Positions 1 through 64,000 of a stretch of 64,000 bases of DNA are shown one piece after another. The stretch's first letter is position 1, and the number at the start of each line of letters is the position of its first letter. The position numbers and the translations under genes are program-made. Source of the DNA: Alphaproteobacteria bacterium (GTDB lineage Bacteria > Pseudomonadota > Alphaproteobacteria > Caulobacterales > Parvularculaceae); NCBI GenBank assembly GCA_016125425.1, contig WGLT01000020.1, positions 1 to 64,000 on the forward strand, given 5' to 3'. The notes under the pieces are model-generated. The model was not told the DNA's origin. It did not search any database and saw only the letters and a list, made by a program, of their open reading frames with translations.

Positions 1-1044
1 ACAAAGAATTGTTGTCTCCGTTTGTCCGTAACCTTCGCAGATTTGCATTCCCATTTTGTTTCGCCAAATCTCAATCACTTCGGGATTTAACGGCTCGCCG
101 GCGCTGACGCAGTGTCGCAAGCGCATTGGCCTGCATCCATTCAGATCGTGGCGTACGAACATTCGATATGCAGTCGGCGGCGCGCAAAGTATGGAAACTG
201 GGAATTTCTCCAGCCATGACAGTATTCGTTCCGGATCGACGCTGTTTGCGTGCAAGGCGAAAATGCCGGCGCCGCAGAGCCATGGGGCGAAGAGGCTGCT
301 CCACGCTCCCTTCGCCCATCCTGTATCCGAAACATTCCAGACAAGGTCGTCCGGGCCTGCGCGTAGCCAAAAGCGTCCCGTCGTTTCATGACCCAACGGG
401 TAACCGCATCCGTGCACCGTCATCTTCGGATTACCGGTGGTGCCGGAAGTGAAGTACCATAGCGCCTCGTCGTCCGCCTTCGTGTCAGCGCAATCTTCGA
501 CTGGAGCGCCCGCAAACGCCGCATATGCCGTCCAACCGGCGCGATCCCCTTCGACAATGACTTTGGCGCCTCGCCAATGCTCGTCTTCCGCCGCGGCATC
601 GACACGTTCTGCAAGCGTAGCATTCGTTACGACGGCTGCGGCGTTGGTCGTACGCAACCGAAACGCGATATCCTTTTCCATCAATTGTGTTGTGCCGGGC
701 GATGCGATAGCGCCCAATTGAAGGCACGCCAGCATCATCTCCCACCAAGCTTTCTCTCGGGACAGAAATACAAGCACTACGTCGCCGCGATTGACGCCGA
801 TGGCGCGCAATAAGCCAGCAGCCCGATTTACGCGATGTCGAAGCGCCTCAAAGCTCGCGATGTCCACCTCGTTTTCGGCGCTCGTCCAATACAGAGCTGT
901 CGCTTTCGGGCGCGTCACCGCCAGCTCATACAAAATATCCCGTACAAAATTGAATCGATCCGGGCGACGCCAGACAAATTTCTGGCGTTCGTTCAAGTAC
1001 TCCTCGGCGGACCTTCCCGTCATGGCGAAAGGGCTTTCCTGCAT
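1..1044 (-). CDS. acyl-CoA synthetase (AMP-forming), medium-chain/aromatic type, partial
   Basis: This AMP-binding acyl-CoA synthetase would activate a carboxylic acid with ATP and CoA in the cytoplasm. The gene runs off the left edge, so about 348 residues from the N-terminus are visible. The phosphate-binding loop reads TSGTTGNPKM near residue 200, a form typical of the medium-chain (ACSM-like) branch, and the visible part ends in a GYGQTE motif. The ATG at 1044 follows a GAGG ribosome site directly after an in-frame stop; an ATG at 1023 is the alternative start. It lies 22 bases behind the aldehyde dehydrogenase gene, so both are probably co-transcribed and the enzyme may take the acid that dehydrogenase makes. 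The substrate cannot be read from the sequence. Confidence 0.85.
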   Translation of the reverse strand, partial: MQESPFAMTGRSAEEYLNERQKFVWRRPDRFNFVRDILYELAVTRPKATALYWTSAENEVDIASFEALRHRVNRAAGLLRAIGVNRGDVVLVFLSREKAWWEMMLACLQLGAIASPGTTQLMEKDIAFRLRTTNAAAVVTNATLAERVDAAAEDEHWRGAKVIVEGDRAGWTAYAAFAGAPVEDCADTKADDEALWYFTSGTTGNPKMTVHGCGYPLGHETTGRFWLRAGPDDLVWNVSDTGWAKGAWSSLFAPWLCGAGIFALHANSVDPERILSWLEKFPVSILCAPPTAYRMFVRHDLNGCRPMRLRHCVSAGEPLNPEVIEIWRNKMGMQICEGYGQTETTILC

Positions 1045-1066
1045 TCACCCTCACTTTGCGCGACGG

Positions 1067-2470
1067 CTATTTCGCCATGTTTAGGACACGGACTTGCGTG
1101 AACTCCGCCAGGCCTTCATGCGCCTGCTCCACTCCTATCCCGGACTGCTTGCTTCCCGCCATCGGAATGTGGGGGCCGATCGTAATGTGCTGATTAATCC
1201 ACACAGTACCCGCATCGAGCTGTTCGGCCAGCCGGCGTGCGCGCTTGAAGTCTCCCGACCACACCGAACCGCCAAGTCCGTATGGGCTTGCGTTTGCCCG
1301 GCGGATTGCATCATCGTCTTCTTCAAATTTTATGATTGGCACCACGGGACCGAACTGCTCTTCATCGACAATCCGGTTGCCTTCTTTTACATCTCGTACG
1401 ATCGCCGGACGGATAAAGTAGCCCGCGCGATCGAGCCGGTCTCCGCCAAGAACTGTGCCGCCTTCCTTTTTGGCGCTTTCGATTAAATCCTGCACCTTTT
1501 TGAATTGCGCTTTGTTTTGCAGCGGTCCAATACGCGTTCCCTGCTTTGCGCCGTCATCCACGACGACTTCTTTCGCCAACTTGACCAGTTCTTCCGCCAT
1601 AGCGTCATAAATCGGCGCCTGCACATATATGCGCTTCGCCGCCATGCAAACCTGGCCGCAGTTAAGCAGGGCCGCATCGAAAATCTTGGGCGCCACTTCC
1701 TTCACGTTGACATCATCAAGGACAATCGCGACGTCATTTCCGCCGAGTTCAAGCGTGAGCCGTTTTAATGTGTCCGCTCCGTTCTTCATAATCTTCCGGC
1801 CCGTCTCAACCGAACCGGTGAAAGACACCTTCGCGACGTCCGGATGCGAGGTCAGGAGCGGACCCAGATCATTGTCATCGGCAATTATGTTGATCACGCC
1901 CGGCGGGACGATGTCCTTAACCAATTCCCCTAATTTCAATGTAGTCGCGGGCGTGGTCGGCGCCGGCTTCACGACAATCGTGTCTCCCGCAATGAGCGCA
2001 GGTCCGATTTTCCACGCCGCCAGAAGCAACGGGAAATTCCATGCGACGATACCGACAACAACGCCCAACGGCACGCGATGGACCTCAACCCTCGCCGTCT
2101 CATCATCCTGCACGACCTTGGATTCTAACGTCAGCGTGGCGTAATGGCGCAAATATCCCTCGGTCCACGCAACCTCCCCCTGCGCTTCCGCAATGGGTTT
2201 GCCCTGCTCGCTGGTAAGCGTTCTTGCGAGATCATCCGCATTGTCGCGTATAACGTCGGCAATCGCTGAGACGACCGCTTGCCGTTTCTCGATCGGCGTC
2301 TTCGACCAAACCGGAAACGCCGCCTTGGCGGACGCTATCGCCGCTTCGGCCTGCTTCCTGGAGGCGCGCGACACCTTCGCAAAAATCTCCTCCGTCGCCG
2401 GATTGACTACGGCGAGATGCTCGTCGCCATCGACAAGCTCTCCTCCGATCAACAGCCTATAGTCGCCCAT
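1067..2470 (-). CDS. NAD(P)-dependent aldehyde dehydrogenase
   Basis: A 467-residue member of the aldehyde dehydrogenase superfamily, oxidising an aldehyde to the acid in the cytoplasm. All the usual catalytic residues are visible: Asn145 in AWNFP, Lys168 in VVKPA, the cofactor loop FTGSVETG near 218, the general base Glu241 in LELGG, and the nucleophile Cys275 in the NCGQVC context. Length is normal for the family. It lies between two acyl-CoA synthetases downstream of an amine dehydrogenase, so a likely job is to oxidise the aldehyde released from the amine. That assignment is inferred from context, as is the substrate class. No signal peptide is present, so the aldehyde would have to enter the cytoplasm. 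Confidence 0.92.
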   Translation of the reverse strand: MGDYRLLIGGELVDGDEHLAVVNPATEEIFAKVSRASRKQAEAAIASAKAAFPVWSKTPIEKRQAVVSAIADVIRDNADDLARTLTSEQGKPIAEAQGEVAWTEGYLRHYATLTLESKVVQDDETARVEVHRVPLGVVVGIVAWNFPLLLAAWKIGPALIAGDTIVVKPAPTTPATTLKLGELVKDIVPPGVINIIADDNDLGPLLTSHPDVAKVSFTGSVETGRKIMKNGADTLKRLTLELGGNDVAIVLDDVNVKEVAPKIFDAALLNCGQVCMAAKRIYVQAPIYDAMAEELVKLAKEVVVDDGAKQGTRIGPLQNKAQFKKVQDLIESAKKEGGTVLGGDRLDRAGYFIRPAIVRDVKEGNRIVDEEQFGPVVPIIKFEEDDDAIRRANASPYGLGGSVWSGDFKRARRLAEQLDAGTVWINQHITIGPHIPMAGSKQSGIGVEQAHEGLAEFTQVRVLNMAK

Positions 2471-2498
2471 CTGGTCCTCTCCTCGTAAAATTGCGTTA

Positions 2499-4202
2499 TC
2501 AATTCGCCGTCATACAGTCGCGCCGGGAAAGTTCCCGGGTCATCGCTTCGCGCATGATGAACTTTTGCACCTTGCCGGTTACGGTCATCGGAAACTCGTC
2601 GACAAATCTAAAATGTCTCGGAACTTTGTAGTGGGCAATCTCGCCCTTACAAAACTCCCTCATTTCGTTCTCTGTGCATGTCTCGCCGGTTCGCAATTTT
2701 ATCCAGGCGCACACCTCTTCTCCGTATTTTTCGTCGGGCACGCCGAATACTTGCACATCCTCAACTTTCGGGTGGCGATAAAGAAACTCTTCGATCTCGC
2801 GCGGGTAGATATTCTCCCCGCCTCGAATGATCATATCTTTTAGACGACCAGTAATGCGACAATAGCCTTCATCATCCAGCACCCCAAGATCTCCGGTATG
2901 CATCCAGCCGCCGTCGTCGATCGCTTCGCAGGTTCTCTCCGCGTCATCCCAATAGCCGCTCATAACGGAATATCCCCGCGTCAGGAGTTCGCCCTGCTCG
3001 CCGCGCGGCAGCACGTTTCCACTTTCGTCGACAATTTTGACCTCCACATAAGGGTGGATTTTACCCACCGTCGAGACGCGCCTTTCAATGTCATCATCCG
3101 GCATGGACTGAAAGCTGACCGGACTTGTTTCTGTCATGCCATAACAGATTGTGACTTCGCGCATATGCATTTCGGAAATGACCCGCCGCATGATGTCTTT
3201 CGGACACGGCGCGCCGGCCATAACCCCTGTGCGAAGAGTTGAAAGGTTGAATGCGCTAAAATCCGGGTGGTTGAGCTCCGCAATAAACATCGTCGGAACG
3301 CCGTAAAGCGCCGTGCACTTTTCGCGATCAACCGCTTTCAGCACGCGCGCGGCATCAAACACTTCATCGGGAAAAACCATGGCTGCGCCATGCGTGATGC
3401 AACCAAGAACTCCCATAACCATACCGAAACAATGGTAGAGAGGAACCGGAATGCACAGCCTGTCTTCCTGCGTAAATCGCTGGCGCGCCGCGACAAATCT
3501 TCCGTTATTCAAGATGTTGTGGTGCGTCAGGGTGGCGCCTTTCGGAAATCCTGTTGTTCCGCTCGTAAACTGGATATTGATCGGATCGTCAGGCGAAAGC
3601 GTCGCGCTGACTTCAGCCAGCCGCTTGCGCGCTCTTCCATCCGCCCGCGTTTCAATATCTGCAAAACGAAAGCAGCCGGGAACACACTTATCAGCGATTA
3701 CAATTACGTTCCGCAATTTCGGCAAGCGCTCAGCATGAAGCCGACCGGGCGCGCTCCGGTTGAGTTCCGGCGCGATCGTGCGAATCATTGCGATGTAGTC
3801 GCTCGTCTTGACTCGATCGGCTAAGACGAGCGCGGCGCACCCTGATTTGTTCAACGCGTATTCAAGTTCGTGCGTTCTATATGCCGGATTAATCGTGACG
3901 AGAATGAGACCCGCCTTCGCGGTCCCGAGCTGCGTGATCACCCACTCCAATTTATTGGGAGACCAAATTCCCACACGATCGCCGGGCTCAAGCCCCAGCG
4001 CCAAAAGACCGACCGCAAAGCGTTCGGCAAGAGCGTTCAATTCAGCATAGGTGAGGCGCGCACTTTGGTGGCGCACGATCAAAGCTTCGCGATCGCCATA
4101 CCGATCTGCAGAATCGGACAGCGCCGCGCCTATCGTCCGATAGACGAGCGGCGTATCAGAAGGGCCGCAGACATAGCTTAGTGAGGGAGTCCGTTTCTCC
4201 AT
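2499..4202 (-). CDS. AMP-binding acyl-CoA synthetase
   Basis: A full-length 567-residue acyl-CoA synthetase of the FadD/ACSF2-like type. Visible motifs are the phosphate loop [10 protein letters not shown] at 213-222, YGMTE, the ATP-binding GWMHTGD, the hinge [16 protein letters not shown], and the C-terminal TVTGK whose lysine (about 544) is the adenylation residue. It would couple a fatty or aromatic acid to CoA. It lies 28 bases upstream of the aldehyde dehydrogenase gene on the same strand, and a strong hairpin separates it from the TonB receptor gene upstream. Two different CoA ligases in one unit suggest either two substrates or successive steps of one pathway; the sequence does not say which. 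Confidence 0.92.
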
Positions 4203-4239
4203 CGCCTCGGGGCCTCTCTCGGCCCGCTCCCGACTAATT

Positions 4240-4276
4240 GAGGAGGGCCGACGAGCATGCTCATCGTCCCCTCCTC
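4240..4276. repeat. large inverted repeat (hairpin) between receptor and ligase genes
   Basis: Arms GAGGAGGG (4240-4247) and CCCCTCCTC (4268-4276) enclose an almost perfect palindrome centred on GAGCATGCTC. The structure lies in the 110-base gap after the TonB receptor stop. No T-run follows on either strand, so a classical intrinsic terminator is not supported. It could instead stabilise the upstream mRNA end, attenuate transcription or bind a protein. Confidence 0.6.
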
Positions 4277-4312
4277 AGAATGATCAGTTCAGCTAAGACG
4301 CTCAATTACAGC

Positions 4313-6646
4313 TTAGAACTGATAGCTCACATTGACGCCCCACATTCTCGGACGTCCGTAGTATTGCTCGATCAATCCAAACAAGCCTCCGTTTGTGAGG
4401 TTCCCGGAAAGGTCGAACGTCTGCACCAGGTATTTGGAGGCCGTCATATTCTGCATGAACACGCGGACGCTCCAGTTTTCGCTCGGCGGAATCCAGGTTA
4501 TCGCTGCATCGCCGACAAAATAGCCGTCCTGGGTGGAGCCTTGGGTCGCAAGCAACGTGAAGTAATGCTTGGTGCGGTACTGACCATCGATTTGCAACGC
4601 AAGATTGCCATAACCGATCGGAAACTCGTATCTCGCCAGACCATTCAGATTCCACTTCGGCGTTTGCACGGGACGAACCGTCGCGCCAGGAATGACTGCG
4701 GGCACGATATCATCCGGCGCGGGAAGACCCGTCAACGCGTCGATGGTCAGACCGGGAACGTTCTTCACTTTTGCGTCAATATAGGCGACGCCGAACTGCA
4801 TATCGAAGCCCTGCGTCGGCGTAGCCTGCATTTCCAGCTCGAATCCCTTGGTCCTCGCTTTCGCGTTGAGGGTGAACGTGTCAAGGCCAATGATCGAAAA
4901 CGCCTGGTAGTCCTTGTAGTCATAATAATAGCCGGCGCCGTTAAGACGAGCCCGACCATTGGCGAAAGTGAGTTTGAATCCGGCCTCGTAGGCGTCAAGC
5001 TGTTCCGGTCGATAGTTCATGAACGTATCGCTGACATATGCTGGCGTCGGCAGCAGAGGCGCGTTGAAGCCCCCCGCTTTCGTGCCCCGGTTCCAACTCA
5101 CATAAGTGAGAAGGGACTCGACTGGCTTGAAGTTAATCTGTGCCCGGAACGCCCATTGCTTGTCGTGCCGTTTGCCCGAATAAGGCGTCACCGCGTCGAC
5201 AACGTCCACAATATTCGGGTCCAGACCGCTCCGGTTTCCATCGGGAAACCATGAAAGCAGATTGCGATAGTCGTGTGTCTTCCTTTCATCGATGTAGCGG
5301 GCGCCGCCGATGATCGAAAGCTGGTCAGTCAACGCATATTCCAGCTGACCGAATCCCGAAACCGACTTCGAGGTCGTATGATACGGATTTCGCACGCCGT
5401 TAAAACCGAGCGTATCGACAGTATCAGGCGCGAATAGGCCGTTGAACAGCCCAATCGTAACCCCGCCGTTCGAATCGTGAATATCGAGATCAAGATAATA
5501 AATCCCGACAAGCCATTTGAGACGATCGATCTCGCCCGCCAACCTCGCCTCTTGAGAAAATTGAGTGGCGTCGGTTGTGAGAAAGAATCGGAAATAGTCT
5601 ACGGGCGATGCGTCCGAATCCTCCATGTAATCGCGTTTGACAGACTGGTAATCCGTTAGCGTCGTCAACGTACCGAAGCCGAGATTCCAGTCTATGCGAC
5701 CCGAAGCGCCCCAAGTATCGAGCTTGTTACGGCCTGTGAAATCATATTCGCCCGTATAGATGTTCGGATCGTTATCCACATATCCGCCGAGGTCGACGTT
5801 AGGCACGCCGGGCGTATACATACCGTCCGGATAGATCGCCGAGGCATATTTGAAAAAGCCGGTGCGGATGTCCTGTTTTCCCATCCTGGCGTTTAGAAGA
5901 AGTTTGAAGTCATCTGTCGGCTTGTAAAGCAGTTGAATCCGGCCCGCCGTTTCGTTTGCGTTATTCAGCTTTTCCTGCGGATTAAGCTTGTTCGTGACGT
6001 AGCCGTCGCCCTGATGGGTAGCGAAAGAAATACGCGCATCCAGATCTTTCGCGACCGGCAGGTTGACAGCGCCCTGCGCTTTTACCCGATCAAAGCTGCC
6101 GTAAGTGACGCTTCCATATCCCCCAAACTCATCGCTCGGCTTAACCGTGATGTAATGGACAAGGCCCCCTGTCGCGTTTCGGCCGAACAGAGTTCCCTGC
6201 GGCCCCCGAAGAATTTCGACGCGATCGATGTCAAACAGCAGAAAACCTGCCCCCGACATCTGAGATATATAGGTCTCATCTACATAAATCGCGACTGGGC
6301 TTTCCACGTTTGTCGTAAAGTCATTGTTGGCGACGCCTCTAATGCCGATCGCATAGTTCGCTTCTCCGTTCGGTTGGAGGGTCGAAACGCCAGCCGCCAT
6401 TGCGGTCACTTCCTGAGCATTTGTCAAACCAAGCGCCCGCATCTGGTCGCCGGAGAGCGCCGTAATTGAAATACCGACATCCTGGATGTTCTGCTGGCGT
6501 TTCTGCGCCGTCACTACAATTTGGTCGGTAAAGACTCCTTCCTGAGCGAACGCCGCCGGCGCGACGCCCAGACCGAGCACGCACAACGACGGCGCTCCGA
6601 GCAACACTCTCCTTATTCCTGATCTTTTGTTTTTTAGATACTTCAT
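4313..6646 (-). CDS. TonB-dependent outer-membrane receptor
   Basis: A 777-residue TonB-dependent receptor: a signal peptide ending near AFAQ (residue 35), a plug domain beginning at IVVTAQKR, the conserved plug motif RVEILRGPQGTLFGRNATGG, and a long beta-barrel with a terminal aromatic residue (VSYQF). Such receptors use TonB and proton-motive force to move bulky or scarce compounds across the outer membrane. I chose the ATG at 6646 because a GGGAGGG ribosome site precedes it; an upstream ATG at 6679 would put residues in front of the signal peptide. The gene lies between the cytochromes of an amine dehydrogenase cluster and its CoA ligases, so the cargo may be the amine or a related aromatic compound. 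The plug resembles receptors common in sphingomonads, which hints at transfer. Confidence 0.93.
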   Translation of the reverse strand: MKYLKNKRSGIRRVLLGAPSLCVLGLGVAPAAFAQEGVFTDQIVVTAQKRQQNIQDVGISITALSGDQMRALGLTNAQEVTAMAAGVSTLQPNGEANYAIGIRGVANNDFTTNVESPVAIYVDETYISQMSGAGFLLFDIDRVEILRGPQGTLFGRNATGGLVHYITVKPSDEFGGYGSVTYGSFDRVKAQGAVNLPVAKDLDARISFATHQGDGYVTNKLNPQEKLNNANETAGRIQLLYKPTDDFKLLLNARMGKQDIRTGFFKYASAIYPDGMYTPGVPNVDLGGYVDNDPNIYTGEYDFTGRNKLDTWGASGRIDWNLGFGTLTTLTDYQSVKRDYMEDSDASPVDYFRFFLTTDATQFSQEARLAGEIDRLKWLVGIYYLDLDIHDSNGGVTIGLFNGLFAPDTVDTLGFNGVRNPYHTTSKSVSGFGQLEYALTDQLSIIGGARYIDERKTHDYRNLLSWFPDGNRSGLDPNIVDVVDAVTPYSGKRHDKQWAFRAQINFKPVESLLTYVSWNRGTKAGGFNAPLLPTPAYVSDTFMNYRPEQLDAYEAGFKLTFANGRARLNGAGYYYDYKDYQAFSIIGLDTFTLNAKARTKGFELEMQATPTQGFDMQFGVAYIDAKVKNVPGLTIDALTGLPAPDDIVPAVIPGATVRPVQTPKWNLNGLARYEFPIGYGNLALQIDGQYRTKHYFTLLATQGSTQDGYFVGDAAITWIPPSENWSVRVFMQNMTASKYLVQTFDLSGNLTNGGLFGLIEQYYGRPRMWGVNVSYQF

Positions 6647-6705
6647 TTGCCATCCCTCCCGTTCATAACGTGATCCCACAGGAACGCCGCGCGTCCTCGC
6701 CTCTC

Positions 6706-7167
6706 TCAGTCTGCGTCTCTTGCGGACGCTTCATCTTGCTTCCGTAGATCTTCTTCCAACTTCGCGCGAAGAACAGCCGCCTCGCTCACGAGCGGAGCGC
6801 GGCGCCCCTCAGCCATCTCGGCCGCTGTGAACGGTCTAAATCCTTCGGGCAGATGTTCCGGATCGAAAGTAGCGAGCGTCCAATTGAGCAGCTCAGCAAG
6901 CTGATCATCGGAGAGCGCCGCATTCGTGACGCCCGGCACGCGAGTCAGATAGGATCTTCCCTCCGGCACTTCCAAAAAGCGCGCGACCTGATGCGCCATG
7001 GACGGAGCTCCATTCTTAGTGCCGGTCGCATCAGGGAGATGACAACCTTGGCAATGGAGCATCCAATTCGTGTGCGCCCGGTCTGGGCTCTCTACGCCCG
7101 CCAGAGAAGCTGCGTTCGCCGCGCTTGCGACGGCTATCGTTGCAATCACTAACGCAAGCGCCCTCAT
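6706..7167 (-). CDS. periplasmic c-type cytochrome (mono-haem)
   Basis: A 153-residue exported cytochrome c with a signal peptide ending around ANAA and a single haem attachment site CQGCH (Cys39, Cys42, His43). It overlaps the preceding cytochrome gene by four bases (ATGA), so the two are translationally coupled. Directly behind aauBEDA, the likely role is to accept electrons from the TTQ enzyme or from the neighbouring cytochrome and pass them to the respiratory chain. The C-terminal third is charged and probably helical. No close named family can be given; the electron-carrier role follows from the haem motif and the location is inferred from the signal peptide. Confidence 0.85.
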   Translation of the reverse strand: MRALALVIATIAVASAANAASLAGVESPDRAHTNWMLHCQGCHLPDATGTKNGAPSMAHQVARFLEVPEGRSYLTRVPGVTNAALSDDQLAELLNWTLATFDPEHLPEGFRPFTAAEMAEGRRAPLVSEAAVLRAKLEEDLRKQDEASARDAD

Positions 7168-7688
7168 TCGTGCTGCTCCAAAACCGGAAGCGCAGTCATG
7201 GCTGCGCTTCTCAGTCCGTGAACTTCGGTCGGATTAAGATTGAAGTGCGCAGACCGAACGCTTCCAACCTCATCTTTATCAAATTTCTTGACGTTGCTTC
7301 CGACTTCGCCGTTCGCGCCTTTGAGACTCATGGCGTAATTCAGGACCGCGGCGATATCCTCATCAGTCAACCCCGCCTGCGCAGGCATAACCCCACGGTA
7401 TTTTTGGCCGTTTACGTCAATCTCTCCCATGAGGCCCGCGCTGACCGCCATGATCATGTAAGTTCGGCCGGCATCCGTCGAAGCGATTTCTGACAGCCGC
7501 CCCGCAAGCGGAGGAAAACTCCCCGGAACGCCTTGGCCGCTCGGCAGGTGGCATGCGGCGCATCGCTGAAAAACGACCTTTCCGTGATCGGTTGGAACGG
7601 CGTCGCTACCCGGTCCGCTTGCCGTCGCCATAGCGACCATTCCAATCGCTCCTAAAACGCCGCCAACAACAGTCCAAACACGTTTCAT
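7164..7688 (-). CDS. periplasmic class I-like cytochrome c
   Basis: A 174-residue exported cytochrome c with an N-terminal signal sequence, the haem site CAACH (Cys43, Cys46, His47) and a candidate axial methionine in RGVMPAQ, as in class I cytochromes. Its start overlaps the end of aauA by four bases. In TTQ enzymes electrons leave one at a time to a blue copper protein or a cytochrome c. No cupredoxin gene is visible here, so this is the best candidate for the direct acceptor. That role is inferred from position. A C-terminal extension of about 55 residues beyond the cytochrome core, including FNLNPTEVHG, is unassigned. Confidence 0.87.
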   Translation of the reverse strand: MKRVWTVVGGVLGAIGMVAMATASGPGSDAVPTDHGKVVFQRCAACHLPSGQGVPGSFPPLAGRLSEIASTDAGRTYMIMAVSAGLMGEIDVNGQKYRGVMPAQAGLTDEDIAAVLNYAMSLKGANGEVGSNVKKFDKDEVGSVRSAHFNLNPTEVHGLRSAAMTALPVLEQHE

Positions 7689-8248
7689 TTTGGCGACGCC
7701 TCATCTAACGCCAACCCGATGATGACGGCGGTCGAACATGTGTAAGCTGCGGTCGACGTTCCTAGGCACCAGTTTATGTCGTTGTTCGACTGCGGACGCG
7801 TTCTTGGTTTCTCGCCCTCGTTCCGATTGCAGAGGCATCTGCCGCACGCCGGTTTTCCGCAACAATCATTGTAGGAAATGATGTATTTGCGTCCGTCTGC
7901 GGGATTCGTACACGTCCCGATCCAAGTAATCGGAGACATTTCCGATCCTGGCGGACAAGCGCTCGGAGAGCCGCCGCAACAACTGCAAAGGAAGCCGTCA
8001 ATCGCGCAATACCGCCAGTAGTCGCAACTCGCAGGATCGCCGGGATCCATCGGATTGCCGGTACTCTGCGGGGCCACGCCGTCATAGCCCTTTCCGCCAT
8101 GAGATTCTGCTGCGCGCGCCACGGGCAGCGCGGGCAAAAAGGCGCCGCCGGTCACAAGCCCGCCAAGCGTCGCAAGCGCCCCGCGCCGCGATGTGAACCG
8201 CGCCAATCCCCTCACCGCAGCCTCACTCAAGCGGTCAAACTTCGTCAT
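7685..8248 (-). CDS. aauA: aralkylamine dehydrogenase light (TTQ) subunit
   Basis: Small catalytic subunit of a quinoprotein amine dehydrogenase (amine + water to aldehyde + ammonia in the periplasm). The N-terminus carries a twin-arginine type signal (SRRGALATLGG). The mature part is cysteine-rich with 14 Cys. The two tryptophans that form tryptophan tryptophylquinone are Trp109 (PITWIGTC) and Trp160 (DINWCLG). The candidate catalytic base Asp128 (YNDCC) is kept. From memory of the Alcaligenes faecalis enzyme, CSCCGG, GFLCSCC and CCGKPACGRC match aralkylamine rather than methylamine dehydrogenase, and the position of active-site Thr172 is Ser here. It overlaps aauD and the first cytochrome gene by four bases each. 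The amine accepted is not certain. Confidence 0.93.
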   Translation of the reverse strand: MTKFDRLSEAAVRGLARFTSRRGALATLGGLVTGGAFLPALPVARAAESHGGKGYDGVAPQSTGNPMDPGDPASCDYWRYCAIDGFLCSCCGGSPSACPPGSEMSPITWIGTCTNPADGRKYIISYNDCCGKPACGRCLCNRNEGEKPRTRPQSNNDINWCLGTSTAAYTCSTAVIIGLALDEASPK

Positions 8249-8871
8249 GCGCCGATCCTCTGCTCGTCGGAGTTCGCGTGCGTGCGTTTTGCTATGTATT
8301 CCTGCAAAGATGCGACGCCGCGATCCTTCGCTTCAAAAAGACTTTCCAAATGCTCCCGACTATTCACCAGACCGAGAGAAGCGACTTTCCCGGTTTCATC
8401 CAGCAACACCGCATAAGGGAGCTTTGAAACTCCGAATGTTCGTCCGAGCTCCTCGGACAGAACATACGGAAAATCGTCCAGGCCCTGAGCGTCCCGATAG
8501 GACCGATGCAGTTCCGGCGCGCCGCCGTCGCTTGCGATGATGACAGAAACCCAATCTTTCTCCGCGCGCGCAGCCGAGCGAACAATAGGGAGAAGCGTCT
8601 TGCACACCGGACAGTCCGGAGAAGCAAAGAAAAACAGCTGACTGCGATCACGCGGTCCGCCAACCTGAATTTTCTGTCCGTCGATGTCGCGGAGGGTCAA
8701 GGTTGGGGCCGGATCTCCGACGCGCACTCGCCGATTAACCGCGAGCGCGCCCGCCGGCGCGATGCGCTCATGAAGAACGCCGACCTGGCGGGCAAGCGCT
8801 AGGACAGCGACCGCTAACGCGACTACAATCAAGCCAAGAATTACTTGAGAGACCGCCAAAGTTGCGATCAT
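8245..8871 (-). CDS. aauD: MauD-like thioredoxin-fold protein for amine dehydrogenase maturation
   Basis: A 208-residue protein with one N-terminal membrane helix (about residues 5-27) and a periplasmic thioredoxin-like domain with the redox motif CPVC (Cys87, Cys90). MauD/AauD proteins are needed to fold the small subunit, which has many disulfides, and are thought to work with the membrane partner MauE. Here it lies between aauE and aauA with four-base overlaps on both sides, the canonical B-E-D-A order. The fold and the order are visible; the substrate relationship with AauA follows from work on mau systems. Confidence 0.9.
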   Translation of the reverse strand: MIATLAVSQVILGLIVVALAVAVLALARQVGVLHERIAPAGALAVNRRVRVGDPAPTLTLRDIDGQKIQVGGPRDRSQLFFFASPDCPVCKTLLPIVRSAARAEKDWVSVIIASDGGAPELHRSYRDAQGLDDFPYVLSEELGRTFGVSKLPYAVLLDETGKVASLGLVNSREHLESLFEAKDRGVASLQEYIAKRTHANSDEQRIGA

Positions 8872-9419
8872 CTGGCGCCTCCTTCGGCGCGCGCCCTCGC
8901 GGAGTTCGCGGAGAGCGCATCAAATGCCACATAAAGAGCCGCTGCGGCCGCTACGAAAATGATGATCCATGCGACATCCAACGGGCCAATCTGCCGAACA
9001 GATCTCGGCGCGGCCAACGCAAACGCCGCGGCGGCGAGCACGCCATTCCGAACCAGCAGCCTCCAGGTCAGCCCGCTCGAGTCGGGCGAACCGCCGAAAT
9101 GGCATCCGCAATCGATGGCGATGCGTCCGCGCGCGATATTTATTCCAATGGCCAAACCATAGGACGTGAACAGCAACGCCGCGGCAATTCCGGCGACAGC
9201 TTGTGACGCCGGCGTCACAAGGGCGGCGGCGATAGCCATTTCGGCCGCGATCGCCGCTGCTCCAACATAAACGGCCGCCCATGCCGGAACGATCCGGAAA
9301 TTGCGGACTATCTGAAAGAATTTGCCGGTCTCAGATAGTTTATGCATCGCGCTGAGCGCCAAAAGCAGAGCAATCGAAATTGCGAAGCACCAAGCTATGG
9401 TCGGATCAAATAACGTCAT
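8868..9419 (-). CDS. aauE: MauE-like membrane protein for amine dehydrogenase maturation
   Basis: A 183-residue membrane protein of the MauE/DoxX-like family, with about five hydrophobic helices and a conserved cysteine pair in IDCGCHFGG near the third/fourth helix. It is expected to feed electrons or disulfides to AauD in the periplasm during maturation of the TTQ subunit. I chose the ATG at 9419 because GGAG lies eight bases upstream, inside the end of aauB, and because this gives the usual family length; a start at 9488 would add 23 residues inside aauB. It overlaps aauD by four bases. Confidence 0.88.
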   Translation of the reverse strand: MTLFDPTIAWCFAISIALLLALSAMHKLSETGKFFQIVRNFRIVPAWAAVYVGAAAIAAEMAIAAALVTPASQAVAGIAAALLFTSYGLAIGINIARGRIAIDCGCHFGGSPDSSGLTWRLLVRNGVLAAAAFALAAPRSVRQIGPLDVAWIIIFVAAAAALYVAFDALSANSARARAEGGAR

Positions 9420-9424
9420 TCCCG

Positions 9425-10645
9425 TCACTCCGCTCCATATGCGGCGAACGGAGTAATCACCATCTGCCCGCCAATGCGGCGCAGCCATTTTCCGCTCTGC
9501 GCGTCAAAAACGTCGAATGATCCATCCAGCCTGAAGGCCGCCAAATACGGAGTATCTCCCTTCGTAACCTCTATTAGCGCGCTCTCCTCTTTGAGTTTAA
9601 TACGCCGAATCGTTTCATGGGTCTTGGGATCGATAACCCAGACCTCCTTTGCTCCGGTGTCATGATCGTCCGGAGTCGCATTCTTCCGCATCAAGATATA
9701 GAGCAGGCCGTCCTTATCGCTCGCCTCTAACTGCCAGCCAGACGGAAGCCACTTGCCGCGCGCACTTTTGCCTCCTTTTGATTTGAATAGCCCGAACGGC
9801 CCCGCTCTCTTCTTTTTCGGCGGCTCGATCGTCCACGCTTCCCCGGGAACCGCTTCGGCGCCATTAAAATCGATGGGTTGGATCCGCCCCCCATAGCTCG
9901 GGAAATAACCGACGCCGTCGATGATCGTCGGGCGGGTAAAAATCGGATCTTCGTCGATGTTCTGGAACGGCTCGCTCATCGACTGGGAGATTAACTTGCC
10001 CTGCGCGTCAAGATGCGTGGTCGCGACGGCGCCGTTGCCGCAAAAGCTTGCGAAGCCGCCGCCGCCAAGAGGATAAGCGTCCGTACAACCGGGAATATCA
10101 ATATCGCCGACAATTCGGCGATTGACGAGATCAACGACCGTAACAGAAGCTGCGGGAGTGAAATTGAAAACATAAGCGAATTTTTCATCAGCCGAGAGCT
10201 GAAACGCGCCGGATTCCGTTAGAATCTGCGCTCGCTTGGCGCCAGGAAGGACAATTTCGCCGATCTCACGCAGGCTCGATTTGTCGTAGATGGTCAGAAC
10301 GTCCGTCCGAACGCCGCGGGAGCCGCGCGAATAGAACGTCTCGACCGTATAGAGCTCGGGACGCGTCTTCGCTTGCGCAAAAAAACCGAACTGCGCAAGG
10401 CTCAGCAATCCTTTCTCGTGCCGAACAGAAGCGCCAATGTCGGCGATCACAACCTTTCCGCCTTCCATGGCGAAAAAGTTCGGATCCACGATGAATATCC
10501 AGTCCTTCGGATATTGCTCAGGAAGCGAGTTAACGTTTGGCGTCGGCTCGATTGGCAGCTGAGCCTGAACCGGCAGCGACAGTCCCAAACAAAGCGCCGC
10601 AGCGCAAATAGCCAGAAGTGCGCCGCGTTCGCGTCGAAGCGCCAT
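9425..10645 (-). CDS. aauB: aralkylamine/methylamine dehydrogenase heavy subunit
   Basis: The 406-residue heavy subunit, a periplasmic seven-bladed beta-propeller that holds the TTQ subunit. A signal peptide ends near VQAQ. Family landmarks include ETFYSRGSRGVRTDVLTIYD and DEDPIF, close to what I recall of A. faecalis AauB. The ATG at 10645 follows a strong AGGAGG; 23 upstream codons are open but unlikely. It is the first gene of the aauBEDA-cytochrome run, so the operon promoter should lie in the 200 bases before it. About a dozen extra residues, rich in Lys and Gly (about 276-298), interrupt the usual W...WxPxGW region. Confidence 0.92.
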   Translation of the reverse strand: MALRRERGALLAICAAALCLGLSLPVQAQLPIEPTPNVNSLPEQYPKDWIFIVDPNFFAMEGGKVVIADIGASVRHEKGLLSLAQFGFFAQAKTRPELYTVETFYSRGSRGVRTDVLTIYDKSSLREIGEIVLPGAKRAQILTESGAFQLSADEKFAYVFNFTPAASVTVVDLVNRRIVGDIDIPGCTDAYPLGGGGFASFCGNGAVATTHLDAQGKLISQSMSEPFQNIDEDPIFTRPTIIDGVGYFPSYGGRIQPIDFNGAEAVPGEAWTIEPPKKKRAGPFGLFKSKGGKSARGKWLPSGWQLEASDKDGLLYILMRKNATPDDHDTGAKEVWVIDPKTHETIRRIKLKEESALIEVTKGDTPYLAAFRLDGSFDVFDAQSGKWLRRIGGQMVITPFAAYGAE

Positions 10646-10705
10646 GCCCCTCTCCTCCTGTTGCGCCGGCCAGAAGGCGCAAGCTCGCGGACGCCCGTCC
10701 AACAC

Positions 10706-10721
10706 TAGGACCAACGTCCTA
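10706..10721. promoter_or_regulatory. perfect palindrome upstream of aauB, possible operator
   Basis: TAGGAC-CAAC-GTCCTA is a perfect six-base inverted repeat with a four-base spacer, about 60 bases upstream of the aauB start in the only promoter-sized gap of the cluster. The TetR-family gene next door is an obvious candidate regulator, but nothing in the sequence proves the pairing. No convincing sigma-70 or sigma-54 promoter was found around it. Confidence 0.45.
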
Positions 10722-10846
10722 ACCCAAGGAGAAAATGACGCTCTTTGTTTCCGCGGTCAAGTCCAGAAGCAATTTCTGCCAAAAAGCGGTCCGCAGTCGC
10801 GACGCGCCGCTAAATAAGAATGACTCGCAACACTGTCGGGCCGACT

Positions 10847-11530
10847 TTATCCGGCCAGTTTTCGCGCGGATTTGGCGACGGGCTTCAGCCCGCGGATCGC
10901 CCGCGCATCGATGGATTCAATGAGAGACACGAAGCTTGATACGGCGACATTGATGATCTCGGACGCGACGGCTCTCTTCTCCCGGCCGTATCCGATGAAC
11001 ATGGTGTGCCCTTCCATCGAGGCGGACACGAACAGAGCCAGGATGTCCCGATCCTTTTTGCGGAGATCAGGCCGCATGCTTCCGATTATCTCCGCCAGGG
11101 CGTCGCGCTCGATCTGATATACAAAACTCATCTCCGCCGCCGCCACTTCATCGTGATTGGCCAGCGCCCATAACGCAGGGAAAAAATTCGTGGTTTCTTT
11201 CGTGCCGAGATCGCCCATGATGAAGCGGACGAATTCCTCCAAGCGTTCGGCGGGAGAATTCTTGGGGTCCTTGATAATCCGTTCAAAATCCTCGACGTAA
11301 CCCTGGATGACCGCCTCGAGAAGGTCGTGCAGAAGGTCGCGTTTGTTGGCGTAATAATAGGACAGATTGCCCACCGTGATGCCTACCCGCTTTGCGATGT
11401 TACGCATCGTCAGGCGCGGATACCCTTCCTCGACGAGCACGTCCCGGGCGGCGTTCAGAATATCAGCCACCGCCTGTTGACCGCGCCTCGAGTTGGAGTT
11501 GTCCCGTCCCTGGGGTTTGAGTTTTCGCAT
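10847..11530 (-). CDS. TetR/AcrR family transcriptional regulator
   Basis: A 227-residue regulator with an N-terminal TetR helix-turn-helix (LTMRNIAKRVGITVGNLSYYYANKRDLL region, about residues 44-70) and a variable ligand-binding C-terminus. The ATG at 11530 starts MRKLKPQ; the frame is open for 44 more codons upstream, but those encode an unlikely hydrophobic stretch and overlap the promoter. It is transcribed in the same direction as aauB and lies about 200 bases upstream of it. It also diverges from the metallo-hydrolase/monooxygenase unit, so it could control either or both. The ligand is unknown. Confidence 0.9.
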   Translation of the reverse strand: MRKLKPQGRDNSNSRRGQQAVADILNAARDVLVEEGYPRLTMRNIAKRVGITVGNLSYYYANKRDLLHDLLEAVIQGYVEDFERIIKDPKNSPAERLEEFVRFIMGDLGTKETTNFFPALWALANHDEVAAAEMSFVYQIERDALAEIIGSMRPDLRKKDRDILALFVSASMEGHTMFIGYGREKRAVASEIINVAVSSFVSLIESIDARAIRGLKPVAKSARKLAG

Positions 11531-11588
11531 ATTCTTTTCACCGCAGAAGCTGATGATGTTCTGTGAATATAATAAAATTACAAGAAGT

Positions 11589-11617
11589 GTTATACTCCAT
11601 GAATAAGATTCTATCAA
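11589..11617 (-). promoter_or_regulatory. sigma-70 promoter of the TetR gene
   Basis: On the minus strand TTGATA (11612-11617) and TATAAC (11589-11594) are separated by exactly 17 bases, each one mismatch from the consensus. Transcription would begin near 11580, about 50 bases before the TetR start codon. The region is clearly AT-rich compared with its surroundings. Confidence 0.6.
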
Positions 11618-11788
11618 AAGAAAGTGATGCTCCGCGCCATTTGTCTCAGTCGGACTCATCAACGCGGCGGGACTTGAACGAAGCGATTCTCGGGCCTAGC
11701 AATCCCCGCCTCAAAGCGTTACTTGTACGGATAATCGCCGCCTTCCGTTTCGCGCAGCCGCCCAGACAAGCCTGCCAGGAGGAAATTG

Positions 11789-12748
11789 ATGTCGAAACCG
11801 TTCGCTTCATCCGGAGATCTCAGCGAAAAACGGGAGACCTTGGAGATACTCGCCGACGGCGTTTTCGCGCTCACCGCGGAAGGGGACCCGAATGTAGGCG
11901 CGATCGAAGGCGAGGAATTCCTCGTTGCGTTTGACGCGCGCGCGACGCCGGTCGCTGCAAGAAGCTGGCTTGAGACTTTGCGTCAGCACACCGGGAAGAA
12001 AATTCGCTATCTCGTTCTGTCTCACTATCATGCTGTCCGCACGCTCGGCGCGTCCGCGTTCGAGGCCGACGAAATTGTCGCGCATGAAAACACCCGCCTG
12101 CTCATTGACGAACGCGGGGCGGATGACTGGAAATCCGAACTCGGACGCATGCCGCGCCTGTTTCGCGAGCCGGACTCGATACCGGGGCTCACCCATCCGA
12201 CCGTGACCTTCCGCGAAGCGATGACGATAGACCTTGGCGGCGATCGAGGCGATCTTGTTCTTGAATATTGCGGCCGCGGACATACGGCCGGCGATATCGT
12301 CGCCTGGCTCCCCAAGCAACGCATCCTCTTCGCAGGCGATCTCGTGGAGGCGCAAGCCGCTTTGTATACCGGCGACGCCTTCCACGCCGAATGGTCGACG
12401 AAAACGCTCGATCGGATGCTGAGCTTCGAGGCCGACGCCTTGATCGGCGGCCGCGGGCCGGTGGCCAAGGGCCGCAAGGCGGTCACAGCGGCGATCGAGC
12501 AAACGCGGGAGTTTCTGACGATCATGCAAGACAAGGTGCGCAGCGTGCATCGGCGCGGCGGCTCCGTGAAGGAAGCGTTCGAAGACGCTCACTCGGCGCT
12601 TGCTCCGAAATTCGGAAAGTGGCCGATCTTCGAACACTGCATGCCGTTCAATGTGCAACGCTTGTGGGACGAACTCGACGGCGTCGACTGGCCGCGTATC
12701 TGGACGGCCGCGCGCGACCGCGAAGTGTGGGAAAAACTTCAGGACTGA
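11789..12748 (+). CDS. metallo-beta-lactamase-fold hydrolase with an altered metal motif
   Basis: A 319-residue protein of the metallo-beta-lactamase fold. The family motif HxHxDH reads HYHAVR here: His79 and His81 are kept, while Asp and His of the second metal site are Val83 and Arg84. GRGH (His165) and AGD (Asp184) are kept, but the last histidine is replaced in IGGRGP (Arg222). All ligands specific to the second metal are therefore lost, while the three-His first site remains. The ATG at 11789 follows AGGAGG. It is the first gene of a unit with an FAD monooxygenase and a DUF2783 protein. The reaction is unknown; a hydrolase for a product of the monooxygenase is one guess. Confidence 0.82.
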   Translation: MSKPFASSGDLSEKRETLEILADGVFALTAEGDPNVGAIEGEEFLVAFDARATPVAARSWLETLRQHTGKKIRYLVLSHYHAVRTLGASAFEADEIVAHENTRLLIDERGADDWKSELGRMPRLFREPDSIPGLTHPTVTFREAMTIDLGGDRGDLVLEYCGRGHTAGDIVAWLPKQRILFAGDLVEAQAALYTGDAFHAEWSTKTLDRMLSFEADALIGGRGPVAKGRKAVTAAIEQTREFLTIMQDKVRSVHRRGGSVKEAFEDAHSALAPKFGKWPIFEHCMPFNVQRLWDELDGVDWPRIWTAARDREVWEKLQD

Positions 12749-12772
12749 ACAAAGCTTGCGGACCGCCCGCCT

Positions 12773-14437
12773 ATGATGAGCGTCAGTGGAATTCCCGTTT
12801 GGAAGGAATATGGCTATCGGCCGGCGATCGGTTCCCGGGCGGGCGAAACCGAGACTGTCCCGATTTTGATTGTCGGCGCCGGACCGATCGGCCTCGCCAT
12901 GGCGCTCGATCTCGGCAGACGCGGCCGCCGCGTCGTCGTATTGAACGCGCTTGCGTTCATCCCCCGCGGCTCCAAAGCGATCTGCTTCTCCAAAAGATCG
13001 CTCGAAATTTATGACCGTCTCGGCGTCGGCGACCGTCTGCTTGAAAAAGGCGTCGTCTGGGAAAAGGGCAAAGTGTTCTGGCGAGGCGATCCCGCGCCCG
13101 TCTATGAGTTCGATCTTTTGCCCGTGAAGCATCAGAAATTTCCGGCGTTCATCAACATTCAGCAATACTATGTCGAAGAATACCTTCTCGACGCCATAGC
13201 TCCTCTTTCCAATGTCGAAGTCCGCTGGCGTCACGAACTCGTCGGGATCGCTCCCCACGCCGGAGGCGCCAAAGCCGAAATCGAAACGCCAGAAGGGCGC
13301 TATTTCATCGAAGCGGATTTCGTCATCGCGTGCGACGGCAGCAAATCGACGGTTCGCCGTTTGCTCGGGCTGGATTTCGACGGAAGAGTCTTCGAGGACA
13401 ATTTCCTCATCGCCGACGTCAAGTTCGACCAGGAAAGACCGACGGAGCGCTGGTTTCAATTTGAACCGCCCTACCCCGGATACTCCAGCCTTATTCACAA
13501 ACAGCCCGACGGCGTGTGGCGGCTCGACTTCCAGCTCGGACGGGACATCGACAAGAAGGAGGCGATCAAGCCCGAAAATGTCGAGCCGTTCGTTCGAGGC
13601 TTTCTCGGAGACGACATTGAATTCGAATTTGAATGGCTCTCTGTCTATACTTTCCAATGCCGGCGCATGCGTCGATTTGTGCACGGACGTATCATTTTCG
13701 CCGGCGACTCCGCTCACCTCGTATCTCCTTTCGGCGCGAGAGGCTGCAATGGCGGGATGCAAGACATCGATAATCTGGGGTGGAAGCTGGACAGAGTCCT
13801 GAGCGGGCTATCGCCGGAATCGCTGCTCGAGAGCTATAATGACGAGGCGACGTTCGTCGCCGACGAAAACATTCTGAACTCAACGCGATCCACAAACTTC
13901 ATGACGCCGAGAACGCGCATGGAGAAGATATTCCGCGACTCCGTGCTTGAACTCTCGCGCGATTTCGCCTTCGCGCGGCCTTTCGTCAACTCAGGGCGGC
14001 TTTCCGTGGCCGTTCCCTATTCGAATTCGCCTCTTAATACTCCTGATACGGATGTTTTTTCCGCCGGCCCCAAAGCGGGCGCGACCGCAATCGACGCGCC
14101 TCTCATATCGGATCGCGGAAAGACATGGCTTCTTTCCCGCCTTGGCGACCGGTTCATCGCCCTCTATTTCGCCGATGACGATGCGGGCGCGGCGTCTTTG
14201 CAGGCCGATCTCGGGGGTGACATACAAGTCGTGCAAATCGCTCAATCCGGACCGGCGACGAAATCCCGTCTCGTTGACGTCGAAGGACTCGCGCGGAGCC
14301 GGTTCGGCGCGCAAGACGGCGCGTGCTATCTCGTAAGGCCCGATCAGCATGTCGCCGGACGCTGGCTCAAGGCGGATTCGGCGAAAATCCGCAGGGCGCA
14401 TGAAAGAGCCTGCGCAAGCCAGGGAGGCGCGAAATGA
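12773..14437 (+). CDS. FAD-dependent aromatic-type monooxygenase
   Basis: A 554-residue flavoprotein monooxygenase of the PheA/MhpA-like group. It has the FAD-binding GAGPIG at 35-40, the DG motif CDGSKSTVR near 190, and the GD motif FAGDSAHLVSPFGARG near 310, followed by a thioredoxin-like C-terminal domain of the usual length. Such enzymes use NAD(P)H and oxygen to hydroxylate aromatic rings, commonly phenols. It follows the metallo-hydrolase gene by 24 bases and overlaps the DUF2783 gene by four (ATGA). In this catabolic region it may attack an aromatic intermediate of amine breakdown, which is inference. No clear ribosome site decides between the two adjacent ATG codons at its start. Confidence 0.9.
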   Translation: MMSVSGIPVWKEYGYRPAIGSRAGETETVPILIVGAGPIGLAMALDLGRRGRRVVVLNALAFIPRGSKAICFSKRSLEIYDRLGVGDRLLEKGVVWEKGKVFWRGDPAPVYEFDLLPVKHQKFPAFINIQQYYVEEYLLDAIAPLSNVEVRWRHELVGIAPHAGGAKAEIETPEGRYFIEADFVIACDGSKSTVRRLLGLDFDGRVFEDNFLIADVKFDQERPTERWFQFEPPYPGYSSLIHKQPDGVWRLDFQLGRDIDKKEAIKPENVEPFVRGFLGDDIEFEFEWLSVYTFQCRRMRRFVHGRIIFAGDSAHLVSPFGARGCNGGMQDIDNLGWKLDRVLSGLSPESLLESYNDEATFVADENILNSTRSTNFMTPRTRMEKIFRDSVLELSRDFAFARPFVNSGRLSVAVPYSNSPLNTPDTDVFSAGPKAGATAIDAPLISDRGKTWLLSRLGDRFIALYFADDDAGAASLQADLGGDIQVVQIAQSGPATKSRLVDVEGLARSRFGAQDGACYLVRPDQHVAGRWLKADSAKIRRAHERACASQGGAK

Positions 14438-14637
14438 GTTTGAAACTCGACATCAATACGACTGCGCCCGACGATATCTACGACTCTCTTATACGGATGC
14501 ATGAAGGCCTCGATGACGAACAAAGCGCGCATGTGAATGCGCGCATGATCCTTCTTTTGGCGAATCATATCGGAGATCCCGCCGTGATCGCGGAGGCCGC
14601 GCGCATCGCCCGAAGCGCCTATGCCCCGGACCTTTGA
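14434..14637 (+). CDS. DUF2783 small protein
   Basis: A 67-residue acidic helical protein resembling the DUF2783 family, recognised by the segment EGLDDEQSAHVNARMILLL followed by ANHIGD. It has no signal peptide, no cysteine and no predicted membrane helix. It is translationally coupled to the monooxygenase by an ATGA overlap, so a role as a small partner or stabilising subunit of that enzyme is plausible; no function is established to my knowledge. It ends 30 bases before the convergent P450 gene. Confidence 0.8.
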   Translation: MSLKLDINTTAPDDIYDSLIRMHEGLDDEQSAHVNARMILLLANHIGDPAVIAEAARIARSAYAPDL

Positions 14638-14666
14638 AGTCCGGCCGGCGGATGACGCTCGCAGGC

Positions 14667-15911
14667 TCACGCGAACTCCACAGGATAGGACAGAAATCCC
14701 CGGAATCGCGCGCGTCCGCCGCGCCTGGCTTCGCCTGACCGCCGAAACGAAGGAACCCGCTCAAGCAAGCGGCCGATTGCGATGCGCCCTTCCATGCGCG
14801 CCAGCGTCATTCCGGCGCAGGCGTGGGCGCCGCCGCCGAAGGCGAGGTGCCGGTTGGGAGATCTCGCGATATCCAGCCTGTCCGGTTCGGGAAACTGCGC
14901 AGGATCGCGGTTGGCCGCGCCGATGCCTAACGTGATGAGCGCGCCTTCTTCGAGCCGCACGCCGCCGATCTCCGCATCCTCCAGCAGACGTCGGTTCCCC
15001 AACTGGTTCGAACTTTCGAATCTGAGGAACTCCTCCACGGCGGACTCGATCAAATCCGGCTCCGAACGCAGACGGCGCATTTGGTCGGGATGATCGAGGA
15101 GCGCCGCCACGCCGTTGCCGATCAGGTTTGTCGTCGTCTCATGGCCGGCGTTGAGCAAGAAAATGCAATTCTGAACCAATTCGACGTCGCTCAGTTTCTC
15201 GCCGATTTCGGTTCTTTCAGCGAGGAGCATGCCGAGCACCTCCCCGCCTTCCGCGAGGCGGCCCTTTCTGTACCGGTCAATGTGCCGCTCGAGATATTCC
15301 GAAAACTCCGTAACCGAACGATTTCCCCAGTCGAGCGCCGCTTGTGTCGGGGCGGGCTCCAGGGCGCCGAGAATGGCGAGAGACCAGTTCCGCAGCGGGC
15401 CCCGCTCGCTGGTCGGCACGCCGAGCATATCGCCGATGATTTGCACCGGAAGACCCGCCGCGTAATCGCTGATCACATCCATGCCGCCGCGCTTCAGCGC
15501 GTTGTCAAGCATCGCGTCGACCATGGACACGAATCTCGGCTCCATAAGCTTCAGCGCGCGGGGCGTAAAAGCCGGCGCGAGAAGCTTCCTAACCCGGGTG
15601 TGAAGCGGCGGATCGTTGAAAACGAGGCTCGTCGTATGATGCAGATAAAGGGGAGAATCCCCGAATTTCGGCTTGAACTCGATTTTCTTGTCGGAGCTGA
15701 ATCGCGGGTCGCGATAGATGCCCGCCACATCGACGTAACGCGTCAGAAACACGCCGCCGTCCGGTTCGCGGTGAACGGGATCAAAATCGCGAAGCAGCTT
15801 ATAGGTCGGATACGGATTTTCGAGAAAACTCGCGTCTATGTTTCGCAAGGAAAACGCCCTGGCGCGCTTTACGTCATCGGCGGAGGAAATTGACTGACTA
15901 TCCGGCGTCAT
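14667..15911 (-). CDS. cytochrome P450
   Basis: A soluble 414-residue bacterial P450. The I-helix oxygen-activation motif AGHETTT lies near 250, the K-helix ExxR motif near 295 (EEFLRF with following Arg), and the haem loop FGGGAHACAG holds the thiolate Cys365. Its start at 15911 has GGAG about ten bases upstream. No ferredoxin or ferredoxin reductase gene is adjacent, so its redox partners must be elsewhere. It converges with the monooxygenase unit and is the last gene of the accessory block before the tRNA. The substrate is unknown. Confidence 0.92.
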   Translation of the reverse strand: MTPDSQSISSADDVKRARAFSLRNIDASFLENPYPTYKLLRDFDPVHREPDGGVFLTRYVDVAGIYRDPRFSSDKKIEFKPKFGDSPLYLHHTTSLVFNDPPLHTRVRKLLAPAFTPRALKLMEPRFVSMVDAMLDNALKRGGMDVISDYAAGLPVQIIGDMLGVPTSERGPLRNWSLAILGALEPAPTQAALDWGNRSVTEFSEYLERHIDRYRKGRLAEGGEVLGMLLAERTEIGEKLSDVELVQNCIFLLNAGHETTTNLIGNGVAALLDHPDQMRRLRSEPDLIESAVEEFLRFESSNQLGNRRLLEDAEIGGVRLEEGALITLGIGAANRDPAQFPEPDRLDIARSPNRHLAFGGGAHACAGMTLARMEGRIAIGRLLERVPSFRRSGEARRGGRARFRGFLSYPVEFA

Positions 15912-16322
15912 CTGCGCGTCTCCGCATTGGCGGTTATCTTGTCGCTTTGAAGCTGCGTCTTCCCTGAACCGCGCTCGTCATGCGCGTTTTTATGGTGAAT
16001 ACCCCACGGACTGCGCCTTGGCGAGCGCGCCTTGCATGCGGCGACGCGACAGCGCAAGCGCGCGCATCCGCAATCGTCCGCGCAAGGCCGAATGCGGCCC
16101 GTTTTTTCCTGCGGCGATATCGTTTCGCCGAAAGACGCCGCCGCGCAAGCGCGAAGGCGCAGCGCGCACGGAAAATCCGCTTCCGTCGTCGCTGACAATG
16201 GTTTGCGCTCGCGCGACAGGCCGCTCGCCGGCTTATCGGACCGGCAAGACGCGCTCGCGCCGGCCCGAAGCGCGGGCGCCCCCTGCGGGCGGCTCGGGCG
16301 GTCGGGATTTCGGGTCTGAAAG
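15912..16322. other. gap between P450 and tRNA-Tyr, no gene seen
   Basis: About 410 bases of GCGC-rich sequence. Open frames on both strands have no family resemblance or ribosome site and look like high-GC shadows. A short hairpin GGCCG-AATG-CGGCC (16086-16099) followed by six T (16102-16107) resembles a plus-strand terminator, but no plus-strand gene precedes it. No integrase or repeat of the tRNA end was found here. Confidence 0.5.
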
Positions 16323-16408
16323 TGGTGGAGGGGGGTGGATTCGAACCACCGTACGCCGAAGCGGGCAGATTTACAGTCTGCTGGATTTAACCACTCTCCC
16401 ACCCCTCC
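16323..16408 (-). tRNA. tRNA-Tyr (anticodon GTA)
   Basis: An 86-base tRNA with encoded CCA. The acceptor stem GGAGGGG pairs with CCCCTCC, followed by A and CCA. The anticodon loop reads CTGTAAA with GTA, and the extra arm is long (CCCGCTTCGGCGTAC), as expected for bacterial tRNA-Tyr. The T-arm contains GGTTCGAATCC. Its 3' end faces the accessory region to the left. Confidence 0.97.
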
Positions 16409-16555
16409 AGGGCCGAGACCGCCGGTCGAACGCGGCTGCGCCGCCCGCCCGGCTCCATTCGGGAGAACGGCGTCTATAGCGGCGCGCGCTTCGCGCCGCA
16501 ACCTGCCCGCGCCCGCGCTATCGCGCGCGCTTGGAACGCGATATGGAGCGGGCCC

Positions 16556-17446
16556 ATGAGCGCCAAGCCTAAAAAGCAGGGTCGCGCCGGACGGGCGCGG
16601 GAGAAGCCGAATCGCAAAGCGCGGCGACATGTCCCGAAGGACGCAAGCGGCGGGGCGCCCGCGCGCCGCGTCCCCCGCGGCGGGCCGGAAGACGAATCCG
16701 GGCGCGCCGGACGGGACGGCGAACGGCTGTGGATATATGGCCGGCACGCCGCGGCCGCCGCGCTCGCCAATCGCCATCGGAAGATCAGGCGCATCCTCGC
16801 CAGCCCCTCGGCGCTCGAATGGCTCGCCGGCTTGCGCGCGCCGAAAGAGCGCCTCGCCGGCCTCATCGAGGCCGATCCCGAGCGGTTCGACGCCGCCCTG
16901 CATGAAGGAGCGGTTCACCAGGGGATTGCGCTCGAGGTCGAAGACCTGCCGCGCGCGCGCCTGAAGGAGGCCTGCCAGCCCGACGCGCGGGCAAGCCCCG
17001 TCGTCGTTCTCGACCAGATCACCGACCCCCATAACATCGGCGCGATCTTTCGCTCGGCCGCCGCCTTCGGCGCCCTCGCGGTCATCGTGCAGGAGCGGCG
17101 CACGCCGCCCCTCGCCGGCGCGCTCGCCAAAGCCGCGGCCGGCGCGGTCGAAGCCTTGCCCTGCGTTCCGGTCGTGAATATCGCGCGCGCATTGGAGGGG
17201 CTTAAGGGCCTCGGCTATTTTTGCGCCGGGCTCGCGGGCGAAGCGTCCCAGCCGATCGAAGCGCTGCCGCCGGACCGGCCGATCGCGCTTGTGCTCGGCG
17301 CGGAAGGCGCGGGGCTGCGCCATCTCGTGCGGCAGACATGCGACGGCCTTTACGCTATCCCGATCGCGCGCGGCATGGAGAGCCTCAACGTATCGAACGC
17401 GGCGGCGGTGACGCTTTATGAAATCGCGCGCCGACGCGCCGGTTGA
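16556..17446 (+). CDS. rlmB: 23S rRNA (guanosine-2'-O-)-methyltransferase (TrmH/SpoU family)
   Basis: A 296-residue SPOUT-class RNA methyltransferase. A basic, low-complexity N-terminus of about 55 residues is followed by a substrate-binding domain beginning LWIYGRHAAAAAL. The knotted domain carries DQITDPHNIGAIFRSAAAFG, then LVLGAEGAGLR, then ARGMESLNVSNAAAV. RlmB methylates the ribose of a guanosine in 23S rRNA domain V; this assignment to RlmB rather than another TrmH paralogue rests on overall architecture. GGAG precedes the ATG. It stands alone next to tRNA-Tyr, a common arrangement. Confidence 0.88.
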   Translation: MSAKPKKQGRAGRAREKPNRKARRHVPKDASGGAPARRVPRGGPEDESGRAGRDGERLWIYGRHAAAAALANRHRKIRRILASPSALEWLAGLRAPKERLAGLIEADPERFDAALHEGAVHQGIALEVEDLPRARLKEACQPDARASPVVVLDQITDPHNIGAIFRSAAAFGALAVIVQERRTPPLAGALAKAAAGAVEALPCVPVVNIARALEGLKGLGYFCAGLAGEASQPIEALPPDRPIALVLGAEGAGLRHLVRQTCDGLYAIPIARGMESLNVSNAAAVTLYEIARRRAG

Positions 17447-17470
17447 CCGCATCAGTTCGGGAGGACGCCG

Positions 17471-17863
17471 ATGAGCGAAAGGGATCCGGTTCGAACCGGC
17501 GGCTGCCGTTGCGGCGCGACGCGATTCGAAGCGCGCGGCGCGCCGAGATTTGTCGGCAATTGCCATTGCGAGGATTGCCGGCGCGCAACCGGCGCGCCCT
17601 TTTCGACCTATGCCGGCTACAAGAGCGAAAACGTTCGCTGGTCGGGCGCGCCCCGCAGGATTTATGAAAGCTCCAGCGGCGTCTTTCGCGGGTTCTGCGG
17701 AAATTGCGGCGCGCCCCTTTCCTATCAGGGCCAAAAATGGAGCGGCGAGACGCATCTTTTCATCGGAACCTTCGACGATCCTCGCGCGCTGACGCCGACG
17801 GGCGAAGCGTTCGCGGAGGAAAGACTGCCTTGGGCGCGCATCGACGGCCCGAAAGCCTCCTGA
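17471..17863 (+). CDS. GFA family (glutathione-dependent formaldehyde-activating-like) zinc protein
   Basis: A 130-residue protein of the GFA/CENP-V fold with its zinc-binding cysteines: GGCRCG, NCHCEDCRR and FCGNCGAPL. The family is named after an enzyme claimed to speed glutathione-formaldehyde adduct formation, but most members have no proven reaction. GGGAGG stands upstream of the ATG, 24 bases after rlmB, so the two may share a transcript. Calling it a true formaldehyde enzyme would be unsupported. Confidence 0.88.
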   Translation: MSERDPVRTGGCRCGATRFEARGAPRFVGNCHCEDCRRATGAPFSTYAGYKSENVRWSGAPRRIYESSSGVFRGFCGNCGAPLSYQGQKWSGETHLFIGTFDDPRALTPTGEAFAEERLPWARIDGPKAS

Positions 17864-18004
17864 CGGCGCCAAGATCCGGCCGCATGGCGACGCATCGCGC
17901 CCGACAGCGCAGAGCGCGCGCGGCGGAAGGCGCCGGCGCCGGGCTGCCCGCGCGCATTGCGCCCCGCCCGCCGCGCGCCCAAAATGCGTGCGAAGGAGAG
18001 TCCG

Positions 18005-19660
18005 ATGCCCCCTTTCCGCCCGCGCGACGCCCTCGAAACGCATGACGTCACCAACCAGCCGCCGCCGCTCGAGGATTTCAATGCGTTCGAAACCGACGCG
18101 GCGCTGATCGCCGCCGTCGCCGGGGCCGGCGGCAAGGCGCATCTCAAACGCCTTTCCGAGTTCGGCGCGCGGATCGGCTCGGCGGAGGTCATCGAATGGG
18201 GCTTTCAGGCGAACCGCAATCCGCCGCAACTGAAAAGCTTCGACCGCTACGGCCATCGCCTCGACGAGGCGGAGTTTCATCCCGCCTATCATCAGCTCAT
18301 GGATCTCGGCCTTTCGGCCGGAGTCTCGGCCGGCGCCTGGCGCGCGAAAGAGGCGGGCCATGTTCTGCATACGGCGCTTTTGTATCTGATGGGCCAGGCC
18401 GATGGCGGCGTTTGCTGCCCGATGTCGATGACCTACGCCGTCGTGCCGGCGCTGCGCCACGAACCGGAGGTCGCCGCCGAATGGGAGCCGCGCGTCACGA
18501 CGGAAGGCTATGACCGCCGCTTCATCCCGGCCGCGCGCAAATCCGCCGCGACCATGGGCATGGCGATGACCGAAAAACAGGGCGGGTCCGACGTCCGCGC
18601 CAATACGACGCGGGCGGAGAAAATCGGCGAGGACGAATATGTCCTCACCGGCCACAAATGGTTCTGCTCGGCGCCGATGTGCGACGCCTTCCTGACGCTC
18701 GCGCAAACCGACGCGGGTCTGACCTGTTTTCTTGTGCCGCGCTGGAAGCCGGATGAGACGCGCAACGGCTTTCAGATCATGCGCCTCAAAGACAAGCTCG
18801 GCGACAGGTCGAACGCCTCTTCGGAAATCGAATATGCGCGCGCCTGGGCGCGCCGCGTCGGCGAAGAAGGCCGCGGCGTCAGGACCATCATCGATATGGT
18901 TCAGCACACCCGGCTCGACTGCATCGCCGGGTCGGCGAGCGGCATACGCTCGGCGCTGGCGCAGGCGGTCTGGCACGCGGCGCACAGAAGCGCGTTCCAG
19001 AAGACCCTGATCGACCAGCCCGCAATGACGGCGGTGCTCGCCGATCTCGCGATCGAAGCCGAAGCGGCGACCGCCCTCGCATTCCGCGTCGCAATGGCGT
19101 TCGACGGGGCCGCCGCCGATCCGCAACAAGCGGCCTTTGCGCGGCTCGCGACGCCGATCGCCAAATACTGGATCTGCAAGCGCGCGCCGGGCGCCGTATG
19201 CGAAGCGATGGAGTGCCATGGCGGCGCCGGCTATGTCGAGGAAGGGATTATGCCGCGCTACTACCGGGCCGCCCCCCTGAACGCGATCTGGGAAGGTTCG
19301 GGCAATGTGATCGCGCTCGATATATTGCGCGCGATCGCCCGCGAGCGCGACAGCCTCGAAGCGGTGCGCGCCGAAATCGCCGGCGCGACGGGCGCGAACG
19401 CCTTCTATGACGCGCATGCGCGCCGTCTCGAACATTGGACGGAGCCGGGCGCGCTCGGCGAAGACAGCGCGCGCGCTTTCGCCGAAGCGATGGCGCTCGC
19501 CCTTGAAGGCGCGGCGCTGAAACGCTTCGCGCCGGATTTCGTCTTCGACGGATTTTGCGCCGCGCGCCTCGACCCGGACGCGCGCGCCCTCGCCTACGGC
19601 GCCCTTCCGAGGACTGTCGACCAGCGCGCGCTCGTCGATCGCGCGCGCTTTGCTGCGTGA
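18005..19660 (+). CDS. acyl-CoA dehydrogenase family protein, AidB-like
   Basis: A 551-residue flavoprotein of the acyl-CoA dehydrogenase superfamily. The motif MAMTEKQGGSDVRANTT and the long C-terminal part are typical of AidB, a protein of the adaptive alkylation response that binds FAD and DNA. The ATG at 18005 follows AAGGAGAG, whereas upstream codons to 17957 would give an unlikely basic leader. Residues in the flavin region (CHGGAGYVEEG) are intact. Whether it protects DNA, as AidB is thought to, or oxidises an acyl-CoA is not visible. It is monocistronic, with more than 400 bases empty downstream. Confidence 0.88.
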   Translation: MPPFRPRDALETHDVTNQPPPLEDFNAFETDAALIAAVAGAGGKAHLKRLSEFGARIGSAEVIEWGFQANRNPPQLKSFDRYGHRLDEAEFHPAYHQLMDLGLSAGVSAGAWRAKEAGHVLHTALLYLMGQADGGVCCPMSMTYAVVPALRHEPEVAAEWEPRVTTEGYDRRFIPAARKSAATMGMAMTEKQGGSDVRANTTRAEKIGEDEYVLTGHKWFCSAPMCDAFLTLAQTDAGLTCFLVPRWKPDETRNGFQIMRLKDKLGDRSNASSEIEYARAWARRVGEEGRGVRTIIDMVQHTRLDCIAGSASGIRSALAQAVWHAAHRSAFQKTLIDQPAMTAVLADLAIEAEAATALAFRVAMAFDGAAADPQQAAFARLATPIAKYWICKRAPGAVCEAMECHGGAGYVEEGIMPRYYRAAPLNAIWEGSGNVIALDILRAIARERDSLEAVRAEIAGATGANAFYDAHARRLEHWTEPGALGEDSARAFAEAMALALEGAALKRFAPDFVFDGFCAARLDPDARALAYGALPRTVDQRALVDRARFAA

Positions 19661-20090
19661 GCGCAGGTTGTGGGGCCGTTCCGCGGAACTGCGCAAATCC
19701 GAAAAAGGCGACTCTGAACGCCCCGCCATTTTCCTTGGGTTCAGCGCCGTTTTGCGCAATTCGCCGTTTTGCGGATTGCGCAATCGCGCAATCGCAAGGC
19801 GAACGGCCCGGCGGGCGCGGCTTTCATGCGCGCCGAAACCGCCGGCGCGCGCCTGCGCGTCCCGGACGCGCCCGGACGGACGGAAAGCGCTTGCTCCGGC
19901 GAAATCGACTGACGGATCCCAAATCAGCTTCATGCGCGCGATTTTAGGGCAGTCTGGAAACCGTTCGATAAGTTGAGAACGAAAGAAGAAACCGCGCGCT
20001 GTTCCTTGCGCCCCATGGTTAACGGCGAAGCGGCGACTGTGAAATTTTATGGTTAACGGGGAAGATTGCGGCGCGGCGCGGCGCGGCGGA
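19661..20090. other. gap after AidB-like gene, only short repeats
   Basis: No gene is supported in these 430 bases. TGCGCAAT (19753-19760) and ATTGCGCA (19775-19782) form an eight-base inverted repeat that could end the upstream transcript, without a T-run. A 16-base near-identical direct repeat, ATGGTTAACGGCGAAG at 20015-20030 and ATGGTTAACGGGGAAG at 20049-20064, lies just beyond the next gene's end; its meaning is unknown. Confidence 0.45.
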
Positions 20091-20876
20091 TTATTCTTCC
20101 GCTTCGAAAGTGACCGGGCCGCCATCCGCCGACTTCTGCAACAGCCCCAGCCGGCTCGCCGCCGCCGTGCCGCCTTCGATGCGCATGGCGACGAAGACCA
20201 GCATGTCCCCGCGCCCGTCATCATCGAAATCGGCGTGGGCGATAGGCTGCAAAATCGCGATCTGGTCGCCTGTCGCAATCCGCCAGCTCTCCCCGGCGCC
20301 TTTCTCGATGACAGGCTCCGGCGCCGGCGTCCCGGCCGGGCCGATGAGGAACCGCGCATGCGCCGCCGCAGACCGGACGTCCTCTTCGGTGAGCTCGCCG
20401 TCGGCGAAATAGGTGACTTCCGGCGCTTTCGCCCGCCGCAGAAGCGCGAGCGCGCCGCAGGCGCGTTTGAAATAGTCCTCGCGCCGCATTTCGCGCGAGG
20501 TCATCGCATACCAGCCTTCATCTGTAAGCTGATTATATTCGCGGCAGGTGGAGGCGTCCTTGGTCGGACTTGACGCGTCGGTCGGGCTGGAAAGCGCGAC
20601 AGTTTCGGCGGCGCTCGCCGCGCCGAGCACGGGCTGATCTTCGAGCGCGTCGAGGCCGGCGGGATCGTAGCATTTCTTGTCGGCGCCCTTGATCAGCGGG
20701 AACGCTGTCTTGAGGCAGACCGCGTAAGGCTTCGCGGCCGCGACCGCCGGGGCCGCCGTCGGCGCGCGCTCCCCGCTCTCGTGACGCAGCGCGACGCCGA
20801 TCGCGACCGCGCCGCCGGCGAGCGCGGCCGAAAGGCCGGCGACGAGCGCCGCGCGCTTGCGCCGCGGCGCTGTCAC
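20091..20876 (-). CDS. hypothetical membrane-anchored or exported protein
   Basis: A 261-residue protein I do not recognise. It starts with GTG inside the DUF1489 stop (GTGA overlap). A basic start and one hydrophobic segment (about 8-28) suggest a signal anchor, followed by an Ala/Pro/Thr-rich linker. The periplasmic part has four cysteines and a C-terminal stretch DFDDDGRGDMLVF, reminiscent of calcium-binding FG-GAP-type loops. It is third in a minus-strand group with lysozyme and DUF1489 genes, which gives a loose cell-envelope context only. Confidence 0.7.
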   Translation of the reverse strand: MTAPRRKRAALVAGLSAALAGGAVAIGVALRHESGERAPTAAPAVAAAKPYAVCLKTAFPLIKGADKKCYDPAGLDALEDQPVLGAASAAETVALSSPTDASSPTKDASTCREYNQLTDEGWYAMTSREMRREDYFKRACGALALLRRAKAPEVTYFADGELTEEDVRSAAAHARFLIGPAGTPAPEPVIEKGAGESWRIATGDQIAILQPIAHADFDDDGRGDMLVFVAMRIEGGTAAASRLGLLQKSADGGPVTFEAEE

Positions 20877-21301
20877 AAAAGCCCCAATTCGGCGAGTTCG
20901 GCGCGCAGTTCGGGCGGCGCGCGTCTCGCGGATTTTTTAAGATCGGCCGGCGCGTCCTCCGGGCGCAGATAGCGCCATCCCTGGAAAGCGCGGCGCGGCT
21001 GCGCCTCGGTTTCGACTAGCGCCGGATCGAGCAGGATCGCGCAGCGTTCGATCTCGTCGGCGCCCACGACCGTTTCAAGCCCGAGGATTTTCTGACGCAC
21101 AAGCACGACGCCTTTGATCACCCAATAAAGCGAGCCTCCGTCCAGAAGCGCGTCGACGCGGCGCGGAAACATGCGCGTCACATGATGGCTCACCCGGCCC
21201 CAGGCGCCTTTCGCATTCTCGTCCGCACGCCGCCTCACCCAGGCCTCAAGATCCTCGACGCTGTCGGCGCCGACGCACAGCTTAATGAGGTGCACGCTCA
21301 T
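20873..21301 (-). CDS. DUF1489 family protein
   Basis: A 142-residue soluble protein matching the alphaproteobacterial DUF1489 family (start MSVHLIKLCVG, the phrase VTRMFPRR, and GGSLYWVIKGVVLVRQKI). No function is known. Conserved basic and aromatic residues suggest nucleic-acid or nucleotide contact, which is speculation. It lies 30 bases behind the lysozyme gene and is coupled to the next gene by a GTGA overlap. Confidence 0.85.
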   Translation of the reverse strand: MSVHLIKLCVGADSVEDLEAWVRRRADENAKGAWGRVSHHVTRMFPRRVDALLDGGSLYWVIKGVVLVRQKILGLETVVGADEIERCAILLDPALVETEAQPRRAFQGWRYLRPEDAPADLKKSARRAPPELRAELAELGLL

Positions 21302-21331
21302 TCAGGCTCCGCTGCAACGGATCGCGCCGCC

Positions 21332-22303
21332 TTACTCGGCGATTCGAAGCCGCGCCAGTTCGCGCGCGCGCTGGCGTTTGAGATCATGCCGGACAGTCCG
21401 CTTCACGAGAATGTAGAGTATGAAATAACAGGTCGCCGCGCCCAGCGCCGACAGCCACATGGGCAGATTCTCGAAAATCGCCGCAAAGCGGTCATAGCTG
21501 AGGCCGAGCGCGGCCGCGACGCCCGGAAATTCCTGGCCGATCAGGAGCGCCGCGCCGATGCCGGTAAGCGCAAGGGCGAGCACGCCCGCCAGAATGGCGC
21601 CGACGGTGACGCCAAGATCGGCGTGCTCCTCGGCTTTCGAAATGATCATTTTCGAAGGATCGCCCGAAATCGCCTGCGTCGCCGCAAAAAGCGCGCGCGA
21701 GCGCGCCGCCTTTTCCTCCACGGAAAGCTGCGACTGATCCTTCTCCCGCGCAGCGTCGAAATTGACGACTGGGCCGGCCTTGAGTTCGGCGTCGGAAACA
21801 TAGGACGGCTCGCATTCCGGCGCCGGCTGAACGTCGGCTGTCGGGACGACGAGCGAGGCGTCGGTCGGCATCAGGAAGAGCGACTTCTCCGCAGCGCGCC
21901 GACGCACAAGACCGTCGAGCGTCACCAGTTCGCCGTTAATCCGCGCCTTGTTCCACATTTCGAAAGCCTGCGCGGCGGCGAGCTTGTCGCCCGCATTGAT
22001 TTTGCGCAGGACGGTCGAGCGCCGCCAATTGTCTTCGCCAATATTGAAAATCAGCGAGACGAGCGCGTCATGCTCATTCTGGTTCAGGGGCGCGCGGACG
22101 GTCTCAGCCAGGAGGGTTTCGATCGGCACGACATCTTCGCGCAGAAGCCGCTCGGCGTCGCCTTCGGTGACGCTCATGCCGTGACGGGCGGTCGAGGTAT
22201 GGCCGTAGCCCACCGTCCACTGTTCGCTCGGCGCGTAATGCGCCGACATACGCAGGCCCTCATAGCCCTTGATGAGGTTGAGACCTGTCTCTCCCGTTCG
22301 CAT
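21332..22303 (-). CDS. phage-type lysozyme (GH24) with membrane C-terminus
   Basis: A 323-residue protein whose first ~150 residues form a T4-type muramidase: the catalytic Glu is in KGYEGLR (about 15), with WTVGYGHT following. A charged linker leads to two hydrophobic segments near 230-255 and 280-305 and a basic tail. Phage lysozymes are usually about 160 residues and soluble, so the added membrane part suggests a domesticated enzyme anchored in the inner membrane. No other phage genes are near. No good ribosome site precedes the ATG. Confidence 0.85.
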   Translation of the reverse strand: MRTGETGLNLIKGYEGLRMSAHYAPSEQWTVGYGHTSTARHGMSVTEGDAERLLREDVVPIETLLAETVRAPLNQNEHDALVSLIFNIGEDNWRRSTVLRKINAGDKLAAAQAFEMWNKARINGELVTLDGLVRRRAAEKSLFLMPTDASLVVPTADVQPAPECEPSYVSDAELKAGPVVNFDAAREKDQSQLSVEEKAARSRALFAATQAISGDPSKMIISKAEEHADLGVTVGAILAGVLALALTGIGAALLIGQEFPGVAAALGLSYDRFAAIFENLPMWLSALGAATCYFILYILVKRTVRHDLKRQRARELARLRIAE

Positions 22304-22717
22304 GGCGGCCAGCCATTCCCCTCGTTACGCACCCAACTCCGCTCCCGGGCCGGCCTCGATCCCCAAGGCCCGAAAACGAATGCATGCACGACGGCGCGCC
22401 GCAACTTCACCGCGACTCCCTGCGGCCTCGCCGTTAACGATTTTCTAGCATGCGTCGCCTTTCTTGGGTAGGCGGACAGCCCGCCGGCGCGGCGTCCCAA
22501 ATCGGGTCTGTGTCCTGTCGGTCCCCGGCGCGCGAGCCGGGCGCAGCCCCGCAAAATCCCTCAAAAACGCGTTTCGGGGGCGCCGAGCGCCGCGCAATCC
22601 CTTGATTGGCCGCGATCCCGGGCCAAGCGCCGCCGGCCGATTCTGGCACGAGAATTGGGTAAAATCGCGCAGCGAACAAAAGCGGCCGCGGCTTTTGCGC
22701 GGGTGCAAGGTGACGGT
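22304..22717. other. divergent intergenic region, no gene seen
   Basis: About 414 bases between the divergently oriented lysozyme gene and the PEP-CTERM gene. Neither strand has a frame with a credible start and family match. Promoters for both flanking genes should lie here, but I see no clear -35/-10 pair. Confidence 0.4.
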
Positions 22718-23298
22718 ATGTTCTGGGGAAACGGACTGGCGAACATCACAGCGGCGGCGATTCTGGCCGCGGCGATTGTCTATACGGGCGGATTCGGCGG
22801 CAAGAGCCGGCCGCCGACGGATGAGGAGATAGCGGCCTGGCGCGCCCGCGCTGTCGGCGACATCAAGAACGATATCGTCGTCAATTGCGGCTGCTGCGGC
22901 GAGGGGCGGACAAAACAGTCTTTTTAGGAGCCCGCCCCGCTCCGAAACGGGCCGCCGGCTATATTCCGGCCGCCCCCGAAGGAGCCGGGCGGGCGCCCCA
23001 GACAACCGGGGAGATTCCGCCTGCGCCGGCTTTCCCGCCGGAAAAGCCGGTCATGCTCCCGCCGCCGACGCCTGGTTTCTATTTGCCCGGCATTCTCGTC
23101 GCGCCGCCTCTTCCCGGGGCGCCGCCGCCTCCGCCGCCCTGCGACAAGGAGCACGACAAGGACTGCAAGCCCCCGCCGCCGCCTCCGCCGCATGAGGCGC
23201 CGGAGCCCGGAACCCTCTTCATCATGCTGGCGGGCGCGGCGGCGATCTGGTTCGCGCGCCCTCGCCGCAAGCGGGCGACCGCACGAATCCGCGCCTGA
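22718..23298 (+). CDS. PEP-CTERM sorting-signal protein, split by a frame change
   Basis: The ATG at 22718 has AAGGTG five bases upstream and opens a frame with an N-terminal hydrophobic segment (TAAAILAAAIVYTGG), ending at a TAG at 22925-22927. The minus-one frame continues without a stop to 23298. It encodes a proline-rich region with long Pro runs, a cysteine pair in CDKEHDKDCK, and a C-terminal PEP-CTERM signal: APEPGTL, a hydrophobic helix, then ARPRRKR. The switch point is a run of five T just before TAG (TCTTTTTAG). Read as one protein it has about 193 residues. A real frameshift, programmed slippage or an assembly error are all possible. Exosortase would process the C-terminus in the membrane. 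Confidence 0.7.
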
Positions 23299-23318
23299 CC
23301 GAATCTGCAGCGCCGCTC

Positions 23319-23351
23319 AAAAGCCTCTCCTTTCGGGGAGAGGCTTTTTTT
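23319..23351. terminator. bidirectional intrinsic terminator
   Basis: AAGCCTCTCC and GGGGAGAGGCTT form a strong stem with a short loop, followed by seven T on the plus strand and preceded by AAAA, which gives four T on the minus strand. It ends the PEP-CTERM gene and, from the other side, the transcript of mgtE. Confidence 0.92.
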
Positions 23352-23361
23352 CGCCGTTCGC

Positions 23362-24834
23362 TCAGAGCAGAACGATCGTCGCCAGCCCGAGAAAAGAAAA
23401 GAAGCCGACGACATCCGTCACCGTCGTCACGAATACGGCTGACGAGACTGCGGGGTCCGCGCCTGCGCGCTGGAGGCCGAGCGGCACCAGAATGCCGGCG
23501 ACGCCCGCCGCCAGCAGATTGATGATCATCGCCGCGCCGGCGACGAATCCGATCTTGACGCTCGTCGTCGTGTCGCCGGTCATCGCTTCGTACCAGACCG
23601 CCGCGAGCACGCCCATGATGATCGCGAAAAGGAATCCGTTGAGACCGCCGACGATCGTCTCGCGCCAGATGATGCGCATCGCATTCGCCGCCGTGAGGTC
23701 CTTGGTCGCGAGCGAGCGAACGGCGACGGTCAGCGTCTGCGTTCCGGCGTTTCCGCCCATGCTTGCGACGATCGGCATCAACACGGCGAGCGCGACGACT
23801 TTCGCGATGGTCGCGTCAAACAGCGAAATGACAAGCGAGGCGAGGATCGCCGTTCCGAGATTGACCGCAAGCCAGGTGAAACGCGAGCGCACGGTTTCGA
23901 TAACCGTATCCGACAATCCCGTATCCGCCTCCACGCCGCCGAGAGCGAGCATGTCTTCATGCGTTTCTTCGTGCACGATTTCGACGACGTCATCGACGGT
24001 GATCATGCCGACGAGGCGTCCGCTTTCATCGACGACCGGCGCGGAAATCAAATTATATTGCTCGAAAAGATAGGCGACCTCCTCCTGGTCCATCGTGACC
24101 GGAATGGGCCGCAATTCGTTGTCTGACATCAGGCTTTCGACACGCACGTCGCGCGGATTCTTGAGCAGGGTCGACAACGGCACGCCGCCGATCGGCTTGA
24201 AGGAGGGATCGACGACGAACACTTCGTAAAAGCGGTCCGGCAGATCCTCCGAACTTCTCAGACGATCGATGATCTGCCCGACCGTCCAATAGGAAGGCGC
24301 AGCGAAGAACTCCCGCTGCATCAGGCGGCCGGCCGTCTCCTCTTCGTAATCGAGGGCGGCGTGAAGCGCGAGACGATCCGTAACCGGAACTTCTGCGAGA
24401 ATTTGCGCGCGCTTTTCCTCGTCCAGATCCTCGAGAACGAAGGCGGCGTCGTCAGTGTCGAGATCGGCGACTGCTTCGGCGACCTTCTCGGGCCGCATTG
24501 CGAGGACGACGCTCTCGCGGATATCGGGGTCGAGTTCGGCGAGCACTTCCGGCGGCAGGCCGCCGCCGAGCAGGCCGATCAGTTTCTCGCGATCGTCTTC
24601 CGACAACAGACCGAGAAGGTCTGCGAGGTCAGCCGGATGGAGTTCGTCGCAAAGCGTTGCGGCGCGCTCGCCGTCGCCGGCTTCGATCGCATCCGCGACC
24701 GCATCGAGAAAGGCCTCCGCGATGGTCTGGTCCTCGGCGAGATGCGAGGCCTCCTCTTCAGGATTGGGGTCACGCTGAGGGGCCCCGCCTTCCGGCGCGC
24801 GCGCACGCTCGTCAACGGCGGCTGGCTCGCTCAT
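23362..24834 (-). CDS. mgtE: magnesium transporter MgtE
   Basis: A 490-residue MgtE magnesium channel/transporter of the inner membrane. It has an N-terminal regulatory helical domain (HPADLADLLGLLSEDDREKL), paired CBS domains around residues 170-290 (DPSFKPIGGVPLSTLL; VDDVVEIVHEETHEDMLALG), and a C-terminal five-helix pore. The ATG at 24834 with GAGG upstream gives the normal length; 25 upstream codons are open but unlikely. It is the last gene of a minus-strand run from birA, with only a short gap from the DUF1467 gene. No magnesium riboswitch is visible in that short gap. Confidence 0.95.
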   Translation of the reverse strand: MSEPAAVDERARAPEGGAPQRDPNPEEEASHLAEDQTIAEAFLDAVADAIEAGDGERAATLCDELHPADLADLLGLLSEDDREKLIGLLGGGLPPEVLAELDPDIRESVVLAMRPEKVAEAVADLDTDDAAFVLEDLDEEKRAQILAEVPVTDRLALHAALDYEEETAGRLMQREFFAAPSYWTVGQIIDRLRSSEDLPDRFYEVFVVDPSFKPIGGVPLSTLLKNPRDVRVESLMSDNELRPIPVTMDQEEVAYLFEQYNLISAPVVDESGRLVGMITVDDVVEIVHEETHEDMLALGGVEADTGLSDTVIETVRSRFTWLAVNLGTAILASLVISLFDATIAKVVALAVLMPIVASMGGNAGTQTLTVAVRSLATKDLTAANAMRIIWRETIVGGLNGFLFAIIMGVLAAVWYEAMTGDTTTSVKIGFVAGAAMIINLLAAGVAGILVPLGLQRAGADPAVSSAVFVTTVTDVVGFFSFLGLATIVLL

Positions 24835-24923
24835 GTGCTGCCCTCGAATAGTCGAATCCCGAAAAGTGCTGGACCGAGCCTGACTAGGCGAGCCCGCCGC
24901 AAACCGCAAGACGGCGGCGGCGC

Positions 24924-25169
24924 CTATTGGCGAAAATTCAGGACGCCCGTGTCGATGAGCCCGACCATCATCGCCATGATCACAAATGCGATAGCCGAGG
25001 TTATGAGAAGTTTCTTCTTCATATTCGCCGCGACCGGCGCGCCGGGTTCGGCGCCTTTCACGCCGTCATCCGGCGCCTCCCATCGGCTTTTGACGCCCCA
25101 CGGCAAGACGGCGAAGAAGACTGTCCACCAGGCGAGTATGTAGATCACAACGGCGCCGATAATGTTCAT
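24924..25169 (-). CDS. DUF1467 family small membrane protein
   Basis: An 81-residue protein with two membrane helices (residues 4-24 and about 54-74) joined by a cytoplasmic or periplasmic loop containing WGVKSRWE. This matches the DUF1467 family found next to RNase J in many alphaproteobacteria. The ATG follows the rnj stop codon without a gap, so the two are co-translated. No function is known. Confidence 0.88.
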   Translation of the reverse strand: MNIIGAVVIYILAWWTVFFAVLPWGVKSRWEAPDDGVKGAEPGAPVAANMKKKLLITSAIAFVIMAMMVGLIDTGVLNFRQ

Positions 25170-26831
25170 TTAGGGAACCCTGTTGATCAGAACGCCGACA
25201 ATGGGCCGTTTGCCCCAAAGATCGACCATTTTGGTGCGCACCGCGCGCTGCACGGCGATTTCGACCGCTTCGTCGTCGTCGCGCTTCTTGCGGGCGAGAT
25301 GGCCGAAAGCCTCTTCCGCCGCCTCTGCGAGCGCCGGCCCGATCGGATCGCCGCCCGCGTCGAGCGCGGGCGCTCCGGCGATGGCGACGGCCGCAGGCGC
25401 GGCGAGATCGCCGTCGTCGTCGATCGCCAGGGCGACAGTGACGACGCCGCCATAGGAAAGCTTGCGGCGCTCGCGCAAGGGCGACGAGCCTTCAGGCAGA
25501 AGGAGAGCGCCGTCCAGAAACAGTCGTCCCGATGGGGTCTCATCGATGATCTCCGGCGCGCCGGGCGCAAGACGGATAAGATCGCCATTACGCGGCGCAA
25601 TCGCGTCTTTGACGCCCAAGGTCAATGCAAAATCGGCATGCGCTTCCAAATGGCGCGCCTCCCCGTGCACCGGAATGGCGTATTTCGGCCGCGCCCATTC
25701 ATACATCTTCTTCAGCTCGTCGCGGCAGGGATGCCCGGAGACATGGACAAAATGGTCCTTCTCCGTGATCACATGGACGCCGAGATCGACGAGATCGTTT
25801 TGCAGCGAGTAGATTTCCCGCTCGTTCCCCGGAATGATTTTCGACGAGAAAATCACCGTGTCGCCTTCGTTCAGCGTCACATCGCGATGATCGTCGCGGG
25901 CGATGCGCGCGAGCGCGGCGCGCGGCTCGCCCTGGCTGCCCGTGCACAGATAAAGCACCTTGTCGCGCGGTAGATAGCCCGCCTCTTCCGGCTCGACGAA
26001 AGACAGCTTTTCCGGAAGAAGACCGACTTCGCGCGAGGCTTCGACGATGCGGCGCATGGACCGGCCGAGCAGGCAGACGCTTCGATCCGACGCCGCGGCC
26101 GCTTCGCAGATCGAAACGACGCGGCTCACATTCGAGGCGAAAGTCGTCACCGCGACGCGGGCCGGCTGCGCGGCGATGAGTTCGATGAGACTCTCCTTGA
26201 CGCGCATTTCAGAGCCCGACTCGCCCGAAGACAGGACGTTCGTCGAATCGCACACCATGGCGAGAAGCCCCTGATCGCCGAGCCCGCGCAGCGCCGCATC
26301 GTCGGTGACGGGACCCAGCGTCGGCTCCGGATCGATCTTCCAGTCGCCTGTGTGAAGCACCGTCCCGAGCGGGGTTCTGACGATGACCCCGTTCGGCTCC
26401 GGGATCGAATGGGTGAGCGTGACGAATTCGAGATCGAACGGCCCCGCCCTGAACCGCGCGCTTATGTCGAGAACGCGCAGATCGATATTCGCGCCCGCCT
26501 CCTCAAGCTTGCGGCGCACCAGCGCGGCCGTAAAGGGCGTCGCATAGACCGGACAGTCCAGCATCGGCGCGATCAGCGCGACGGCGCCGATATGGTCTTC
26601 ATGCCCGTGCGTCAGGACAAGCGCGAGAAGGTTCTCTTTCTGGTCGAGAATATAGGCCGGGTCCGGACAAATAAGATCGATCCCCGGCGTCGTGTGATCG
26701 CCGAAAAGCACGCCGCAATCGATCATGATCCACCGCCGCGCTTTCGGCGGGCCGAACCCGTAAAGGTTCATGTTCATGCCGATCTCGCCGGACCCGCCGA
26801 GCGGCAGGAACAACAATTCGTCTCCGGCCAT
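25170..26831 (-). CDS. rnj: ribonuclease J
   Basis: A 553-residue RNase J, an endo- and 5'-exoribonuclease of the metallo-beta-lactamase/beta-CASP type acting on mRNA and rRNA precursors in the cytoplasm. The metal motif HGHEDH is intact (His75, His77, Asp79, His80), and beta-CASP residues appear in VTTFASNVSR and the HVSGHPCRDEL segment. The length matches alphaproteobacterial RNase J. It lies 119 bases after coaX and directly before the DUF1467 gene. Confidence 0.95.
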   Translation of the reverse strand: MAGDELLFLPLGGSGEIGMNMNLYGFGPPKARRWIMIDCGVLFGDHTTPGIDLICPDPAYILDQKENLLALVLTHGHEDHIGAVALIAPMLDCPVYATPFTAALVRRKLEEAGANIDLRVLDISARFRAGPFDLEFVTLTHSIPEPNGVIVRTPLGTVLHTGDWKIDPEPTLGPVTDDAALRGLGDQGLLAMVCDSTNVLSSGESGSEMRVKESLIELIAAQPARVAVTTFASNVSRVVSICEAAAASDRSVCLLGRSMRRIVEASREVGLLPEKLSFVEPEEAGYLPRDKVLYLCTGSQGEPRAALARIARDDHRDVTLNEGDTVIFSSKIIPGNEREIYSLQNDLVDLGVHVITEKDHFVHVSGHPCRDELKKMYEWARPKYAIPVHGEARHLEAHADFALTLGVKDAIAPRNGDLIRLAPGAPEIIDETPSGRLFLDGALLLPEGSSPLRERRKLSYGGVVTVALAIDDDGDLAAPAAVAIAGAPALDAGGDPIGPALAEAAEEAFGHLARKKRDDDEAVEIAVQRAVRTKMVDLWGKRPIVGVLINRVP

Positions 26832-26950
26832 TATCCCTCTTTCCTGTGCAATGGGTCTGCAAGTCTCCCCGGCCTTGGGGCCGCCGCCGTCTCCGCCTGA
26901 ACGGAAGAGATGAATTCAGCAGCGCGGCGTTTGAATAATCTCACGCCGCC

Positions 26951-27724
26951 CTATCGCTTGGCTTTCACGCGCTTATAGACTTCGAAAAGCCCGCGGATCG
27001 TCAGATCGTGGTCGAAAATGTCGATGCTTGGCGTCGCGCCTTCGAAAAGCGAGGCGACTCCCCCCGTCGCGACGACCTTCATCGGCGCCGGATACTCCGC
27101 CTTGATCCGCGCGAGGAGACCTTCGATGAGGCTGACATAGCCCCAGAAAACCCCGGACTGCATCGCGCCGACCGTGTCCTTGCCGATCACCTGCGGCGGT
27201 TTCTGGATCGCAACGCGCGGCAATTGCGCGGCTGCGTCGTGCAAAGCCTGCATCGACAGATTGATTCCGGGCGCGATGACGCCGCCTTCGAATGCGCCGT
27301 CCGCCGCGACGATGTCGAAATTCGTCGCCGTGCCCGAATCGACGACGATCAGCGGTCCGCCATAGGCGACGAAAGCGCCCACCGCGTTGACGAGGCGGTC
27401 CGCCCCGGCCTCCGACGGCTTTGCGATCCGCACGTCGACGCCGGGGATGGTGTCCGCCGAGACCACGAAGGGCTCGCGATTGAAATAACGCCGCGAGAGA
27501 TTGCGCACGTGAAACAGCGATTGCGGCACGACGCTGGAGATGACGCAATCGGTGATGTCCGAAAGCTTGTAATTCGCCATCGCCATCAGTTGCGAGAGCC
27601 AGACGGCGTATTCGTCCGCGGTGCGCGAGCTTGACGTCGAGGTGCGCCACGTCGCAAGCGCCCGATCGCCGTCATAAAGGGCGATGACCGAATTGGTGTT
27701 GCCGACGTCGATCGCAAGAAGCAT
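26951..27724 (-). CDS. coaX: type III pantothenate kinase
   Basis: A 257-residue CoaX of the ASKHA fold, catalysing the first step of coenzyme A synthesis (pantothenate to 4'-phosphopantothenate). The N-terminal phosphate loop DVGNTNS with Asp6, the pantothenate motif [11 protein letters not shown] and the DSGTATNFD segment are all present. It follows birA by four bases, a conserved birA-coaX pairing behind the nuo genes in Hyphomicrobiales. CoA supply suits the CoA ligases elsewhere in the window, but no special link is implied. Confidence 0.95.
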
Positions 27725-27728
27725 GAAA

Positions 27729-28496
27729 TCAGGCTCCAGACCGGGGCGAAGCTGCGGGAAGTACTGCGCCCGCTGAGATCAGCCGGCGCCCGCTTTCGCA
27801 GTCTAGAACAAGCGCCCCGGCGAGATCGAGGTCCCGGAACACCCCTTCGACGGTCTCATTCGGCAGCCGTACGCTGATTTTCTCGCCGAGTCTCGCCGCC
27901 TTTTCGAGCCAGGCGGCGCGCACGGGCCCGAAGCCCTCTTTGCGCCAGCGCGCGATCCAGCCGGCGAGCGCGCCGTCGAGCGTTTCGACGAAGGCGGCCG
28001 GCGCGGGGGCGCCCGCCCCGTCGAGGATGTCGATAAGCCGCGCCGTCGGATACGCGGCGCGCTCCGGCTTCGAGACGATGTTGACGCCGACGCCGAGCGC
28101 GATCAGCGGCGGCGCGGCCGGACCGCCAAGCATCTCGAGCAGAATGCCGGCGATCTTGCCGCCCGAAACCAGCACGTCATTGGGCCATTTGAGCGCGATC
28201 CGGGCCCTCGGCGCGTAATGGCCGATCGCCTCGGCGACGGCGAGCGCGGCGACGAAGGAGAGCTGCCCCAGATCGTCCCGCCGCGCATTCGGCGCGAACA
28301 GCAATGTCGCGGCGATGTCGCCCGGGCTTTGCGACCAGGCGGCGCCGCGCCGCCCATAGCCGGCGGTCTGCTCAAGCGCCAGGAGCCATAACGGACCGCG
28401 CTCGCCCGCTTCGGCCCGCCGGCGCGCCTCGGCGTTGGTGGAGTCGAGCGTCTCGTACGCGACGAGCCCGGCGCCGGAAGAAAGCTTCGCCGCCAA
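27729..28496 (-). CDS. birA: biotin-[acetyl-CoA-carboxylase] ligase
   Basis: A 255-residue biotin protein ligase without the N-terminal DNA-binding domain, so it modifies biotin carriers but is not expected to be a repressor. The biotinyl-AMP motif is [15 protein letters not shown], and KWPNDVLV holds the conserved lysine region. It lies three bases after nuoN and four before coaX, suggesting one transcript. Loss of the helix-turn-helix is usual in alphaproteobacteria. Confidence 0.94.
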
Positions 28497-28499
28497 GGA

Positions 28500-29951
28500 C
28501 TAGAAAAGCGCGGCCGCGGCGTTCTGCGCGGCGACGATCAGCGCGCCGATGAAGGGCGGCATGACGAGGATCGGAAAGATGAGGACGGCGCAAAGCGCCG
28601 CCGTGAAACCGAGCGCCGGCGCCGTGCCGCGTTCGAATGCGGGCGCCGGGTCGTTAAACCACATGATCCAGACGACGCGCAGATAATAATAGGCCGAGAT
28701 GACGCTGATCACGGCGCCGACAACTGCGAGCCAGACCATGTGGGCGTTCACGGCCGCCACGAAGACGAACCATTTTCCGAAAAAGCCGGCGGTGACGGGA
28801 ACGCCCGCGAGCGAGAAGAACAGGATCGTCACCACAAGGCCCATCGGCCCGTTCGTGCGCGATAGGCCGGCGAGGTCCGAAATATTTTCGGTAAGCCCGC
28901 CGCGCCGGCGCATCAGCAGGATGCAGGCGAAGGTTCCGATCGTCATCACGACGTAGATCGCCATGTATATCAGCACCGCCGAGACGCCCTCTTTCGTGCC
29001 GGCGGCGAGACCGATCAGCGCATAGCCCATATGGCCGATCGAGGAATAGGCCATCAGCCGCTTGATGTTGGTCTGCGCGATCGCCGAGAAAGCGCCGATA
29101 AGCATCGACGCGATGGCGATCGCCGCGATGACGGGGCGCCATTGATCGATAATGTCCGGGAAGGGCGCGACAAGGGCGCGCACGAACAGCGCCATGCCGG
29201 CGATCTTCGGCGCCGAGGCGAAAAACGCCGTCACCGGCGTCGGAGCGCCCTCATAAACGTCCGGCGCCCACATATGGAACGGCGCCGCCGAAACCTTGAA
29301 AGCAAGGCCGGAGATCAGGAAGACGAGCCCGACGATGAGACCGGCGTCGGCGCCGCTGGCGGAAGCGACGCGCGCGATCTCCTGGAAACTGGTGGAGCCG
29401 GCGAAACCGTAAATCAGCGACGCGCCGTAGAGCAGCATGCCGGAAGACAGCGCGCCGAGAACGAAATATTTCAGCCCCGCCTCGGTCGAACGGCGGCTGT
29501 CTCGGTTGAAAGCGGCGAGAATATAGAGCGCGAGACTGTGCGTCTCTATGCCCATATAAAGCGAGATGAGATCGTTCGCCGACGCCATCAGCGACATGCC
29601 GAAGGTCGCGAGCACGATCAGCACGGGATATTCGAAACGCCCGAGCTTTTCGCCGGCGAGATAACGGTCCGACATCAAAATCGCGAAGGCCCCGGCGGCG
29701 TAGATAATAATCTTGGCGAAGGTCGCGAAGGCGTCGGCGCGGAAAGCTCCGCCGAAAAGCGACGCCCCTTGCTTCGGTTCGATGAAGAGCGCGGCGAGGA
29801 GCGCGGCGGCGAGCAGGAGAACCGCCGCCAGCGAAATCGGTTTCGCGCTCTTGTCGCCGAAAAACACGCCGGCGATCAGCAGCGCCATCGCGCCGACGGC
29901 GAGCATGACTTCCGGAATTGCGTAGGAAAATCCGTTCATGATGTCGGTCAT
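28500..29951 (-). CDS. nuoN: NADH-quinone oxidoreductase subunit N
   Basis: A 483-residue antiporter-like membrane subunit of complex I with about 14 helices. It pumps protons when NADH electrons reach ubiquinone. Family residues include the lysine in [14 protein letters not shown] and the loop [14 protein letters not shown]. It overlaps nuoM by four bases. The gene is complete and of normal length, last in the nuoJKLMN block. Confidence 0.96.
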
Positions 29952-31537
29952 TGCGCGCCCCCGGCGAAGGCCGTCAACGCGGCGTTATAGTTCTGAATGA
30001 GATGATCCGAGGCGGGCGCGAAGACCGAAAGCGCCGGCGACGGATTGACCCCGAGATAGAGAGCGAAGGCCATCAGCACGCCCAGCATGACAAGCTCGCG
30101 CTGGTCGACATCCGGAATCGCCATCAGATTGGTCTTCGTAAGCTCTCCATACATGACCTTGCGATACAGCCGTAGCGCATAAGCCGCCGAAAGGATCACG
30201 CCCGTCGTCGCGAAGAAAGCGATCCATGTATTGTATTTGAACGCGCCGGCGAGCGTCAGGAATTCGCCGACAAAACCCGAAACGCCCGGCAGACCGACAT
30301 TGCCCATGGTGAAGAAGAGGAAGAGGAAAGCGTAGAACGGCATGCGGTGAACGAGGCCGCCGAACGCCGCGATCTCGCGTGTGTGCATGCGGTCGTAAAG
30401 AACGCCGACACAAAGGAAGAGCGCGCCCGAGATAAATCCGTGGCTGAGCATTTGGAACAGCGCGCCCTCGACGCCCTGCGGCGTCGCCGTGAAAATACCC
30501 ATCGTCACGAGACCCATATGCGCGACGGACGAGTACGCGATCAGTTTTTTCATGTCCTCCTGCGCGAGCGCGACGAGCGAGGTGTAGATGATCGCCATGA
30601 TCGACAGCGCGAATATGAGCGGCGCGAACTCTGCGCTCGCTATCGGGAACATGGGCAGCGAGAATCGCAGGAAGCCATAGCCGCCCATCTTGAGCAGAAT
30701 CGACGCCAGGACGACCGAGCCGGCCGTGGGCGCCTGGACGTGCGCATCCGGAAGCCAGGTGTGCACGGGCCACATCGGCACTTTCACCGCGAAGGAGGCG
30801 AAAAAGGCGAGCCACAGCCAGGTTTGCGCGTGCGCAGGGAAAGCGAATTGCTGCAAGGTCGGGATGTCGGTCGTGCCCGCCTTGAAATAGATCCAGGCCA
30901 TCGCAACGAGCAGAAGCACCGAACCCAGCAGCGTGTAGAGGAAGAACTTCACCGCGGCGTAGACGCGGCTCGGCATCGTAAAGCCTGCAAACTCTTTCGT
31001 GCCCGCCGAGCCCCAGACGCCGATGATGAGGAACATCGGAATAAGGCTGCCCTCGAAGAAGAAATAGAACAGGAAGAGGTCGAGCGCGCAGAAGACGCCG
31101 AGGATGAGCGTCTCCATCACAAGGAAGGCGATCATGTAATCGCCCACGCGCTTGTTGATCGATTTCCAGGAGGCGAGAATGCAGATCGGCATGACGAATG
31201 TCGTCAAAAGCACGAACAGGATCGAAATGCCGTCGACGCCCATCTTGTAACTGACGCCCCCGCCCAGCCATTCGATCTGCTCGATGAGCTGGAAACCGGG
31301 CTGGGCCGGGTCGTAAAGGGCGAAGAAAATCCAGACCGAAACGCCGAAGACAAGCAGCGTGAACAAAAGCGCGACCTGCCGCGCCGTATTGTCTATGCGC
31401 TGCTGTTCCTTGGGTTCGAGAACGCCGTTCTCGTCCGGATTCGCGCCGAGCCGGGCGAGACCGATCAGCAGCGCGCCGAGCAGCGGCAGGAACGTGATGG
31501 CGCTGAGCCAGGAAAAACCAGTCGCCGCAGCGGTCAT
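29948..31537 (-). CDS. nuoM: NADH-quinone oxidoreductase subunit M
   Basis: A 529-residue antiporter-like proton-pumping subunit of complex I. Conserved elements include [18 protein letters not shown] and [12 protein letters not shown], with the key lysine in the first. It overlaps nuoL and nuoN by four bases each, so nuoLMN are translated as a coupled series. Length is typical. Confidence 0.96.
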
Positions 31538-33636
31538 TGGGCGCCCCCGCTCCGCACCAGCACATAGGTGATGAAGATCGCGATGCCGACGAGCATCGCA
31601 AAGGCGTAGTGATAAATGTAACCGGTCTGCGCCTTGACGATCTTGCGCGCGCCGGCGGCGACCGTCGCCGCGAGCCCGTCCGGCCCGACGGCGTCGATCG
31701 TCTTCTGATCGCCGTCAACCCAGAGGAAGCGGCCGAATGCGAGCGCAGGCTTGACGAGCAGGAAGTCGTAGATCTCGTCGAAATACCATTTGTTCTTGAG
31801 GAAAGCGTAGATCATGCCGCCCGGCGCAAGCGCCCCGCGACGCAAGGGATCGCCGCGCAGATAATGCAGCGCCGCCGCAAGGAAGCCGATCAGCATCGCA
31901 AGGAACGGCGCCCATTTCACGATCAGCGAAGGCTCGTGTTCGTGTTCTCCGGCCGCGGCGGCGTGTTCGATCGGCGCGGCGTGTTCGGTCGCCGCCGCGT
32001 TACCGTCCGGAGCGGCCGCGACGACTTCTTCGGCGTGCGCCGGCGCATTGTAGAGCGCGCCGTTCCAGAAATGGGCGGCGTTCGCGCCGACGAACTGGTT
32101 GTAGAACACCATGCCCGCCGCGAGCGCGCCGATCGCAAGCGGAACGAGCGGCCACATCATCGAATCCGGCACGTGATGGGGATGCTTCCTCACATGTTCC
32201 GGCGCGCGCGACTTGCCCCAGAATGTGAGGAAAATGAGCCGCCAGGAATAGAATGCGGTGAAGACGGCGGCGACGATCGCCGACCCATAGGCGAACCAGG
32301 CGACCGCACGGCCGACGCCCGCCGCCGCAAAGGCGCTTTCAATGATCATGTCTTTCGAAACGAATCCGGAGGCGCCGAACGGCGCCCCGAAAAGCAACAG
32401 ACCCGGAACGCCGACGCCGGTGATCGAGATCGTGCCGATCACCATCAGGAGATGGGTGAACGGCATCAGATCTTTGACCCCGCCCATCTTCTTGATGTCC
32501 TGCTCATGATGCATGCCGATGATCACGGCGCCCGAACCGAGGAAGAGCAGCGCTTTGAAGAAGGCGTGCGTGAACAGATGGAACATCGCGGCCCCGTAAG
32601 CGCCGACGCCGGCCGCAATGAACATGTAGCCGAGCTGCGAACAGGTCGAATAGGCGACGATCTTCTTGATGTCGTCCTGAAGGAGCCCGACGCTCGCGGC
32701 GAAAAACGCCGTGATCGCGCCGACAAGCGTGACAAGCGCGGCCGCCGTCGGGGCGTTTTCATAAATGATCGAACAGCGGCAGACGAGAAAGACGCCGGCG
32801 GTCACCATGGTCGCGGCGTGAATGAGCGCGGAGACCGGCGTCGGGCCCTCCATCGCGTCGGGCAGCCAGGTGTGCAGCAGAAACTGCGCCGACTTGCCCA
32901 TGGCGCCGACGAAGAGCAGACATCCGATCACGGTCAGCGCGTGAACCTGATGGCCGAGAAAGGTGATCGACAGTTCCTTGACCGGCGCGCCGGCGTCCCA
33001 GCCAAAAGGCGTCACGACAGCGTTTTCCGCAATCGCCGAAAACACGTCGTTGAAGTTTACCGTGCCGAACACATAAAGGATCGCGAAAATGCCGAGCGCG
33101 AATCCGAAATCGCCGACGCGATTGACGACAAACGCCTTGATCGCCGCGTCATTCGCCGATTTCTTTTTGAACCAGAAGCCGATCAGGAGATAGGAGGCGA
33201 GTCCGACGCCTTCCCAGCCGAAGAAGAGTTGCAGGAAGTTGTCCGACGTGACGAGACACAACATCGCGAAGGTGAACAGGGAAAGGTAAGCGAAGAAGCG
33301 CGGCGTCTCGCCATACTCCTTCATATATCCCATCGAATACCAGTGAACGAGGAAGGAGACGGAGTTCACGACGACGAGCATCACGGCCGACAGCGTGTCG
33401 AGACGCACGGACCACGATGCGCTCATCTCGCCCGAAGCGATCCAGGTGAAGAGCGGAATAGTTCGCGCATGCTGGGCGCCCATGGCGACGTCGAAAAACA
33501 GCACCCAGGCGTAAATCATCGCCAGGCCGACAAGCACGGTCGTAATGATTTCCGAGGCGCGCGCGCCCCACATGCGGCCGACCGGCATCGCGAGAAGCGC
33601 GCCGAATAGCGGCAGGAGAACGACTAAAGGCTCCAT
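31534..33636 (-). CDS. nuoL: NADH-quinone oxidoreductase subunit L
   Basis: A 700-residue proton-pumping subunit of complex I with the long lateral helix at its C-terminus. Typical segments are [37 protein letters not shown] and [15 protein letters not shown] His/Glu/Ala-rich insertion ([11 protein letters not shown], about 570) lies in the variable loop before the last helices. It follows nuoK by nine bases and overlaps nuoM. Confidence 0.96.
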
Positions 33637-33645
33637 CGACGCGCC

Positions 33646-33957
33646 CTAATGTTTCATCAGATTGGCGTCGGCGACCGAAATGTCGCCGCGATTGCGGAAA
33701 TAAGCGACGAGAATGGCGAGCCCCACCGCAGACTCGGCCGCGGCCACGGTCAGCACCATGAAGGCGAAGACCTGTCCCGTAAGATCGCCGAGAAATTGCG
33801 AAAAGGCGACGAGATTGATGTTCACCGCGAGGAGCATCAGTTCGATCGACATCAAGATCACAATGACGTTCTTCCGATTGAGGAAGATCCCCGCCATGCC
33901 GATCGCAAACAGGATCGCCGCGACGGCGAGATAGTGCCCAAGCCCGATATCGCCCAT
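33646..33957 (-). CDS. nuoK: NADH-quinone oxidoreductase subunit K
   Basis: A 103-residue three-helix subunit of complex I with two conserved membrane glutamates (MSIELMLL and AAAESAVGL). The start ATG at 33957 overlaps the nuoJ stop by one base (TAATG), which fixes the start although the frame is open far upstream. Length is standard. Confidence 0.95.
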
Positions 33958-34589
33958 TAGATACCCTGCCCCGTCTTCACATGAACGACCTCGACGCTCT
34001 CTTCGCGCTTGCGGCCGATCTGGCGCGCGGCGTCCTGCTTTTTGACGCCCTCGCGGGTTCTGAAAGTGAGAATGATCGCCCCGATCATCGCAATCAGCAG
34101 GACGACGCCGGCGATCTGGAAGTAGTGAACATAATCCGTGTAAAGGATGAGGCCCAAAGCCTCGATATTGTTCGGCGCGCCATGCGCGACCGTCTCGGCC
34201 GCCGTCGGCGCGGGATGCGCGCGCGCAAGGCCCGCTTCGTCGGGAAACGTCCAGACCCCCGCCACCATGATGAGTTCGGCCACGACCACCGCCGCCAGCG
34301 CCCCGCCGAGAGGCAGGTAACGCAGGAATCCCTGCTTCAGCTCGACGAAATCGACGTCGAGCATCATCACCACGAAGAGGAACAGAACCGCGACCGCCCC
34401 GACGTAAACGACGATCAACAGCACGGCGAGATATTCGGCCCCCATGAGAACGAACAGACCGGCCGCGGAAATGAACGCCGTGATCAGGAACAGCACCGAA
34501 TGCACCGGGTTGCGCGAGGCGACCACCATAAGGCCCGACGCGACGGCGGCGATGGCGAAAACCCAAAAGGCGATGGCGGCGATAGTCAT
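33957..34589 (-). CDS. nuoJ: NADH-quinone oxidoreductase subunit J
   Basis: A 210-residue, five-helix complex I subunit with the conserved pi-bulge helix region ([21 protein letters not shown]). The long soluble C-terminal tail is usual in alphaproteobacteria. It is now the first gene of its block: normally nuoI stands directly upstream, but here 1.1 kb with an opposite-strand methyltransferase lies between. A new promoter for nuoJ must therefore lie in the 272 bases upstream; none is obvious. Confidence 0.94.
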
Positions 34590-34861
34590 AAAGCCTGATA
34601 TGCGGATGGGAGCGTTTGTCTAACGGCGGATCTTCGAAACTCATGTCGGGAGCCGCCCCAGGCCGGACGACTCGGGGGGCGCGGAGAAGTCGCGCGCTTT
34701 TAGACCGCTTGGGCGGCGATTGCAAAGGCGGGGAAGGCGGCGATTCCGCCCGAAATCATCCTCCCGCCCCCCGCTCTCGGATCGGTTATTCTTTCGGTCG
34801 CAAATTCCGGGTGGCGGGGGGCCGACGGCGGGAGGTAAATAGAACGCCGCAGGAGGCCAAT

Positions 34862-35677
34862 ATGACGCAGGATCGGGACTACTATCTTGGAACCCATGAT
34901 GCGGAAGTGCGCCGGCTCGGCCTTCAGCACCGTGTCTGGCGCCCCCATGTGCTCGACGCATGGAGGCGCGCGGGGATCACGACGGGAAGCCGCGTCATCG
35001 ACGCGGGCGCTGGCCCGGGTTATGCGAGCCTCGATCTCGCCGAGATTGTGGAAGACGCCGGCAAGGTGATCGCGCTCGAACGGTCCGAGCGCTTCATCGG
35101 GGTCCTGTCGCGCGCGGCCGCCGCGCGCGGACTCGCCAATATTGAAACGCACAATATCGATCTCGTGACCGACGCCATCCCCGTCTCGCAAGCGGATGCG
35201 ATCTGGATCCGCTGGGTGTTCGCCTTTCTTTCAGATCCGATCGAGGTGCTCCGGAAGCTCTCCGAAGCCCTGCGTAAAGGCGGCGTTATCGTCATTCACG
35301 AATATATGGACTGGGGAACGCTCAATTGGACGCCGCGTCGCGAGGCGCTCTCCACATTCGTCGAAACCGCGATCAAGGCGTGGCGCGCATCGGGCGGCGA
35401 ACCCGACATCGCCGTGCAACTGCTGCCTATGCTGCCGAAAGCGGGGCTCAGGCTGCGCGAGACGCGGCCGATCATCCACGCCGTGCGGCCCGACAATTAT
35501 GTCTGGCGCTGGCCCGCGACGTTCATTCCTAACCATGCGCGATCGCTTGCGAAATCGGGCGCGGCGAGCGAAGCGTGGGCGGAGCAAGTCGTCAAGGAAT
35601 TCGCCGAGGCCGAAGCCGACCCGAACACCGTCATGACGACGCCGCTTGTGATGGAGATCATCGCCGAAAGGCTGTGA
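34862..35677 (+). CDS. class I SAM-dependent methyltransferase
   Basis: A 271-residue Rossmann-type methyltransferase with the SAM loop VIDAGAGPGYASLDLAE (about residues 46-62) and an acidic end of strand two (ALERSERF). The start at 34862 is chosen for AGGAGG five bases upstream; an 82-codon open extension is low-complexity. The substrate is unknown and no neighbour gives a hint. It stands on the plus strand between nuoI and nuoJ, breaking the usual nuo operon. Length is larger than minimal small-molecule methyltransferases because of a C-terminal substrate region. Confidence 0.88.
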   Translation: MTQDRDYYLGTHDAEVRRLGLQHRVWRPHVLDAWRRAGITTGSRVIDAGAGPGYASLDLAEIVEDAGKVIALERSERFIGVLSRAAAARGLANIETHNIDLVTDAIPVSQADAIWIRWVFAFLSDPIEVLRKLSEALRKGGVIVIHEYMDWGTLNWTPRREALSTFVETAIKAWRASGGEPDIAVQLLPMLPKAGLRLRETRPIIHAVRPDNYVWRWPATFIPNHARSLAKSGAASEAWAEQVVKEFAEAEADPNTVMTTPLVMEIIAERL

Positions 35678-35734
35678 CGACGCCTGCGTTGTGCGCGCGC
35701 CCTGACGCGAGGACGCGCCGCTTGCGCCGGCCGC

Positions 35735-36223
35735 CTACCGATAAGGCGCGTCGAGTTCGAGGTTCTGCGCGATCTCGCGCTCCCAGCGGTCGCCATTCGC
35801 GAGCAGGCGATCCTTGTCGTAGAAAAGTTCTTCGCGCGTCTCCGTCGCGAATTCGAAATTCGGGCCCTCGACGATCGCATCAACCGGGCACGCTTCCTGA
35901 CAGAAGCCGCAATAGATGCATTTCGTCATGTCGATGTCGTAGCGCGTCGTGCGGCGCGAACCGTCCGCGCGGGGTTCGGCTTCAATCGTGATCGCCTGCG
36001 CCGGGCAGATCGCCTCGCAAAGTTTGCAGGCGATGCAGCGCTCCTCGCCGTTCGGATAGCGACGCAGCGCATGTTCGCCGCGGAACCGCGGAGAGAGCGG
36101 TCCCTTTTCAAACGGATAGTTCACGGTCGCCTTCGGCCGGACATAATATTTGAGCGCGAGCCAGAAGGCACCGAGAAAATCGGTCAGAAGAAAGCCGCGA
36201 ACGGCCTGAGCGAGGCGCGCCAT
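35735..36223 (-). CDS. nuoI: NADH-quinone oxidoreductase subunit I
   Basis: A 162-residue iron-sulfur subunit of complex I carrying two [4Fe-4S] clusters, N6a and N6b, bound by [12 protein letters not shown] and [12 protein letters not shown]. It starts directly at the nuoH stop and is co-translated with it. It converges with the inserted methyltransferase gene, 57 bases away. Confidence 0.96.
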
Positions 36224-37294
36224 TTAGGGCCTCCAGCTTTGAAGATGCGCGGCGAGATCGGGGAACGCAACGAGCACGCCCGCGACCAGCACGACCCAGA
36301 ACAGCGAGAGCGGCAGGAAGATCTTCCAGCCGATGCGCATCAACTGGTCATAGCGATAGCGCGGCACGATCGCCTTCACCATGGCAAACAGGAAGAAGAA
36401 GAATACGACCTTCAACCCGAACCACAGAATCGGAACCGCGTTCAGGACCGGCAGATCGATCGGCGAATACCAGCCGCCGAAGAACAGGATCGTCATCATC
36501 GAGCACATCAGCACGATGTTGAGATATTCCCCGATCATGAAGAGAAGATAGGGCGTCGAGGAATATTCGACCTGATAGCCGGCGACGAGTTCGGATTCGG
36601 CTTCCGGCAGGTCGAAAGGCGGCCGGTTCGTCTCTGCGAGCGCCGAGATGAAGAAGACGACGAACATCGGGAACAGCGGAATGAAGTTCCAGTTGAGAAG
36701 GCCGAGCCCGCGGTTCTGGCTGTTGACGATATCCGAGAGGTTCACCGAGCCGACAAGCAAGATCACTGAAATGATCACGAAGCCGATCGAGACTTCGTAG
36801 GAGACCATCTGCGCGGCCGAGCGCAGCGAGCCGAGGAACGGATATTTCGAGTTCGACGCCCAGCCGCCCATGATGATGCCGTAAACGCCGAGCGAGGAGA
36901 TCGCGAAGAGATAAAGAATGCCGACATTGATATCGGCGATGACAAGACCGGGTCCGACGGGGATCACCGCCCAGGCCGCAAAGGCGAGGACGAAAGAGAT
37001 CAAGGGCGCAAGCAGAAAAATCGTCCGGTCGGCGCCCGCCGGAATGACGATCTCCTTGAAGACGAATTTGAAGAAGTCGGCGAAGGACTGGAGAAGACCG
37101 AACGGGCCGACGACATTCGGGCCCTTGCGCATCTGCACCGCCGCCCAAACCTTGCGGTCGAAGAGCAGGATGAAAGCGAGCGCCACCAGAAGCACGACCA
37201 TCAGCGCCAGCGTCTGCAGCGCCGTCGGGATCAGCCAGCCAAGCCAGCCGGCGTCGGTCGGCCGTGTCGAAAGATAAGTCCAGATATTCTCCAT
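36224..37294 (-). CDS. nuoH: NADH-quinone oxidoreductase subunit H
   Basis: A 356-residue membrane subunit that joins the hydrophilic and membrane arms of complex I and forms part of the quinone cavity. Typical segments are [30 protein letters not shown] and [20 protein letters not shown]. The length is normal. nuoG, its usual upstream neighbour, is 5.8 kb away, beyond unrelated genes. Confidence 0.96.
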
Positions 37295-37373
37295 GGGGCG
37301 CCCTCTTAGTGCGGAACGCGGCGATCGTCACGGGGGGCGACCTGCAAAAAACCGCGCGCCCCGAGAAGGAGGA

Positions 37374-37407
37374 CGCCCGCCCCTTTTGAGGCGGGCGCCC
37401 CGTTTTT
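37374..37407. terminator. hairpin between small Cys peptide gene and nuoH
   Basis: CGCCCGCC (37374-37381) and GGCGGGCG (37390-37397) form an eight-base stem. Five T follow on the plus strand (37403-37407). On the minus strand, the direction of the genes on both sides, no immediate T-run follows, so it may only partly stop transcription into nuoH. Confidence 0.6.
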
Positions 37408-37428
37408 GTTCAGACTAGCGCCTCCGCC

Positions 37429-37578
37429 CTAGGGGCAGAGGGGGCAGCCCGGGCAGCACGCCGCGATAAACGCGCAGCAAGCTGCGACAGCATGTCCGAC
37501 CGTCTCGGGCGCGGCCGCATAAGCGCCCGTCGCCCCAAGGCCGAGAAGGACGACCGTCATCGCAAGAATGCGACTCAT
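37429..37578 (-). CDS. small exported cysteine-rich peptide (49 aa)
   Basis: A 49-codon gene starting at 37578 with GGAG seven bases upstream. It has a basic start, a hydrophobic signal-like segment (ILAMTVVLLGLGATGAYA) with an AYA-A cleavage site, and a mature tail of roughly 28 residues holding six cysteines in AACCAFIAACCPGCPLCP. I do not recognise it. Such a peptide could bind a metal ion or form disulfides in the periplasm. It lies 34 bases behind another small exported Cys-containing protein and is probably co-transcribed with it. Confidence 0.65.
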   Translation of the reverse strand: MSRILAMTVVLLGLGATGAYAAAPETVGHAVAACCAFIAACCPGCPLCP

Positions 37579-37612
37579 ATCCGTACTCCTTTGTTGTCAA
37601 TTGAACGTGACT

Positions 37613-37936
37613 TTAAAGGAGACGAACGCGCGGCGGGGGAACCGGCGGCCCGATCGCAAGTCCTTCGCGTTCGAACGCGGCGATCGCGTAGACGACTTTC
37701 GTAGAATCGATCGGTGCGGAAACCGGCGCCGGCGCGACCGGGATCGCCATGCAGTAATAGAGGCATTGGGCGAGTGAGCAGACCGGCGAGGGCGGCGCCC
37801 CGTCATCGACGAAATGCGCGTTCGCGGCGGCGGTCATATCGCAGGGCGGAGCCAATGCGTGCGGCAGCACGCCGGCCGGCGCGACGCTCAGAACAGCGAC
37901 GGCCAGGAGACCGAAAAAGAATCCCGCCCTGTTCAT
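37613..37936 (-). CDS. small exported protein, unknown, Cys-containing
   Basis: A 107-residue protein with a clear signal peptide (MNRAGFFFGLLAVAVLSVAP), four cysteines (PCDM and CSLAQCLYYC) and a proline-rich, arginine C-terminus (PPVPPPRVRLL). It resembles the small secreted Cys/Met proteins that accompany metal-efflux genes, but no efflux gene is adjacent and this is only a resemblance. It is first of a two-gene unit with the 49-residue Cys peptide, within the block inserted between nuoG and nuoH. Confidence 0.65.
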   Translation of the reverse strand: MNRAGFFFGLLAVAVLSVAPAGVLPHALAPPCDMTAAANAHFVDDGAPPSPVCSLAQCLYYCMAIPVAPAPVSAPIDSTKVVYAIAAFEREGLAIGPPVPPPRVRLL

Positions 37937-38020
37937 ATCGCCAGTTTAAGCCGCATTCTCCTGCGGGGCAATGCGCGCCCCGAGGCCTTGACGGAGCGAG
38001 GACGCGCCCGTCGATATTGA

Positions 38021-38055
38021 GAAAAGGGGCCGCGCGCTTTCCCGCACGCGGCCCC
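38021..38055 (-). terminator. intrinsic terminator of the GIN-domain gene
   Basis: On the minus strand GGGGCCGCG (38055-38047) pairs with CGCGGCCCC (38034-38026) and four T follow (38025-38022). It lies about 50 bases after the stop of the GIN-domain gene. Confidence 0.75.
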
Positions 38056-38105
38056 CGTCTTTGGAAAACCCGGCGCCCCTCGCGAACGGGCGCGTCCTTG
38101 TCCGG

Positions 38106-38819
38106 CTATTCGACGCGGATCTTCGAAAACAGGCCGCCCGACTTTTCAACTTGAGCGGGCGAGCCGGAAACGCGGATCTCGCCCATGCCGTTGACGCTGG
38201 CCTTGACCGCCTCGCTCGCATAGACCGAGGCCTTGCCGACGCCGGACACTTCGACATCGACATTCTTGCATTTGAGGTCTTCAGCGTTGAGTTCGCCGAC
38301 GCCCGAGACATCCGCCTTGAGGCGCCCGCACGTTCCGTCGATCTCCATATGGCCGACGCCGGAAATGTCGGAAGAGAAACTGTCGGACGCGACGCCTTTG
38401 ATCTCACCGTCGACGACGCCGGAAATGTCGACCGCGGAAAGAGCGGGCACGGTGATGGTCGCCGTCAGGCTCCGATGATTGCGCCAGTGCGTTTCATGCT
38501 GGCGTTCGTCAAGGCGCAGTTCGCCGTTTGATACGCTGACTTCGACGCGATCCATTTGCGTCTGCGGGCCCGAAATTTCGATCGCGTAGTCGCCGCCGAC
38601 ATTCACATGCAGTTCGTAAACCCCTGCGACGTCGATCTTGTCGAAATCCTTCAGATCGTATGTCTTGGAAATGTCGGCGCTCTTGTCGCGGTCGCCGATG
38701 TGAAAGTCGCCGATCTTCGCCGCGGCGTCTCCGATATTGCCGACGGCGAGCGCCATCGCTCCAAGCCCCACCAAAAGCGCAACGACAATGCCCACGATCA
38801 ACCCGAGAAAAAACTTCAT
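38106..38819 (-). CDS. GIN domain (DUF2807) putative auto-transporter adhesin-like protein
   Basis: A 237-residue protein with an N-terminal signal or anchor helix (MKFFLGLIVGIVVALLVGL) and a beta-helical head-GIN domain (DUF2807). The repeating SGVG phrases (DISGVGHMEI, DVSGVGELNA, EVSGVGKASV) are the hallmark. The family is secreted or surface-bound with no firm function. GGGAGGGG stands before the ATG at 38819. It is flanked by terminators on both sides, so it forms its own transcript. Confidence 0.85.
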   Translation of the reverse strand: MKFFLGLIVGIVVALLVGLGAMALAVGNIGDAAAKIGDFHIGDRDKSADISKTYDLKDFDKIDVAGVYELHVNVGGDYAIEISGPQTQMDRVEVSVSNGELRLDERQHETHWRNHRSLTATITVPALSAVDISGVVDGEIKGVASDSFSSDISGVGHMEIDGTCGRLKADVSGVGELNAEDLKCKNVDVEVSGVGKASVYASEAVKASVNGMGEIRVSGSPAQVEKSGGLFSKIRVE

Positions 38820-38936
38820 CGTCGCCCCTCCCTTCAAAAGGCCGTCGCAAACTAGCACTCGCCGAGCCATGGCCCAACGCCCTTTGTCGCAAATCGAGGG
38901 CGGGTCGGCGCGTCTCGAACTGTTTCGCGCCGATTG

Positions 38937-38956
38937 AAAAAGGGCGGGCTCCGCCC
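38937..38956 (-). terminator. intrinsic terminator of the flavinylation operon
   Basis: On the minus strand GGGCGG-AGC-CCGCCC forms a six-base GC stem, followed at once by five T. It lies about 100 bases after the stop of the four-helix membrane protein gene and separates this operon from the GIN-domain gene. Confidence 0.85.
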
Positions 38957-39057
38957 CCCGCCGGCGGCCGCGTCCGGCCGGCGGCCCGCGCGCCGGCGCG
39001 GCTCTCTCCGTCTGCGGAAAAACTCCGGGCCGCGTCCCGACGCAAAACCGCGCCCTG

Positions 39058-39522
39058 TCAGCGACGCCGCCGCTCCGGGCGGCGCTTTCGGGCCGCGACG
39101 TGCCGCCACACGATCGCCGCGGCGAAAACGCCGAATCCCTGATGGGCGAGGCTCGCCATATCATGCAGCTCCCGGTTCGGCGCGTAATAGAGCAAAAGCG
39201 CCGAGACGATGAGAAGCGCCGCAAGCGCGAGCCCGGCGATCCCCGACCACGGCTTTTTCTTTCGCCGAAGGCCCGCCGGAATGTGGCGGGCGAGCAGCGT
39301 GCCGAAAAGGATCGCCGCGCCATAGGCGATAACGCCATGTCCGATCAGAACCGCGTGCATGACAGAGCGAAGCGCAGGTCCGTCGATCTGCGGCGACAAA
39401 ACGCCCGCATAATGCGCGAGCATCCACACGCCGCCCGTGAGCGCGAGGAGAACGCCCGTCGCCTTGAGGGCGCGCCGATGCGCCGCCCCGATACGGGCGC
39501 CATTTTCCGGAGGGGCGCTCAT
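39058..39522 (-). CDS. four-helix membrane protein with conserved histidines, possible b-type cytochrome (DUF4405-like)
   Basis: A 154-residue protein with four hydrophobic helices (about 18-40, 52-80, 92-114, 122-146). Histidines fall within or at the ends of the helices (MLAHYAG, VMHAVLIGHG, ELHDMASLAHQGFG), which suits bis-His haem ligation as in small membrane cytochromes b. The ATG at 39522 overlaps the apbE stop (ATGA), and GAGGGC precedes it. As last gene of a flavinylation operon it could move electrons from the quinone pool through the membrane to the flavinylated periplasmic protein. The haem and this direction are inferred. Confidence 0.7.
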   Translation of the reverse strand: MSAPPENGARIGAAHRRALKATGVLLALTGGVWMLAHYAGVLSPQIDGPALRSVMHAVLIGHGVIAYGAAILFGTLLARHIPAGLRRKKKPWSGIAGLALAALLIVSALLLYYAPNRELHDMASLAHQGFGVFAAAIVWRHVAARKRRPERRRR

Positions 39523-40304
39523 TTCGCCCTCCGCATCAGGATCGGCTTCGCATTCCAGCGCGCCAGAACCGGGGCGTTCGGATCGCGCGCGGCGACTTTC
39601 GTCATCGCGTCGGCGACCGCGGCCGACGGCGCGACGACGGCGACGGCGCCCGGCCAGTCCCGGCGCCCTTCGCGATCCCACAATTCTGAGACGCCGCCAT
39701 AGGCGCCCGAGCTCGCGACGCCGCCGCGCGCGAGCGCAATTTCTTTCGCCATGCGCCCCGGACACGCGGGGTCGCGCAATCCCACCCGTTCCGTCGCACG
39801 GCAGGAAAGCGCAAGGTCGCCGCCGGCGTCGACAATCGCGTCAGCCGCGCCGCCCTCCGACAAGATCGCACACAGACGTTCTGCGGCGAATCCCTTGGCG
39901 ACGCCGTCCAGCGAAACGCGGAGCGCGCGGCGCACGGATATTCCGCCATCCGCTTCAAGAACGACATCGCGCCAGGTCGCGCCGCGCGCGTGCGAGTCCG
40001 GCATGACGGGATCGAATGCGCCGTCGCTGTCCTCGGCGATATCGAGGGCGAGGCGCAGAACTTCGCGCGTTTGAACGCGCACCATGGCGCGCTCGCCCGG
40101 CCGCAGGCGGGCGATCGCCGCCACATCGCTCGTTTCTTCTTGCCGGCTCATCGCCGCATGAAAGCGCGCCGCCAGATCGAAAGCGCGGCGCATGGCGCGG
40201 TCCGCCGCCTCGCACGGCGCGCCGCGCGCGGTCAGAACAAGGCGCGTTCCGAAGCAGGGCCGCGCGCGGCGCCTGACCGGCGTTTCAGCGTCCGAGAACG
40301 ACAT
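39519..40304 (-). CDS. apbE: FAD:protein FMN transferase
   Basis: A 261-residue ApbE-family enzyme that attaches FMN from FAD to a Ser/Thr of target proteins in the periplasm. Visible motifs are LDGVAKGFAAERL, the DAGGDL loop and the metal/FAD residues in AVADAMTK. No signal peptide is obvious at the chosen ATG (40304), which is unusual for an exported ApbE, so a different start or cytoplasmic action should be considered. It overlaps the FMN-binding gene by 20 bases and the membrane protein gene by four, a tight pairing of modifying enzyme and target. Confidence 0.88.
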   Translation of the reverse strand: MSFSDAETPVRRRARPCFGTRLVLTARGAPCEAADRAMRRAFDLAARFHAAMSRQEETSDVAAIARLRPGERAMVRVQTREVLRLALDIAEDSDGAFDPVMPDSHARGATWRDVVLEADGGISVRRALRVSLDGVAKGFAAERLCAILSEGGAADAIVDAGGDLALSCRATERVGLRDPACPGRMAKEIALARGGVASSGAYGGVSELWDREGRRDWPGAVAVVAPSAAVADAMTKVAARDPNAPVLARWNAKPILMRRAK

Positions 40305-40821
40305 GGGTCGCCAGAAGACGGCGCACGCCGTCCGTCACATTGCGGCAGGAAAGAGTGGCGCCGGAAATATTCTCGATGTCCTTGCCGAGTTTGACGGGAT
40401 CGTCCGGCGACTTGCCCCGGAATTGCGCGCGCCACGCCAGATCGCGAATTTCGAATCCCCAGGTTTCGCGGTATTCGATTATCTCGACGCCAACAACCTT
40501 GTCGGCGCCGGAGATTCCGGCGGCGTAGGTGATATATTCGTGTTTTCCGATGACGGCGTCCACATAGACAAAGCCCGCCGCCTGCCCGTCGCGGCGCGCC
40601 TCGAATCCGGAAATTCGCGAATTTCTGACTCGCGTGCCGCTGCGTCGCTTGATCTCCTGCGTTTGCGCCTTGTTCAGATCCACGCTGAACGGAACAATTT
40701 CGTTCGCATCCGGAAATATGAGGCGCGCAGCCTCCTCCGGCTCGACATAGCGCTCGGCGCGCGCCGCAAACGGAAACAGCGCGGCGCCGAGAAGAAACAG
40801 AAGCCTTCGCCGGTCAAACAT
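40285..40821 (-). CDS. exported FMN-binding domain protein (ApbE target)
   Basis: A 178-residue protein with a signal peptide (MFDRRRLLFLLGAALFPFAARA) and an FMN-binding domain containing the flavinylation motif SGAT (ISGATLSC near residue 161), whose threonine is the expected covalent FMN site. The start at 40821 overlaps the outer-membrane gene's stop (TGATG). Together with ApbE it indicates a flavin-based one-electron carrier in the periplasm. A twin-Arg-like DRRRLLF start is noted but is not a full Tat motif. Confidence 0.88.
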   Translation of the reverse strand: MFDRRRLLFLLGAALFPFAARAERYVEPEEAARLIFPDANEIVPFSVDLNKAQTQEIKRRSGTRVRNSRISGFEARRDGQAAGFVYVDAVIGKHEYITYAAGISGADKVVGVEIIEYRETWGFEIRDLAWRAQFRGKSPDDPVKLGKDIENISGATLSCRNVTDGVRRLLATHVVLGR

Positions 40822-41720
40822 CAGAAATTCAATCCCACTTTGAGCCGAGCCTCCTGTTTCGTCTTCTCGACGAGATGGAGGCGGTCTGTCTGTCCCGGAT
40901 AAGCCTCCTCGCCGCCGCCGCGCGCCTGGGGAAACCAGGTCAGCGTCGCCCACCACTTCTTCGCGGCGTAATGCAGGCTCGGTCCGACGAAGATCGACCA
41001 GCGCTCCTGGCCGATTTCAGTTTCGAATTCCGTCTGGAAGACGCCTTCGGCGCCGAGAAACCAGCCCGGCGCGAAACGGTAGGAAAATCCGGCGCCGGCG
41101 GTGACTTCAATCTCCATCTCGGGATCAGTCGGCCAGTCGAAGCCCGCCGGCAGACTGGCGATCGGCGCGCGATCCGCATAGGTCGCCTCCAGCGCCGCAT
41201 TGGCGGCGGCGATCAGCTGGCCCTCGAGGAAATATTTCTGAAGTTGAAGCCCGACTTCGGTCGAAAACGTGTTCTTGTCGCGGCCCGAATGCGGATCGAG
41301 CCAAGCGTAATCGAAACTGAACGTCATAGACAGGCCGACCGGCGCGACGGCGGGCTTCACGAAATTATATTTCGCCTCGGCTTCGATCCCTGACGGCTTG
41401 AGGACATAATGCTCCGGACCCGGCAGATAGCCGTCGATGACGAGGCCTTCGGTGTCGATCGAGAGCGTCTTGAGAGCGAAGGAGGCGTTGAACCGGTCGG
41501 TGACGCCGTATTCGATCTCGGTCGTCGTATCGACGGCGTTGTAGGTCCCGGCGCCCTTGCCGCCCCGCCAGGTCGCGATCTGGTAAAATTCCCAGCCGCC
41601 CTGAGGGATCGTCTCGACCCCGCGCACATAGCCGAACACCTGCTCGTCCGCGCTCGCCGCCGCCGGCGAAAACGCCGCTGCGGCAGCCGCCGCAAAGGCC
41701 GAATACGCCTTCAATGTCAT
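40821..41720 (-). CDS. outer-membrane beta-barrel protein (porin/transporter-like)
   Basis: A 299-residue protein with a signal peptide ending near ASADE and alternating hydrophobic/polar strands with frequent aromatic residues, ending in the outer-membrane type terminus VGLNF. Family resemblance is to transporter-like barrels of unknown substrate (DUF6662-like). It is the first gene of the flavinylation operon, with GGAGG before the ATG and a promoter with a Fur-like operator upstream. An iron-related function, such as passage of ferric complexes to a flavin reductase, is inferred from operator and neighbours. Confidence 0.78.
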   Translation of the reverse strand: MTLKAYSAFAAAAAAAFSPAAASADEQVFGYVRGVETIPQGGWEFYQIATWRGGKGAGTYNAVDTTTEIEYGVTDRFNASFALKTLSIDTEGLVIDGYLPGPEHYVLKPSGIEAEAKYNFVKPAVAPVGLSMTFSFDYAWLDPHSGRDKNTFSTEVGLQLQKYFLEGQLIAAANAALEATYADRAPIASLPAGFDWPTDPEMEIEVTAGAGFSYRFAPGWFLGAEGVFQTEFETEIGQERWSIFVGPSLHYAAKKWWATLTWFPQARGGGEEAYPGQTDRLHLVEKTKQEARLKVGLNF

Positions 41721-41731
41721 GCCCGCCTCCT

Positions 41732-41775
41732 TGCGATTAATTTTCAGTCGCAGTTAATATTGCGACTCATTCGCA
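41732..41775 (-). promoter_or_regulatory. paired inverted repeats, Fur/iron-type operator
   Basis: TGCGAATGAGTCGCA (minus strand, 41761-41775) is a TGCGA-N5-TCGCA inverted repeat resembling alphaproteobacterial Fur/Mur boxes. A second repeat TGCGA-N11-TCGCA lies directly downstream (41732-41752). The first sits exactly between -35 and -10 of the operon promoter and the second covers the likely transcription start, an arrangement expected for repression. Confidence 0.6.
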
Positions 41776-41782
41776 TTTGCAA
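41754..41782 (-). promoter_or_regulatory. sigma-70-like promoter of the flavinylation operon
   Basis: On the minus strand TTGCAA (41777-41782) and TATTAA (41754-41759) are 17 bases apart, each matching four of six consensus positions. Only about 35 bases separate the -10 box from the start codon, and the stretch is AT-rich against its surroundings. Confidence 0.55.
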
Positions 41783-41828
41783 GTGGTGGATTCGGCGGCC
41801 CCACGGACGGCCTTTCGACGGGAGGACG

Positions 41829-42350
41829 CTAACGGAGGCTGTAGAGCGCGGGCGCGGTTTCGGCCCGCTCGGCGGCGCGCCAGAGGGGCCGCATGCGGCG
41901 GCCGAACAGGACGGCCGCCGCCACTCCCGGCAGGAAAATCATCCACCGCCCGTTCGCCAGCAAATCATCGAAGGTCAACGCTCCGCCCGCGGCGATCAGC
42001 GCTGTGACGCATTCGATGAAGAAAGCGGCGACGACATAGGGCCAGGTCTTGCGCAGCTTCGCGCGCTCAAGCGCGAGAAAGAGCGGCAGGCCGGCGACGA
42101 CCGCGGCGAAGAAGCCGACGAGGAAAGACATGCAGGCGAAAGCGAATGCTCCGTAAGCGGCGGAAAAAAGCCCGCCGAGACTCCAGCCATGCAGGGCGTG
42201 GGAGACGAGACCTGCGAAAAGCTTCAGCGCGCCGCAGGCGACAGAAGCCGTCAACACCGCCACGAGCATATGCTCGAAGGCGATATTGGCGCGCACCTGC
42301 GAGAACACCTGTTCGGCGTTCGGGCCGGTTATGATCGGTCGTTCGCTCAC
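41829..42350 (-). CDS. hypothetical four-helix membrane protein
   Basis: A 173-residue protein starting with GTG inside the DUF1579 gene's stop codon (GTGA). Four hydrophobic segments (about 27-48, 62-90, 103-125, 134-150) predict an inner-membrane protein. I recognise no family motif. Coupling to the DUF1579 gene is the only functional clue. Confidence 0.7.
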   Translation of the reverse strand: MSERPIITGPNAEQVFSQVRANIAFEHMLVAVLTASVACGALKLFAGLVSHALHGWSLGGLFSAAYGAFAFACMSFLVGFFAAVVAGLPLFLALERAKLRKTWPYVVAAFFIECVTALIAAGGALTFDDLLANGRWMIFLPGVAAAVLFGRRMRPLWRAAERAETAPALYSLR

Positions 42351-42805
42351 GCCTTAGAGTAACTGCCTTCCATCATCGTCTTCCAGGACTTGCCGTCCTC
42401 CGACATCTCCATCCTGAACATATAGGCGCCGGAGCTGGAGAAGTCATAGGTCGCGCGCGAATGCTGGCCGCCTGGATTGACCGAGGTGAAGACCCATTTA
42501 TCGCCGTCGGCCACGCCTTCGAAAACCGACGGCCAGAACATGTCGAACCAGTACATCTGATAATTGTCGGCGGCTGGATTCTTCATCAGGACGGCATGAC
42601 CGGGATAGACGACCTTGCCTTTGTCGAGTTGCGCATAGTCCTGAACCACCGCGAATCCGCCGAGCGCCAGCTTGTTCGAAATTTTCGCGTCGCGCGCGCC
42701 GCCGTCCGGCAGCCAGGGGCTCGGCGACATTTTCTCGTTCCCGCGCCACTCGCCGACAAAGATTTTCAGCTTCTCTTGTGCGGGACCTGGTTTCGGCATG
42801 TCCAT
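42347..42805 (-). CDS. DUF1579 family protein
   Basis: A 152-residue protein of the DUF1579/THAP4-like beta-barrel type, recognised by FVGEWRGNEKM near the start, GGFAVVQDY, and the aromatic-rich strands YWFDMFWP. No signal peptide. The ATG at 42805 has GGGAGAG upstream. Related barrels bind haem or small ligands, but no function is assigned here. A second protein with the same type of fold lies at 45460. Confidence 0.78.
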   Translation of the reverse strand: MDMPKPGPAQEKLKIFVGEWRGNEKMSPSPWLPDGGARDAKISNKLALGGFAVVQDYAQLDKGKVVYPGHAVLMKNPAADNYQMYWFDMFWPSVFEGVADGDKWVFTSVNPGGQHSRATYDFSSSGAYMFRMEMSEDGKSWKTMMEGSYSKA

Positions 42806-42937
42806 GAGAGTCTCTCCCTTGGCCTAAAGGCCGTAAGAGGAGAATAGCAGATGCGTAAGTCCACAGCATGAGCGCATTCATGCTCGCGCCAGCGCCGCGG
42901 GCGATTAATCAGCATCGTCCTAAAACGCCCATCTTAG

Positions 42938-43038
42938 TCATTCCGGGGCCGCGCGTCAGCGCGGAACCCGGAATCCAGCGCCGCCGAGCCCGCCAGTTCC
43001 GGATTCGGGGTTCGCTCCTTAGGAGCGCCCCGGAATGA
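42938..43038. repeat. palindromic intergenic repeat element (~100 bp)
   Basis: The ends TCATTCCGGGG and CCCCGGAATGA are perfect inverted 11-mers, and the inside contains further palindromic pieces such as GCGCGTCAGCGC and TCCTTAGGA. This resembles the interspersed palindromic elements common in Hyphomicrobiales genomes. It lies in a 331-base gap that otherwise holds only the hairpin at 43102; no gene is seen there. Confidence 0.7.
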
Positions 43039-43101
43039 CATGGCTCTCTCTATGACCTTTCTTTCTACTGCGCCTAATCGCCGACGCTCTAACGCCGATC
43101 G

Positions 43102-43119
43102 TCCCCGCAAAAACGGGGA
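43102..43119. repeat. short hairpin TCCCCG-N6-CGGGGA after nuoG
   Basis: A six-base perfect inverted repeat 18-35 bases after the nuoG stop. The loop holds five A on the plus strand but no T-run follows, so it is at most a weak terminator. The sequence resembles a second short interspersed palindrome next to the larger element. Confidence 0.55.
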
Positions 43120-43136
43120 TGACCGAAGCGCGCCGC

Positions 43137-45239
43137 CTACTCCGCCGCCATTTTTGTCGCGCCGGACATCGCGGCCGAGCATTCGGCCATGGTCTTCGAA
43201 GCGCGGGCGATCGCATTGGTGAAATAGAAGTCCTTAACGGCTGAGCGGAAGGGGGCAGTCCCGAGCGGGCCCTGTTCGCCGACCTTCGAAAGATCGAGCG
43301 CAGGCGCCTCCGGCCCCTTGTCGATACGGCCGAGGACGGGCGCATCGGCGATCATCGCCCGCCTCAAGGCGAAAAGATCGTCATAGGGCAGCGTCTTGCC
43401 GACGCGCTCCGACAGCGCGCGGATGATCGCCCAGTCCTCCCGCGCCTCGCCGAAGGGGAAATAGGCGCGGCGCGCCATCTGCGCGCGGCCTTCGGTGTTC
43501 ACGAAAATCGCATTCTGCTCGGTGTAGGCCGCGCCGGGCAGAATGACGTCAGCCGCGTGCGCGCCGGCGTCGCCGTGATGGCCCTGATAGACGACAAACG
43601 CGCCGTCCCATTTCTCGACGGAAATTTCATCCGCCCCAAGATTATAAACGACGTCGATTTCGCGCTTCTGGCAGCTGTCGAGAATGCCGGCGAAATCGCG
43701 CCCGCCCTCTCCGGGCAGAAATTTGAGGTCGAGCGCGCCGACGCGGCCCGCCGCCAGATGGAGCACGTTAAAGCCGTTCCAGCCTTCCTTCACCGCGCCC
43801 GCGGCTTGCGCGAGTTTCGCGGCGGCGGCGAGCACGGCCGCCCCGTCGGGCCGCGCGAGCGCGCCCATGCCGATGATGATCGCCGGACGTTCGGCCGCTT
43901 TCAGCGTTTCGAAGAATTCGCCCTTGCCCGCAGCAAGTTCGGCGAGCGTCTGCGGCCCCTCGCCCAGATGCTCGTAAGCATAGGTCAGATCTCGCGTCTC
44001 GCCGATGAGACCGATCTTGAGATCAAGATTGGCGAGCCACGCCTTGCGGATGCGCGCATTGACGAGCGGGGCCTCATGGCGCGGATTCGTCCCGATCAGG
44101 AGGATCGCGTCCGCCCGCTCAAGCCCTGCGATGCCCGTGTTGAAGAGGTAGCTTTCGCGCGGCCCAGCGCCAATCGGAGCGCCGTCCTGACGGCAATCCG
44201 TATGCGGCGAGCCTATCGCCCTCATCAAATCCTTCAGCGCCTTGACGGCTTCGGTCGGAACGAGGTCCCCGACCACCGCCGCGATCCTGTCGGACGGCGC
44301 GGCGTTGAGCTTGGAGGCGACGAGCGACAGCGCTTCGTCCCACCGCGCCGGCCTTAGCCTGCCGTTTTCGCGGATATAAGGCTTGTCGAGCCGCTGGCGG
44401 CGCAGCCCGTCCCAGACAAATCGGGTCTTGTCCGAGATCCACTCCTCATTCACGTCTTCATGCAGGCGCGGGAGAATGCGCAGGACCTCGCGTCCTCGCA
44501 CATCGACGCGGATATTCGATCCCACGGCGTCCATCGCGTCGATGGTTTCAGTCTTTGTCAGCTCCCACGGCCGCGCTTCGAAGGCGTAAGGCCGCGATGT
44601 CAGCGCCCCGACCGGGCAGATATCGATCAGATTGCCGGTGAGTTCGCTCTCGATCGTCTTTTCGAGATAGGTGGTGATCTCGGCGTCCTCGCCGCGATTG
44701 ACGAGGCCGAGGTCGTCGACGCCCGCAATCTCCGTCGCAAAGCGCACGCAGCGCGTGCATTGAATGCAGCGGGTCATGATCGTCTTGATCAAAGGACCCA
44801 TATATTTGTTTTCGACGGCGCGCTTGTTTTCGGCATAGCGCGACCCGTCGCGGCCATAGGCCATCGCCTGATCTTGGAGATCGCACTCCCCGCCCTGATC
44901 GCAAATCGGACAATCAAGCGGATGGTTGATGAGCAGGAACTCCATCACCCCTTCGCGCGCCTTCTTCACCATGGGCGTATTGGTGAAGAGCTCCGGCGGT
45001 TCGCCGTTCGGGCCGGGGCGAAGATCGCGGACATTCTGCGCGCAGGAGGCGACGGGCTTCGGAGGACCGCCCTTCACTTCGATCAGGCACATGCGACAAT
45101 TCCCGGCGACCGATAGACGCTCGTGATAGCAAAAACGCGGAATCTCCTCGCCGGCGGCCTCGCAGGCCTGCAGCAGGGTGAGATTCGTCGCGACTTCGAC
45201 GTCGCGGCCATTGACCTTGATGATGCGGGTGTCGGACAT
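43137..45239 (-). CDS. nuoG: NADH-quinone oxidoreductase subunit G
   Basis: The 700-residue, iron-sulfur-rich subunit of the NADH arm of complex I. The N-terminal ferredoxin part has [16 protein letters not shown], then [12 protein letters not shown] and [14 protein letters not shown] for further clusters, followed by a molybdopterin-oxidoreductase-like domain without cofactor. Length is normal. It is separated from nuoF (not seen) and from nuoH (5.8 kb away), and a terminator-like hairpin stands just before it. The adjacent gene upstream is on the other strand. Confidence 0.96.
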
Positions 45240-45263
45240 CGGGTTTCTTTCGTCGTCGGGCGG

Positions 45264-45283
45264 AAAAACGCGCCAAAGGCGCG
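45264..45283 (-). terminator. terminator-like hairpin in the nuoG leader
   Basis: On the minus strand CGCGCC-TTT-GGCGCG is a perfect six-base GC stem followed by five T. It ends 25 bases before the nuoG ATG. No minus-strand gene lies close upstream, so it is either an attenuator within the nuoG leader or a relic of a lost upstream gene. Confidence 0.7.
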
Positions 45284-45459
45284 GCCTCTCTAACCGGATT
45301 TAGGCAGCGATTCCAGACGCGAGAGGACGCCGCCCGGCGAACGGGCGCGCGCATTTGCGCCCGGCGCCTGCGGCAAAGCGCCCGTCCGGCGCGGCGGGCG
45401 GGCTGGGCGCGTCCCCGCTTCCGGCCTAACCTGGCGCGTGAGCCACGACGGGACGACCC

Positions 45460-46035
45460 TTGCGCCTTCCCTCCTTTCCGGCGTGCTGCGCCGCTTTCAT
45501 TCTCCCTCACGCCGCCGGAGCGGCCTCCGGCGCGCCGCCGGCGCCCCCGCCCCCCTGCGCCGACGCGGAGCATCACGCGCTCGATTTCTGGCTTGGCGAA
45601 TGGAACGCCTATATCCCCGCCGGGCAGAAATTGCAGAACGGCGGAACGGCCGAATCCGACATTCTCGCGGCGGAGGCGAGCGTTTCCTCCATTCTTGACG
45701 GATGCGGCTATCTGGAAACCTGGGACTCGAAGCCGCTCGCGAACGGGACGATCTATCGCGGCAAAGGCTTTCATCATTATGACGCCAAGAGCGGAACGTG
45801 GCGGCAGTTTTGGATCGCCAACAACGGCAAGGACAATCTCAGCGTCGGCGGCCCCACGCAAGACGGCGGCGTTCAGTACACGTCGGAGCAGGTCGGGCCG
45901 AATGGCGGCCGGATGATTGTCCGCCAGACGATCGAACCGGCCGGCGACGGCGCGGTCTGGAACCGGTCTGAAATGTCGACAGATGGCGGCAAGACGTGGA
46001 CAATGGCGTATAAATTTCTCTATCGTCGAAAATAA
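45460..46035 (+). CDS. hypothetical exported beta-barrel protein, DUF1579-like
   Basis: A 191-residue protein with a signal-like N-terminus and the pattern HHALDFWLGEWNAY seen in DUF1579-type barrels, followed by GCGYLETW and FHHYDAKSGTWRQFW. The start is uncertain: TTG at 45460 gives a good signal peptide but has no strong ribosome site. It is divergent from nuoG. A ligand-binding role is possible, with no clue to the ligand. Confidence 0.7.
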   Translation: MRLPSFPACCAAFILPHAAGAASGAPPAPPPPCADAEHHALDFWLGEWNAYIPAGQKLQNGGTAESDILAAEASVSSILDGCGYLETWDSKPLANGTIYRGKGFHHYDAKSGTWRQFWIANNGKDNLSVGGPTQDGGVQYTSEQVGPNGGRMIVRQTIEPAGDGAVWNRSEMSTDGGKTWTMAYKFLYRRK

Positions 46036-46041
46036 TCGACG

Positions 46042-46887
46042 TCAGAGGAGCGCAATATCAGCGCGCCAATTCTCCGGTAAGGCGTTTTTGAACAACGTCT
46101 CAATCTCGCGATAAACATGAGCATAGGCGTTGATTGCGGCGCGGCGCCTGTCGGGAGGCATGGAGCCGCCCGCGGAGGAGGCGTTGGAGCGAATCGAAAA
46201 ATCCGCCGGAGTCGGCGCCAGCCCGGCAAAACGCGCGATGCGGTCGACGGCGTCCTGCGTGAACAATCGTTCGTAGAATTCGATATGCAGTCTGTCCGCG
46301 CCGAACGCGGCGCGCGCGGCGCGGATCGTGCGTCCGTAATCAGCGAGCAATACGAAATCTTCGCGGCCGATCAGCTTGTCAAACATCGCGTCCATATCGA
46401 AATCCGGATTGTGCGTGCGATTGAACCGCAGCGACGACCAGAACCGGTCCGCCGGATTGCGCAACAGGAACACCAGCCGCACATCCGGATGAACAGAGCG
46501 CATCGCCGCAAAGCCCTGCTCGTCAAGCATCGAATAATCCGGCGTCGCCTCGAACAGGACCGGCCGGTCGCCCGCGCCCCAGCTCATGAAGCGCAAATAG
46601 CCGTCCGGATCGCCGATCATGCGCAACCGCAAGAGCAGCGCTGCGAGTTTCTGATGCAGCGCAGGGTCTGCGCAATTTTGCAGGGTCATGCGCGCGGCGC
46701 TTGCCTGAAATTCCGCAAGCATCTCGGCCTCGTAACGCGCGCACCAAGCGGGGACGAATCGCGCGTCGAAATAATGGACTTCCTTGACCGGCGGCATATG
46801 CACGTCCGGGCGGGCGCGCATATAGTCGGCGAGCCATGTCGTGCCCGCCTTTTGCGCTCCGATGCAAATATAAAGCGTTTTCGCCAT
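46042..46887 (-). CDS. sulfotransferase (PAPS-dependent type)
   Basis: A 281-residue P-loop sulfotransferase. The 5'-phosphosulfate loop is IGAQKAGTTWL at the N-terminus, and the 3'-phosphate motif is FLLRNPADRFWSSLRF. It would transfer sulfate from PAPS to a hydroxyl or amino group of a sugar or small molecule. The ATG at 46887 puts the loop in its usual place; upstream codons to 47004 are unlikely. It stands alone with no PAPS-synthesis or sugar genes next to it, so its acceptor is unknown. The downstream polysaccharide locus is 12 kb away. Confidence 0.87.
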   Translation of the reverse strand: MAKTLYICIGAQKAGTTWLADYMRARPDVHMPPVKEVHYFDARFVPAWCARYEAEMLAEFQASAARMTLQNCADPALHQKLAALLLRLRMIGDPDGYLRFMSWGAGDRPVLFEATPDYSMLDEQGFAAMRSVHPDVRLVFLLRNPADRFWSSLRFNRTHNPDFDMDAMFDKLIGREDFVLLADYGRTIRAARAAFGADRLHIEFYERLFTQDAVDRIARFAGLAPTPADFSIRSNASSAGGSMPPDRRRAAINAYAHVYREIETLFKNALPENWRADIALL

Positions 46888-47084
46888 GCTTATGGGCGTC
46901 GTCCTCTCCGAACGAAGCATCGCGAAAGTCGCGCGGAATGTCGATGTTCGGTTCGGGCGGGCCGGCGGACGGCCCGCCCCCGAATTTTTTCGCCGCCTGC
47001 GCATCCAAATGGGGGCCGGCCCGCATCCAAGGACGAGAGCCCGCCGCCTGGGGGCGGCCAGAAGAGAAAGAAAGGACCAGTCCC

Positions 47085-47453
47085 ATGGGTGTAGAAATCG
47101 TCGTTCCGGTCGCGTTATTCGCGTCCGTTGTCGTCGTCTTTTTCGCCGCCTATTTCTTCAGCTATCAAAAGCGGCGGATTGTCTATGACGCGATCAAGGT
47201 CGCCATCGAAAAGACCGGCCAGGTCGACGCGGCTCTGGTCGAGGCGATCATCCGAGACAAGATCGGGCCGTATGCCGATCTGCGGAAAGGCGTTATCCTG
47301 ATCGCCGTTGCGATCGGCTTTATCATCTTCGGCTTTTCGATCGATGATGAGGATGCGCTGCGGCCGATGATCGGAATCGCATCCTTCCCCGGGCTGATCG
47401 GCATTTCGTATATCGCGTTTCACTTTCTGGCGCCTCGCGAACCGATTGTCTGA
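47085..47453 (+). CDS. DUF6249-like membrane protein
   Basis: A 122-residue protein with an N-terminal helix (VVPVALFASVVVVFFAAYFF), a cytoplasmic amphipathic part (YDAIKVAIEKTGQVDAALVEAIIRD is split by charge) and two further helices near 70-115. This layout matches DUF6249-type proteins that precede sigma-factor genes. AGGA stands eight bases before the ATG at 47085. It is 32 bases upstream of the sigma gene, suggesting a three-gene unit. Confidence 0.75.
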   Translation: MGVEIVVPVALFASVVVVFFAAYFFSYQKRRIVYDAIKVAIEKTGQVDAALVEAIIRDKIGPYADLRKGVILIAVAIGFIIFGFSIDDEDALRPMIGIASFPGLIGISYIAFHFLAPREPIV

Positions 47454-47485
47454 GCGCTGTCGAGCCGCCCCAAGCGGAGAATGCT

Positions 47486-48076
47486 TTGGCCCTGACGGAT
47501 ATCGATCTCGTCACGCTCGCCAAGACGCGCGAAGACGATGCGCCGTTCACGGAGCTGGTGCGCCGGCATCAGGCGGGCCTGCGCGCCTTCCTGCGCCAGC
47601 TCGGACGGCATGATTGGCTGGCCGACGATCTCGCGCAGGAGACGTTTATGAAAGCGCATGCGCGCCTGCGGAGCTTTCAGGGCGGATCGTCTTTTCGAAG
47701 CTGGCTTTACGCGATCGCCTATCGCGAATTCCTGCAAGCCGCGCGCAAGGCGGGCGCGCGCGATCGCCTGGCCGGCGCGCTTCAAGACGGGCAAAGTCCG
47801 GGCGAAACGGTCGCGCCCTCGAACGACGCCTCGATCGACCTTCGCCGCGCGCTGACGCGTCTCGGCGACGACGAGCGCGCCGCGATCCTGCTCTGCGACG
47901 CGGTCGGAATGTCGCATGCCGAAGCGGCCGCCGCCCTGGCGCTTCCCCTCGGCACGGTCAAGTCGCATATTCTGCGTTCGCGCGAGAAACTGCGCGAGGC
48001 GCTGAACCTGGAAGCGCCGTCCGCCCCGGCCGCGACTGTTGAATCGAAGGGAGCTGTCAATGTCCGAACCGATTGA
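47486..48076 (+). CDS. ECF-type RNA polymerase sigma factor
   Basis: A 196-residue extracytoplasmic-function sigma factor. Region 2 includes FTELVRRHQAGLRAFLRQLG and DLAQETFMKAH with RSWLYAIAYRE; region 4 includes LLCDAVGMSHAEAAAAL and LGTVKSHILRSREKLR. It starts with TTG at 47486, six bases after GGAG; a nearby ATG is out of frame. Its end overlaps the next gene by 17 bases. It would direct transcription of a stress regulon under control of a membrane anti-sigma factor, most likely the next gene. Confidence 0.9.
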   Translation: MALTDIDLVTLAKTREDDAPFTELVRRHQAGLRAFLRQLGRHDWLADDLAQETFMKAHARLRSFQGGSSFRSWLYAIAYREFLQAARKAGARDRLAGALQDGQSPGETVAPSNDASIDLRRALTRLGDDERAAILLCDAVGMSHAEAAAALALPLGTVKSHILRSREKLREALNLEAPSAPAATVESKGAVNVRTD

Positions 48077-48404
48077 GAGCCTTTTGAAGTCCGACTTCGA
48101 GACCGCGCGCGCCGCGCTTGAGGCGGACGGCTTCAAGGAACGGCTGCTTTCGCGCCTCAGAATTCGCCGCAATGCGCGCTTCGCCATGCTCGCAGGCGCG
48201 GGCGGGGTCGGCGCCGTCATCGCGGGCGCGCAATTTGCGTCCGTCACCGGAAGCCTTGAAGTCTCCTCGCCCTATGTGCGCGAACTCTCCGCGCTCGCCC
48301 AACAAGCCGGATTTTCGACCGCCTTCGCGCCGGCCATGCTGGCCTCATTCGCCATCGCGCTCGGCTTCATGGCGACTGCGCTCGTTCTGCGCGCAGAGAA
48401 TTAG
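48060..48404 (+). CDS. small membrane protein, candidate anti-sigma factor
   Basis: A 114-residue protein with a charged N-terminal half (SLLKSDFETARAALEADGF) and two hydrophobic segments (about 43-62 and 88-108). GGAG precedes the ATG, which lies inside the end of the sigma gene. Position and topology, a cytoplasmic N-terminus plus helices, fit an anti-sigma factor, though no zinc-binding HxxxCxxC motif is present and no family is recognised. Confidence 0.72.
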   Translation: MSEPIESLLKSDFETARAALEADGFKERLLSRLRIRRNARFAMLAGAGGVGAVIAGAQFASVTGSLEVSSPYVRELSALAQQAGFSTAFAPAMLASFAIALGFMATALVLRAEN

Positions 48405-48415
48405 GCGCGCGCGGA

Positions 48416-49135
48416 GTGCCCGGACGACGCATCGTTATTTTCGGCCCAGGCCGCGTGGGGCGGAATTTCGCCGCTTACGCCCGCGCGCTCGGTCACGAGG
48501 CGCGGCTTGTGACCCGTGCCGAGTCGGGCGGCGGCGCGCAAGCGCGCGAAGCGCTCGTCGCGAAGGCCGATCTTGTCGCCGCGGCGATTCCCGACGACGC
48601 GCTTGCGACATTCGCGCAGGACTGGCGGGCGCTTCTCGCCGGAAAAACGGCGATCCACTTCTCAGGCGCCCTGACCGTACCGGGCCTGCGCGGCTATCAC
48701 CCGCTCTATTCTTTTCCGAAGGACGAATTGCCGATCGCAACCCTCAAATCGATCGCGATCGCACGCGAAGAGCATGCGCCGCGCTTCGCCGAAATTCTTC
48801 CGGGTGCAGACAATCCAGAATTTGTCGTCGCTGCGAAGGACCGCGCCTTTTATCATGCGCTCGCCGTCCTCAGCGGCAACTTCGCGGCGCATCTGTGGAA
48901 TGAGACGGCGAGAGCGTTCGAAGACCGGCTGGGCCCTGCGCCCGCCCCCATGCTCACGAACTATTTCGCCAGCCTTGTGGAGCGGTTCGCGGAAAGGCCG
49001 TTCGACTCCTTGACGGGGCCCGTCGCGCGCAAGGATCGCGCAAGCGTCGAGGCCAATCTCGCCGCGCTCGCCGGCGAGCCCAAGCTCAAGGCGCTCTACG
49101 AGGCCTTTTTGCGCTCGGCCTGGCCGGACTTTTGA
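48416..49135 (+). CDS. Rossmann-like/DUF2520 domain protein
   Basis: A 239-residue protein with a dinucleotide-binding N-terminus (VIFGPGRVGRNFA) and the DUF2520 C-terminal helical domain, as in proteins related to pyrroline-5-carboxylate and ketopantoate reductases. The motif HFSGAL followed by GYHPLYSF is typical. The start codon is GTG at 48416, 11 bases after the previous stop. An NAD(P)-dependent reduction is likely; the substrate is unknown. Confidence 0.82.
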   Translation: MPGRRIVIFGPGRVGRNFAAYARALGHEARLVTRAESGGGAQAREALVAKADLVAAAIPDDALATFAQDWRALLAGKTAIHFSGALTVPGLRGYHPLYSFPKDELPIATLKSIAIAREEHAPRFAEILPGADNPEFVVAAKDRAFYHALAVLSGNFAAHLWNETARAFEDRLGPAPAPMLTNYFASLVERFAERPFDSLTGPVARKDRASVEANLAALAGEPKLKALYEAFLRSAWPDF

Positions 49136-49786
49136 TCAGCGCGGCTCGCGCGAGGCGTCGAGCAGGGCGGCGAAGGCGGCGAAGACGGCGTAAGAGACGA
49201 TCGCCATGATCGCGACCTGCCGGGCCGAGCCGGGCGGCGGGCCCCAAGCGGAGAAGACGCCGGCGGCGCCGCCGAGCAGAAGAAGCGCGAAAGGAAGCAG
49301 CTTGCCGCCGAAGCCTTTCGCCGTGCTTCGCGCCCAGTAGATGGCGAGCCCGCTGAGGTAAATCGCCATCTCAAGCGATATGGACAGGTCGCGACGCTCC
49401 CACAGCCCGAGACCGACCTTCGGCCCGCCGAACCGCAGCTCGAGATCCGGCTTGTGCGCCACGAAGTCGAGGATCCAGTGGGAGAAGACCAACGCGCCGA
49501 TCAGGCCGGCGCCCGTCCAGCCCGCTGATTTGCGGACCGCCCGGTAAACAAGAGCCGCGCAAACGCTCCAGAACAGCGCCGCAGGCAGGCTGTGCGTGTA
49601 GGGCATATGGTAAAGGTCGAGCGCGCTCGCTTCCGTAAAGCCGGGCACGACCCGCACCTTTTCGACGCCCGCGAGGACGAAGGGCGCCCACAGGATATCG
49701 AGGAACTGGACCGCGACGAAGCAATGCCAGAGCTTCAAACGCCGGTGCGCGGCGGCCGCGCCCGGTCCGTAATGGCCGATGAACAT
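49136..49786 (-). CDS. membrane protein of the YdjM/metal-dependent hydrolase type
   Basis: A 216-residue multi-helix inner-membrane protein. It has histidines in positions seen in membrane metal-dependent hydrolases: MFIGHYGPG at the start, YHMPYTHSLP, and SHWILDFVAHKPDL. No reaction is proven for this group. It converges end to end with the DUF2520 gene (stop next to stop) and diverges from rplY. Confidence 0.75.
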   Translation of the reverse strand: MFIGHYGPGAAAAHRRLKLWHCFVAVQFLDILWAPFVLAGVEKVRVVPGFTEASALDLYHMPYTHSLPAALFWSVCAALVYRAVRKSAGWTGAGLIGALVFSHWILDFVAHKPDLELRFGGPKVGLGLWERRDLSISLEMAIYLSGLAIYWARSTAKGFGGKLLPFALLLLGGAAGVFSAWGPPPGSARQVAIMAIVSYAVFAAFAALLDASREPR

Positions 49787-49926
49787 GCCCCCTCCCTCTC
49801 GCGCGCCGCTTGCTCACCCGGCGCCTTTCCTCTATAGAGCCCCGCTCTATCGAGAATTCAATCGCCGCGCCAGGTAATCACCCGCGGAATTGCGGGCCGG
49901 GCGGGGCTTTTTGCGAGGCGAAGGTC

Positions 49927-50589
49927 ATGGCGGAGACCGATATTTTCTACTGCGAGGTTCGCGAGCGCGCCGGCAAGGGCGCAGCCCGGGCCGCGCGGCG
50001 CGAAGGCTGGGTGCCGGGCGTCCTCTATGGCGGCGGCAAGGACCCTGTGTCGATCCGGCTGCGCGTCAACGAAGTGACCAAGGCCCATCAGGCCGGCCGC
50101 ATGCGGGCCCATCTCGCCAAGATTGACGTGCCCGGCCAGAAAGAGCTCCAGCCAGTGATCGCGCGCGAGGTTCAGGTCGATCCTGTCCGCGATTTCCCGA
50201 TCCATGTCGACCTGATGCGCGTCGACGAATCGACGCGGATCGACGTCGAGATCCCGGTGCACTTCCTCAATGAAGACGCCTCGCCCGGCCTGAAGCGCGG
50301 CGGCGTTTTGAACATTGTGCGCCACACGATCGAGGTTTACGCGCCGGCGACCGCCATTCCGGAATATTTCGAGGCGGATGTGACGGGCCTCGATATCGGC
50401 GACGCGGTCCACATCTCGTCGATCAAGCTGCCGGAAGGCGTGACGCCGACCATCACCGACCGCGACTTCACGGTCGCGACGATCGCGGCGCCGTCCGCGC
50501 TCCGCAGCGAGGAGGCCGGAGAAGCGGCGGCCGAAGAAGAAGCGACGCCGGCGGCCGAGGGAACGGAAGAAGGCGCGAAGGAGGAGTAA
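49927..50589 (+). CDS. rplY: 50S ribosomal protein L25/general stress protein Ctc
   Basis: A 220-residue L25 of the long (TL5/Ctc) type that binds 5S rRNA: an N-terminal barrel (ARREGWVPGVLYGGGKDPV), a C-terminal TL5 domain (KLPEGVTPTITDRDFTVATI), then an acidic Glu/Ala tail. The ATG at 49927 starts MAETDIFYCEVRERAGKG. A weak promoter candidate lies upstream (49810-49838). It is followed by pth, the usual rplY-pth pair. Confidence 0.95.
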   Translation: MAETDIFYCEVRERAGKGAARAARREGWVPGVLYGGGKDPVSIRLRVNEVTKAHQAGRMRAHLAKIDVPGQKELQPVIAREVQVDPVRDFPIHVDLMRVDESTRIDVEIPVHFLNEDASPGLKRGGVLNIVRHTIEVYAPATAIPEYFEADVTGLDIGDAVHISSIKLPEGVTPTITDRDFTVATIAAPSALRSEEAGEAAAEEEATPAAEGTEEGAKEE

Positions 50590-50631
50590 TCCCCTCGCCT
50601 TTCACCGCGCCACAGCAAAAAGGTCGGCGCG

Positions 50632-51357
50632 ATGGCTACCGACATGCTCATTCTTGTCGGGCTCGGCAATCCGGGCTCGAAATATGCGCGCCACCGGCAC
50701 AATGTCGGATTCATGGCCGTCGATGCGCTCGCAGAAGCGCAAGGTTTCGGTCCGGCGCGGCGCAAGTTTCACGCGGAGTTGCGCGAGGGCGCGCTTTCAG
50801 GCCGCAAGACGGTCATCTTGAAACCGCAGACCTACATGAACGATTCCGGCCTGTCGGTCGGCGAAGCCGCGCGCTTTTACAAAGTCCCGCCTGAAAACAT
50901 CATCGTCTTTCACGACGAACTCGATCTCGCCCCCGGCAAGGTGAAGGCGAAACTGGGCGGCGGCGTCGCCGGCCATAACGGTTTGCGATCGATCGCCGCG
51001 CATATCGGACCTGACTTCCGGCGGGTGCGGATCGGCATCGGCCACCCGGGCGACAAGACGCGCGTCACGGGCCACGTTTTGGGGGATTTCGCGAAGGCCG
51101 ACGAAGACTGGCTGACGCCGCTTCTGGCCGCCATGGCGGCGAGCGCGCCGGCGCTCGTCGAGGGCGATGCGAAATTCACCAGCGCGCTCGCGCTGCGGCT
51201 GCAAGGACCGCGGAGCAAAGAGCGGCCGGCGCAGAAGGACAAAACGGATCGCCAGGACCGCACGCCGCAAGGCTCCGCGACCCCAGAGCGCCCCTCCGCC
51301 GAAGGTCCCCTCGCGGATTTCCTGCGCGGCCTCAGCGGCGACGGCGAGAAAAATTGA
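50632..51357 (+). CDS. pth: peptidyl-tRNA hydrolase
   Basis: A 241-residue Pth that frees tRNA from prematurely released peptidyl-tRNA. Catalytic residues are visible in [20 protein letters not shown] (Asn13, His23) and [13 protein letters not shown] (Asp). The hydrolase core is about 190 residues; the remaining basic, Pro/Arg/Lys-rich tail is an alphaproteobacterial extension. It lies 42 bases behind rplY with AAGG upstream. Confidence 0.95.
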
Positions 51358-51378
51358 ACAGGGGTTGGAGCGGCGGCC

Positions 51379-51849
51379 ATGGGCGAAGCTGATATTACCG
51401 AGCAAATTGTGATGATGATGGATCTGACCCTCGCCGGCATATCCGTCTTCTTCTCGATCGTGTCCGCCTACATCGTCGCGCTGTTCTATTTCCTCCATCG
51501 CGCCCCGCTCGGCTTCAGGCTGGTCGCCTTCGTCTTCTTCTCGCTGACGCTGCTTTTCCTCGCCGCTTTCGCAGCTAATTGCTTCACGCATGCGGCCGCG
51601 TTGCAAGAAGCGCTCGTCGAGCTGTCGGCGCGCCAGCCGCTCTCCGCAGTCGGCGCGGCGGCCGTGCATCATGGTCCGGCCGACCGCGCTTTTCTCGACG
51701 AAGTCATCCGCTTCATGTCCTGGCTCGGCATGGGCCTGGTCTTTGCGACGCTCGCTTATTTCACCTTCTGGCACCGCTGGCGGGATCGCGCCGGCGACGA
51801 TAGAACGCCGGCAATGGAAGCGGGCGCGCGCGCCGGTTCGAGCGAATAA
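51379..51849 (+). CDS. hypothetical membrane protein
   Basis: A 156-residue protein with three predicted helices (about 15-42, 50-72, 112-136) and a periplasmic or cytoplasmic loop between the second and third. No recognised family. It lies between pth and ychF on the same strand, 21 and 14 bases from them, so it is part of that transcript. Confidence 0.72.
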
Positions 51850-51863
51850 CAGAGAGAGATGCA

Positions 51864-52961
51864 ATGGGGTTCAAATGCGGCATTGTCGGATTGCCGAATG
51901 TCGGCAAATCGACGCTGTTCAATGCGTTGACGCGCACGGCCGCGGCCCAGGCGGCGAATTATCCCTTTTGCACGATTGAGCCCAATGTCGGCGACGTCGC
52001 CGTTCCCGAACCGCGGCTTTTGAAGCTCGCCGAAATCGCCGGGTCGAAGGAGATCATCCCGGCGCGGATGCAATTCGTCGACATCGCCGGCCTTGTCAAA
52101 GGCGCCTCCAAGGGCGAGGGCCTCGGCAACCAGTTCCTCGCCAATATCCGCGAGGTCGACGCCGTCATCTACGTCTTGCGGTGCTTTGAAGACCCCGACG
52201 TCACGCATGTCGCCGGCAAGGTCGATCCGATCGCCGATTTTGAAATCGTTGAAACGGAATTGATGCTCGCCGATCTTGAGAGTCTCGAAAAGCGCCGCGC
52301 GGGCCTCGAAAAGAAGGCGAAGGGCCAGGACAAGGAAGCCAAGGCGGTTCTCGCGCTCGTCGACAGGGCGCTCGATGTCTTGCGCGACGGCAAGCCTGCG
52401 CGAAGCGTCGATATCGCCGAAGAAGACCTGAAGGCCTGGAAAGGCCTGCAATTGCTGACGTCGAAACCGGTGCTGTTCGTCGCCAATGTCGACGAGGAGT
52501 CGGCGGCGAGCGGCAATCGCTATTCAAAAGCCGTCGAGGCGCGCGCCGAGGAGGAAGGCGCGGGCGTCGCCGTCATATCGGCGAAGATCGAGGCCGAGCT
52601 CGCCCAGCTCGATGATGCGGAGCAGGCTGAATATCTTGAAAGCCTTGGGCTCACCGAGCCCGGCCTTAACAAGCTCATCCGCGCGGGTTACGCGCTTTTG
52701 GGGCTGCAAACCTATTTCACGGCGGGGCCGAAGGAAGCGCGCGCATGGACGATCTCGAAAGGCGCGACGGCTCCGCAAGCGGCTGGCGTCATCCACACCG
52801 ATTTCGAAAAGGGGTTCATCCGCGCCGAAACGATTTCATTCGACGATTACGTTTCGTATGGCGGCGAGGTCGGCGCGAAGGAAGCGGGCAGAATGCGCCT
52901 TGAAGGCAAGGACTATGTCGTCCGCGACGGCGACGTGATGATGTTTCGCTTTAATGCGTAA
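51864..52961 (+). CDS. ychF: redox-regulated ATPase/GTPase YchF (OLA1 family)
   Basis: A 365-residue Obg-like P-loop protein with the Walker [15 protein letters not shown] and [20 protein letters not shown] for G3/switch [11 protein letters not shown] replaces the usual NKxD, explaining the family's ATP preference. A coiled-coil insertion ([17 protein letters not shown]) and the C-terminal TGS domain (TFFTAGP-like [12 protein letters not shown]) follow. It binds ribosomes and affects stress responses. Length is standard. Confidence 0.95.
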
Positions 52962-52966
52962 CGATT

Positions 52967-53335
52967 CTAAAGCGCGCTTTCGGGCTTGCCGAGCGCCCGG
53001 GCGATCCGCTTCAGGGCGAGTTCTTCCTGCGGCGCGATCTTCTCGTCGGCGACCGTCGCCCCGCGCGCGGCGAGCGTGACCGCCTTCACCAGCGCGTCAT
53101 CGGCCTTCACGCCTTCGATGCATTGCAGGATCCGCGCAGCCGCCCGGTCGTAATCGGCCTCGATTTCCGCCATCAGGATATTATAGGCGTCCTGCAGCGC
53201 CTCCGTCCTGAGCATTTTGAGCGCGGGATCATTGGCGAGCGTCGACAGGAAGCGGCATTCCTCGGCGGGCGCGTATAATCCGTCTGAGAACGCCACGAGC
53301 AAGAACGCGCCCGTGACCGCAATCGCGGCTTCCAT
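52967..53335 (-). CDS. TerB-like (tellurite-resistance TerB fold) protein
   Basis: A 122-residue helical protein of the TerB-like type, with acidic DGLYAPAEECRFL near the start and a second ARGATVADEKIAPQEELAL repeat typical of metal-binding TerB modules. No other ter genes are near, so tellurite resistance should not be assumed. It converges with ychF, six bases apart. Confidence 0.75.
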   Translation of the reverse strand: MEAAIAVTGAFLLVAFSDGLYAPAEECRFLSTLANDPALKMLRTEALQDAYNILMAEIEADYDRAAARILQCIEGVKADDALVKAVTLAARGATVADEKIAPQEELALKRIARALGKPESAL

Positions 53336-53383
53336 GTCATTCCCCTTCTTTCCGGCGGCATCATAACGCCCGGAGGGGCAAAG

Positions 53384-53410
53384 AAAAACCGCAGCCCCGA
53401 AGGGCCGCGG
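53384..53410 (-). terminator. intrinsic terminator of the pet operon
   Basis: On the minus strand CCGCGGCCC and GGGCTGCGG pair around a TTCG tetraloop, followed by five T. It lies about 35 bases after the petC stop. Confidence 0.92.
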
Positions 53411-53443
53411 CTCCCAATAGTCTTCGCGAAGGCGGGGCTGCGC

Positions 53444-54367
53444 CTAGTGCTCGACGTTCGACCAGACCACCCGATACGACCAATACAGCGCCGCAGCGAG
53501 GATCAGGAGATAGGCGATCGTCATGAAGCCGAGCTCCTTGCGCTCCTCCATGGTGGGCTCCGAGGCCCAGCTCAGAAATTCGACCACGTCATGCGCATAT
53601 TGGTCGACAGTCTGGGGCGTGTCGGGATCGGCGTATTCGACGATCCCGTCCGTCAAAGGCGGCGGCATCGCAAGAACTCCGCCCGGAGGAATCTCGACGC
53701 TCGGCAAGGGCTTGCCTTCCGCGGTCTTGTACTTGTCCTTCAGGAATTGCGACATGTCTCCCCGGAAATAGGGATTATAGTGCTGGCTCGCAGTGAGGTT
53801 GACGATCTCCGGCTGCGGCTCGAAACCCGTCAGCAGGCTGTAAACATAGTCCGGGCCGTCTTCGCGCGCCTTGATAATCAACGAAAGGTCCGGCGGATAA
53901 GCGCCGTTATTCGCCGCTTTCGCCTGCGCCTCATTCGCGTAAGGCCCGGGGATATGATCGGACGGCAAGGGCGTTCTCTGGAACATGTCGCCAGTGTCGT
54001 CCGGACCGTCCGTCACCTTGAATTTGTAGTTTTTCGCGATCGCCTTGACGATCGGGTTCTGGTTCGGGTTCGAACATTTGACGGATTCCGGCACGCCTTC
54101 CGGGCAAACCGGCAGATAGAACGGTCCGCCCTTCTGGCCGAGATTGCGGAAATAGAGATGATCGACGCCGTGGCAGTTCGAGCAAACGGTCTCGTAAACC
54201 TGAAAGCCCCGCTGCAACGCGTCTTTGTCGTATTTCCCGAAAACGCCTTCGAACTCCCAGTGCTGCTTCTTGTAGGGAAGATGATTGTCCTTCGCCCACG
54301 CGCCGGCCGAGACGGCGCAGGCGACGGCGGCGACCGTGAGAAGCGTTTTAAGCAATGCTCGGATCAT
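53444..54367 (-). CDS. petC: ubiquinol-cytochrome c reductase cytochrome c1
   Basis: A 307-residue cytochrome c1 with a signal peptide (KTLLTVAAVACAVSAGAWA), haem site CSNCH (Cys62, Cys65, His66) and one C-terminal membrane helix (IAYLLILAAALYWSYRVVW). It carries electrons from the Rieske protein to soluble cytochrome c. The ATG at 54367 has GAGGGG upstream. It is last of petABC. The bc1 complex would finally receive electrons that enter via complex I. Confidence 0.95.
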   Translation of the reverse strand: MIRALLKTLLTVAAVACAVSAGAWAKDNHLPYKKQHWEFEGVFGKYDKDALQRGFQVYETVCSNCHGVDHLYFRNLGQKGGPFYLPVCPEGVPESVKCSNPNQNPIVKAIAKNYKFKVTDGPDDTGDMFQRTPLPSDHIPGPYANEAQAKAANNGAYPPDLSLIIKAREDGPDYVYSLLTGFEPQPEIVNLTASQHYNPYFRGDMSQFLKDKYKTAEGKPLPSVEIPPGGVLAMPPPLTDGIVEYADPDTPQTVDQYAHDVVEFLSWASEPTMEERKELGFMTIAYLLILAAALYWSYRVVWSNVEH

Positions 54368-54390
54368 GGACTCGCCCCTCATTTCGCTGG

Positions 54391-55692
54391 TCATTCCGCA
54401 GCCTGCCCCTGAGCGCCGATCGGCGTCTCAGACGTCGAAGGCTTCAGCACCGATTCCGAAATCGATTTCGGCAAGGGCCGCGGCTTTTCGAGAATGCCGA
54501 GCAGCGGCAGAATTATCAGGAAGAAAGCAAAGTAATACGCCGTCGCCGCCTGAGCCATGGCGACGTAAACGCCCTCGGCCGGCTTCTGGCCGAGATAGCC
54601 GAGCAGAATGCAGTCGGCCACGAACAGCACGAACCAGAGCTGCGCGGCCGGGCGATAGCGCATCGACCGGACTTTCGACGTGTCGAGCCACGGCAGCACG
54701 AAAAGCACGGCGATCGCAGAGAACAGAACGATCACGCCGCCCAGCTTCGACGAAATGAAGAGGAAATTGAAGTTGATCGCGCGCAGCATCGCGTAGAACG
54801 GCAGGAAATACCATTCGGGCACGATCTCCGGCGGCGTCGAGAGCGGGTTGGCCGGAATGTAGTTGTCGGGATGGCCCATCGCATTCGGCGCGAAGAAGAC
54901 GAAGGCGGCCATGAGCGTCAGGAACACGACGATCGCGAAACCATCCTTGACTGTGTAGTAGGGATGGAACGGAACCGTGTCCTTCTTCGTCTTGACCTCG
55001 ACGCCCGTCGGATTGTTGTTGCCGGGAATGTGCAGCGCCCAGATGTGAAGAACGACGACGCCGGCGATCGCGAACGGCAAGAGGTAATGCAGCGAGAAGA
55101 AGCGGTTCAGGGTCGGATTGTCGATCGAGAACCCGCCGATCAGCCAGGTGCGGATGCTTTCGCCGACGACCGGGATCGCGCTGAAGAGATTGGTGATCAC
55201 CTGCGCGGCCCAATAGGACATCTGGCCCCAGGGAAGCACATAACCCATGAACGCGGTGGCCATCATCAGCAAATAGATGACGACGCCGAGGATCCACAAC
55301 ATTTCGCGCGGCTCCTTGTAAGAGCCGTAATAGAGACCGCGGAACATGTGGATATAGACAGCGAAAAAGAACATCGAAGCGCAGTTGGCGTGCACATAAC
55401 GCAACAGCCAGCCATAGTGGACGTCGCGCATGATGTATTCGAGGCTGTCGAAAGCGAGATCTTTCTGCGGCGTGTAGTGCATCGCAAGAACGATGCCCGT
55501 GATGATCTGGATCATCAGGCACACGGCGAGAATGCCGCCGAATGTCCACCAGTAATTCAGGTTCTTCGGCGTCGGAAAATCGACGAAGCTGTCATAAGCG
55601 AGACGGATGATCGGCAGCCGGCGATCCATCCATTTTTCAAAGCCGGTCGACGGCTTGTAGGTCGATTGGTGATGCATTGCGTCGTCTTGCAT
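54391..55692 (-). CDS. petB: ubiquinol-cytochrome c reductase cytochrome b
   Basis: A 433-residue cytochrome b with eight helices and the four haem-ligand histidines (in [28 protein letters not shown] split by context, and [11 protein letters not shown] with VVLHIWALH). The quinol-site motif PEWYF is present. The cytochrome b is not fused to c1, unlike in some relatives. It follows petA by 11 bases. Confidence 0.96.
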
Positions 55693-55703
55693 GGCCCCGC
55701 CCC

Positions 55704-56297
55704 TTAGCCGATCCGAATCGACGTGTCGGTGAGAAATTTATAAGTCGGGATGAAAAGGTTCTCCGGCGCCGGCCCTTTGCGGATGCGTCCCGAGACGTCG
55801 TATTGCGAGCCGTGGCACGGGCAGAACCATCCGTCGTAATCGCCGCGGTTCTCGCCCTGCGCCGTGCCGAGCGGCACGCAGCCGAGATGCGTGCAGATGC
55901 CGACGACGAGCAGCCATTCGGGCTTGATCCGGCGGTTCTTGTCTTCGGCGTCCGCTTTCGCCGGCAGATTGGCGTTCCGGGCGAGCGGATCCTTGAGAGC
56001 GCTCAGCGGGACGGCCTCCGCCTCGGCGATCTCTTCTTTCGTTCTGTGGCGAATGAAGACCGGCTTTCCTTGCCAGACGACTTTCACGGCCTGGCCGACC
56101 GGAATCGCCGACAGGTCCACTTCCTTGGTCGACAGGGCGAGGACGGTCGCGTCCGGATTCATCTGGCTCACCAGCGGCACCAGGACCCCCACCGAACCGA
56201 CCGTCGCCATCGCGACGCTGAAGATATGGATGAAGTCGCGCCGCGTCGGCTCGCCGCCAGCCATATTTCCATCATGGGAGTCGCTCATCGCGCTCAT
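55704..56297 (-). CDS. petA: ubiquinol-cytochrome c reductase Rieske iron-sulfur subunit
   Basis: A 197-residue Rieske protein with an N-terminal membrane anchor ([19 protein letters not shown]) after TRRDF, a Tat-type signal kept as anchor. The [2Fe-2S] motifs are CTHLGC and CPCHGS. It is the first gene of the bc1 operon and diverges from trmL, so its promoter lies in the 155 bases between them. Confidence 0.96.
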
Positions 56298-56452
56298 CGC
56301 CTGCCCCGTCCGTTTTTGCCCTAACAGAACGCCTCAGTTTGCCGGGCGTCTCTGGCACGCCTTATGACTCATGTCCAGCGCCGGACGGAGTGCGGCCTAG
56401 AGTCGCGAAGGCAAACGCCGATTCCCGGCATTTGCTGAGGAGTTTCAGACAT

Positions 56453-56911
56453 ATGCGAGTCGCCCTCTTTCAACCCGACATACCCCAGAATGTCGGAGCG
56501 GTGATGCGAATCGCCGCTTGTTTCGGAGCCGGGCTGGACGTGATCGGTCCGTGCGGCTTCCCGCTCGATTCGCGCGAGGTGCGGCGCGTGGCCATGGACT
56601 ACCGCCTGCTGGCGCCGCCCGCGCTCCATGCGAGCTGGGCCGGTTTCCTCGAGGCGGCGCGGCCGGCCGGTCGGCTGGTCCTGCTGACAACCAAGGGCGA
56701 TGAACGCCTCTGGGACTTCCGGTTCGCCGAAAGTGACACCGTCTTGATGGGCCGGGAAAGCGCCGGCGTCCCGCCCGAAGTCCATGAAAATGTCGACGCG
56801 CGCCTCGCCATTCCGCTCGCCGACGGCGCGCGCTCTCTCAATGTCGCGGTCGCAGCGGCGGTCGCGCTGGCGGAGGCGAGACGGCAGGTCGGCTGGGGGC
56901 GGAGCGCTTGA
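56453..56911 (+). CDS. trmL: tRNA (cytidine(34)-2'-O)-methyltransferase
   Basis: A 152-residue minimal SPOUT methyltransferase that modifies the wobble base of certain tRNA-Leu species. It has NVGAVMRIAACFG, MGRESAGVPPEV and the SAM-knot motif PLADGARSLNVAVAAAVAL. The start at 56453 gives the usual length; GAGGAG lies upstream. hemF follows on the same strand. Confidence 0.93.
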   Translation: MRVALFQPDIPQNVGAVMRIAACFGAGLDVIGPCGFPLDSREVRRVAMDYRLLAPPALHASWAGFLEAARPAGRLVLLTTKGDERLWDFRFAESDTVLMGRESAGVPPEVHENVDARLAIPLADGARSLNVAVAAAVALAEARRQVGWGRSA

Positions 56912-56971
56912 TCTCGGCCGGCGCGGCTGCGAGAGGGATACGTCCGGCGAGACGGCCGAAACGGGTGAGCC

Positions 56972-57847
56972 ATGAAATCGGATGCGGAGAAAAAAGACGC
57001 GGCGAAAGCCTGGTTCGAAGCCCTGCAGGCGCGGCTCTGCGCCGCTTTCGAAGCGCTCGAAAACGCGGCCGGCGCCCTTTACGCCGATATGCCGGCGGGC
57101 CGGTTCGAACGCACACCGTGGCGGCGCGGGGCGGCCGGCGCCGATGAAGGCGGCGGCGTGATGGCGATCATGCGCGGGCGCGTTTTCGAGAAAGTCGGCG
57201 TCCACGTCTCCACCGTCTATGGCGAATTTTCAGATGAGTTCCGCAAACAGATTCCGGGCGCTGAACATGATCCGCGTTTCTGGGCGTCCGGCGTCTCGCT
57301 CATCGCGCATACGCGCAATCCGCATGCGCCCGCCGCGCACATGAATACGCGCATGATCGCGACGACGAAGACCTGGTTCGGCGGCGGCGGCGATCTCAAT
57401 CCCATGCTCGATCGCTATCGCGATGATCGCCATCCCGACACGCTCGCCTTTCATGCGGCGATGCAGGCGGCGTGCGACCGACATGATGCGAATTATTATC
57501 CGCGCTACAAAAAATGGTGCGACGACTATTTCTATCTGCCGCATCGCAAGGAGCCGCGCGGCGTCGGCGGCATATTTTTCGACCGGCACGATACAGGCGA
57601 CTGGAGCGCGGATTTCGCCTTCACGCGCGAGGTCGGCGAAGCGTTTCTCGACATTTATCCGCGTCTTGTCGGCGAGCGCATGAATACGCCCTGGACGCCC
57701 GAAGACCGCGAAGAGCAATTGATCCGCCGGGGACGCTACGCCGAGTTCAATCTGCTCTACGACCGCGGCACGCAATTCGGGCTGAAAACCGGCGGCAATG
57801 TCGACGCCATCCTTTCGTCGATGCCGCCCGAAGCGAAATGGCCATAA
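56972..57847 (+). CDS. hemF: oxygen-dependent coproporphyrinogen III oxidase
   Basis: A 291-residue HemF that decarboxylates coproporphyrinogen III to protoporphyrinogen IX, using oxygen, in haem synthesis. Family segments are [38 protein letters not shown] and [16 protein letters not shown]. Haem supply suits the many cytochromes here. It is followed by a terminator. Confidence 0.95.
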
Positions 57848-57848
57848 G

Positions 57849-57876
57849 AAAAACGCGCTCCCCCGGGGAGCGCGTT
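57849..57876. terminator. bidirectional terminator after hemF
   Basis: AACGCGCTCCCC and GGGGAGCGCGTT form a 12-base stem. On the minus strand five T follow (AAAAA on plus), ending the convergent membrane protein gene; on the plus strand a weaker T-rich stretch follows hemF. Confidence 0.88.
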
Positions 57877-57901
57877 TCCGTTTCCTCCCAATGGAAACCT
57901 T

Positions 57902-58372
57902 TTATCTTCCGCCCCGCACGCCGTGCAGTCCGGAAATCAAAGTCAACAGGCCGCCGCCTCCGGCGAGATAGGCGCCCCATTGCACCGCATCGGCGGAATC
58001 GTGCTTTGATCCGCCTATGGTCGTCAATATGAAATAGCCCACTGCGGCGACGACGACGATCCCTGCGAGAGTCGTGATGAAGCTGACAAGCCTGCCGATG
58101 AAAGGCAGCATGCCGAGCACCCCGAGCGCCGCCGCGACGCCGGACACGAAGAGCGCGGCGAAAATCGCCTTGCCCTTGAGTTTGCCCTGCGGCTCGCAGT
58201 CGCCCTTGAGCGAAAAATTGCCGTTCTTCCAGCAGTTCAGCGTGTCCTTAACGTAGTCCAGGCCCGTTACGCTGACATCCTTGTCGATGCCTGCGACCTT
58301 CTGTTGCGCGCCGTATATCGGCGCGAACAGGATCGCAGCGATCACCGCCAAAGGAAGAAGAATTCGGATCAT
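57902..58372 (-). CDS. hypothetical membrane protein
   Basis: A 156-residue protein with an N-terminal signal or helix, a periplasmic segment with two cysteines (LNCWKNGNFSLKGDC) and three further helices. I do not recognise a family. It is isolated between the hemF terminator and the polysaccharide operon. Confidence 0.7.
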   Translation of the reverse strand: MIRILLPLAVIAAILFAPIYGAQQKVAGIDKDVSVTGLDYVKDTLNCWKNGNFSLKGDCEPQGKLKGKAIFAALFVSGVAAALGVLGMLPFIGRLVSFITTLAGIVVVAAVGYFILTTIGGSKHDSADAVQWGAYLAGGGGLLTLISGLHGVRGGR

Positions 58373-58502
58373 GACCGCTCCCCGTTTACCCCTCGACTGA
58401 CGGCGCTCACCTTAACCTTTCACCCTGTTAATGCCAAGCGACCGAAAATTCCAAGGCTGGCCGGCGAATTCGCAGAAAACGCCATAACCAAACCGGAATC
58501 CC

Positions 58503-58533
58503 GGGCCGCGCGTTCTCGAAGGGAGCGCGGCCC
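58503..58533 (-). terminator. hairpin after the polysaccharide operon
   Basis: On the minus strand GGGCCGCGC and GCGCGGCCC form a perfect nine-base stem about 50 bases after the glycosyltransferase stop. No T-run follows, so termination is only probable. It implies that the glycosyltransferase is the last gene of its operon. Confidence 0.5.
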
Positions 58534-58584
58534 TGCGAAAACCCGCGACCGAATTGCAGGCGCAGGCAAGAACGGCGCGGTCGG

Positions 58585-59796
58585 CTAGAGAACGCCGAAC
58601 GCCTCCAGCGTCCGGTCGAGAACGGCAAGCTGGGCGGACCATTCGAAGTCCCGCAGGATGCGCGCGCGCGCCGCCGCGCCGAGCGTCTGGCCCGCGGCGG
58701 GCTCGGCGATCAGCCGGCAGACCTCTTGCGCAAATTCGGCCGGGTCGTCGCGGATGATGATCTCGCGTCCGTCGACGGCGCCGACGCCGGCGTTCGCCGC
58801 CGATGTCGCCACGATCGGACGGGCCGTCGCCATCGCCTCGAGAACCTTGTTCTGAACGCCCCGGGCGACGCGCAGCGGCGCCGCGACGACACGCGCCTGC
58901 TGAAGATAGGGCCGCACGTCGTCGACGCGGCCCGTTACGCAAACGCCCGCAATTCCATCCAGCGCGCGAACCGGGGCCGCCGGATTGGACCCGACAATCG
59001 CAAATCGCGCGGACGGGAGGCGCTCCCGCACGCCGGGCCAGACAGCGCGAACGAACCAAAGCACGGCGTCGACATTGGCCGCATAATCCATCGCGCCGAC
59101 GAACACGACATCCGCGGCGCAACCGTCGGCGAGCGGCGCGGCCGCCGGCGCAAAGTAGGCGGCGTCGACGCCATTGCGCAAAACGCGCGCGGCGCGCTCG
59201 ATCCCCGGCCTGGCGTTGAGAATCGCCGCCTCGGCCTCGCTGACAGCGAAAGTCGCCTCGGCCCAATTGAGGATATCCGTCTCCGCCCGCGCGAGCCGAT
59301 CGGCTTCGCGCGCATAGAGCCGGCGCGAAAGCGGATTTGTTCCGTTCAGGGAATATGCGCGCCATTTCTCCGAGTCGGCGTCGCAAAGATCGACGAAACG
59401 GGGCCGGCCGCCGGCGGGCGCGGCGATATAGGGCGCGACCGAAGAGGAAAAGGCGAATTCCGCCGCGAGAGTCCGCCGCCTCATTTCGCGCACATGCCTC
59501 GCCATTCGCACGTCGCGATAATAGCCGAAGCTGAAGGGCTCTGCGCCCAGCAAGGAAAGCCCGGCTCCGACGCGGGCGGCGATTTTTTTCAGCGGAACGA
59601 GTCGAACCGTCTCGCAAACCTTTTGCAGATGCGCTTCATGCGCCAGATCGGCCGGGTCGTCGACAAAGGCGGCGAGATGCACGCGAAAACGCTGCGCAAG
59701 ATGCTCGACAAGCCTCCAGGAGCGGATCTTGTCGCCCTTGTCCGGCGGATACGGAATCCGATGCGCCAGAAAGAGAATTTCCCGCTGGGCGCTCAT
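58585..59796 (-). CDS. glycosyltransferase of the XrtA/PEP-CTERM system (TIGR03087 type)
   Basis: A 403-residue GT-B glycosyltransferase. The N-terminal signature EILFLAHRIPYPPDKGDKIR is characteristic of the sugar transferases found in XrtA/EpsH-type exosortase loci (TIGR03087). The C-terminal nucleotide-sugar region includes GRVDDVRPYL and RGVQNKVLEAMA. It would add a sugar to an exopolysaccharide intermediate on the cytoplasmic side. The ATG at 59796 overlaps the FemAB-like gene (ATGA). The exosortase gene, often next in such loci, is not downstream here. Confidence 0.9.
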   Translation of the reverse strand: MSAQREILFLAHRIPYPPDKGDKIRSWRLVEHLAQRFRVHLAAFVDDPADLAHEAHLQKVCETVRLVPLKKIAARVGAGLSLLGAEPFSFGYYRDVRMARHVREMRRRTLAAEFAFSSSVAPYIAAPAGGRPRFVDLCDADSEKWRAYSLNGTNPLSRRLYAREADRLARAETDILNWAEATFAVSEAEAAILNARPGIERAARVLRNGVDAAYFAPAAAPLADGCAADVVFVGAMDYAANVDAVLWFVRAVWPGVRERLPSARFAIVGSNPAAPVRALDGIAGVCVTGRVDDVRPYLQQARVVAAPLRVARGVQNKVLEAMATARPIVATSAANAGVGAVDGREIIIRDDPAEFAQEVCRLIAEPAAGQTLGAAARARILRDFEWSAQLAVLDRTLEAFGVL

Positions 59797-60845
59797 GCAA
59801 GATGGCGCGCCAGCATGGGGCCGGCGGCGTTGGCGACCGCCAGCGGCAGCCGCCGCCACGCGGCCGAAGCGAGCGCGAATTTCGGATTCTGCGGATTAAC
59901 GTTCGGGCTCGCGCGCGCGCCCAAGAGCGCATATTGATATTCGAGCGGCTTCGGCTCGAATCCCCAGTGACATTTGTAATCGAAAGAGCCGGTTCCGTAT
60001 TTGCTGCGGCCGAAATCGAAGGTCTTGAGGCCCTGCGCATGACCGTCGCGCATTTTGAGCCAGATCGCGAGGTCGAAAGCGCGACTCCCGCGCGCTTGGC
60101 GCGTCGCGCCGAAATAATAGGGCATCACCCGGTCGCGAAAGGTGAAAGACAACAAGGCGAGCACCGGCGCATCCGGCGTGCGAATGACAAGAATGTCGGC
60201 GCGGTCGGGAAATTCGTCCGCCAGAGCGCGCGCGAATTTTCGCGGAAAAACCGGCGTGCCATGCTCGCGCAGCGCGCAAGCGTAAAGGTCGTAGAAAACA
60301 TCGACATCGCCGCGACGGTCGACCGCAAGATCGCCGCCGGACAAGGCGGCGAGCGCTTTCCGCAATTCCGCGCGCCGGCGCCGCGGAATGGCGGCGAACT
60401 CGGCGTCCTCCCCGACCGCGAGGGGCCGCTCGAATGTCGCGTAGACGCTATCCTTGACCGCCCAGCCCTCGATCGCTGCGCGCGCCGAACGCAGCTCGAC
60501 ATAACCGGCGCCGCAGCGCCGTCCTTCTTCAAGCGCGGCCTGCGCGAGGAAAAGCGCTGTCGCGGGATCATCCGCGAGAACGCCGCCCCCCACCGTGAAC
60601 GCGGTGGAAATGAGGTTGCGCCCGAGCAGCGGGCTCCTCACGTCGATCAGCGGCAGAACGCCCGCGATTTCGCCGCCGCGCATCGCCGCGAGATAGCAGC
60701 CCCTGTAGCCGTAGCATTTCTCGATCACGCGCCGCCAGCCGAAGAGATGAAAGAAGGTTGCGGCCGGCGCGCGCCCGACATAGGCGTCCCAGTCGGCGGC
60801 GGCCTCCTCGCCCGCCCGGACGAGATGCAAGCCGCCGCCGCTCAT
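59793..60845 (-). CDS. FemAB-like protein of the XrtA/PEP-CTERM system (TIGR03019 type)
   Basis: A 350-residue GNAT/FemAB-fold protein. The start with ATFFHLFGWRRVIEKCYGY and the C-terminal FDFGRSKYGTGSFDYKCHWG are typical of the PEP-CTERM locus subfamily. FemAB relatives transfer aminoacyl groups to peptidoglycan; here the target is unknown and may be the polysaccharide. Four-base overlaps on both sides show tight coupling. Confidence 0.9.
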   Translation of the reverse strand: MSGGGLHLVRAGEEAAADWDAYVGRAPAATFFHLFGWRRVIEKCYGYRGCYLAAMRGGEIAGVLPLIDVRSPLLGRNLISTAFTVGGGVLADDPATALFLAQAALEEGRRCGAGYVELRSARAAIEGWAVKDSVYATFERPLAVGEDAEFAAIPRRRRAELRKALAALSGGDLAVDRRGDVDVFYDLYACALREHGTPVFPRKFARALADEFPDRADILVIRTPDAPVLALLSFTFRDRVMPYYFGATRQARGSRAFDLAIWLKMRDGHAQGLKTFDFGRSKYGTGSFDYKCHWGFEPKPLEYQYALLGARASPNVNPQNPKFALASAAWRRLPLAVANAAGPMLARHLA

Positions 60846-61744
60846 GCGGCCGCCCGGAGGGCGCCTGTCGCGAGCGCCCGATCAATCCGCCCCCAAACAA
60901 AGTCTTCAAGCAGCCGCTCCAGTTTCCGCTCCGCGCCCGCAAGATTGAAATAGTGCCGCATGCGCGACTTCAGCGGGGCCGACCGGATGCGCGGCTGCGC
61001 GGGGTCGATCTCCCAGGGATGGAAATAGAAAATCGCCGGCCCGCCGAGATCGCGCGTCGCGCGGGTGAGGAGCGCCCGGCTCGCCCGATAAGGCGCCGCG
61101 CGAAACCATCCGCCCCCGGCGCAGCTCACCCGCCGCCCGAAGAACTCGCAGGTGGCGACCGGCGCCTCGATAAAGCCCGCTCCCTTGATCGGAAAATGCG
61201 GCGCGCGCGGGCCGCGCGGATCGCCATAGTGGTCATGCGCGATCGGATGGGCGCTTGAGGAATAGAGATAGCCGAGCGAAGCCAGTATTTCATACGCCCA
61301 GGGCGAGCGCCGGTCGATCGAAAACCCAGGCGCGCGATAGCCGATCACCGGCGCGCCGGAAAGATCTTCCAGCAGCGCTTTGGCGCGCCGTGCGTCCTCC
61401 CGGAAGGCGCCCGGCGACTGATCGAACACCTTGGCGTGGCCGTAGCCATGGCTCGCGACTTCATGCCCGCGCGATGCGATCTCGCGAACGAGCCAGGGCG
61501 CGCGTTCGGCGACCCAGCCCAGAACAAAGAAAGTGCCTTTTGCGCCATGCCTGTCGAACAGCTCCAGAACGCGTTGCGTGGATTCGCCGACCCGCAAGGG
61601 AAATCCGTCCCAACTGTCCGGGGAGATCACAGATGAAAACGCCCAGACCTGGAAATAATCTTCGACGTCGACCGACATGGCGAAGGACGCCGCTGCGTCG
61701 CCTGAAAGTTCCGGCGCGTCTTTATAGGGGATGAAAGCCGTCAT
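60842..61744 (-). CDS. polysaccharide deacetylase of the XrtA/PEP-CTERM system (TIGR03006 type)
   Basis: A 300-residue NodB-type deacetylase with the metal and catalytic residues SVDVEDYFQVW (Asp/Glu) and ASHGYGHA (His-x3-His), plus the YRAPGFS motif and a DUF3473 tail with FYFHPWEIDP. It removes acetyl groups from the exopolysaccharide. It lies nine bases behind the ATPase gene and overlaps the FemAB-like gene. Confidence 0.92.
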   Translation of the reverse strand: MTAFIPYKDAPELSGDAAASFAMSVDVEDYFQVWAFSSVISPDSWDGFPLRVGESTQRVLELFDRHGAKGTFFVLGWVAERAPWLVREIASRGHEVASHGYGHAKVFDQSPGAFREDARRAKALLEDLSGAPVIGYRAPGFSIDRRSPWAYEILASLGYLYSSSAHPIAHDHYGDPRGPRAPHFPIKGAGFIEAPVATCEFFGRRVSCAGGGWFRAAPYRASRALLTRATRDLGGPAIFYFHPWEIDPAQPRIRSAPLKSRMRHYFNLAGAERKLERLLEDFVWGRIDRALATGALRAAA

Positions 61745-61753
61745 GGCCCGCTT

Positions 61754-63253
61754 TCACCGCGTCTTGTCGCGGAGCTCCTGCAACAGAGTCTCGGCGCGCG
61801 ACAGTCCCGCCGTAATCGCGTCGCATCGCTCCCGGCGGCGCGCTCTCCGCGATTCCAGCGACCGGCGCAGCCGGTCGGCGTTTGTATGGGCGACCTTCAG
61901 CTCCTCGCGCGTCTCAATGATCGCTTTCGCAACGATCTGGCGCCAATGTCTGCCCGCCATGTCGGACGCAGCCGCGCCTGTCTCCTCGCCCGCCGCCGCC
62001 GTCTTCTTGCGCGCCGCGCCCGCGGCGGAAGCGGCCGCGATCGCATTGGCGACGTCAATAAGGGTGGCCGGCGTGCGGGGCTGCGCATTGGCGAGCGCCT
62101 CTTCCGCCGCGCGCTGAGCGCGCAAGCGATCGAATACGCTGGCCGGGGCCGCCGTCGCATTCTCCGCGTCCGCTTCTGCGCGGACCTCGCCCGCCTCTTG
62201 CGCCTGATCGCCGCCCGGTTTCCGAACAGCGCCGAAGGGAATGACGACCGGCGATTTTTGCGGCGCCGGCGCTTTTCGCGCGCCCGGACCGGCGCTCCGG
62301 CGCGCGCCGGCCCCCTCGCCGCCCGCCGCGCGGCTAAGCGCCTGGACGTCTTCGCGCGCGGCTTCGCTTTCGTCGGCCTCACGCTTTTCGGTCTTGGGCT
62401 CCCGCTGCGATTCCAGACTCTCCCGGTCTTCCGCGCGTTCGAGAGTCTCTGATTTCAAATCGCTTTCGACCGTCTCCACTACGCGGACATCGATCGCATG
62501 CAGCTTCTCGATCGCGCAGTAGAGAAGGATGCGATTGCACAGCTTGTTGATTTTACGCGGCACGCCGCCCGTCGCGCGGAAAATCGCCGCGAAGGCGTCG
62601 TCGGAAATGACCGGATCATTGTTCCAGCCGACAAGCGTCAGCCGATGACGGATATAGTCGGTCGTCTCTTCAAGCCCCAGGGGCTCAAGATGGTAGCTCG
62701 CGATCACCCGCTGACGCAGTTGCTCCATGTCGGGCTTGGCGAGAATATCGCGGAATTCCGGCTGTCCGACGAGAAACACCTGAAACAGCGGCGTGCCGTC
62801 ATAATCCATATTCGACAGCATGCGCAGCTCTTCGATCGTCTTCACGGGAAGGTTTTGCGCTTCGTCGACGATGAGCAAGACGCGCCGGCCGCGATTCATC
62901 TGGTCGAACAGAAAGTCCTCGAAGGCTTCGATCTCCGCGCTCTTTCCCTGTCCTGACGGCTCGATCCGGAAGGCGGACAAAACATGCGAGAGCAGAGCGG
63001 ACGGCTCGAGATTCGCCGTGAGAAGGTGCGCCGCGACGACATTGGAGCGGTCAAGCTGATCGATCAGATGGCCGATCAGGATCGACTTGCCGGCGCCGAT
63101 TTCGCCGGTGATGACAATGAATCCTTCCGCCTGCCTCAGACCGTAATGCAGATACGCCATCGCCTTGTTGTGGCTGCGGCTTCCGAAAAAGAATTTCGGA
63201 TCCGGATTCAGCCGGAAAGGCGCGGCGTTGAAACGGAAGAACTCTTCATACAT
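61754..63253 (-). CDS. ExeA-like AAA ATPase of the XrtA/PEP-CTERM system (TIGR03015 type)
   Basis: A 499-residue protein whose first ~270 residues form an AAA ATPase with Walker A GEIGAGKS and Walker B LLIVDEAQNL, beginning MYEEFFRFNAAPFRLNPDP as in this subfamily. The C-terminal ~230 residues are an unusual acidic/Ala-rich extension with a predicted coiled coil (RREELKVAHTNADRLRRS-like). Its role in export or assembly of the polysaccharide is inferred from the locus. Confidence 0.9.
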   Translation of the reverse strand: MYEEFFRFNAAPFRLNPDPKFFFGSRSHNKAMAYLHYGLRQAEGFIVITGEIGAGKSILIGHLIDQLDRSNVVAAHLLTANLEPSALLSHVLSAFRIEPSGQGKSAEIEAFEDFLFDQMNRGRRVLLIVDEAQNLPVKTIEELRMLSNMDYDGTPLFQVFLVGQPEFRDILAKPDMEQLRQRVIASYHLEPLGLEETTDYIRHRLTLVGWNNDPVISDDAFAAIFRATGGVPRKINKLCNRILLYCAIEKLHAIDVRVVETVESDLKSETLERAEDRESLESQREPKTEKREADESEAAREDVQALSRAAGGEGAGARRSAGPGARKAPAPQKSPVVIPFGAVRKPGGDQAQEAGEVRAEADAENATAAPASVFDRLRAQRAAEEALANAQPRTPATLIDVANAIAAASAAGAARKKTAAAGEETGAAASDMAGRHWRQIVAKAIIETREELKVAHTNADRLRRSLESRRARRRERCDAITAGLSRAETLLQELRDKTR

Positions 63254-63255
63254 CG

Positions 63256-64000
63256 TCAGAAGTCCACGGTCACGCCCGCGACGCCGTTGTTTTCAACGTA
63301 TTCAAGCAGCGCGTTTTGCGCCCATCGCTTCGTGTGCGCATATTCCGCAAAGGCGGAAAGATTCTTGTAGATGCGATAAGCTGCGCCGATTTTGCCGCCA
63401 GCCGTATTGGTCTTGCCGTTCTGGGCTGCGAAACTCAGACAGGCCGTCACCGGGTTGAAAAGCGGCGCATTGACGTCGAATCCGAAGAGATAGGGCGAGG
63501 CGAGACAGGTCGCAGAGTCGAAGGCGGTCTCGGTATGGCGATAAAACACGCCGGCGTAAGCGGAAAGCCGCCTCGACAGATCGCGGCGCGCATTCAGCGT
63601 AGCGGCGATCGACTTGTCCTCCCGATACCCGAAATCCGTATCCTGATAGAAGCTCGACAATTCGAGGTCTGTGCGGCTGAATGCGGCCTGGAGCGACGCA
63701 TGCGCATTCTTCGAAAGGCCGAGACCGGACGTGTGGTAATTGAGCGAAGAATAGGAAAAACGGTTCGCCCGGGCCACGATCTGGTCGGCCGAAAGCTCCG
63801 CGCCCTGACGGAGCTGGTCGACGAACTGAAGCAGCGACCTCTCCTGGGTCAGGTAATCGGCGCTGATTGTCTGGGCGCGCGTCTGGAAAGTCTGGTTGGC
63901 GCCCGCCGTGAACCGCACGCGGTTTGTGAATTGATAGGAGAGAGTCGCGTCTATGAAATCCTTGTCATAGCGGCGACCGTATTCGGCGCGCAGGTAAGTG
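63256..64000 (-). CDS. outer-membrane beta-barrel of the XrtA/PEP-CTERM system (TIGR03016 type), partial
   Basis: The frame is open to the right edge, so at least 248 C-terminal residues are seen and the N-terminus is missing. Alternating aromatic and polar strands (YGRRYDKDFIDATLSYQF, HTETAFDS, AYRIYKNLSAFAEYAHTKRW) and the terminal Phe (VTVDF) show a beta-barrel. In related loci this position is held by the TIGR03016 protein, a probable outer-membrane export or porin component. It lies directly upstream of the ATPase gene. Confidence 0.82.
   Translation of the reverse strand, partial: TYLRAEYGRRYDKDFIDATLSYQFTNRVRFTAGANQTFQTRAQTISADYLTQERSLLQFVDQLRQGAELSADQIVARANRFSYSSLNYHTSGLGLSKNAHASLQAAFSRTDLELSSFYQDTDFGYREDKSIAATLNARRDLSRRLSAYAGVFYRHTETAFDSATCLASPYLFGFDVNAPLFNPVTACLSFAAQNGKTNTAGGKIGAAYRIYKNLSAFAEYAHTKRWAQNALLEYVENNGVAGVTVDF

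Follow-up and report, generated by a model that had tools for sequence, protein, structure and literature searches.

What would a bacterium gain from placing an outer-membrane barrel, an exported flavin-binding protein, the flavin transferase ApbE and a small membrane protein in one compact gene set, and is this set under iron control? We investigated such a cassette at positions 38937-41782, minus strand, of the window (the whole 64,000-nucleotide stretch analysed, from a Parvularculaceae genome), in which all four frames are intact (Table 1). Our main reading, with a probability of roughly 0.55, is that the cassette would be a single conserved unit under Fur control, transferring electrons outside the cytosol for the assimilation of iron. 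An earlier note on this DNA had described four overlapping genes, and we found overlaps of 1 nt (barrel/FMN_bind), 20 nt (FMN_bind/ApbE) and 4 nt (ApbE/membrane protein); Pfam and sequence features also agreed with how it assigned the products: a barrel, an exported FMN-binding protein that bears SGAT, the transferase ApbE and a membrane protein of four helices.

Table 1 Features of the four-gene cassette and its flanking signals in the window.
Feature	Position	Strand	Remarks
-35-like hexamer TTGCAA	41777..41782	-	4/6 vs sigma-70 consensus
Fur-like operator TGCGAATGAGTCGCA	41761..41775	-	15-bp palindrome within 17-nt spacer
-10-like hexamer TATTAA	41754..41759	-	4/6 vs sigma-70 consensus
Further half-site	41746..41752	.	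inverted repeat with 41761-41767
DUF6662 outer-membrane barrel gene	40821..41720	-	299 aa, signal peptide, 12 predicted strands
Exported FMN_bind protein gene	40285..40821	-	178 aa
SGAT flavinylation motif	40354..40365	-	residues 153-156 of FMN_bind protein
ApbE flavin transferase gene	39519..40304	-	261 aa, no signal peptide, short, divergent
Four-helix membrane protein gene	39058..39522	-	154 aa, probable di-haem cytochrome b
Possible intrinsic terminator	38938..38962	-	6-bp stem + CTTTTT, not above chance

The barrel matched DUF6662 (PF20367) at 330.6 bits (Pfam cut-off 27), and its structural model (pLDDT 84.9) resembled FapF (Z 23.7) and a COG4313 channel (Z 22.7); the outer-membrane barrel of the earlier note stands as a prediction, with a signal peptide and 12 predicted strands. 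Its profile found no match among PDB sequences at E 1. The window barrel has no [ST]GA[ST] motif, and only 2 of 88 other barrels contain one. Where cassettes lack DUF6662, a homologous family of coiled-coil porins often occupies the barrel slot (several cassettes), and of five such porins scanned, three (L095, L097 and L075) had no match in Pfam.

The FMN_bind protein matched PF04205 at 41.3 bits, above the cut-off, and RnfG among PDB sequences at E 1.5e-9. Residues G154, A155 and T156 are kept in 75 of 75 FMN proteins, and a signal peptide was assigned to 82 of the 83 scored by a simple rule rather than SignalP (13 frames without a start motif were left out); the window protein has a hydrophobic stretch and AxA. 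One of the frames left out (L103) carries a twin arginine. The cassette apbE adjoins a substrate gene with an [S/T]GA[S/T] motif, as in ApbE-dependent flavinylated systems, and we predict a soluble, periplasmic protein that would carry flavin at SGAT. Its subfamily shows a GKH[ED] motif (residues 92-95 of the window protein) that was not seen in aligned RnfG; a metal site there is an idea only.

ApbE matched PF02424 at 79.8 bits (cut-off 25.6) and is missing about 10 residues at a gap in the alignment; its catalytic segment keeps the Ser and Asp at the aligned places of the Vibrio triad, but not the His. A loose pattern found this His in 21 of 79 ApbE, the window copy not being one of them; 13 ApbE were left out, and L045, L104 and L108, whose segments were cut short by the rule, counted as His-less. 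In Vibrio ApbE, loss of the triad His lowers activity without abolishing it (PMC12052999). Signal peptides were absent from 84 of 86 ApbE, though the substrate is exported; the six frames left out for want of a PxLGT-type motif include that of the window, which we read by eye as leaderless, and in one of the two flagged ApbE (L115) the hydrophobic residues all precede the likely start. The idea that a leaderless ApbE is unique to this cassette was unsupported: of seven DUF2271 loci above the cut-off, five showed an ApbE frame and two none. Among these five frames, that of L170 looks leaderless, that of L173 carries a signal peptide, and three run too long to be judged. The earlier note had called the cassette self-contained, which is doubtful because contig C10 of the same genome holds another complete set of the four genes, ApbE included, and the window ApbE is divergent.

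The membrane protein has four predicted helices, with both termini inside as judged by positive charges; the earlier note had called it His-rich, and four of its histidines (H62, H80, H127 and H141) are conserved without exception across the 81 membrane proteins compared. No Pfam family exceeded its cut-off for the window protein (best Acyl_transf_3, E 1.4e-4, 21.5 bits against 31). PF01292 matched 6 of 15 members at E ≤0.1 (best 8.1e-6, the window copy not among them) and DUF4405 (PF14358) matched 3 of 15 at the same threshold (best 6.6e-4, below the curated cut-off); the window protein matched neither, and DUF4405 had no match in its genome. In profile comparison, the TM3-TM4 histidines aligned with those of DUF4405 (hhalign P 1.2e-4, probability only 54%) and of a cytochrome b set (P 2.9e-4, probability only 40%). 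A fold search with the model found nothing at E 0.001 or better. In a second look the match reached Z 12.7, below the safe level of the tool for helical bundles; designed haem bundles ranked together with hydrogenase cytochrome b among unrelated bundles, so this ranking carries little weight. The profile of the protein matched no PDB sequence at E 1. Taken on its sequence, the protein is probably a di-haem cytochrome b.

The search for the same gene order elsewhere, proposed in the earlier note, found all four genes in this order at 15 of 16 DUF6662 loci of the genome sample and at 65 of 80 loci picked by the FMN protein (the best 80 of 561 relatives), or 69 of 80 when four loci with a duplicated or split gene are included. 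The second set was selected by the FMN protein and is therefore uninformative on how often DUF6662 occurs alone. Hosts comprised Proteobacteria, Bdellovibrionales, Verrucomicrobia, Omnitrophota and Chlamydiae. Distances of the four proteins correlated (r 0.41-0.77, 75 loci, ten loci left out), and for barrel and FMN protein the value was 0.68, whereas 300 permutations never exceeded 0.17. One locus (L066, the same record as G043) was kept within the 65 of 80 and left out of the box, neighbour-clustering, signal-peptide, histidine and correlation counts. These comparisons indicate that the cassette is a conserved unit.

We then considered its regulation. As the earlier note had proposed, a Fur-like repeat, TGCGAATGAGTCGCA, lies between -35 and -10 inside a 17-nt spacer; the hexamers are weak (4/6 each), and a promoter scan at a 9-of-12 threshold did not report the TTGCAA/TATTAA promoter. 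The operator is 14/15 identical to a site upstream of the second cassette (G000:C10:157574-157588). Searching the whole 2.87-Mb genome for TGCGAATNATTCGCA with at most one mismatch gave three places, including one upstream of each cassette, and with at most two mismatches 12 places versus 6 for a reversed control pattern, so the palindrome is beyond chance. A further site of this pattern lies in the C10 cassette promoter (C10:157524), and the match at C14:31619 is covered by no ORF of at least 100 aa; the match at C1:117727 and seven more are covered by such ORFs and were set aside as chance-like.

Fur-like boxes scoring at least 10/12 occurred in 26 of 85 cassette upstream regions versus 1.5 in shuffles, and those scoring at least 11/12 in 13 of 85 versus 0.2. 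Scores were below 10 in 59 of 85 regions; some cassettes closely follow another gene. Boxes of 10-12 of 12 at L033, L035, L036, L037 and L038 come from four genomes of one genus; a Fur-like box is present at both cassette promoters of the window's genome, and boxes also precede relatives in other classes and phyla. The genome encodes Fur. TonB receptors gave no support as a yardstick for the box: none of 16 own upstream regions reached 10/12 (best 9), so the genome offers no other iron gene to corroborate the box as a site for Fur. The iron box, as a putative Fur site, is supported at the sequence level. The good terminator of the earlier note did not hold: 38800-42000 contains five terminator-like sites where shuffles average 4.0 (sd 2.6), folding of 38930-39060 gave a z-score of -0.89, and a real terminator at the end of the cassette is plausible only.

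Among 94 loci with flanks, FeoB lay near five, a ferritin-like gene near seven and a Fur-family gene near three, and direct comparison placed ExbB and ExbD near three and a TonB receptor near two; these counts are small and come partly from related lineages. Clustering added L115 (ExbB/ExbD) and L050 (TonB receptor), neither found by direct comparison, and we use the counts of three and two. Neighbour representatives were checked against Pfam, except ExbB. Most of the 94 loci have none of the iron genes looked for within a few kb of flank. On a Methylocystis heyeri plasmid, ferritin-like and multicopper oxidase genes follow the cassette.

In the iron-assimilation reading, iron shortage would release Fur from the operator. 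The four-helix protein would bind two b haems, one near each face, take electrons from quinol and pass them to FMN that ApbE would esterify to Thr156 of the periplasmic protein. The covalent flavin would then reduce ferric iron or small ferric complexes, which might pass the outer membrane by way of the 12-strand barrel, or of the coiled-coil porin in variants without DUF6662, and ferrous iron would be imported by FeoB, encoded elsewhere in the genome (490 bits). The entry of ferric complexes through the barrel is a guess, because the nearest solved uptake channel of this fold is narrow and plugged; its study judged that hydrophobic molecules are what it lets through (PMC4493636).

The same electron chain might serve another periplasmic acceptor, such as an oxidised protein, peroxide, or a hydrophobic compound or quinone arriving via the barrel; Fur control would then reflect an iron-sparing programme and give no clue to the substrate. 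We regard this as possible rather than probable. It would fit that the barrel fold is nearest to FapF and COG4313, the latter a family linked to the uptake of hydrophobic molecules, as would the many loci without the sought iron genes nearby and a cytochrome c peroxidase gene that precedes the copy on an Ideonella plasmid, whereas iron neighbours of several kinds in several lineages, the recurrence of Fur-like boxes and the reported Fur repression of a comparable PepSY-DUF2271-ApbE cluster in Caulobacter and Shewanella (PMC8238504 and PMC3751524, as far as the parts available to us go) argue against it. Chance assembly of the four genes is ruled out by their recurring order, and a reading in which unrelated genes are neighbours by accident, or in which the set has decayed and lacks a shared function, is scarcely credible given the fixed order across phyla, the correlated divergence, the overlaps and the intact window frames. 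What speaks for it is the gap and missing catalytic His of the window ApbE, and that none of 36 other Parvularculaceae genomes in the sample has a DUF6662 match, a count that C10-type copies could escape since the profile gives the C10 copy only 26.7 bits.

An outer-membrane flavin conduit, with the FMN protein docked where the barrel opens to the periplasm and electrons flowing outward as in a porin-cytochrome complex with flavin replacing haem, appears decidedly improbable. It draws on the outer-membrane barrel that precedes the FMN gene in those 69 of 80 loci (best 80 of 561, duplicated or split genes included), on the homologous porin that fills the slot in several DUF6662-less cassettes, and on some record titles that name iron- or sulfur-oxidising genera, Sideroxydans, Thiobacillus and Sulfuriferula among them. 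No cofactor is predicted in the barrel, a 12-strand barrel is too narrow for an FMN domain, and many hosts are presumably ordinary aerobes, all of which weigh against it. Improbable, too, is a multi-phylum flavin counterpart of porin-cytochrome conduits, in which electrons would run from quinol through the four-helix di-haem cytochrome to a covalent-FMN protein docked on its dedicated barrel, the FMN being attached by ApbE in the cytosol before Sec-type export; such cytosolic flavinylation would differ from the periplasmic flavinylation held typical in the review literature.

The four-gene form, which the earlier note could not name, was not found named or described in the literature searched, a search with the supplementary tables of PMC8238504 outside it; the comparisons below follow the parts of the cited papers available to us. 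PepSY-like/DUF2271/DUF4198/ApbE clusters (PMC8238504; Caulobacter CC_3059-3063, PMC3751524) combine, as predicted for our cassette, an inner-membrane electron carrier, an exported ApbE substrate and ApbE with iron or Fur regulation, and they have been proposed to act in reducing and assimilating iron. In contrast, our cassette has an FMN_bind substrate, a four-helix protein and a dedicated non-TonB barrel; Pfam matched neither PepSY nor DUF2271 in any of the four window proteins, and a profile search found no DUF2271 across the genome. The flavinylation- and ferrosome-associated DUF4405/FezC cytochromes (PMC11334425) resemble the probable cytochrome of the cassette in being small membrane proteins beside apbE with invariant histidines, and there is a weak profile similarity over TM3-TM4; they are described as six-helix proteins, and the available part mentions no barrel, whereas the cassette includes a barrel and its protein has four helices with four histidines per chain and scores below the DUF4405 cut-off. 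DUF3570/DsbD/DUF4266/ApbE clusters (PMC8238504) also pair flavinylation with a non-DUF2271 substrate, but DUF3570 itself bears SGA motifs, while here a separate FMN_bind protein bears the site. RnfG/NqrC share the FMN_bind family and the threonine site; the cassette protein differs in being predicted soluble and periplasmic, in its GKH[ED] motif and in a cassette without Rnf/Nqr genes. FeoP of Acidithiobacillus feoPABC (PMC2631029) is likewise a non-TonB outer-membrane porin, linked to iron uptake and preceded by a Fur box in prediction; it is of the OprB type and accompanies feoABC, with no flavin protein mentioned in the part available.

How a leaderless ApbE loads flavin onto an exported protein is a testable puzzle. 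If the iron-assimilation reading is true, it would give a function to DUF6662, a Pfam family of unknown function, and would add a new cytochrome class and an outer-membrane partner to flavinylation systems. It would also give many environmental bacteria a way to supply FeoB from ferric iron without siderophores.

We searched for DUF6662, the barrel family, in overlapping genome samples and in 14 control genomes. Matches came from 2 of 61 relatives, 5 of the 385 genomes of the class and 11 of the 398 of the phylum; the controls gave none. The order barrel, FMN_bind protein, ApbE, four-helix membrane protein was present in 15 of the 16 resulting DUF6662 loci; the exception is a lone barrel whose genome has a full cassette at another place. 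A scan of further genomes with the FMN-protein alignment, from which the best 80 of 561 relatives were taken for order counts, revealed the exact order in 65 loci, plus two with two FMN genes and two with two barrel frames. Contig ends interrupted three of the 80 (L049, L077 and L110; in L077, FeoB and no barrel precedes the FMN gene), and eight deviate from the standard cassette: the barrel is absent (L048, L095, L107), lies on the opposite strand with no four-helix match (L058), or is missing together with the four-helix gene (L097), or the locus is rearranged or incomplete (L056, L078, L085). The earlier note had proposed looking for the same order elsewhere, and both searches recovered it. 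Protein distances of the four genes are correlated (r 0.41 to 0.77, 75 loci), and a Sphingomonas plasmid copy is annotated as DUF6662 family protein, FMN-binding protein, FAD:protein FMN transferase and hypothetical protein. At the level of sequence, the cassette is a unit.

Many carriers among the best 80 are MAGs, with one Verrucomicrobium strain included; from record titles we take the taxa to be Alpha-, Beta- and Gammaproteobacteria, Bdellovibrionales, Verrucomicrobia, Omnitrophota, a Syntrophobacter MAG and a Chlamydiae MAG. At locus L036, a lone DUF6662 gene has a Fur-like box (TGAGAATCATTCTTA), and the same genome (G774) also has a full cassette. Loci L091 and L111 have two tandem FMN_bind genes, which suggests a two-flavin relay.

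In the window, the four overlapping genes described by the earlier note were borne out on the minus strand, with the barrel, FMN_bind protein and ApbE matching DUF6662, FMN_bind and ApbE above the Pfam cut-offs; the four-helix protein matched no Pfam family above cut-off (top match Acyl_transf_3, E 1.4e-4). The Fur-like repeat claimed between -35 and -10 was recovered: the palindrome TGCGAATGAGTCGCA lies within the 17-nt spacer of TTGCAA and TATTAA. Both hexamers are weak and a promoter scan did not report the pair. The "good terminator" proved plausible, yet did not exceed shuffled sequences. The cassette sits within the complex I gene cluster together with one DUF1579 and one DUF2807 gene. 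In 5/5 genomes inspected from the order's other families, nuoG lies within the 1.5 kb immediately upstream of nuoH; this holds for 0/8 further genomes from the family of the window, three of which carry DUF2807-type genes in that stretch. This is a variable insertion site inside nuo.

Features of the cassette and its surroundings in the window
Feature	Coordinates	Strand	Remark
Stretch of the complex I gene cluster around the cassette	35735-45239		
nuoH	36224-37294		flanks cassette on the other side from nuoG
ORF	37613-37936		flanks cassette; no Pfam match at E 0.01
Four-gene cassette	41782-38938	minus	
ORF	41829-42350		flanks cassette; no Pfam match at E 0.01
nuoG	43137-45239		flanks cassette

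A second complete cassette of identical order lies on another contig, C10, of the window's genome (31 contigs, 2.87 Mb); its operator (TGCGAATTAGTCGCA) differs from that of the window by one base. Genome-wide, three sites lie within one mismatch of TGCGAATNATTCGCA, and two of them are the two cassette operators. The two barrels are only 28% identical, and each is closer to a foreign barrel (the window's at 60% to that of an Omnitrophota MAG, the C10 one at 59% to that of another genome of the class); the copies are therefore old paralogues or separate arrivals.

Scoring a degenerate Fur box (TGNNAATNATTNNCA plus two further pairing positions, out of 12) gave at least 10 in 26/85 upstream regions vs 1.5 expected from shuffles, and at least 11 in 13/85 vs 0.2 expected, although the genomes are not independent (of these 13, four come from one genus and two are the window genome's own copies). 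Among 94 loci with flanks, 5 have FeoB in the neighbourhood, 7 a ferritin-like gene, 3 a Fur-family gene, 3 ExbB and ExbD, and 2 a TonB receptor; Pfam confirmed one representative of every kind but ExbB. Genes for Fur and FeoB are both present in the window's genome, and the proposed chain may link to FeoB. Against a Fur reading, 0/16 upstream regions of the genome's own TonB receptors scored 10 (highest 9). The general form of Fur boxes, rather than a consensus for these classes, and the neighbours point to Fur and not another regulator as the probable owner of the box.

Of the proposed chain, the sequence shows gene content, order, export signals, motifs and operator; electrons would flow from quinol as donor to ferric iron as acceptor. 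The four-helix model (pLDDT 86.9) gave no decisive match in a fold search, and its sequence leads, cytochrome b561 and DUF4405, have weak profile support (probability 54% for DUF4405, 40% for a cytochrome b set). Its H62 and H80 (helix 2) and H127 and H141 (helix 4) are invariant in 15/15 proteins, and the four histidines in 81/81 of an overlapping set. Both termini and the loop between helices 2 and 3 carry positive charges, which suggests that helix 2 runs parallel to helix 4; the four histidines could then hold two haems, one towards each face, and this protein would be the haem carrier. The GAT of the FMN protein is invariant (75/75 loci), and the subfamily signature D-x-V-x-G-K-H-[ED] (window residues 88-95), nearly invariant in those loci and absent from aligned RnfG sequences, might be a metal site next to the flavin.

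Cassette ApbEs lack a hydrophobic stretch ahead of the first conserved motif (84/86 scored), and by a simple rule the FMN proteins have a Sec-like signal (82/83 scored), with twin arginine in only four, the window's included. A leaderless ApbE beside an exported FMN protein implies that either the flavin would be attached before export or ApbE would leave the cytosol by another route. Control DUF2271 loci were mixed, with one ApbE apparently leaderless and one exported. The motif D-A-[LM]-x-K occurs in 82/91 cassette ApbEs; canonical ApbEs have Thr at its last position. With a loose pattern, a counterpart of the Vibrio triad histidine was found in 21/79 ApbEs scored and not in the window's; many others have His a few places further. 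The window ApbE is divergent (39.6% identity to its best match) and may rely on the C10 enzyme. A 2025 review (PMC12052999) describes ApbEs as typically periplasmic and mentions cytosolic ones; its bacterial example acts on a soluble fumarate reductase.

The barrel model (12 predicted strands, pLDDT 84.9) matched FapF (Z 23.7) and a COG4313 channel (Z 22.7), and E26, E68, R215, E225, H250 and other residues are close to invariant (75 loci); passage through the barrel would be part of the chain. Several cassettes without DUF6662 have, directly 5' of the FMN gene, a long porin-like protein of one homologous family, with a coiled-coil-like start in most (L095, L097, L107, L078, and Ideonella, Bradyrhizobium and Methylocystis heyeri plasmid copies). 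Two Novosphingobium relatives match Porin_O_P in Pfam, and three other members scanned matched no Pfam family. Because this family takes the barrel slot in several cassettes without DUF6662 and adjoins a full cassette at other loci, an outer-membrane channel seems to accompany the system, though not always one of the same family. In the Methylocystis heyeri plasmid copy (L215), the cassette is followed by genes for a multicopper oxidase and a ferritin-like protein.

Flavinylation-associated electron transfer is a known kind of system (PMC8238504, PMC11334425). The cassette's functional neighbour is the PepSY-DUF2271-ApbE cluster, reported to be Fur-repressed in Caulobacter and Shewanella (PMC8238504), and given large fold changes in a table of the Caulobacter iron study (PMC3751524). 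In the literature searched, most subscription papers lying outside it, neither the term 'DUF6662' nor a description of the cassette was found, in agreement with the earlier note, which could not name this four-gene form; supplementary tables of PMC8238504 may include such loci without naming them. The cassette differs from the PepSY-DUF2271-ApbE cluster in its substrate, its membrane protein and its additional outer-membrane channel.
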